34,816 bases of DNA from positions 1 to 34,816 of the forward strand of contig SVCV01000006.1 of assembly GCA_015058185.1 (NCBI GenBank), given 5' to 3'. The position numbers and the translations under genes were made by a program. Positions 1 through 34,816 of the stretch are shown piece by piece. The stretch comes from Clostridiales bacterium (lineage in GTDB: Bacteria > Bacillota > Clostridia > Peptostreptococcales > Anaerovoracaceae). The notes below the pieces were generated by a model that did not search any database, was not told the DNA's origin, and saw nothing but the letters and a program-made list of their open reading frames with translations. Every line of letters starts with the position of its first letter. The first letter of the stretch is position 1.

Positions 1-124
1 CGGATAAGGGCAGGGCAATGATCGCGACGATGATCCCTGCAATAATGTCATTGATCAGCTTGTTTTTGTTGTAATCCTTGAGTGTTGTAATGATCTTGGG
101 TTGAAAAACGTTAAAAATATTCAT
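1..124 (-). CDS. SulP-family anion/sulfate permease, N-terminus only (truncated by window edge)
   Basis: Reverse translation from CAT at 122-124 gives MNIFNVFQPKIITTLKDYNKNKLINDIIAGIIVAIIALPLS, typical of SulP N-termini. Confidence 0.75.
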   Translation of the reverse strand, partial: MNIFNVFQPKIITTLKDYNKNKLINDIIAGIIVAIIALPLS

Positions 125-339
125 GATTTTGCGGCATCCTGTGATGTCTTCGCCTCCATTTTTCAATTAAAACTACCAATATTTATATAAATTTAACACA
201 CGACAATCGACATTCTATTCCTATAAATTAAGGAAAGCAAGTACCTTTTCAGGGTCGGGGGGATTTAATTTTTTTAAGGGTATTAGAGAAGATAATAAGC
301 CGTGCAAAACCGAAAAAAAGGGGGTTTTCAGGCACATTC

Positions 340-368
340 TTGACGCATTCCGGAAAGGGGCATACAAT
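340..368 (+). promoter_or_regulatory. sigma-A-like promoter, TTGACG-17-TACAAT
   Basis: TTGACG 340-345, 17-nt spacer, TACAAT 363-368, upstream of the DUF134 gene. Confidence 0.7.
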
Positions 369-396
369 AGAAGGGACGACAAAGAGAGGAGTTCTT

Positions 397-759
397 ATGT
401 CCAGACCGAGAAAATGCAGAAAGGTATGCAGAATGCCTGTTATAAACGAATTTCTTCCTGCCGGAGAGAAACCCTGCGGCGATGCGGTGATCCTGACCGT
501 AGACGAGTATGAGGCACTGCGCCTCATCGATAAGCAGGACTTTTCCCAGGAAGAGTGCGGAGCTTATATGAATGTGGCGAGAACCACCGTGCAGATGATC
601 TACAATTCCGCCCGAAAGAAAGTCGCTTCTGCCATTGTGGATGGACTTCCCCTTCGGATCGAGGGGGGCGATTATCAGCTTTGTGACGGCAGCGAAGATT
701 CCTGCGGCTGCGGCGGCTGTCGGCGGCATCGCTGCGATGGGGAGGATCCCCGGGAATGA
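397..759 (+). CDS. DUF134-family putative DNA-binding protein with Cys-rich tail
   Basis: MSRPRKCRKVCRMPVINEFLPAGE...; AGAGAGGAG RBS before ATG 397; HTH-like region and CGCGGCRRHRC tail. Confidence 0.85.
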   Translation: MSRPRKCRKVCRMPVINEFLPAGEKPCGDAVILTVDEYEALRLIDKQDFSQEECGAYMNVARTTVQMIYNSARKKVASAIVDGLPLRIEGGDYQLCDGSEDSCGCGGCRRHRCDGEDPRE

Positions 760-1490
760 GGAGAAAAAGCAGAAAAAGACTGGTTGTGATCCTGGTCATT
801 GTCGTGGTGTTGGCTGCGGCTTGTCTGATCTACCTCGGGGATTATTATAAGGCGGATGAACATGCGGTTGCTGCCTTTGCTCCGGCAGAAAATGTGACCG
901 TGAAAGCCCATGGGGGACTTTGGACTTACTCTTCGGGGGACGGTGAGGTGGCTCCGGAGGTAGGGTTGATCTTTTATCCCGGCGGCAAAGTGGATCATTT
1001 GGCCTATGCGCCTCTGATGGAGGAATTGGCTTCGGAAGGGATCCTGTGCGTTCTTGTGGAAATGCCTTTCCATTTAGCGGTGTTCGATCCCGATGCGGCG
1101 GAAGGGATCCAGTCGCAATATCCGGAGATCTCGAAGTGGTACATCGGAGGACATTCTCTGGGCGGTGCCATGGCGGGTACCTACCTTTCCAAAACCGAAG
1201 AAGAGTTCCAGGGGCTGATCCTGCTGGGCTCCTATTCCACAGCAGACCTTTCGGATTCCGGTTTGGAAGTTCTCTCCGTTTACGGCAGCCAGGACCTGGT
1301 CATGGACCGGCAGGCTTACGCGGAGAACCTGGGGAATCTGCCCGGGGATTTCACGGAAGTGGTTTTGGAGGGCGGCTGTCATGCGGGATTCGGCCTGTAC
1401 GGTCCGCAAAAAGGGGATGGGATCCCCACAATTTCTTCGGAAGAACAGATCCGGCAGACCAGCGGGATCCTCGCAGAGTTTATGAAATAG
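756..1490 (+). CDS. alpha/beta hydrolase, membrane-anchored N-terminus
   Basis: N-terminal TM segment; GGHSLGGAMAG nucleophile elbow; 4-bp overlap with the DUF134 gene. Confidence 0.85.
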   Translation: MRRKSRKRLVVILVIVVVLAAACLIYLGDYYKADEHAVAAFAPAENVTVKAHGGLWTYSSGDGEVAPEVGLIFYPGGKVDHLAYAPLMEELASEGILCVLVEMPFHLAVFDPDAAEGIQSQYPEISKWYIGGHSLGGAMAGTYLSKTEEEFQGLILLGSYSTADLSDSGLEVLSVYGSQDLVMDRQAYAENLGNLPGDFTEVVLEGGCHAGFGLYGPQKGDGIPTISSEEQIRQTSGILAEFMK

Positions 1491-1518
1491 AAAAGAGAGC
1501 CTAAAGGCTCTCTTTTTT
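1491..1518. terminator. bidirectional intrinsic terminator
   Basis: AAAAGAGAGCC-TAAA-GGCTCTCTTTT plus T tract between convergent genes. Confidence 0.85.
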
Positions 1519-2883
1519 AATCAATTCCTTCATGTGTCGGTTCATGGTAATGATGGCCAAAAGAAATGCGGCAACATCGGAGACGGGGCCGGCGTACAAA
1601 ACCCCGTCAATGCCGAAGATCAGGGGAAGAATGATCAGCGGCGGCAGCAGGCAAAGCCCCTGTCTGGAAACGGAAAGGAAAATACCTTTCTTTACATTCC
1701 CTGTGGCGGTGAAGTAGTTTACGATCAGGGGCTGCATGCCGAAGAGGAAAACGGCCGCCAGGAAGATCCGCAAGTATTGTTCTGCGAAATCGAAATACAG
1801 TTCAGAACCGTCTCCGAAGATGGACGTGATCTGTCTCGGGAACAGCTGGAAGATGACAAAGGCAATGATGCCCACCGTAAAGGCGAACCTCCGGGCTTTT
1901 TTGTACGTTTCAATGATCCGATCATAGTTTTTCGCACCCATGTTGAAACTGAAGATGGGCTGGCAGCCCATGGACATGCCTACGGCAATGGATACCAAAA
2001 TGGTATTCAGCTTGGAAATAACGCCGACTACTGCCAGGGGAATGTCTTCGCCATAAATGGACAGCATTCCGTAGTAGGTGAGGGTATTGTTCATGACGAT
2101 GTTGACCGCCATCATGATGGTCTGATTCAGGAAGTTGGAAGTGCCCAGCTTTGCAATGCGGGAGACCTCAGGCTTTTTCAGCCGCAGCAAAGATATGTGG
2201 AAGGGGAAGGCCTTAAACCGGAAGAAGTAGCGCAGGCAAAGGGCGAAGGAGAATACCTGGGAGATAACGGTGGCCCAGGCCGCACCCCTCATTCCCAAGT
2301 CCAAAGCCATCATGAAAAGAGCATCCAGCCCGATATTCAGGATCGCGCCGGTAATGGTGCAGATCATGGAGTACCGGGGGCTTCCGTCCGCCCGGATCAG
2401 CATGGCATTGGCGTTGGTGAAGAGCAGGAAAGGCATGCCGATGGCGGTGATCCCCAAATAGGTGGATGCGTAGGGAAGGTTGTTTGCCGTTGCCCCGCAA
2501 AGGTGCAGAAGGGGCATTTTGAAAATCAGTACGCATAGACCGAAAATGACCCCGATCAGAATGGACATGGCCATGCCGGTACCGGCGAACTTTTTCGCAG
2601 CCTCCATATTTTTTGCGCCCATGTTCATATTAAAGTTTGCCGCAGTCCCGATCCCGACCAACTGCGTCAGAGCTGTGGTGAGGACCGTAAGAGGGAATAC
2701 GACGTTGGTTGCGCCGTTTCCCAGCATCCCCACAGTGTGGCCGATGAAAACCTGGTCCGTAATGTTATAAATGGTGGTGACCAAAAGACTGACGATGGTG
2801 GGGATGGAATATTTGATCATCAGGCTGGTGATCGGAGCAGAGCCTAAGGGATTTTGTGCCGGTGCGGCAGCCTTGTTGTTCAT
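1501..2883 (-). CDS. MATE family efflux transporter
   Basis: 460-aa multi-TM protein; IPTIVSLLVTTIYNITDQVFIG...; repeated GMSMGCQPIFSFNMGAKNY-type motif. Confidence 0.92.
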   Translation of the reverse strand: MNNKAAAPAQNPLGSAPITSLMIKYSIPTIVSLLVTTIYNITDQVFIGHTVGMLGNGATNVVFPLTVLTTALTQLVGIGTAANFNMNMGAKNMEAAKKFAGTGMAMSILIGVIFGLCVLIFKMPLLHLCGATANNLPYASTYLGITAIGMPFLLFTNANAMLIRADGSPRYSMICTITGAILNIGLDALFMMALDLGMRGAAWATVISQVFSFALCLRYFFRFKAFPFHISLLRLKKPEVSRIAKLGTSNFLNQTIMMAVNIVMNNTLTYYGMLSIYGEDIPLAVVGVISKLNTILVSIAVGMSMGCQPIFSFNMGAKNYDRIIETYKKARRFAFTVGIIAFVIFQLFPRQITSIFGDGSELYFDFAEQYLRIFLAAVFLFGMQPLIVNYFTATGNVKKGIFLSVSRQGLCLLPPLIILPLIFGIDGVLYAGPVSDVAAFLLAIITMNRHMKELIKKESL

Positions 2884-2910
2884 GGATCGATCTCTCCTGG
2901 ATACGTTCTA

Positions 2911-2940
2911 AAAGAAACCCCCTATCAGGGAAATAGGGGG
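2911..2940 (-). terminator. hairpin between marR and MATE genes (terminator or attenuator)
   Basis: CCCCCTAT (2918-2925) / ATAGGGGG (2933-2940); T-rich run on the minus strand. Confidence 0.6.
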
Positions 2941-2946
2941 CAAAAT

Positions 2947-3393
2947 TTATTCGGGAAGCCCTTCTGCACTTACCTTCCGTAAATTCGCGGCAACGGATTC
3001 TAAAGATTCGTAGAAGGTTTCTCGGTATTCATCTGTAATATCTCGGCTGGCCAGTTCCACAGCGGTCTGTGCCAGGCCGCATACATGATCTGCTGCTTCG
3101 ATCCCCTTTGGGGTCAAGGAAAGCAGCGCCCGGTAGGAGTTTTCTCCTTCCCTTGCCACCAGCCCCTGTTTTTCCATCAGGGTGATTGCCCGGGAAACAT
3201 CGGCCTTGTCCCTGTCGCAAAGGGCACAGAGCCGTGCGGCGGTGATCCCGCCTCCCGCCCTTCGAAGGGCGATCAGGTAGATCACATGGGGGCCTTTCAG
3301 CCCGTATTCTTCCATAACATCGGCGGCGATTTTGTGCCAATGACGGGAGATTTCGAAAATGGCGAAAGAAAATCTTTCAAAACGACTGATCAT
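2947..3393 (-). CDS. MarR family transcriptional regulator
   Basis: wHTH protein with ...ARLCALCDRDKADVSRAITLMEKQGLVAREG... Confidence 0.9.
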   Translation of the reverse strand: MISRFERFSFAIFEISRHWHKIAADVMEEYGLKGPHVIYLIALRRAGGGITAARLCALCDRDKADVSRAITLMEKQGLVAREGENSYRALLSLTPKGIEAADHVCGLAQTAVELASRDITDEYRETFYESLESVAANLRKVSAEGLPE

Positions 3394-3476
3394 GGGGAAC
3401 TCCTTTAGGGGAAAGTTGATTTCTCAATGTTGGATTATACTGTTTCGCTCAAAATAAGTCAACCTTTGGCCGTTTT

Positions 3477-3986
3477 TTAGTCCAGTAAGGGTTCTACGGC
3501 CTTCCAAATCTTTTCCGCACTCTCTTCCACGGGGCCATTGTTCAGTTCCACGATGCAGTCTGCATGCTTTTCGTATAAAGGACCCCGCTCATTGTACAGA
3601 TCCCGCAGGGTGTAGCCTTCCTTCAGAACTACGCCGCGTTTTTTCAGATCACCCAAACGCCGTTCCACTTCTTCGTAGGGGATCTTCAAATACACAACGA
3701 TGCCGCCGTTTTTCTTCATTTTCTCGATGGCATCGCCCCGATAAATGGCGGAGCCGCCGGTGGCGATAACGCAGCGCTTGGCGGTCAGAGAAGCATTTAC
3801 CTGCGCCTCTAATTCCAAAAATGCGTCATTCCCCAGCTCTTCGATGAGTTCCGGAAGCAGTTTTCCTTCCTTTGCGACGATGACGCTGTCACTGTCGATA
3901 TATCCGTAGAGAATTTTCTTTGCCAGGATGATTCCGAGGGTGCTTTTCCCGGATCCGGGCATTCCGACTAAAATAATGTTTTTCAT
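3477..3986 (-). CDS. aroK: shikimate kinase
   Basis: MKNIILVGMPGSGKSTLGIILAKK Walker A, IATGGSAIYR; start trimmed from the ORF track. Confidence 0.85.
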   Translation of the reverse strand: MKNIILVGMPGSGKSTLGIILAKKILYGYIDSDSVIVAKEGKLLPELIEELGNDAFLELEAQVNASLTAKRCVIATGGSAIYRGDAIEKMKKNGGIVVYLKIPYEEVERRLGDLKKRGVVLKEGYTLRDLYNERGPLYEKHADCIVELNNGPVEESAEKIWKAVEPLLD

Positions 3987-5107
3987 TTTTGCTTTTTCCT
4001 TATGTTCGATATGGTATAGATCCAATTGCAGCTTTTGCAGGCTTCTTTGTAGGTCATTCCCGTAAACAGGTAGCACAGGGGACGGATGGTAGCCAGCGTT
4101 TTGATGATCGCATAGCAGATCAGGATCACCAAAATGGCGGCGATGCCTACGTCCAGTGCCCGCTCATGGGGCAGGTCGTAATAATAGAGGATGCTGATCA
4201 TTATGTTGTGCAGCAGGTAGATGGGGAAAGCCAGGTTTGCCAGGGGTTTCAAAAAATCGTTCAGACGGCCGAAGGGACGATTGAGATTTTGCCTGCAAAG
4301 CAGGAAGATGCACATGGCCAACAGGATCTCCAAAGCGTGGTTTTGGCTTTGGAATGTGGCGGTGTAGGTCTCGAATTTCCCGGTGAGCCATTGGGTCCCC
4401 CAAATGATCAAAGCCAGGTCGGCGGCAGCCACCAGGACCAGGAGAAGGTTGGGGATCTTTTTCGGAAGGAGGCTTAAAAGCCAGCCGATCAAAAGTGCGT
4501 AAATATGTCCGTTGAAGAACCAAAGCTCCGATATGATCCGGAAGGGGATCCAGCTCCCCACGGTTTCCGGACTGAAGAGGTGCAGCGTTTTTAATCCCAC
4601 CACGATGGCAATGAAAACTCCCAGGGCCAGGCGACCTTTGTCCGAGGAGAGGAGCTTGATCCCGCCATAAAGAAGGGGCGAGATCAGGGTCATGCCGATC
4701 AGGGTGTACATGAACCAAAAGTGGATCATGACCGGCTCCGTAAGTCCGCCCTTCAGGATCTGCAGCCATTCGCCGGCAGTCACGGCTCCCGTTCGCAGGA
4801 AGGACAGCCAAATCGAGGCGATCACGCTGTATACGACTAAGGGGACCACCAACTTCGGGATCCTCTTTTTCAGCACATAGCCGATCTGTCCGGTCTTTTC
4901 GCTGGTCAGCATCAGTTGGCCGGAGATCATAAAAAACAGGGGCACTGCGCAGAAGGCCAAAGAGGTGACCGCGCTTAAAGCCATCCAGTTGTCGCTCAGA
5001 AGGTACATTCGGAGTGAGCTGGCAGCTGCGTGCATAAAGACCACACAGGCCATGGCGAAGATCCGCATATAATCGATGTAGTAAAAATGTTTCTTTTCCA
5101 TTGGCAA
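3983..5107 (-). CDS. acyltransferase family 3 membrane protein
   Basis: YIDYMRIFAMACVVFMHAAAS N-terminus, multi-TM; 4-bp overlap with aroK. Confidence 0.88.
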   Translation of the reverse strand: MPMEKKHFYYIDYMRIFAMACVVFMHAAASSLRMYLLSDNWMALSAVTSLAFCAVPLFFMISGQLMLTSEKTGQIGYVLKKRIPKLVVPLVVYSVIASIWLSFLRTGAVTAGEWLQILKGGLTEPVMIHFWFMYTLIGMTLISPLLYGGIKLLSSDKGRLALGVFIAIVVGLKTLHLFSPETVGSWIPFRIISELWFFNGHIYALLIGWLLSLLPKKIPNLLLVLVAAADLALIIWGTQWLTGKFETYTATFQSQNHALEILLAMCIFLLCRQNLNRPFGRLNDFLKPLANLAFPIYLLHNIMISILYYYDLPHERALDVGIAAILVILICYAIIKTLATIRPLCYLFTGMTYKEACKSCNWIYTISNIRKKQK

Positions 5108-5131
5108 CGGGCTGTAATTCCCTTCAGAGAG

Positions 5132-5626
5132 CTATTTCTTTTCGTAGGCGAAACGGGGATAGTGATCTTCCACTACATGGATGATGCCCCGTTTTTCAAA
5201 GCCCAGCTTTTGCAGCAGGCTCTGCATCACCACATTGTCCCCGTGGGTGTCGATGCGTAAGTGGCCGCATTGTTCATAGGCCCAATTGATACAAAAGGCT
5301 CCGATGCCTTTCACAGAACCGTCGCCGGCGATCCGGTGAATCACCCCGTAGGGCTCTTCGCTGGACCAGCTGCCGCTTTCGATGTCCCGATAGGTGGGTT
5401 CAATGTCATGTCCACAGTCGAAAAAGAAAGTCCCGATCACCTTACCATCCTTTTCGCAGATATAGCTTTTCCCTGCACGGATATCCTCGTGGATCAGATC
5501 CTCCGGCGGCCAGTTGGTTGGACCCCACTGATTGGGATTTCCGGTTTTCACCATGAAGTCTCTGGCGTAGGCATAGATCTCCATCATGCGTTCAAAATCG
5601 TTTTCTGCGGAATGTCGGATAATCAT
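5132..5626 (-). CDS. GNAT family N-acetyltransferase
   Basis: MIIRHSAENDFERMMEIYAYAR...; IGAFCINWAYEQCGHLRIDTHGDNVVMQSLLQKLGFEKRG. Confidence 0.9.
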   Translation of the reverse strand: MIIRHSAENDFERMMEIYAYARDFMVKTGNPNQWGPTNWPPEDLIHEDIRAGKSYICEKDGKVIGTFFFDCGHDIEPTYRDIESGSWSSEEPYGVIHRIAGDGSVKGIGAFCINWAYEQCGHLRIDTHGDNVVMQSLLQKLGFEKRGIIHVVEDHYPRFAYEKK

Positions 5627-5666
5627 GTTTTACCTTTCGGGTGTGTTTGTGCGCAGGCGTTCCTGC

Positions 5667-5697
5667 AAAAAGGACAGGCTCTTTTGAACCTGTCCTT
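5667..5697 (-). terminator. intrinsic terminator
   Basis: AAGGACAGG (5670-5678) / CCTGTCCTT (5689-5697), T run on the minus strand. Confidence 0.7.
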
Positions 5698-5714
5698 CAT
5701 TATACCACAAGAGC

Positions 5715-6146
5715 CTATGCCGCGGGCCGTTCCTGCAGTTTTTTGTTTAATTTGTTGGTTTTCGCTCGGTTGACGAAATAGATGCAGACCCATACGACTA
5801 CATAGAGGATCGCGAAAACCAGGGTAAAGATCCCGATTCCCTCCGCGTTTCGGGGAAGCCAATTGTTCAGCAGATAGATGAGCAGATAGTCCAGGTAAAG
5901 AACGCCTGCATGGATCAGGATCGCAGTGGGGAGCGGCAGCTTTTCCGTTTGGTATATGACCGTGATCCCTGCGGCAATGAATGCCAAAAGGGAAATGGTA
6001 AGGATGCCGATACAGGCTTCCTGGGGTGTGATGCTTGTGATCCCTCCGGATCGTCCCTCCACGCCGTAAATGATCGCCAGGATCACCGGACCGCCCCAAG
6101 CGGCCATAAGACCTCTTTTGATAAATTCAATCACATATTTTCTCAT
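5715..6146 (-). CDS. DUF3021-family membrane protein
   Basis: 143 aa, four predicted TM helices, directly downstream of and overlapping a LytTR gene. Confidence 0.75.
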   Translation of the reverse strand: MRKYVIEFIKRGLMAAWGGPVILAIIYGVEGRSGGITSITPQEACIGILTISLLAFIAAGITVIYQTEKLPLPTAILIHAGVLYLDYLLIYLLNNWLPRNAEGIGIFTLVFAILYVVVWVCIYFVNRAKTNKLNKKLQERPAA

Positions 6147-6583
6147 TCGTCATACCTCCTTTTGATCTCTGCAAAGCAGCGCCGGGATACGTACTCGGTG
6201 TATCCGCATTTGAAGACCGCATTGACCGCTCCGTTGAATGCGGCGGAAAAACGATCCAAACGCTTTTCATTTGCCAGGGTGCTTTTGTTGATCCGGATGA
6301 AGCAGCCCGGAAGAACTTTTTCCAGTTCATACAGTCGGTGTTTCAGCCGATATTTTTTATTTTGCGTGTCAATGGCGAAGGTTTTCCCTTCGGTGACCGT
6401 GATGCATTCGATATCTTCAAAAAGAAGCATTTTCATGCCATCTTCCGTATATGCAGGAAGCCGGTCTTTTCCTGCGTATTGAAGGACGAGGTTTTCGATC
6501 TGGTCTGTCAGAGACGACCGTTGGTGGGCGGTTACCCGGACCTCCTCCGGTTTTTTGGGGTCTATAGTAAGATTGAATTTCAT
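6143..6583 (-). CDS. LytTR-family DNA-binding transcriptional regulator
   Basis: MKFNLTIDPKKPEEVRVTAHQ...; LYELEKVLPGCFIRINKSTLANEKRLDRF. Confidence 0.88.
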   Translation of the reverse strand: MKFNLTIDPKKPEEVRVTAHQRSSLTDQIENLVLQYAGKDRLPAYTEDGMKMLLFEDIECITVTEGKTFAIDTQNKKYRLKHRLYELEKVLPGCFIRINKSTLANEKRLDRFSAAFNGAVNAVFKCGYTEYVSRRCFAEIKRRYDE

Positions 6584-6715
6584 GGAACCACCTCCTTGTG
6601 GTCCTACTATATCACAACGAAAAAAAGAAATGTGAAAAACGCGCCAAGCGGTCAAATTTCATTGGTAAGCGGCAGCAGAGGTTGTGTTGCCAAAATGTTG
6701 CCATGCGCAAAATAA

Positions 6716-6749
6716 AAAAGGTCTGAAACTGTGAAGTTTCAGACCTTTT
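6716..6749. terminator. bidirectional intrinsic terminator
   Basis: Perfect 15-bp stem AAAAGGTCTGAAACT-GTGA-AGTTTCAGACCTTTT. Confidence 0.9.
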
Positions 6750-6764
6750 GTTTCTTGTTTGGTA

Positions 6765-7757
6765 TTATTCCCACTCGATGGTTGCGGGGGGCTTGGGTGT
6801 TATGTCGTACATAACTCTGTTTACACCGTCTACTTCGGCGATGATCCGACGAGCGATCTTGTCCAGCAGAGGATAGGGCAGCTGAGCGATGTCAGCGGAC
6901 ATGGCATCCTGGGAGTGGATGGCTCTGAGAACGATTGCCTGTGCGTAGGTTCGCTGGCCGTCCTTTACGCCAACGGAGCGGCAGCCGGGGCATACGGTGA
7001 AGAACTGCCAAATGCTGCCTTCCAGACCTGCGTTCTGAATTTCTTCTCTGAGGATGGCATCGGATTCTCTTACCAGTTCCAGCTTTTCTCTGGTGATCTC
7101 GCCGACTACGCGAACGCCCAGGCCGGGGCCGGGGAAGGGCTGTCTCCAAACCTGATAGTGGGGCAGGCCCAGTGCTTCGCCAACTTCGCGGACTTCGTCC
7201 TTGAAGAGCATCTTGATGGGTTCGCACAGTTCGAATTCCATATCTTCAGGCAGGCCGCCTACGTTGTGGTGAGACTTGACCAGACCTTCTTTTTCACTTT
7301 CGATGATGTCGGGATAGATGGTGCCCTGTACCAGGAATTCCATCTTGCCCAGCTTTGCGGATTCTTCTTCGAATACGCGGATGAATTCCTCGCCGATGAT
7401 CTTTCTCTTCTTTTCGGGTTCATCCACGCCTTCCAGCTTGCCCAGGAAACGATCAACTGCGTCTACGGAGATGAGGTTCATGTTGAACTGGTCGCGGAAA
7501 ATTTCATCGACCTGTTCGGGTTCGCCTTTTCTCATGAGGCCGTGGTTTACGAAAACGCAGGTCAGCTGATCGCCGATGGCTTTATGTACAAGGGCTGCGC
7601 ATACGGAGCTGTCAACACCGCCGGACAGGGCGCAAAGTGCCTTACCGTTTCCTACCTGAGCCCGGATCTGTTCGGTCATATCTTCAATAAAAGCATTAGG
7701 ATCCCAGTCGTAGTTAAATCCTCTTTCTCTGAAACTTTTTCTCTGTTCTGTACTCAT
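6765..7757 (-). CDS. guaA: GMP synthase, ATP-pyrophosphatase/C-terminal domain only (no glutamine amidotransferase domain)
   Basis: [39 protein letters not shown]; ends [14 protein letters not shown]; starts about where the ATPPase domain of full-length GuaA starts. Confidence 0.93.
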
Positions 7758-7855
7758 GAAAAAACCTCCTCAACGTTAATTTTCCTATAGGTGTCAATGG
7801 GTTCAGCCTTCAAAAAAGGAAAGCCTGCCCCATGCTCGCATTTTCTGATGGTAGT

Positions 7856-7883
7856 ATTATATCTCAAAATTTTTAAAGTGCAA
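7856..7883 (-). promoter_or_regulatory. guaA promoter, TTGCAC-16-TATAAT
   Basis: Minus-strand -35 at 7878-7883 and -10 at 7856-7861. Confidence 0.7.
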
Positions 7884-7987
7884 ATAATAATTCGCTTTTG
7901 TCGAAAAAAACTGTGAGGGAACGACTTTTGCGGGGCGGTTATTTGTGGTATCATGTAGGCAATTCCATCCGGAAAGGGGAAATTAAA

Positions 7988-8947
7988 TTGAAAGAAGTAT
8001 ATATCGGCCTTTTGAAAGTAGATGAGGAGTTCCAGGATTTTTTCCTTGTGAAATCCATCGCGATCAAGTTGGGTTCCAATAAAAAACAATACCTGGATCT
8101 GCTTTTGGCAGACAGTACCGGTGAGGTCACTGCAAAGAAATGGGACATTGCAGACACGGAGCTGGCTGCGATCTCTCAGATCAAGGAAGGTGACATTATT
8201 AAGATCAAAGCGCTGGTCACCGAATGGAACGGGATGAAGCAGCTGCGGGTCCTTCGGATCCGAAAGGCTGTGGATCAGGACGGTGTGTCCATGGAAGATA
8301 TGGTCAAGTCTGCTCCGGAAAAGGGTGCGGATATGCTGGCCTATATCGAAAATGCCGCGGCCATGATCGAGGATGGCGACCTTCGGGCTCTTTGCCAAAG
8401 AGTTCTTGCGGACAACCGGGAAAAGCTGCTCTATTATCCTGCTGCCATGCGCAACCATCACGCAGAACTGGGCGGGCTGCTGTACCACACCAAGCGGATG
8501 CTGATGGCGGGGATGGCTCTTTGCAATGTTTATACGAACATGAAGAAGGATTGGGTCATTACCGGCGTGATCTTCCACGACATGGAAAAGATCAACGAGA
8601 TCGAATCCAATGAATGGGGCGTGGCTTCCGGCTATTCCTTCCAGGGACAGATGCTGGGACACCTGATCCAGGGCGTAAAAACCGTGGATCGTCTGTGTCG
8701 GGAAATGGGAATTCCCGAAGAAAAAGCCGTCATGCTGGAGCACATGATTTTGGCGCACCATTATGAACCGGAATTCGGAAGCCCCAAGCGGCCCTTGTTC
8801 CCGGAAGCGGAGCTGCTTCACTATTTGGATATTCTGGATGCCAGACTTTACGATATGGAAGATGCGCTGTTCGCTACGGAGCCCGGCGAATTCTCCGAAA
8901 AGGTGTGGACTTTGGAAAACCGAAAGCTGTACAAACCTCAGGAATAA
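7988..8947 (+). CDS. YhaM-like 3'-5' exoribonuclease (OB fold plus HD domain)
   Basis: DLLLADSTGEVTAKKWD OB fold; HD motif in VITGVIFHDMEKI; likely TTG start at 7988 after GGAAAGGGGAAA rather than the ORF-track start at 7898. Confidence 0.82.
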   Translation: MKEVYIGLLKVDEEFQDFFLVKSIAIKLGSNKKQYLDLLLADSTGEVTAKKWDIADTELAAISQIKEGDIIKIKALVTEWNGMKQLRVLRIRKAVDQDGVSMEDMVKSAPEKGADMLAYIENAAAMIEDGDLRALCQRVLADNREKLLYYPAAMRNHHAELGGLLYHTKRMLMAGMALCNVYTNMKKDWVITGVIFHDMEKINEIESNEWGVASGYSFQGQMLGHLIQGVKTVDRLCREMGIPEEKAVMLEHMILAHHYEPEFGSPKRPLFPEAELLHYLDILDARLYDMEDALFATEPGEFSEKVWTLENRKLYKPQE

Positions 8948-8953
8948 TTTTGC

Positions 8954-11173
8954 ATGGAAGATAAACGGGGCGTTATCGCCGAGATCATATTTCAGAATTC
9001 GGAAAACGGATACACCATCGCTGTGGTGGAAAATGAGGAAGCCTGCGAGCAGTTCACTGCCGTGGGCTGTCTTCCTGTGGGCGTAAAAGGCCGCAGTTTC
9101 TGTTTTACCGGCGAGTGGAAGGTCCATCCTACCTATGGGGAGCAGTTTGCTTTTACCTCATATAAAGAGGAAGCGCCTGCCACGGCGGAGGCTATGGAAA
9201 GTTTTCTGGCTTCCGGGGTTCTGAAAGGCATCGGTAAAAAGACCGCTGCAGCTATCGTGCATAAATTCGGCAAGGACACTTTCCGGATCATTCAGGAGGA
9301 ACCGGATCGTTTGACGGAGGTGTCCGGCATCGGCCCGTCCAAGGCGGCTTCTGTGGCGGAGGCCTTTCGCTTTCACAGGGAACTGGCTGAGGTCACCTTG
9401 TATTTTCAGCAGGCGGGGATCTCGGCTCTGTGCGCCATGAAGCTTTATCAGGAATACGGCGCAGATACCATCAAATTCGTAGAAGAAAACCCTTACCGCC
9501 TGATCAACGATGTTTACGGCATCGGCTTTCGGAAGGCGGACGCCATTGCGGAGCGGTTGGGCATCGATAAGCACAGCCCTGAGCGGATCCGCAGCGGGAT
9601 CCTGTATTCCCTTTGGCGGTATGTGAACGAAGGACACACCTTTGTTCCGCAAAAGCATTTCTGCGAAGAGGCTGCCAACGCTTTGGAGATCGGTTCCGAA
9701 GAGATTTATGAAGAAGTCACTGCCATGGCCTTTGAGGGAGAGATCCATGTGGAGACCCTTGAAGGGCGGGCTGTTATTTTCCTTTTGCCGTATTATATGG
9801 CGGAGCAGCAGGTCTGCAAAAAACTCATGACCCTGCTGGCTGCCGGATTGAAGCCCATGACAGCGGATACGGAGGGGCTCATCACGATGACCGAGGCCCA
9901 AACCGGGATCAAGCTTTCGGAAAATCAAAAATTTGCAGTGCGTTCCTCCCTGAACAATGGGGTCACGGTCATTACCGGCGGTCCCGGCACAGGAAAGACC
10001 ACCATCATCAATACGATTATCGAGATCTTTCGGCAGGGCGGCCTTTCGGTTGCTTTGGCGGCGCCTACGGGACGGGCGGCCAAACGCATGTCCGAAACTT
10101 CCGGCCAGTTTGCTTCTACGATCCATCGGCTGCTGGAATACTATTACTCCGAGGGTGACGATGTTATGCGCTTTGGGAAGACTGCGGAAAATCCTTTGGA
10201 TTATGATGTGGTCATCGTAGACGAAGCCTCTATGATCGACATTCTTTTGATGAACGGCCTTTTGGCGGCCATCAAGCCCGGCACCCGTCTCATTATCGTA
10301 GGGGATGCGGATCAGCTTCCCTCTGTGGGTCCTGGAAATGTCCTTCGGGATATTATCGACAGCGAGATCGTGGAATCTCTTCACCTTACGGAGATCTTCC
10401 GGCAGGCCCGGGAAAGCCTTATTGTCACTAACGCCCACCGGATCAATCAGGGCGATTATCCGGAGTGCAACGAAAAGGATAAGGATTTCTTTTTCCTCCG
10501 CCGAAACGGGGAAAAGGAAATGCTGGAAACCATTAAAGATCTTTGTGTTCGCCGGCTTCCGGGACACTATGAGGGCTGCCAGGCCCTGCGGGATATTCAG
10601 GTCTTAACGCCTGTCCGAAAAGGTCTTTTGGGAAGCATCAATCTGAATAAGGAATTGCAGGCTTTGCTGAATCCCCCGGCCCCTGAAAAAGGAGAAAAAA
10701 CCGTAGGGCAAAGAACCTTCCGGGAAGGGGACAAGGTCATGCAGATCCGGAACAATTACATGCAGGAATGGAAACGCTCAGAGGATTTTCTTGAAGGGAA
10801 AGGGGTCTTCAACGGAGATGTAGGCGTGATCCAGTCTTTGGATGAAGAGTTCCACGAGTTGACGGTCCTCTTTGATGATGGCCGGTTCTCCACCTACGAG
10901 TTTGCACAGTTGGATGAGCTGGAACTGGCTTATGCTATTACGGTCCACAAGAGCCAGGGCAGCGAATTTCCCATGGTGATCATGCCCATGTCATGGTTCC
11001 CGCCGATGCTCTCTACAAGAAATCTTCTCTACACTGCCGTAACCAGAGCCCGGGATCGGGTCATTTTGGTCGGTTCGGAGAGAAAGATGGAAGCCATGGT
11101 GGATAACAACCGCATCGTAGAACGATATTCCGGCCTTGGGGTAAGGCTTAAGAGATTTTTGGAACAGGGGTAA
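8954..11173 (+). CDS. recD2: RecD2-type ATP-dependent DNA helicase
   Basis: HhH region (GIGKKTAAAIVHKFG, VSGIGPSKA); GGPGTGKTT Walker A; VDEASM; YAITVHKSQGSEFP. Confidence 0.95.
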   Translation: MEDKRGVIAEIIFQNSENGYTIAVVENEEACEQFTAVGCLPVGVKGRSFCFTGEWKVHPTYGEQFAFTSYKEEAPATAEAMESFLASGVLKGIGKKTAAAIVHKFGKDTFRIIQEEPDRLTEVSGIGPSKAASVAEAFRFHRELAEVTLYFQQAGISALCAMKLYQEYGADTIKFVEENPYRLINDVYGIGFRKADAIAERLGIDKHSPERIRSGILYSLWRYVNEGHTFVPQKHFCEEAANALEIGSEEIYEEVTAMAFEGEIHVETLEGRAVIFLLPYYMAEQQVCKKLMTLLAAGLKPMTADTEGLITMTEAQTGIKLSENQKFAVRSSLNNGVTVITGGPGTGKTTIINTIIEIFRQGGLSVALAAPTGRAAKRMSETSGQFASTIHRLLEYYYSEGDDVMRFGKTAENPLDYDVVIVDEASMIDILLMNGLLAAIKPGTRLIIVGDADQLPSVGPGNVLRDIIDSEIVESLHLTEIFRQARESLIVTNAHRINQGDYPECNEKDKDFFFLRRNGEKEMLETIKDLCVRRLPGHYEGCQALRDIQVLTPVRKGLLGSINLNKELQALLNPPAPEKGEKTVGQRTFREGDKVMQIRNNYMQEWKRSEDFLEGKGVFNGDVGVIQSLDEEFHELTVLFDDGRFSTYEFAQLDELELAYAITVHKSQGSEFPMVIMPMSWFPPMLSTRNLLYTAVTRARDRVILVGSERKMEAMVDNNRIVERYSGLGVRLKRFLEQG

Positions 11174-11176
11174 AAT

Positions 11177-11929
11177 ATGCTGAGAGAATTAGGGGGAGCC
11201 ATTTTGGACTGGATCTATCCGCCGGATCTGTATTGCATTCGCTGCGGGAAAATGATCGAGTCCGGTTCGGACGTTTGTCTTTGCAAAGCGTGTGAAGAGG
11301 ACATTCGGCTTGTGGGAGGATCCCGCTGCCGCCGGTGCGGTAAGCCTATGGATCCGCTTCCCGAAAGGGATTTCCGCATGCGGGAGCGCACCTTGTGCGG
11401 AGATTGCCTGCGGGGAAGGGTGATCCGAAAGGGCGTTGTCTGCATGATTTATGACGGCAAGGAAAGGGAGATGATCCATCGGTTTAAGTTTGAGGATCAT
11501 CCCTATTACGGGGCCGGGATCGCGGCGTTGATGGCTGCGGGTCTACAGGGAAAGATCCCCGGGGACGTCGTTGTTATGGCGGTGCCTATGCACCGGGCGA
11601 AGCGGCGCCGAAGGGGATATGACCAGGCGCAGGTTTTGGGAAAAGCGTTAGCCCGGCATTTGGGCCGGCCTTTTTACGGGGATTGCTTGGTTCGTGCGGA
11701 GGCCACTGCTCCCATGATGAGTCTGGGCGGTCATGATCGGCTGCGGAATGTTTCCGGCGCTTTTACTGTGCGTTTTCCCGAAAGGTTTCGGGATGAAAAG
11801 GTTCTCCTTGTAGATGATATTTACACGACCGGCAGCACGGTGGATGCCTGCGGAAAGGCTCTTTTGGCCGCCGGTGCCAAGGAAATTTATATGGTAAGTG
11901 CTGCTTCCGGATACGGAAGCCGGGTATAA
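11177..11929 (+). CDS. comF: ComF family protein (phosphoribosyltransferase domain)
   Basis: Cys4 zinc motif CIRCGKMIESGSDVCLCKAC; VLLVDDIYTTGSTVDAC PRPP loop. Confidence 0.92.
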   Translation: MLRELGGAILDWIYPPDLYCIRCGKMIESGSDVCLCKACEEDIRLVGGSRCRRCGKPMDPLPERDFRMRERTLCGDCLRGRVIRKGVVCMIYDGKEREMIHRFKFEDHPYYGAGIAALMAAGLQGKIPGDVVVMAVPMHRAKRRRRGYDQAQVLGKALARHLGRPFYGDCLVRAEATAPMMSLGGHDRLRNVSGAFTVRFPERFRDEKVLLVDDIYTTGSTVDACGKALLAAGAKEIYMVSAASGYGSRV

Positions 11930-11938
11930 ACAAAAAAG

Positions 11939-12126
11939 AAAATGAGTTGAGAAGATCCCCCGGGTCTGTGGTTGAAAGTCCAGGCCAGGCGCAGGCAAAG
12001 GGACCCACGTAAGCTGCCTCAGGCAGTGATCATGGTGCGCCTTAGAAGTAAGTCCAGAGGAGAAGATCCCTGGCGGGTGTGGGGGCAAAGACCAGGTCAG
12101 CCGGTGGATCTTTTCAGCTCATTTTT
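11939..12126 (+). ncRNA. structured ncRNA, probable raiA-motif RNA
   Basis: ~20-bp closing helix AAAATGAGTTGAGAAGATCC / GGATCTTTTCAGCTCATTTT; no convincing ORF; sits between comF and hpf as described for the raiA motif. Confidence 0.72.
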
Positions 12127-12165
12127 AATTGCAAAAAACCGCGGAAATCCGCATTTTGTTGAATT

Positions 12166-12388
12166 TTATCCACAATCAGGCGAAATCAGTAAAAATTCTT
12201 GCAATTTCAAACCTCTTAAAAAAATTTTCAATATTTATGCATAGCAAAAACCATTGAAAAATCAACATTTCGATAGTTTTCCTTTGAAAAATCCCTGCAT
12301 AAAAATGAATAGGCGCACCATTTGGGACTTTTCCACATTAACAATCGCGGAATTTCAATTATTCACAGACTTATCCACAGAATCCACA
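12166..12388 (+). promoter_or_regulatory. DnaA-box cluster in AT-rich intergenic region
   Basis: TTATCCACA 12166-12174, TTTTCCACA 12329-12337, TTATTCACA 12359-12367, TTATCCACA 12371-12379, degenerate GAATCCACA 12380-12388. Confidence 0.6.
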
Positions 12389-12652
12389 GGTGGAAAAACT
12401 TTTTTCCCAAAATGGAGAAATCAAGGTTTTGAGCCACTTCCTTTTGGGGTATAACATAGTACAGGCATATAAGATCATGAATAATTTTTCTTTAAAAATT
12501 TACATCAAAAAAAGAGGAATCCCGGTACTTATGGAGAACAATATAGTAACAGGATTTTGCAGAATTTTCTGATCAGCCTGTGCCGTTATTGCCGAAGGGC
12601 CTGCCGCCCCCCGGCGGTATGCGTCCCGATCTCCAGGATAGGGGGTATCAAA

Positions 12653-13180
12653 ATGAAGGTTATCTTTACCAGCAAAAATTTCAATGCAAGTGATCACCTC
12701 AAAGACACGATCGAAAAGAAGATCGGCAAACTCAGCAAATACTTTGCCAAGGACATCGTAGCAAACATTACCTTGTCCATGGAAAGAGGCCGCCAGAAGA
12801 TGGAAGCCACCATCAATGCGGACGGAACCATTTTCCGTGCTGAAGATATCAACGATGACATTTATACTGCTGTAGACAAGGTCGTTGACAGACTGGCATC
12901 CCAGATGTCCCGCTTCAAGACCAAGCTGCAGAGAAAACATAAGGATTACAAAGAAATACTCTTCGAGGATGTTCCCGATGTTGCAGAGGAAGAAGATCTC
13001 TCCATCGTTCGCCGGAAGAAATTCGCTCTGCAGCCCATGTCCACGGACGAAGCCATTCTGCAGATGGAACTTCTGGAACACAGCTTCTATGTATTCCTGA
13101 ACTCTGAGACCGATGCAGTTGCTGTAGTTTATAAGAGAAATGACGGCGGTTACGGACTTCTCGAAACCGTGTACGAATAA
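12653..13180 (+). CDS. hpf: ribosome hibernation promoting factor, long form
   Basis: MKVIFTSKNFNASDHLKDTIEKKIGKLSKYF; C-terminal ...FYVFLNSETDAVAVVYKRNDGGYGLLE; RBS GATAGGGGG. Confidence 0.95.
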   Translation: MKVIFTSKNFNASDHLKDTIEKKIGKLSKYFAKDIVANITLSMERGRQKMEATINADGTIFRAEDINDDIYTAVDKVVDRLASQMSRFKTKLQRKHKDYKEILFEDVPDVAEEEDLSIVRRKKFALQPMSTDEAILQMELLEHSFYVFLNSETDAVAVVYKRNDGGYGLLETVYE

Positions 13181-13195
13181 AGTTCTTTCTTCTTT

Positions 13196-13222
13196 GCGGG
13201 GCCTTCGGGCCCCGCTTTTTTT
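13196..13222 (+). terminator. intrinsic terminator after hpf
   Basis: GCGGGGCC-TTCG-GGCCCCGC followed by T7. Confidence 0.95.
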
Positions 13223-13257
13223 CACGGAAACACCTTGAATTTTTCACGGATTATATA

Positions 13258-13286
13258 TTGAAAAGAGGGGTGTTTTTTTGTACAAT
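13258..13286 (+). promoter_or_regulatory. cdaA operon promoter, TTGAAA-17-TACAAT
   Basis: TTGAAA 13258-13263; TACAAT 13281-13286. Confidence 0.65.
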
Positions 13287-13396
13287 GTAAGAAATAGTCA
13301 AAATGGGAAAGCAGGCTGATTTTTTCTGCCCCCTCTTTGGCTCCGATGTCCGTCCTTACTTGCACGTGAGGTGGGGACAAATAACAGGGAAAAGGG

Positions 13397-14266
13397 ATGC
13401 GTACTATGTCTGTTTCTGAATTCTTCTCAGACATTTCTTCAGGGGTTCTGGCCGGGATCACCTTTACGGATATTATCGATGTGGTGATCGTGGCTTTTGT
13501 TGTCTATAAGATCATCGGCTTCATGCAGGCGACCCGTGCGGAACAGCTTGTTAAGGGGCTGATCGTTCTTCTGATCGCAACCTATCTGTCTGGCTTTTTC
13601 AACCTGTACACCCTCAACTGGATCCTGAAGGGAACCCTGAGCTTCGGTGTTATCGCTTTGATCATCATTTTCCAGCCGGAACTGCGCCGTGGTCTTGAAT
13701 ATTTGGGCCGTGGCGGATTGATCCGTCGCAGGGACAAGGACCAGGCCAAGAAGGTGGCTTCTATTATCGTCAGAGCTGTGGAACATTTTTCCGCCGAACG
13801 GATCGGTGCTCTGATCATTATTGAAAGACAAATTCTTCTGAATGACCATACGGAACACGGTACCATCCTCGACAGCGCGCTGTCCGAGGAGCTTTTGGGT
13901 GCCATTTTCTATGAAGGCGCACCTCTCCATGACGGTGCTGCCATTATCCGGGGAGACCGGATCTACGCTGCAGGCTGCATCCTGCCTCTGTCCTCCAACC
14001 GGACCCTCAGCCGGGAACTGGGCACCCGCCATCGTGCCGGTACCGGTATTACCGAAAACTCCGACGCCATCGCCGTTATCGTCTCCGAAGAGACCGGCGT
14101 TATTTCCATTGCCATTGACGGCAACCTGACTCGTTTCCTGGATCTGAAGACGGTGGAAAAGACCATCCTGAACAGCTCTTTGGAAGAGCAGGAAGAAAGA
14201 AAACCTTTTGCAGACGCATTTAAGAAATTCTGGAAAAAAGCAGAAGGGAGGGACACCCATGAGTAA
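13397..14266 (+). CDS. cdaA: diadenylate cyclase CdaA
   Basis: Three TM helices then DAC domain: GAPLHDGAAII, RHRAGTGITENSDAIAVIVSEETG. Confidence 0.95.
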   Translation: MRTMSVSEFFSDISSGVLAGITFTDIIDVVIVAFVVYKIIGFMQATRAEQLVKGLIVLLIATYLSGFFNLYTLNWILKGTLSFGVIALIIIFQPELRRGLEYLGRGGLIRRRDKDQAKKVASIIVRAVEHFSAERIGALIIIERQILLNDHTEHGTILDSALSEELLGAIFYEGAPLHDGAAIIRGDRIYAAGCILPLSSNRTLSRELGTRHRAGTGITENSDAIAVIVSEETGVISIAIDGNLTRFLDLKTVEKTILNSSLEEQEERKPFADAFKKFWKKAEGRDTHE

Positions 14267-15542
14267 CTTCGACGGATTTAAGGGATCTTCCGATGACAAA
14301 TTCTGGACAAAGGAAAGAGATAACAAGGGACGCTACTCGAAAGGTGTTCGCTGGGTTTTGGCCATCGTCATTGCCTTTGGCCTTTGGGTCTATGTGATCA
14401 GTGAAACCAACCCCACTACGCAGGAAGTCTTTACCTCCGTTCCCGTTGAACTTCTGAACGAAGAGTCCCTGGTAAACAGAGGACTGGCTTTGGTGGGTGA
14501 CGGCGAATATACCGTTAATGTGACCGTGGAAGGAAAGCGCGGAGATATCCAAAGTACGGATGTGGATGCCATCGTGGCCACCGTTGACCTCTTCGGCTAC
14601 AGCCAGGGTGATAATTACATCATGGTCAATGTGAACCTGCCGGCCAACAGCGATGTTTCCTTTGTGGAAGTTCGTCCTGCCCGGATCCTTGTGGAGATCG
14701 ATGAGTTTGCTGCGGTAAGCAAGGAGATCGATGTTCATATTGACGGCAGTCTCCCTTCCGGCCAGCAGCTGAGCTCTGCCTCTGTCAGCCCCAGTGAAGT
14801 GGTGGTTTCCGGCCCCAAGAGCTGGGTCGACCAGGTGGCTACCGTAGACGTTTTCGTTTCTGCAGAAATGCTGGATGAAGACGGCGATCCGATCCAGGTA
14901 GAAGCCATTCCCATGAACGAAGAAGGGCTGCGGGTAGAAAATGTTTCTCTGTCCACCCCCTATGTGGATTATGCCGCAAACTTGTATCCCACAAAGACCG
15001 TGCCGGTAGAGATCCCCTTTGTCGGAGAGCTTCCGGAAGGCTTTGTTTTGGACGAGCATGAATCCGTATCCGCTGTGATCCGCGGACCGAAGTCTGCGCT
15101 GCGTTCCGTATCCTCGCTGACAGCGGAGCCTGTGGATCTGTCGTCCCTTGCCGAGGGTCTGAACCGGATCCCCCTGCGGATCAGCCTGCCCTCTAAGGCG
15201 GAATATGCCAGAGGCCAGGAAAAGCCTTATGTGGAATTGATCGTGAAGCCCACGGATTCCGTCTCCTTCGTGTATGATACCGATGATCTTCAGCTGAAGA
15301 ATCTGACCGCTGAATACGGAGTGGATATTGCTTCTCAGGAATTCTATCTGACGGTGGTGGGAGAACGTTCTGTAGTGGAAATGTTAACGCAGAATGATTT
15401 CCTTCTGTCCATCGATCTTGCCGGCGTGAGTGCCGGAGAATATACCGCTGCGGTGGATGTTATTTATGATCCCGGCCTGAAGGTCCAATCCTGGGTTTTG
15501 GATCCCTCCTCCATCGATATTGTTGTGACCGAGAAAGAGTAA
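14259..15542 (+). CDS. cdaR: CdaR, YbbR-domain regulator of CdaA
   Basis: Single TM then YbbR-like repeats; start ATG 14259 overlapping the cdaA end. Confidence 0.88.
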   Translation: MSNFDGFKGSSDDKFWTKERDNKGRYSKGVRWVLAIVIAFGLWVYVISETNPTTQEVFTSVPVELLNEESLVNRGLALVGDGEYTVNVTVEGKRGDIQSTDVDAIVATVDLFGYSQGDNYIMVNVNLPANSDVSFVEVRPARILVEIDEFAAVSKEIDVHIDGSLPSGQQLSSASVSPSEVVVSGPKSWVDQVATVDVFVSAEMLDEDGDPIQVEAIPMNEEGLRVENVSLSTPYVDYAANLYPTKTVPVEIPFVGELPEGFVLDEHESVSAVIRGPKSALRSVSSLTAEPVDLSSLAEGLNRIPLRISLPSKAEYARGQEKPYVELIVKPTDSVSFVYDTDDLQLKNLTAEYGVDIASQEFYLTVVGERSVVEMLTQNDFLLSIDLAGVSAGEYTAAVDVIYDPGLKVQSWVLDPSSIDIVVTEKE

Positions 15543-15575
15543 GCATCACGGGCGAAGGCCCGAAAAGGAGAAAAC

Positions 15576-16925
15576 ATGAGCAGATTATTCGGAACAGACG
15601 GGGTCAGAGGCGTGGCCAACACGGAGCTGACCCCTCAGCTTGCCTATAAATTGGGTCGGGCCGGTGCGGCTGTCCTCAGCAAAGACCATCCCCGCCCCGT
15701 GATTTTAGTTGGAAAAGATACCCGTATTTCCGGCGACCTTTTGGAAGAGGCCCTTTGTGCAGGGATCCTTTCCGTTGGCGGCGATGTGATTCGGGCCGGC
15801 GTGATCCCCACCCCCGCAGTGGCTTATCTCGTAAAGCATTTCAATGCCGCTGCCGGTGCTATGATCTCCGCTTCCCATAATCCCTTTGAGTACAACGGGA
15901 TCAAATTCTTTAATGGTCAGGGCTTTAAGCTGGACGATGCCATCGAGGATGAGATCGAAGCCCGGATCAACTGCGACGATTATACCCAGGATCCTGTGAC
16001 CGGTTCCGGTTTGGGTCGGGTCCTTTCTCCCGACGGTGATCCCGGAGAGATCTATCTGAACTTCCTGAAGAGCACCGTGGACGTGGACTTTTCCGGCATG
16101 AAGCTGGTTTTGGACTGTGCCAACGGCGCATCCTCCGCCTATGCTGCCCGGTTGTTCCGGGAGCTTGGCGCGGACGTCACTGCCATTTCCGACCAGCCTG
16201 ATGGTATCAATATCAACGAAAACTGCGGTTCCACCCACCCTGAAAATCTGCAGGAGCAGGTCTATGCTTTGAACGCAGATCTGGGTCTCGCCTTTGACGG
16301 TGACGCCGACAGACTGATCGCTGTGGATGAAAACGGTCGGGTCATTGACGGTGACCGGATGATCTGTGTCTGCGCCGAAATGATGAAGAGGGAAGGCTCT
16401 CTCCCTGATGGCAGGGTCACGGTTACGGTCATGAGCAACCTGGGATTCCACAAGGCCATGGGCGAAGCCGGCTGCAAGGTAGACGTTACCGCAGTAGGCG
16501 ATCGCTATGTTTTGGAAAGCATGCTGAAAACCGGAAGCGCCATCGGCGGCGAGCAGTCCGGACATATTATTTTCCTGAACCACAGCACCACCGGCGACGG
16601 AATGCTTTCCGCTTTACAGCTCTTGAAGGCAGTCAAGACCGGCGGCGGAAGCCTGGCTGCGCTGGCAGACCGAATGGAAGTATTCCCCCAGGTTCTGCGG
16701 AATGCACGGATAAAGAACGAATATAAGAATACATATATGGAGAATCCCGAAATTCGGGAAGCCATTGAAAGAATCGAAGCTGTGATGGCCGGGGAAGGCC
16801 GGGTGCTGATCCGTCCTTCCGGAACAGAGCCCCTGGTTCGGGTCATGATCGAAGGAAAAGACCAGACACAGATCACGGCGTTGGCTGAGGAACTGGCTCA
16901 GCTCATTACTGAGAAATTGGCTTAG
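15576..16925 (+). CDS. glmM: phosphoglucosamine mutase
   Basis: MSRLFGTDGVRGVANTELTP; MISASHNPFEYNGIKFF; FDGDADR; RPSGTEPLVRVMIEG. Confidence 0.97.
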   Translation: MSRLFGTDGVRGVANTELTPQLAYKLGRAGAAVLSKDHPRPVILVGKDTRISGDLLEEALCAGILSVGGDVIRAGVIPTPAVAYLVKHFNAAAGAMISASHNPFEYNGIKFFNGQGFKLDDAIEDEIEARINCDDYTQDPVTGSGLGRVLSPDGDPGEIYLNFLKSTVDVDFSGMKLVLDCANGASSAYAARLFRELGADVTAISDQPDGININENCGSTHPENLQEQVYALNADLGLAFDGDADRLIAVDENGRVIDGDRMICVCAEMMKREGSLPDGRVTVTVMSNLGFHKAMGEAGCKVDVTAVGDRYVLESMLKTGSAIGGEQSGHIIFLNHSTTGDGMLSALQLLKAVKTGGGSLAALADRMEVFPQVLRNARIKNEYKNTYMENPEIREAIERIEAVMAGEGRVLIRPSGTEPLVRVMIEGKDQTQITALAEELAQLITEKLA

Positions 16926-16936
16926 GAGGCAAGACT

Positions 16937-18766
16937 ATGTGCGGTATCGTAGGCTATATCGGCAGCGATAATGCCAGCGACATTATCATTGACGGTTTGA
17001 AAAAGCTGGAGTATAGAGGATACGATTCTGCGGGGATCGCTCTGCAGAAAAACGGACAGATCCTTGTACATAAATACAAAGGGCGGATCGCTAATCTGGA
17101 AGCAGCCATCGAGGGAAAGGATCTGTACAGCCACTGCGGCATCGGTCACACCCGTTGGGCTACCCACGGTGCACCCTCTGATGTAAACTCCCATCCTCAT
17201 ACCAATGGGGACGGAAGCATTGCCGTTGTTCACAACGGGATCATCGAAAATTACACCGAACTGAAGGAATGGCTCATTGCTGAACATGGAGTGGAATTCC
17301 GGTCCGAGACGGATACGGAAGTCATCGCTCACCTGGTGGGCCTTTACTATGACGGCGACCTGATGGATGCAGTTTATAAGGCTGCGGAAAAGATGCGGGG
17401 CGCCTATGCCATCGGTGCCATCTGCAACAAAGAGCCGGACAAAATGGTAGCGGTTCGGAAGGACAGTCCCCTGGTAGTGGGGTTGGGCGAAGGATGCAAT
17501 TTTATTGCTTCGGATATTCCCGCTCTCCTTCGCTATGTCCGAAAGATCTATCTGATCGAAAACAACGAGACCGTAGTTCTTACTAAGGATGAGGTCAAGA
17601 TCTATAATGCGGACCGGAAGGAAGTACACCGAGATGTCTTCCACGTTACCTGGGATGCAGATGCCGCGGAAAAAGAAGGCTACGATCACTTTATGATCAA
17701 GGAGATCCACGAACAGCCCAAGGGTCTGTACGAAACCCTTCACCGCCGTTTGTTGGAAGATGACAGCATCAAACTGGACGGCATTACCATCACCAAAGAA
17801 GAAATCGAAAACCTGGATAAGGTTTATATCGTCGCCTGCGGAACAGCTTATCACGCCGGCCTGATCGGCAAATTCGCCATCGAGCGCTTTGCCAGGATCC
17901 CTGTGGAAGTGGAAGTGGCTTCCGAGTTCCGTTACAGGGAACCTCTCATTAACGAAAAGTCTTTGTTTATCGCCATCAGCCAGTCCGGAGAGACCTCCGA
18001 CACTTTGGCTGCCCTTCGGGAAGCCAAGAGCAAGGGTGCCCGGGTATTGTCTGTGGTAAATGTGGTGGGAAGTTCCGTTGCCAGAGAATCTGACGATGTA
18101 TTTTACACCTGGGCAGGTCCTGAGATCGCCGTTGCCTCTACGAAGGCTTACACCACCCAGCTGATGTGTATGTACCTGATCGCCCTGCACATGGCAAAGG
18201 AAAAGGGTGTTATGAGCCAGGAAGAGTACCTGGGCTATATTCGGGATCTGAAAGAGATTCCCGAAAAGCTGAAGAAGATCCTTCGTTCCGAAAAGGCGAT
18301 CCACGAGATGGCCAAGGATCTGTACAAAACGGAGCAGGTATTCTTTATCGGCAGAGGAAACGATTCTGCGGTTTCTTATGAGGGCTCTCTGAAGCTGAAG
18401 GAGATCTCCTATATCAATTCTTTCGCCATTGCTGCGGGAGAACTGAAGCACGGAACCATCGCTCTGATCGAAAAAGATACTTTGGTCATTTCCCTCGCTG
18501 CGCAGGATCATCTCTTTGAAAAGATGCTCTCCAATATTCAGGAAGTAAAGGCCAGAGGCGCCTATGTGGTAGGTCTCGCCAAGGAAGGCAATACGGAGAT
18601 CGAAAAGCAGGCGGATCGGGTGATCTACATTCCCGAATGCCGGGATGAGCTGACACCTCTTCTGTCCGTGGTTCCTCTCCAGCTGTTGGCTTATTATATT
18701 GCAAAGCTGCGGGGCTGCGATATCGACAAGCCCAAGAACCTGGCCAAGTCCGTTACTGTAGAATAA
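16937..18766 (+). CDS. glmS: glutamine--fructose-6-phosphate aminotransferase (isomerizing)
   Basis: MCGIVGYIGSDNASDIIIDGLKKLEYRGYDSAG; C-terminal DKPKNLAKSVTVE. Confidence 0.98.
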   Translation: MCGIVGYIGSDNASDIIIDGLKKLEYRGYDSAGIALQKNGQILVHKYKGRIANLEAAIEGKDLYSHCGIGHTRWATHGAPSDVNSHPHTNGDGSIAVVHNGIIENYTELKEWLIAEHGVEFRSETDTEVIAHLVGLYYDGDLMDAVYKAAEKMRGAYAIGAICNKEPDKMVAVRKDSPLVVGLGEGCNFIASDIPALLRYVRKIYLIENNETVVLTKDEVKIYNADRKEVHRDVFHVTWDADAAEKEGYDHFMIKEIHEQPKGLYETLHRRLLEDDSIKLDGITITKEEIENLDKVYIVACGTAYHAGLIGKFAIERFARIPVEVEVASEFRYREPLINEKSLFIAISQSGETSDTLAALREAKSKGARVLSVVNVVGSSVARESDDVFYTWAGPEIAVASTKAYTTQLMCMYLIALHMAKEKGVMSQEEYLGYIRDLKEIPEKLKKILRSEKAIHEMAKDLYKTEQVFFIGRGNDSAVSYEGSLKLKEISYINSFAIAAGELKHGTIALIEKDTLVISLAAQDHLFEKMLSNIQEVKARGAYVVGLAKEGNTEIEKQADRVIYIPECRDELTPLLSVVPLQLLAYYIAKLRGCDIDKPKNLAKSVTVE

Positions 18767-18799
18767 TTCGTCCTGAGAGATCGGACGGTCATTTCAGTC

Positions 18800-18820
18800 T
18801 GCCGCCGGTTTTCGGCGGCA
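18800..18820 (+). terminator. GC-rich hairpin after glmS (weak T tract)
   Basis: TGCCGCCG...CGGCGGCA stem. Confidence 0.45.
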
Positions 18821-18840
18821 TTTCTTATAAGGAGTAATTT

Positions 18841-19809
18841 ATGACAACCGCAAATGTAGCACGATGTGCAGAATCTCTGATCCGGGAAACCGAAAAAATC
18901 ATTATTGGCCGGGATGAGCAGATCCGTCTTATGCTTATGGCCATTTTGGCAGAAGGACACGTTCTTTTGGAAGATCTTCCCGGAAGCGGTAAGACCACTT
19001 TGGCAAAGACGCTTTCTTTAGCTCTTGGATGCGATTACAGCCGGATCCAGTTCACTCCGGACCTGCTTCCTTCTGATGTAGTCGGCATGAAGATCTACAA
19101 CCAGAAAACCGGGGAGTTTCAGTATTTGGAAGGGCCTGTAAAGACCCATATCCTGCTGGCCGATGAGATCAACCGGGCTATCCCCCGTACTCAGGCAGCC
19201 TTGCTGGAAGCCATGGAAGAAAAGCAGGTCACCATCGAAGGGGAGACCTCTCCTTTGCCTGCGCCTTTCGTCGTTATGGCTACCCAAAACCCGGTAGAAG
19301 GGGAGAGCACCTTCCCTCTGCCCGTAGCACAGATGGACCGCTTCTTTGTCCGGCTGTCCCTGGGCTACCTTTCTGCTCAGGAAGAAGTGGACATGCTCAG
19401 CCGGTTGGGCGACGGCATTCCTTTTGAGAAGGTGGAGAAGATCACTTCTCCCGAAGAGATCCGCCAGCTCCAGAAAGAGGTCCAGGAAGTGTTCGTCAGC
19501 GATGATGTGAAGGAATACATCGTTGCTCTGACGCAGGCTACCCGTACCCATAAGCTTCTTCGCTTCGGTGTAAGCCCCCGGGCTGCCAGAAGCCTGTTTA
19601 AGGGCGGCAAGGCTTATGCCGCCATGGCCGGCCGGGATTTCGTGACTCCCGATGACATTCAGAAGATCGCCTTTGCGGTCCTGACGCACCGGATCTCCCT
19701 TCAGAGTGAGGCTCTGTTCTCCGGACATACCCCGGAACAGGTCATCGCAGACATTTTGGCAGAGATCCCCGTACCTCCCGCAAAAGAGGATATGTTCCAT
19801 GTCCGTTGA
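18841..19809 (+). CDS. MoxR family AAA ATPase
   Basis: LLEDLPGSGKTTLAKTL; ADEINRAIPRTQAALLEAMEE; MATQNPVEGESTFPLP. Confidence 0.95.
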   Translation: MTTANVARCAESLIRETEKIIIGRDEQIRLMLMAILAEGHVLLEDLPGSGKTTLAKTLSLALGCDYSRIQFTPDLLPSDVVGMKIYNQKTGEFQYLEGPVKTHILLADEINRAIPRTQAALLEAMEEKQVTIEGETSPLPAPFVVMATQNPVEGESTFPLPVAQMDRFFVRLSLGYLSAQEEVDMLSRLGDGIPFEKVEKITSPEEIRQLQKEVQEVFVSDDVKEYIVALTQATRTHKLLRFGVSPRAARSLFKGGKAYAAMAGRDFVTPDDIQKIAFAVLTHRISLQSEALFSGHTPEQVIADILAEIPVPPAKEDMFHVR

Positions 19810-21097
19810 GCAAACTTTCTCCAGTATTTTTTCAGGCAAATGGATATTCTTTGCCTTTCTTGCAGGATCCCTGATCGCGGCCTACAACGATTATTTCGCG
19901 TTGGCTGCGATTTTGATGTTCCTTTTTTTGCTGTACTTTTTTTCCTGGCTTTGGGGGAAAATGTCCCTCCGCAAAGTAAGTGTAAAAGTTTCCGCAGAGA
20001 AAACCCGGGCTTTCCCCGGGGGAACCTTCCCGGTTTCCTGGCATGTGGAAAATGATAAATTTCTTCCTTTGATTTGGCTGGACGTTCTTCATCTGCGTCC
20101 GAAACGGGACTGTGCGGTTCCCGACGAGACCTTCTCCCGGGGCGCCCGGCAATTCCCCGGGGAAATCGAGCAAAAGGCCATCTTCGGCCGGAAGTTTGCC
20201 TGGATCTTATCCTGGCAAAGGCTGGATTGGTCTATGGAATATCTGGCCCGGGCCCGGGGGATCTGCAGTCTGGAAAACCTGACATTGGTCTCCGGTGACG
20301 GCTTTGGTCTTACGGTTCGGGAAAAAACCTTGCGATTGAGCTCTCCCGTGAAGTTGGTGGTATATCCCCGGATCATTCCCGTGGATCTTCGGCCCTTCCT
20401 TCGTCCTCTTTATGACTGTGCCGGAGGCGGTGCCGGTTATTTTGAAGACCGTACTCTGCTGAAAAACAGTCGGGATTATTTGCCCGGTGACAGCTTTAAG
20501 TCCATCAATTGGAGAATGGCTGCCAAGTCTCAAAAACTCCAGTCCAATGTTTACGAAAAGATCCTTCCCCGGGCAGCCTTTTTCGTTTTGGATGCAGAGT
20601 CCTTTAAAAAGGGAACGGATCCGGAATTCGAGGAGATCCTGGAAGTTTTGGCTTCTTTGATCCTGCGGCTTCAGGATCAGCAGATGAACTGCGGATTGAC
20701 TCTTCCCGGAAATCCCGGCTCTCTGCACATTCCTTCCTGCAAAAACTCCGGAAATATCCTGGCAGATCTTGCAGGGATCGAGCGTCCTGTAGAAAAAAAG
20801 AAAAAGAAAATGGGAAAAATGACCTCCGAGGATGCCCTGGAGGATGAACAGATCCTGCTGGAAAAAGAGGAAGAGGAGATCCCTCTGCTTTTCCCTGTTT
20901 CCGAGATCCTTTCCTATCGGGATTTGTTAGGACAGGTATATATTGCGGCGCGGGATCCGGAATCTGTGACCTGCCGCCAGTTAGTAGCAGCCTTCGGTGA
21001 GGATAAAGTTCGCTACATTTTCTGCGAGAATCCCCAGGGGATCCATGCGGATCACTCTATGACCCTGGAACAGATTCGAAAGGGGGCGGAAGAATGA
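19799..21097 (+). CDS. DUF58 domain-containing protein
   Basis: Two N-terminal TM segments; YLPGDSFKSINWRMAAKSQKL; overlaps moxR end. Confidence 0.9.
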   Translation: MSVEQTFSSIFSGKWIFFAFLAGSLIAAYNDYFALAAILMFLFLLYFFSWLWGKMSLRKVSVKVSAEKTRAFPGGTFPVSWHVENDKFLPLIWLDVLHLRPKRDCAVPDETFSRGARQFPGEIEQKAIFGRKFAWILSWQRLDWSMEYLARARGICSLENLTLVSGDGFGLTVREKTLRLSSPVKLVVYPRIIPVDLRPFLRPLYDCAGGGAGYFEDRTLLKNSRDYLPGDSFKSINWRMAAKSQKLQSNVYEKILPRAAFFVLDAESFKKGTDPEFEEILEVLASLILRLQDQQMNCGLTLPGNPGSLHIPSCKNSGNILADLAGIERPVEKKKKKMGKMTSEDALEDEQILLEKEEEEIPLLFPVSEILSYRDLLGQVYIAARDPESVTCRQLVAAFGEDKVRYIFCENPQGIHADHSMTLEQIRKGAEE

Positions 21098-22392
21098 GAA
21101 ATTTCACTGCCCATTTTGTAAGTGTCTCCTCCATTTGGTGCTGCACGGCGATCCTTTATACCCTTTTCCTTGTGGGAACCCACGGCCAGCATACCGAGGC
21201 CTACATTGATTTTTATCCCTGGGTGGCCCTTGCCTTACTGTTTTATGTGGTCGATGTGCTTTTGCTTCGACGGGGACTTTCGGAGAACCTTTTTGTCGGG
21301 CTCAATGTGGCAATGATCGCGTTTCTTGTGGCCTTTGGAAGTCTGTTCCTTGCTCACGGGGCAAGCTTTATGGGAAGTGTTGCCGCCGGTGTATTCCTTT
21401 TGGTTCCCGGCGTTATGGCCTTTTTCTTGAGCCGAAAGCCCCTTTCTCCCAACACGGTGCTGAACTTCCTGGAAGGTGCCATCGTCCTCTTTATCGTTTA
21501 TGTATTTATGGAAGAGAGCGCGGCAGGTTCCGGGAATTACTTCAATATTCCTTTGATCGCTGCGCTGGTTTTGGCTTTTGTCAGCATCATTCTTATGCGG
21601 ACGGTTTCCGGAAACCGAAGCAAGGTGCAGGGAAGCCGGCTGACCGGCGGGCTCATGATGGCTGCCATCTTTGTGGTGATCCTTTTGATCTCCGTAGGCG
21701 GGCTGATGCTTTTCTCCGGCGGGATCCGTACAGCCCTGTCCGGGGTGCTTTCCGGCCTTACGTCTTTGGGCCTTGCCATTGCCGGCCTTTTCCTTAAGCT
21801 CATGGAATTCCTGGCGCAATTTGCCTCGGAGGAAGAGGCCCTTCCTCCGGAAATGGAGCCCACTATGGGCAGCCCTGACGGGGAAATGGATGCCTTTGCC
21901 CAGATGGATTGGGGCAATGTGCCTTTGATCCTTATCGGGGTCATTATCGCTGCGGTGGTCGTGGGCATTGCTGTCTGGATGCGGAAAAATAAAGGACAAA
22001 AACTTCCGGCTCAGGCCGTCGTAAAGGGAAGTCCGGAAAAGCGGGCTTTCATTCGGAACCGTCTTTGGGATCGGATCGTCCAATGGATAAGAGCCCTTCG
22101 GCAGAAGCTTATTTTTACCTGGCATAAATTTATCTATCGGAATACGGTTCCCGGGATCCTTCTCCGGGCGGAAGCCTGTGGTATGAGAAGAAAGGTCCGC
22201 AGAGAAAAGGGCGAATCCGGAAGCCATTACATCCGTAGACTTGTGCAGGGAATGGATGAAAAGATCTGTTCTCAGGAAGACCGGATCCTTGCAGAGGAGT
22301 TTTGCGGTTTGCTGGACCGCTTTTTCTACAGCGGGAAAGATCCTTCTGCAGATGAAAAAATGCTTCGCCGGATGAAAAAGATATTTCGGTAA
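21094..22392 (+). CDS. multi-TM membrane protein with DUF4129-like C-terminus, MoxR/DUF58 operon partner
   Basis: ~8 TM helices; 4-bp overlap with DUF58 gene; cytoplasmic basic C-terminus. Confidence 0.65.
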   Translation: MRNFTAHFVSVSSIWCCTAILYTLFLVGTHGQHTEAYIDFYPWVALALLFYVVDVLLLRRGLSENLFVGLNVAMIAFLVAFGSLFLAHGASFMGSVAAGVFLLVPGVMAFFLSRKPLSPNTVLNFLEGAIVLFIVYVFMEESAAGSGNYFNIPLIAALVLAFVSIILMRTVSGNRSKVQGSRLTGGLMMAAIFVVILLISVGGLMLFSGGIRTALSGVLSGLTSLGLAIAGLFLKLMEFLAQFASEEEALPPEMEPTMGSPDGEMDAFAQMDWGNVPLILIGVIIAAVVVGIAVWMRKNKGQKLPAQAVVKGSPEKRAFIRNRLWDRIVQWIRALRQKLIFTWHKFIYRNTVPGILLRAEACGMRRKVRREKGESGSHYIRRLVQGMDEKICSQEDRILAEEFCGLLDRFFYSGKDPSADEKMLRRMKKIFR

Positions 22393-22461
22393 TGAATTCC
22401 TTAGGAATTTATGGTAAAATTATTATGTATGCTCAGGGGTATTACGAAAAGGGGGATTAAA

Positions 22462-23172
22462 ATGAAAAAACGATGGATCCTTGCACTGGGTCTTTGCCTG
22501 GTAATGGCCTTATTTGCATTTGGATGCGGCGCAGGGGATCATGCCGCAGATCCGAAAGAGGAAGTTCTTCAGCAGGATCCTGCTGCGGACCAGGAATCGG
22601 AACCTCCCGCGGTTCCGGAAACACCTGTGGATCAGCCGGAAGCACAGATCCCTTCGTCCTATACGGAAAAGGTTATTCTTTACTACGCCAATGACGAGTA
22701 TATTGAAACCGGTCGTTCCGACCTGCCCCGACTGCTGCCCTTTGAGACAGAGATCGAATACACTTCAGAAGAAGGCCCTCTGATGGCCATGTTAGAGGCT
22801 TTGAAGGAAGTTCCCGCCGGTGCAGAAGGACTGTCTACTGTGATTTCGAAGGATATCACTTTCCTGGATGCCCGCATGGGTTGGGAAAATGACGAGATCG
22901 TTTATACGGAAAACGGCGAACCTGACGGAAGCCAAATGGTGGTTTTCGTGGATGTGGCTGCGGAAGGCCTGGGCGGCGGATCTCTGACAGAAGAGCTGTT
23001 TATTGATCAAATCGTGGAAACGATCTTTGCTGAACAGGGGAATAATGGAGGCTTTATTGCCGGTCAGTATGGGACGCCCTATGGAGTCCAGTTCCTCGTA
23101 AACGGCGAGAAAGTGGAAAGTCTCATGGGTCACTTCGGCGCCATGGAGCCTTTTGAAAGTACTTTAAATTAA
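22462..23172 (+). CDS. GerMN-domain lipoprotein
   Basis: MKKRWILALGLCLVMALFAFGCGAG lipobox; KVILYYANDEYIETG...; FVDVAAEGLGGGSLTEELFIDQIVETI. Confidence 0.8.
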   Translation: MKKRWILALGLCLVMALFAFGCGAGDHAADPKEEVLQQDPAADQESEPPAVPETPVDQPEAQIPSSYTEKVILYYANDEYIETGRSDLPRLLPFETEIEYTSEEGPLMAMLEALKEVPAGAEGLSTVISKDITFLDARMGWENDEIVYTENGEPDGSQMVVFVDVAAEGLGGGSLTEELFIDQIVETIFAEQGNNGGFIAGQYGTPYGVQFLVNGEKVESLMGHFGAMEPFESTLN

Positions 23173-23229
23173 GGAACCGATCCGGAGCCTCGGCTCCGTT
23201 GTAATAGAGATCCTGAAAAGGAGGAACCT

Positions 23230-24294
23230 ATGTTAAAAGATAATAAGGCCTTTTTCCGTGGCTGCCTGATGGGCGGCGCCATCGGCGATGCCATGGGATA
23301 TACCCGGGACTATATGAGTGCGGATCAGGTGGTGGATCGTTACGGCCGTCAGGGGCTTTGCGATCTGCAAAGAAATTCTTCCAGCCATCTGGCTCTCATT
23401 TCCGATACCACCCAGCTCACCTGCTTCACGGTAGATGGTCTTCTTTGGGCGGATACCCGGGCCAAGAAAAAGGGCATTTACGGTTACATACCCTGCCTCT
23501 TCTACTCCTATCAGAAGTGGCTTTATACCCAGACCGGAAGTCTGGCAGATAAATCCTATGAATTTATCCTTCGGGGAGAGATCCTCCAGTGGGAGGAACT
23601 CTTTGCAAGAAGATCCCCCGGATCCACCTGCGTTTCCGCTCTGTCTGCCTGCATCAACAGCAAGTACGGCACTATGAAAAAGCGGATCAACAGCAGCAAA
23701 GGCTGCGGTGGGGTCATGCGTGCGGCTCCCGTAGGCATGTACTTCTGGAAAGAGCCCGCCAAAGCTTTCCGGTTCGGCTGTGAAAGCGCAGCCATTACCC
23801 ATGGCCATGCCAATGCGATCCTGCCCGCAGGATTCTTCGCCTGTCTGATCTCCCACATTATTCAGGGCAAGGAACTTCCCCATGCGGTGGATTCCGCTAT
23901 GGAAGAGCTGAAGCTTTATCCGGACCATGAAGAGACCTTGGAAGTTTTGGAGCGGGCGGTTGCTTTGAGCAAGGAAGAGGGCAATGAAGAGGAAATGCTG
24001 CGGTCCCTTGGTCAGGCCACCGTTGGCCACGAAGCCATTGCCATGGCGGTATTTTGTGCCCTGCGCCATTCCGACGACTTCCGGCAGGCCATTACCTTAG
24101 CGGCCAGCCACGGCGGAAATGCCAGCGTATCTGCCGGTATTTGCGGAAATATTTTGGGTGCCTATCTGGGAAGCCTTGAGATCCCCTTTGTATGGCTGCG
24201 GGATATTGAACTTTCCGAACTGTTTATTGTGGGTGCAGATCGCCTGTTGGCGGCCACCAGAACTTCCGAAGAGGAGATCGATGAAGATGAGTGA
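23230..24294 (+). CDS. ADP-ribosylglycohydrolase-family protein, metal-site residues apparently degenerate
   Basis: MGGAIGDAMG N-terminal motif; LISDTTQLTCFTVDGLLWA; HGGNASVSAGICGNILGAYLG. Confidence 0.85.
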   Translation: MLKDNKAFFRGCLMGGAIGDAMGYTRDYMSADQVVDRYGRQGLCDLQRNSSSHLALISDTTQLTCFTVDGLLWADTRAKKKGIYGYIPCLFYSYQKWLYTQTGSLADKSYEFILRGEILQWEELFARRSPGSTCVSALSACINSKYGTMKKRINSSKGCGGVMRAAPVGMYFWKEPAKAFRFGCESAAITHGHANAILPAGFFACLISHIIQGKELPHAVDSAMEELKLYPDHEETLEVLERAVALSKEEGNEEEMLRSLGQATVGHEAIAMAVFCALRHSDDFRQAITLAASHGGNASVSAGICGNILGAYLGSLEIPFVWLRDIELSELFIVGADRLLAATRTSEEEIDEDE

Positions 24295-25537
24295 GATCAG
24301 AGATATTAAATTAGCCCCTTCCGGACACCAGAAAATCGAATGGGTCCGAAATAATATGCCCCTTCTGCGGGATTTGGAAGAAGAGTTCCGCAAGACCCGG
24401 CCTTTTGAAGGCGTAAAAGTTTCCCTTTCTGTGCATCTGGAAGCAAAGACTGCATATCTTTGTAAGGTCCTGGCTGCAGGCGGCGCCCAGATGGCCGTTA
24501 CCGGAAGCAACGTTCTTTCCACCCGGGATGACATTGCAGCAGCCCTTGTAGAAGATGGCATGGAAGTGTTCGCTTTCTACAATGCCACCAAGGAAGAATA
24601 TTTCCGTCACATTGAAATGACTCTGGAGCAGAAATCCAACATCATCATCGATGACGGCGGTGACCTGACCTCCATGCTCCATAAGGAACGCCAGGATTTG
24701 GCGGAGGAAGTTTGGGGCGGATGCGAAGAGACCACCACCGGTATTATTCGCTTGAAAGCTATGGAGAGAGAAGGGGTTTTGAAATACCCCATGGTTGCGG
24801 TAAACGATGCGCAGTGCAAGCATCTTTTCGATAATCGTTACGGAACCGGTCAGTCCGTTTGGGACAGCATTATGCGGAGCACCAACCTGATCGTTGCCGG
24901 CAAGGTCGTAGTTGTCGCCGGTTACGGCTGGTGCGGCAAGGGCATTGCCCTCCGGGCGAAGGCTCTGGGTGCCAGAGTGATCGTTACGGAGATCGATCCT
25001 GTAGCTGCTATGGAAGCGGTTATGGACGGTCACGAAGTTATGACCATGATGGACGCTTCTCCCCGGGGAGACATCTTTGTCACCGCTACCGGATGCGAAA
25101 AAGTCATCACTCCCGAACACATGGCGGTCATGAAAAACCGGGCCATCCTTGCCAACGCAGGACACTTCAATGTAGAGATCGATATGCCTGCACTGGAAAA
25201 GATCGCAGTGGAAAAGATCGAACAGCGGGCCAATATCATGGGCTATGTGCTGCCTCAGGGCAATATGGTCTGTGTCATGGCAGAAGGCCGGCTGACCAAT
25301 ATTGCAGCAGGGGACGGTCACCCCGCCGAGATCATGGATCTCAGCTTTGCGGTACAGGCACTGTCCGCTTTGTTCCTGGTACAGAACCGGGGCAAGCTGG
25401 AAAACAAGGTCATCGATGTATCTTCGGAGATCGACGATATGATCTCCCGGAGAAAGCTGGCAGCCTGGGGGATCACCATCGATACCCTGACTCCGGAACA
25501 GAAAGCTTACCTCAGTGCCTGGGATATTGAAGAATAA
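24281..25537 (+). CDS. ahcY: adenosylhomocysteinase (SAH hydrolase)
   Basis: VSLSVHLEAKTAYLCKVLAAGGAQMAVTGSN; GKVVVVAGYGWCGKGIALRAKALGARVIVTEIDPVAAMEAVMDG; start 24281 or 24287. Confidence 0.93.
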   Translation: MKMSEIRDIKLAPSGHQKIEWVRNNMPLLRDLEEEFRKTRPFEGVKVSLSVHLEAKTAYLCKVLAAGGAQMAVTGSNVLSTRDDIAAALVEDGMEVFAFYNATKEEYFRHIEMTLEQKSNIIIDDGGDLTSMLHKERQDLAEEVWGGCEETTTGIIRLKAMEREGVLKYPMVAVNDAQCKHLFDNRYGTGQSVWDSIMRSTNLIVAGKVVVVAGYGWCGKGIALRAKALGARVIVTEIDPVAAMEAVMDGHEVMTMMDASPRGDIFVTATGCEKVITPEHMAVMKNRAILANAGHFNVEIDMPALEKIAVEKIEQRANIMGYVLPQGNMVCVMAEGRLTNIAAGDGHPAEIMDLSFAVQALSALFLVQNRGKLENKVIDVSSEIDDMISRRKLAAWGITIDTLTPEQKAYLSAWDIEE

Positions 25538-25641
25538 AAAAGAAATTGGCGGCGAAACTAATGACTGGTAAGGATAAATCTTCCAGTCATTATGCTTATA
25601 ATAAATATTGCGTAAAAATATGGTGCAATGCGTTATTTTGC

Positions 25642-25670
25642 TTGAAGTTTCAATGCGTAAAAGCTATAAT
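25642..25670 (+). promoter_or_regulatory. decarboxylase operon promoter, TTGAAG-17-TATAAT
   Basis: TTGAAG 25642-25647; TATAAT 25665-25670. Confidence 0.7.
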
Positions 25671-25748
25671 GAATGAAAATCAGAAGCTTATATATAAGAT
25701 GTAAGATTCTTAACGACTTTTTAATGAGTTTGAAGGAGGATACAGCAC

Positions 25749-27197
25749 ATGAGCAAGCTGACCGCCCGGGAACGTCTTTTGGTTCTCTTTGACGAAGGAA
25801 GCTTTGTGGAAAACGATGTGTATATGACTCAAAGAAATTTGGGTGAAAATGCAGTCCCCGGTGATGGAGTGGTTACTGGTTATGGAACCATCGATGGCCG
25901 CCTGGTTTTTGCATTTGCACAGGATAGTTCCGTACAGGGAGGCGCCTGGGGTGAGATCCATGGCGAAAAAATTTCCAGAATGCAGACCCGCGCATTAAAA
26001 GATGGTGCTCCCATTATCGGTATCTTTGATTCTACCGGTGTTCGGATCCCGGAAGGCGCAGCCGGTCTTTCCGGTCTGGGCAAGGCTCTCCGCAATGTGA
26101 CTTTGGCTTCCGGCGTGATCCCGCAGATCGCCATTGTCATGGGTCCTTGCGTAGGCGGTGCCGCATACCTTCCTCCTTTGATGGATTATACAATTATGGT
26201 GGATCAGCAGAGCCACATGTTCATGAGCGGCCCTCAGGTCGTAAAGGCCGTATCCGGTAAGGATGTGTCTCTGGAAGAGTTGGGCGGCGCAGAAACCCAC
26301 AGCACCGTCAGCGGCTGTGCTCATTATGCCGCAGCCAACGAAGAAGATGCTCTTGCTCATGCCCGTGAAGTTCTCAGCTATCTGCCCTCCCACAACCTGG
26401 AAGGTGCTCCCGTTATCTTCAGCGAAGACGATGTAAACCGTCAGCTGGTGGAATGGAGCGAAATCGTCCCCGAAAATCCCGAAGCCCCTTACGATATGTA
26501 CGACTTTATCAGACTTTTGGTCGATAACGACAGCGACTATTTAGATGTAATGGCCGGCTTCGCCCCCAATATCATCACCTGCTTCGTTCGCCTGGAAGGC
26601 CACGTCGTCGGTGTGATCGCCAATCAGCCTCAGTACCTGGGCGGCTACCTGGACAGCGATGCCTGCAGCAAAGCAGCCCGCTTTATCCGAACCTGTGATA
26701 TGTTCAACATTCCCCTCCTGACCCTGGTGGATGTTCCCGGATTTGCTCCCGATGCATCCCAGGAAAGAGGCGGACTGATCCGTCAGGGAAGCAAGATGGT
26801 TTATGCTTACGCAGAAGCAACCGTACCCAAGCTGACCCTGATCCTGAGAAAAGCCTACGGAAGTGCTTACACCTGCATGGCCTCCAAGGACATGGGCGCC
26901 GATATCGTTTTGGCCTGGCATGGTGCTCAGGTTTCCGTAATGGCTCCTCAAAGTGCCGCAGTCATCCTCTATCGGGATGAGATCGCAGCTGCTGCAGATC
27001 CTGCCGCAGCCAGAGAAGAGTTTGCCGCCGCTTACGCAGCCAACTACGCAGATGCCATTCGTGCCGCAGAAATGGGTTATGTAGATGACCTGATCGATCC
27101 TGCCGCCACCAGACAGAGGGTGATCCGCTGCTTCGATACCATGGCTTCCAAGAGAGATTCTCTGCCCGCGAAGAAGCACGGCAACATTCCTCTGTAG
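25749..27197 (+). CDS. mmdA: acyl-CoA carboxyltransferase subunit of a Na+-pumping decarboxylase (methylmalonyl-CoA decarboxylase alpha-like)
   Basis: KLTARERLLVLFDEGSF; GACVGGAAYLPPL-like motif (GPCVGGAAYLPPLMDYTIMV); VDVPGFAPDASQERGGLIRQG. Confidence 0.88.
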   Translation: MSKLTARERLLVLFDEGSFVENDVYMTQRNLGENAVPGDGVVTGYGTIDGRLVFAFAQDSSVQGGAWGEIHGEKISRMQTRALKDGAPIIGIFDSTGVRIPEGAAGLSGLGKALRNVTLASGVIPQIAIVMGPCVGGAAYLPPLMDYTIMVDQQSHMFMSGPQVVKAVSGKDVSLEELGGAETHSTVSGCAHYAAANEEDALAHAREVLSYLPSHNLEGAPVIFSEDDVNRQLVEWSEIVPENPEAPYDMYDFIRLLVDNDSDYLDVMAGFAPNIITCFVRLEGHVVGVIANQPQYLGGYLDSDACSKAARFIRTCDMFNIPLLTLVDVPGFAPDASQERGGLIRQGSKMVYAYAEATVPKLTLILRKAYGSAYTCMASKDMGADIVLAWHGAQVSVMAPQSAAVILYRDEIAAAADPAAAREEFAAAYAANYADAIRAAEMGYVDDLIDPAATRQRVIRCFDTMASKRDSLPAKKHGNIPL

Positions 27198-27218
27198 CCG
27201 GAAGTGAGGTGTAGATAA

Positions 27219-27650
27219 ATGCAAGAAGCCACACTTATGGATCTCTTTGCCAATCCGGATACCATCCATAGCCTGACCACCGGCGAAAAGCTGATGGGAA
27301 GTTTGGTAACCACCGGAATGGGCATGGGTATCACCTTCGGGATCCTGGTCATTCTTTGCCTGATCATTATACTGATGACAAAGATCCTGGGAACCGCTTC
27401 CAAGAAAGTAAAGAAGGAAGAGCCCGTCGCTGCAGCCGCTCCTGTGCAGGCAGCTCCTGCAGCTCCCGAACCGGAAGAAGACCTGATGAATGACGAAGAG
27501 CTGGTTGCTGTAATAACGGCCGCCATTATGGCCGCACAGGGACCCGGAAAGCAGAATAACCTGTATATCCGAAAGATCCGGAGAACCTCGGACGATACTC
27601 CTTCCTGGAGCCGGGCCGGTAATAAAGACTCTTTCAGCAGCAGATTTTAG
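27219..27650 (+). CDS. OadG/MmdD-like small membrane subunit
   Basis: Single TM (GITFGILVILCLIIILMTKIL), Ala/Pro linker, NDEELVAVITAAIMAAQG and NNLYIRKIRR tail. Confidence 0.85.
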   Translation: MQEATLMDLFANPDTIHSLTTGEKLMGSLVTTGMGMGITFGILVILCLIIILMTKILGTASKKVKKEEPVAAAAPVQAAPAAPEPEEDLMNDEELVAVITAAIMAAQGPGKQNNLYIRKIRRTSDDTPSWSRAGNKDSFSSRF

Positions 27651-27664
27651 GAGGATAGATTAAA

Positions 27665-28063
27665 ATGAAGAAATACAGAATCACCGTAAACGGAACTTCC
27701 TATGAAGTAGAAGTGGAAGAACTGGGCGCATCCTATGCACCTACCCCCGCAGCTCCTGCACCTGCAGCAAGACCCGCAGCTCCCAAGGCTGCCCCTGCAC
27801 CTGTCGCTGCACCTGCTCCTGCAGCTCCCGCCGCAGCTCCTTCTGCCGGCGCTTCCGTTGTTTCTGCTCCTATGCCCGGCAATATTCTGGACATCAAAGT
27901 CAAGGCCGGCGACAGCGTAAAGAAGGGCGATGTTCTGCTGATCCTGGAAGCCATGAAGATGGAAAATGAGATCATGGCTGCCACTGACGGCGTTGTAGAT
28001 GCAGTTCTGACTTCCAAGGGTGCCGTTGTTGAATCCGGTGCTCCTCTGATTTCCATGAAGTAA
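27665..28063 (+). CDS. mmdC: biotin carboxyl carrier subunit
   Basis: Ala/Pro linker then [16 protein letters not shown] biotinylation motif. Confidence 0.93.
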
Positions 28064-28073
28064 GGAGACCGAA

Positions 28074-29210
28074 ATGTTTCTTGATACACTTACCGATCTG
28101 GTCGGTACCATGGGAATCGCCAACATGGATCCGCGAAGCGCGATCATGATCGTGGTTTCCCTTGTGTTCCTGTACCTGGCCATCGGCAAAGGCTTTGAGC
28201 CCTTGCTGCTTGTGCCCATCGCCTTCGGTATGCTTTTGACCAACCTGCCTCTTTCCGGTATCTTCGACAGTACCACCGAGCCTATGGGCCTGATGTATTA
28301 CTTCTATAAACTCAGTCGATGGGGCATTTTGCCGCCGCTGATTTTTATGGGCGTAGGTGCAATGACGGACTTCGGTCCCCTCATCGCAAACCCCAAATCC
28401 CTTCTGTTAGGGGCTGCCGCACAGTTCGGCATCTTCTTCAGCTTTATCGGCGCAGTTGTCTTCTGCGGCTTTGATGCCCAGGAAGCAGCCTCCATCGGTA
28501 TTATCGGCGGTGCCGACGGTCCTACCGCCATCTATCTGACAACGAAACTTGCACCTCACTTGCTGGGTGCCATCGCCGTAGCGGCGTACTCCTACATGGC
28601 TCTGGTTCCGGTCATTCAGCCTCCTATTATGAAGGCTCTGACCACCAAGAAGGAGCGGGAAGTCAGAATGGATCAGCTCCGCCCCGTCAGCAAGAGAGAA
28701 AAGATCATTTTCCCCATCATGGTAACCGCAGTTGTTGTTCTGATCCTGCCCAGCGCCGCACCTCTTATCGGTATGCTGATGCTTGGCAACCTGTTCAGAG
28801 AAAGCGGCCGGACCACCAGACTGTCCGATACCGCAGCCAACGCTTTGGTCAACATCGTAACCATCATGCTGGGTCTTGCAGTCGGTGCCTCCGCACAGGG
28901 TCCCTCCTTCCTGGTTTGGGATACTATCCAGATCCTGATCCTGGGCGTTTTGGCCTTCATGGTCGGTACCGCAGCCGGTGTTCTTATCGGTAAGCTCATG
29001 TACCTGATTACCGGAGGAAAGATCAATCCTCTTATCGGATCTGCCGGCGTTTCCGCAGTTCCCATGGCCGCCCGTGTTTCTCAGAAAGTCGGCCAGGAAT
29101 GTCTTCCCGGAAACTATCTGCTCATGCATGCCATGGGTCCTAATGTAGCCGGTGTTATCGGTTCTGCGGTAGCCGCAGGCGTAATGCTGAGCATGTTCGG
29201 CGGATACTAA
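28074..29210 (+). CDS. mmdB: Na+-pumping decarboxylase beta subunit (OadB/MmdB)
   Basis: [67 protein letters not shown]. Confidence 0.95.
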
Positions 29211-29226
29211 TTCTTCGTATTTATCG

Positions 29227-29262
29227 ACCCGCTTCTTATTTCGCTGGAAATGAGGAGCGGGT
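29227..29262 (+). terminator. 16-bp hairpin after mmdB, abutting the coaX promoter
   Basis: ACCCGCTTCTTATTTC-GCTG-GAAATGAGGAGCGGGT (including G-U pairs). Confidence 0.55.
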
Positions 29263-29315
29263 TGTTGTATAATGAGGGAAAAATTACACAAAAACCGTAA
29301 AAGGAGCTTTTCATT

Positions 29316-30125
29316 ATGCTTTTAGGATTTGATGTAGGGAATACCAATATTGTTCTTGGCGTATTTAAAGATGGCGTGCTGATCCAAAACTGGAGAATGC
29401 AGACGGACCAAACCAAGAGTGCCGATGAGTACGGCATGCTTATCAGCCAGCTGTTCCAGCACGAAGGGCTGGATATTAAAGATGTAGATGATGTGATCAT
29501 CTCTACCGTAGTTCCCCCTGTCCTGTATACCCTGCAGCATCTTTCCATTAAATATTTCAACCGTCGGGCTATCGTTGTCGGCCCTGGGATCCGAACCGGT
29601 CTTTCCATTAAATACGATAACCCTAAACAAGTGGGTGCTGACCGGATCGTGAATGCAGTGGCTGCCTTTGAAAAGTATGGCGGCCCCCTGATCATTATCG
29701 ACTTCGGTACCGCTACCACCTTCTGTGCCATTTCCGATAAAATGGAATACTTCGGCGGTGCCATTGCTCCGGGCTTGAAGATTTCCTCTGATGCCCTGTT
29801 CGAAAAGACGGCTAAGCTTCCCCATGTCGAATTGGAAGATCCCGGCCGGGTCATTTGCCGCAATACCAGCGAAAGCATGCAGGCCGGATTGGTTTACGGC
29901 CATATGGGTATTGTGGAATACATCGTTCGCAAGATGAAAAAGGAACTCATGGACGAATGCCGCTGTGCAAAGGATCCCATCGTAGTTGCTACCGGCGGTC
30001 TTGCCACCCTGATCGAAAGCGGACTGGACTGCATTGATCATGTAGACAAAATGCTGACCCTGGAAGGGCTTCAGCTGATTTATGAAAGGAACGAGGCTCT
30101 TCATCACGCAGCCCGTCAGGATTGA
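29316..30125 (+). CDS. coaX: type III pantothenate kinase
   Basis: [61 protein letters not shown]. Confidence 0.96.
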
Positions 30126-30130
30126 TCCTT

Positions 30131-31120
30131 ATGTACCAAATCGGTTCTTTAAAACTTGAGAATCCGTTCCTGCTTGCACCTATGGCAGGAATCACAGACA
30201 GCGCCTTTCGCCGGCTTTGCCGGGAGCAGGGCGCTGCCTTGGTTTATTCGGAAATGATCAGCTGCAAAGGCCTTTGCTATAAGAGCGGCAATACGGAAAG
30301 CCTATTGGCGATTTACGAAGAAGAAAAGCCGGTAGCTTATCAGCTTTTCGGTTCGGGGCCGGAGTTTCTTTTCCGGGCTGCAGAAATGTTAGCGGAGAAG
30401 GATCATGCCATGGTGGACATCAACATGGGCTGTCCTGTGGCAAAGGTCGTTAAGGATGGTTCCGGTTCTGCCTTGCTCAATACGCCGGAGATTGCAGCGG
30501 AGCTTGTGAAGGCGGTGGTGTCTGCGGAAGCCAAACGGGCGGAAGAGAAGGGCTGTGAGCCCAGACCTGTGACCGTCAAGTGCCGTAAGGGCTGGGACGA
30601 TACCCCCTGGGATTTCCCCGGCTTTCTGCGCCGGATGGAGGATGCGGGAGCTTCGGCCATCGCGATCCACGGCCGTACCCGGGAACAATTCTACAGCGGC
30701 ACGGCGGATTGGGAAGCCATTGCTGCTGCAAAGGATGTGGTCTCTCTTCCGGTTATCGGGAGCGGCGATATTTTCTCCGGTGAGGATGCCCTTCGCATGA
30801 TGAAAGAGACCGGATGTGAATTTGTCATGATGGGCAGAGGCGCTTTGGGGAACCCCTGGATCTTCCGGGATGCGAAAGCTTTGCTTTCCGGAGATGCGCT
30901 CCCCCCGGAACTCGCTGCTGAGGAGCGGTATACTATGATCCGCCGCCATATGGAACTCCTTATGGAGCGCAAGAGGGAACGTGTAGCCGTATGTGAAATG
31001 CGGAAACACATCGGGTGGTACATAAAAGGCCTTCCCCGGGCTGCAGAAATCCGCAAACGTGTTAATGAAATGTTAACGTTTACAGAGTTAATTTCTTTCC
31101 TTGAAAATTCTATCATGTAA
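30131..31120 (+). CDS. dusB: tRNA-dihydrouridine synthase
   Basis: NPFLLAPMAGITDSAFRRLCR; VDINMGCPVAKVVKDGSGSALL; IGSGDIFSGEDALRMM; likely ATG 30131. Confidence 0.93.
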   Translation: MYQIGSLKLENPFLLAPMAGITDSAFRRLCREQGAALVYSEMISCKGLCYKSGNTESLLAIYEEEKPVAYQLFGSGPEFLFRAAEMLAEKDHAMVDINMGCPVAKVVKDGSGSALLNTPEIAAELVKAVVSAEAKRAEEKGCEPRPVTVKCRKGWDDTPWDFPGFLRRMEDAGASAIAIHGRTREQFYSGTADWEAIAAAKDVVSLPVIGSGDIFSGEDALRMMKETGCEFVMMGRGALGNPWIFRDAKALLSGDALPPELAAEERYTMIRRHMELLMERKRERVAVCEMRKHIGWYIKGLPRAAEIRKRVNEMLTFTELISFLENSIM

Positions 31121-31127
31121 AATCAAC

Positions 31128-31181
31128 GGTGTTAAGCGATATTAGTAATGATAACTAAAATCGTATATTAACACCTTTTTT
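31128..31181 (+). terminator. intrinsic terminator after dusB
   Basis: GGTGTTAA...TTAACACC followed by T6; internal CGAT/ATCG pairing. Confidence 0.75.
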
Positions 31182-31192
31182 ATATAAAAGCC

Positions 31193-31221
31193 TTGATTTC
31201 CGAAAAATAGTGTATTATACT
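31193..31221 (+). promoter_or_regulatory. promoter of radical SAM gene, TTGATT-17-TATACT
   Basis: TTGATT 31193-31198; TATACT 31216-31221. Confidence 0.7.
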
Positions 31222-31244
31222 ACTCGAAGAATGATTCTCAGAAT

Positions 31245-31303
31245 GGCGGCGAGTGTAAAGATTCGCCAAACTCCGGGCGAAGCGCAAGTAAATTGCAGCC
31301 GCC
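31245..31303 (+). promoter_or_regulatory. candidate structured leader RNA with possible pseudoknot
   Basis: P1 GGCGGC/GCCGCC, P2 TTCGCC/GGCGAA, P3 GCAA/TTGC, potential GAGT-ACTC pseudoknot. Confidence 0.5.
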
Positions 31304-31330
31304 GTATTTAACAAAGAGGTGTGAAGAACA

Positions 31331-32701
31331 ATGAAAACTCCTAAAGAATTTTTAACTGAAAAAGTACTCCTGCAGGTTTTCAAGTATCTGGAAACCAACC
31401 CCGAAGAAAACATGCCCAAGCTCCTCGAACTGGTTGACAAGCTGGACTTCGGCGGCGACATCGCTCCCCAGAGAGCCATGATCCGGAGAGTTCTCTCCGA
31501 TCCCGAAAACGTATGGTACAAGTTCATCCGTGACCTGTGGACCAAGCTGGATCCCGAAGTATGGAAGACCTTCTTCCAGAACTTCGTAATCAACGCAACT
31601 GCAGTTGGTTTCTCTCAGCAGAACAGAAACAAGGAAAAGTACGACTGCAACATTCCCTGGGCTATCCTGCTGGATCCCACTTCCGCATGCAACCTGAGAT
31701 GCACCGGCTGCTGGGCTGCTGAATATGGTCACACCCAGAGCATGAGCTTCGAAACCCTGGACAGCATCATCACTCAGGGTAAGGCTCTCGGTACTTATGT
31801 ATACCTGTACACCGGCGGTGAACCCCTGGTACGTAAGGATGATATCATCAAGCTTTGCGAAAAGCACCCTGACTGCCAGTTCCTCGCATTCACCAACGCA
31901 ACCCTCATCGACGAAAAGTTTGCTGATGAAATGCTGCGCGTAAAGAACTTCATGCCCGCAATGAGCATCGAAGGTTGGGAAGCTGAAAACGACGCTCGTC
32001 GTGGCGCAGGCGTATACCAGAAGGTTCTCCGCGCAATGGACATCCTGAAGGAAAGAAAGCTGCCCTTCGGCGTATCCATCTGCTACACCAGCAAGAACGC
32101 AGAAGTTGTTGGCAGTGAAGAATTCATCGACTTCCTGATCGAAAAGGGCGCACTGTTTGCATGGCTGTTCACCTACATGCCCGTTGGCGTAGATGCAGCT
32201 CCCGAACTGCTGGCTACCGCTGAACAGAGAGAATTCATGTATCACCAGGTTCGTGATTTCCGTACCAGAAAGCCCATCTTCTTCATGGACTTCTTCAATG
32301 ACGGCGAATACGTAAACGGCTGCATCGCTGGCGGTCGTTCCTACCTGCACATCAACTCCGCAGGCGACATCGAACCCTGCGCATTCATCCACTACTCCGA
32401 CAGTAACGTTTATGATCACACTCTGCTGGAAGCTTACCAGAGACCCATGTTCATGGCATATCGTCGGAACCAGCCCTTCAACGACAACAAGCTGCGTGTA
32501 TGCCCCCTGCTGGATAACCCCGGCAGACTGGCCGCAATGGTTGACGAAGCAGGCGCTCACTCCACCGACATCCTCAATCCCGAAGATGTACATGATCTGG
32601 CAGCCAAGACTGTTGAAGTTGCCGAAAAGTGGGCTCCCGTTGCAGATCGTCTGTGGAAGGAAAACAGAGAAGCAAGAGCAAGAGGCGAATTCCACAAGTA
32701 A
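31331..32701 (+). CDS. radical SAM protein with SPASM/twitch-like C-terminal cysteines, function unknown
   Basis: DPTSACNLRCTGCWAAEYG (CxxxCxxC); YTGGEPLVRKDDI; C-terminal GCIAGG, EPCAFIHYSD, VCPLLDNPG. Confidence 0.92.
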   Translation: MKTPKEFLTEKVLLQVFKYLETNPEENMPKLLELVDKLDFGGDIAPQRAMIRRVLSDPENVWYKFIRDLWTKLDPEVWKTFFQNFVINATAVGFSQQNRNKEKYDCNIPWAILLDPTSACNLRCTGCWAAEYGHTQSMSFETLDSIITQGKALGTYVYLYTGGEPLVRKDDIIKLCEKHPDCQFLAFTNATLIDEKFADEMLRVKNFMPAMSIEGWEAENDARRGAGVYQKVLRAMDILKERKLPFGVSICYTSKNAEVVGSEEFIDFLIEKGALFAWLFTYMPVGVDAAPELLATAEQREFMYHQVRDFRTRKPIFFMDFFNDGEYVNGCIAGGRSYLHINSAGDIEPCAFIHYSDSNVYDHTLLEAYQRPMFMAYRRNQPFNDNKLRVCPLLDNPGRLAAMVDEAGAHSTDILNPEDVHDLAAKTVEVAEKWAPVADRLWKENREARARGEFHK

Positions 32702-32742
32702 GAATTGCGCGTAAAGCAAAAGCTTTCAAACTCAATCATGAT

Positions 32743-32776
32743 CAAAACCCCGGTGAAATCGCTCATCGGGGTTTTG
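32743..32776 (+). terminator. intrinsic terminator after radical SAM gene
   Basis: CAAAACCCCGGTGA-AATCGC-TCATCGGGGTTTTG. Confidence 0.9.
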
Positions 32777-32807
32777 TGTTGTTTTCATAAAGATTTCTTA
32801 TGCAGGC

Positions 32808-32835
32808 TTGACTTTTATAAGGAATATAATATAAT
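32808..32835 (+). promoter_or_regulatory. ppdK promoter, TTGACT-16-TATAAT
   Basis: TTGACT 32808-32813; TATAAT 32830-32835. Confidence 0.75.
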
Positions 32836-32953
32836 GAAAGGAATTACAATTTTTTTCAGAATTGATTGTCAACTTAGTTGTACTCGAGCAAATTGAAGCA
32901 ACCCTTTCAATTTACTGTGCAAACATTATTCAATCGTGAAAGGAGATTGAGTC

Positions 32954-34816
32954 ATGAAGAAGTTTGTTTACGCATTCCAGGAAGGCAATGGTGGCATGCG
33001 GGAACTGTTAGGCGGCAAAGGTGCAAATCTTGCAGAAATGACAAGCCTGGGAATGCCTGTCCCCCAGGGCTTTACCATTACCACCGAAGCCTGTACCCAG
33101 TATTACGAAGATGGTGAGACCATCAGTGAAGAGATCAAGCAGGAAGTTCTGACCCATATCGCAGAACTGGAAAAGGAAACCGGAAAGAAGTTTGGTGACC
33201 TGAAAAATCCTTTGCTGGTATCCGTTCGTTCCGGTGCCCGGGCCTCTATGCCTGGTATGATGGACACCATTCTGAATCTGGGCCTCAACGATGAGGTTAC
33301 TGCCAGCTTCGCAGAGAAGACCGGCAATCCTCGCTTCGCCTATGACTCTTATCGTCGCTTTATTCAGATGTACTCTGACGTTGTTATGGAAGTTGGTAAG
33401 CACTATTTTGAAAAGCTTATCGATGACATGAAGGCCGCCAGAGGCGTTACTCACGATACGGAACTGTCTGCGGAAGATCTGAAGGCTCTTGCCGACCAGT
33501 TCAAAGCCGAATACAAAGCCAAGGTTGGAGCAGACTTCCCCTCCGACCCCATCGAACAGCTCTTCGGCGCCATTAAGGCCGTATTCCGTTCCTGGAACAA
33601 TCCCAGAGCTATTTACTATCGCCGGATGAATGATATTCCTTCTTCCTGGGGTACTGCTGTAAATGTACAGTCCATGGTATTCGGCAATATGGGCGATACC
33701 TCCGGTACCGGCGTAGCCTTCTCCAGAAACCCCGCCACCGGCGAACGCAAGCTGTATGGTGAGTTCCTGATGAATGCTCAGGGCGAAGATGTTGTTGCCG
33801 GCGTTCGGACGCCCCACACCATCGATGTATTAAAGGAGATCAATCCCGCAGTTTACGATCAGTTCGTTCGGATCGTTAAGAAGCTGGAAGAACATTATAG
33901 AGATATGCAGGACATGGAATTTACCATTGAAGAAGGTAAACTCTATATGCTGCAGACCCGAAATGGTAAGAGAACGGCAGATGCTGCTCTGAAGATCGCC
34001 TGTGATTTGGTTGATGAAGGCATGATCACCAGGGAAGAAGCCGTTGCCATGATCGAGCCCAAGCAGCTGGATGCTCTGCTTCATCCTCAGTTTGATGCAG
34101 CAGCTTTGAAAGCCGCAGAACCCATCGGTGAAGCGCTTCCCGCATCTCCCGGTGCAGCTGCCGGCCAGGTGGTCTTTACTGCAGAAGATGCTGCCGCCTG
34201 GGGCAAGGCCGGAAAGAAGGTCATCCTGGTTCGTTTGGAAACCTCTCCCGAAGATATTGAAGGCATGAACTATGCACAGGGCATTCTGACCGTTCGCGGC
34301 GGTATGACCTCTCACGCTGCCGTAGTTGCCAGAGGCATGGGTACCTGCTGCGTATCCGGCTGCGGCGCTATCACCATCAGCGAAGAAGATAAGGTCTTCA
34401 CGTTAGGCGGCAAGACCTTCCATGAAGGAGACTGGATCTCTTTGGACGGCTCTACCGGAAGAATCTACGGCGAAGCCATTCCTACGGTAGAAGCTACCAT
34501 CGCCGGTGACTTTGACCGGATCATGACCTGGGCTGACGAATTCCGCCGCCTTCAGGTTCGTACCAACGCAGACACGCCCAGAGACGCCATCCAGGCCCGG
34601 AAGTTCGGTGCCCAGGGTATCGGCCTTTGCCGGACGGAGCATATGTTCTTTGAAGGAAGCCGTATTGCGGCTATGAGAGAAATGATCGTCTCCAAGACTG
34701 TGGAACAGAGGGAGGCTGCGCTGGCTAAGTTGCTCCCCATGCAGAGAGGCGACTTTGAAGGGATCTACGAAGCCATGGAAGGCAACCCCGTAACCATTCG
34801 GTTCCTGGATCCTCCT
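32954..34816 (+). CDS. ppdK: pyruvate, phosphate dikinase (C-terminus beyond window)
   Basis: MKKFVYAFQEGNGGMRELLGGKGANLAEMTSLGMPVPQGFTI; GMTSHAAVVARGMG catalytic His; reading frame open to the window end. Confidence 0.97.
   Translation, partial: MKKFVYAFQEGNGGMRELLGGKGANLAEMTSLGMPVPQGFTITTEACTQYYEDGETISEEIKQEVLTHIAELEKETGKKFGDLKNPLLVSVRSGARASMPGMMDTILNLGLNDEVTASFAEKTGNPRFAYDSYRRFIQMYSDVVMEVGKHYFEKLIDDMKAARGVTHDTELSAEDLKALADQFKAEYKAKVGADFPSDPIEQLFGAIKAVFRSWNNPRAIYYRRMNDIPSSWGTAVNVQSMVFGNMGDTSGTGVAFSRNPATGERKLYGEFLMNAQGEDVVAGVRTPHTIDVLKEINPAVYDQFVRIVKKLEEHYRDMQDMEFTIEEGKLYMLQTRNGKRTADAALKIACDLVDEGMITREEAVAMIEPKQLDALLHPQFDAAALKAAEPIGEALPASPGAAAGQVVFTAEDAAAWGKAGKKVILVRLETSPEDIEGMNYAQGILTVRGGMTSHAAVVARGMGTCCVSGCGAITISEEDKVFTLGGKTFHEGDWISLDGSTGRIYGEAIPTVEATIAGDFDRIMTWADEFRRLQVRTNADTPRDAIQARKFGAQGIGLCRTEHMFFEGSRIAAMREMIVSKTVEQREAALAKLLPMQRGDFEGIYEAMEGNPVTIRFLDPP

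Follow-up and report, generated by a model that had tools for sequence, protein, structure and literature searches.

The raiA RNA is found in more than 2,500 species, its abundance can rival that of ribosomal RNA, and structures of it have been solved; we know of no molecular function for it. In C. difficile the RNA is very abundant, stable and trans-acting, and its loss delays the transition to stationary phase, raises c-di-GMP and lowers sporulation (PMC11706538). Trans action, abundance and stability, together with a monomeric fold, have been described for the class (PMC11706538, PMC11751092, PMC12286853). It typically has comFC upstream (74%) and raiA/hpf downstream (66%) (PMC11706538), and the form with a short P6, variant 1, makes up 32% of the published sequences (PMC11751092).

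Judged from its sequence, the segment at 11938-12126 (forward strand, as are all features of the locus given below) of the window, the whole stretch of 34,816 nucleotides analysed here, is a raiA (ModT) RNA gene, a member of this known class. A cmscan search of the whole window against Rfam gave a single above-threshold match, to the raiA RNA RF03072 at 11955-12109 (136.9 bits against a gathering threshold of 101.3, E 6e-34), covering the full model length, 1-209. The earlier note had proposed a raiA-motif RNA here, and this match bears the proposal out; the boundaries it had drawn are those of the Rfam match plus the outer helix. It had also seen no credible ORF in the segment, and the ORFs that cross it are indeed mechanical only, for example a 90-aa TTG frame at 11972-12244. 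As in RF03072/ModT generally, all helices and pk1 are present, with comF upstream and hpf downstream, but P1 continues 17 bp beyond the model, a recognisable promoter of the RNA’s own is weak or absent and the comF stop codon lies 8 nt from the helix. The C. acetobutylicum raiA RNA solved by cryo-EM (PDB 9CXF, 9ELY) shares P1, P3, P4, P5, pk1 and the conserved joining nucleotides with the window; it is a variant 2 RNA with P6-P7-P8 and an E-loop, whereas P6 in the window is one short hairpin, as in variant 1.

The source genome (1.56 Mb, 84% complete) has one copy of the RNA, which was also present in 69 of the 81 genomes of relatives. The relatives nearest by HPF include several metagenome genomes named ‘Clostridiales Family XIII’, and the family of the window’s close relatives is therefore probably GTDB Anaerovoracaceae. 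One relative, G023 (loci L070, G023:C90, and L064, G023:C24), has a second, partial raiA match (37.6 bits) behind a comF and cut by a contig end; either a split in the assembly or a further copy of the RNA may account for it.

The segment is predicted to fold at -86.8 kcal/mol, against -62.5 +/- 4.4 for shuffled sequences (z -5.5), and 0 of 200 shuffles folded as well. We mapped the published architecture (PMC11751092) onto the window to assign the helices. The core (11955-12109) begins with the 5' strands of P1a, P1b and P1c (11955-11973), whose partners are 12101-12109, 12098-12100 and 12090-12094. P3 (11978-12004) comprises P3a (11978-11981 with 12001-12004), P3b (11984-11986 with 11994-11996) and a loop at 11987-11993. 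This loop, AGGCGCA, forms the 7 bp of pk1 with TGCGCCT in the pk-loop half at 12036-12042, corresponding to the 7-bp pk-1 of the raiA cryo-EM structure (PMC11751092). P4 joins 12005-12008 to 12079-12082. P5, a CTGCC-TCA-GGCAG hairpin at 12014-12026, is the interior self-complementary element CTGCCTCAGGCAG that the sequence had already suggested, and proved to be a real hairpin. A short P6 stem-loop at 12054-12073 stands in place of P6-P7-P8, as in most of the window’s family, where three members have the long form. The published P1, P3, P4, P5 and pk1 pairs are all formed in the window except for a single C-U mismatch in P1a (11959/12105).

These helices covary in relatives. Across 61 pairs in 38 family members, in an alignment built by sequence and not structure-fitted, 87.6% of cells were paired and 46 of the 61 pairs showed double changes, with a covariation score of 0.49 compared with 0.19 for shuffled and 0.09-0.15 for slid partners. 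P3 was paired in 100% of cells, and pk1 in 98.5%, with double changes in five of its seven pairs. P4 was also 100% paired, with one change from A-U to G-C. A 2-bp pk2 candidate picked by eye (U12033-G12034 with C12086-A12087) lies in columns that hardly vary and are uninformative. The window also contains an 11-nt direct repeat, GAGAAGATCCC, at 11949-11959 in the 5' strand of P1 and at 12060-12070 in the P6 hairpin. We considered strand exchange with the 3' strand of P1 and rejected it; as no other family member has the repeat (the next best is 7 nt), we take it as chance.

The closing stem reaches beyond the model. A 20-bp helix with two G-U pairs had been read directly from the letters, and AAAATGAGTTGAGAAGATCC (11939-11958) does pair with GGATCTTTTCAGCTCATTTT (12106-12125); one further G-U pair, 11938/12126, can be added. 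The 17 pairs between 11938-11954 and 12110-12126 fall outside the Rfam model and produce a closing stem of 26 bp with one mismatch. Compensatory changes in this helix, which the earlier note had named as a check, were found in the relatives: at least eight contiguous outer pairs, with all pair types represented, occurred in 25 of 43 family members (58%), and in only 0.7% of controls in which strands from different genomes were paired. The extension is missing from other families of the order, whose RNAs (23 of them) had a median of two outer pairs. Compared in this way across genomes, the complementarity of the outer helix exceeds chance. The 17-bp extension adds to the known picture of raiA RNA, although an earlier description of it may exist.

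The neighbourhood is the one expected for the class, and Pfam upheld the placement of the RNA between comF and hpf that the note had given. The comF-type gene (11177-11929; DZR_2 and Pribosyltran) stops 25 nt short of the Rfam match, and the gene for a long-form ribosome hibernation factor, hpf/raiA (12653-13180; Ribosomal_S30AE and S30AE_C), begins 544 nt after it, an order that recurs in many relatives. Further downstream cdaA-cdaR-glmM-glmS (13397-18766; glmS by eye) follows hpf, which puts a c-di-AMP synthase operon directly after raiA-hpf. Elsewhere in the window a GMP synthase gene (6765-7757, reverse strand) encodes the C-terminal part only (guaA_Cterm; GuaA positions 190-512), with the glutaminase part unfused.

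Two other identities for the segment were weighed. A long closing helix and a length near 185 nt would also suit 6S RNA, an alternative that had been raised alongside raiA, or some other structured RNA of high abundance, but the chance of this is negligible: a permissive cmscan of the segment gave no 6S match even at E values up to 10 and no other class near, while raiA matched at E 8e-36. That the segment might instead act in cis on hpf, as its leader or as a riboswitch, is suggested by the Rfam type label ‘Cis-reg; riboswitch’ and by an hpf gene downstream on the same strand. However, hpf is separated from the RNA by 544 nt that include a DnaA-box array, it lies elsewhere or in the opposite orientation in several relatives (L003, L004, L030), and in C. 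difficile the RNA can be complemented in trans, which speaks against a role in cis (PMC11706538). As linkage to one downstream gene is not constant in relatives, a cis-riboswitch of hpf is largely refuted, and we regard it as very improbable. No second RNA motif was found in the hpf leader.

How the RNA is made is a closer question. The comF stop codon is 8 nt before the outer helix, with no space for a terminator, so the comF transcript can hardly end there and transcription from recD2-comF should run into the RNA. Upstream of the RNA the promoter scan found a candidate -10, TATAAA (11925-11930), overlapping the comF stop codon, with no good -35 (CTGCTT, matching at two of six positions). This placed the window at the 46th percentile of same-locus controls, or the 86th when position was restricted, compared with the 98th or above for the near-consensus sigma-A promoters directly upstream of the RNA in other families of the order. 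Counting a promoter as found at or above the 95th percentile of same-locus controls, it was present in three of the 24 members of the window’s family whose comF lies no more than 60 nt away and in 16 of the 19 others (Fisher p 2.6e-6). Long outer helices were associated with missing promoters (p 0.009), although a few relatives (L048, L036 and L035) combine a good promoter with a long helix. Promoter and comF labels were unclustered on the HPF tree; strictly independent tree pairs, too few for a firm test, agreed with the comF-promoter link in 4-5 of 7, with almost none opposite (p about 0.125). A separate terminator was found for 15 of 23 RNAs in other families (control rate 8%) and for five of 29 long-helix members of the window’s family.

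A promoter that is mostly undetectable when comF is directly upstream suggests excision from the comF mRNA, and we infer that in much of the window’s family the raiA RNA is made within that mRNA and released via the long stem. RNase III releases structured RNAs in this manner through processing stalks, as in rRNA precursors; the shared feature is that a structured RNA within a longer transcript is closed by a long and nearly perfect helix, and the likeness is one of resemblance only. The stronger form of the idea, that family RNAs lying after comF have largely lost their own promoter and are cut from the comF mRNA by way of a long processing stalk, we put forward tentatively. It is also plausible, though less likely than not, that the RNA keeps its own sigma-A promoter, with TATAAA as the -10, and that the long P1, with the T run at its end, serves simply to terminate transcription intrinsically or to stabilise the RNA. 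C. difficile has a single SigA promoter (PMC11706538), TATAAA sits a few nucleotides upstream of the expected start, and the T-rich run noted from the sequence is there, at 12122-12126, closing the helix from within its strand. Set against this are the poor -35, the low ranking relative to other families and the T runs themselves, which end the helix in 16 of 29 cases compared with eight of 23 in other families and so are not clearly enriched; for the same reason we did not retain the long P1 as a terminator. Production from the comF mRNA faces its own difficulty in the window, where TATAAA is located just where a promoter for a start at the base of the helix belongs. Because a weak promoter would be correctly placed there, we extend this route to the window itself only with reserve.

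The genomes of relatives also bear on what the RNA is for. Thirteen genomes at least 90% complete, mostly drafts in which single cases could be binning errors, retain raiA RNA with no GGDEF domain, and eight of them also lack Spo0A. Spo0A_C and GGDEF matches were both missing from G005, G011 (in two contigs), G037, G041, G043, G051, G062 and G073; GGDEF alone was missing from G002, G018, G031, G033 and G042. These genomes fall in two families, and the source genome itself has one Spo0A_C and one GGDEF match. Since near-complete genomes keep the RNA without GGDEF, and eight of them without Spo0A as well, sporulation and c-di-GMP are apparently not its core job, and the core role should be more basic.

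Adjoining the RNA, and outside it, is a tandem array of putative DnaA boxes (12329-12388). Boxes begin at 12329, 12359 and 12371, with a degenerate one at 12380 (fixed spacings of 30/12/9 bp) and an outlier at 12166; those at 12166 and 12371 are exact, those at 12329 and 12359 have one mismatch, and all lie on one strand. At least three boxes, with a consensus near TTATCAACAGAGTTATCCACATTATCCACAG and dominant spacings of 12, 9, 21 and 30-31 bp, were found in 42 of 92 regions surveyed. The array occurs across orders, in the window’s family, in several families of its order, in Tissierellales (Tissierella, Soehngenia) and in Caloramator. The 30-base pattern of the box triple was present in 29 of 81 genomes, nearly always in one place and at this locus, with one control hit. 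We ruled out that the array is a chromosomal origin, as three closed or near-closed genomes place dnaA about 305-525 kb from it, and that it is part of the RNA, as it precedes hpf in genomes that have no raiA RNA too. In two genomes with hpf 4-9 kb away the array stays with the raiA RNA. It might serve to titrate or reactivate DnaA, or to control hpf. Among the papers searched, none joined DnaA boxes with a hibernation factor.

The picture we favour, with a probability of about 0.6, is of a raiA/ModT RNA of about 190 nt with the conserved fold and a 17-bp extension of P1, acting in trans, its production linked to comF and its ends processed through the stem. By analogy with its relatives the RNA would fold into a compact monomer and be abundant and stable, probably inside an RNA-protein particle, and would help cells to leave exponential growth. 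The 26-bp stem, with its one mismatch, would let a double-strand endonuclease, for instance RNase III, free the RNA from the comF mRNA, and it would also protect the ends of the RNA; any promoter of the RNA’s own in the window would be weak. The changes in sporulation and c-di-GMP reported in C. difficile would then lie downstream of a role that is more basic.

The long P1, the promoter pattern, the Spo0A/GGDEF-less genomes and the DnaA-box array are additions to what is known of the class. If the RNA is released from the comF mRNA in this lineage, its production is itself regulated and testable, and its supply would be tied to comF transcription and nuclease processing and not to a strong sigma-A promoter. 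A usually single-copy array beside the raiA RNA suggests that the locus is linked to the control of replication in Clostridia. The genomes that lack Spo0A and GGDEF remove two favoured outputs as the core role of the RNA, and offer small model genomes in which to search for it.
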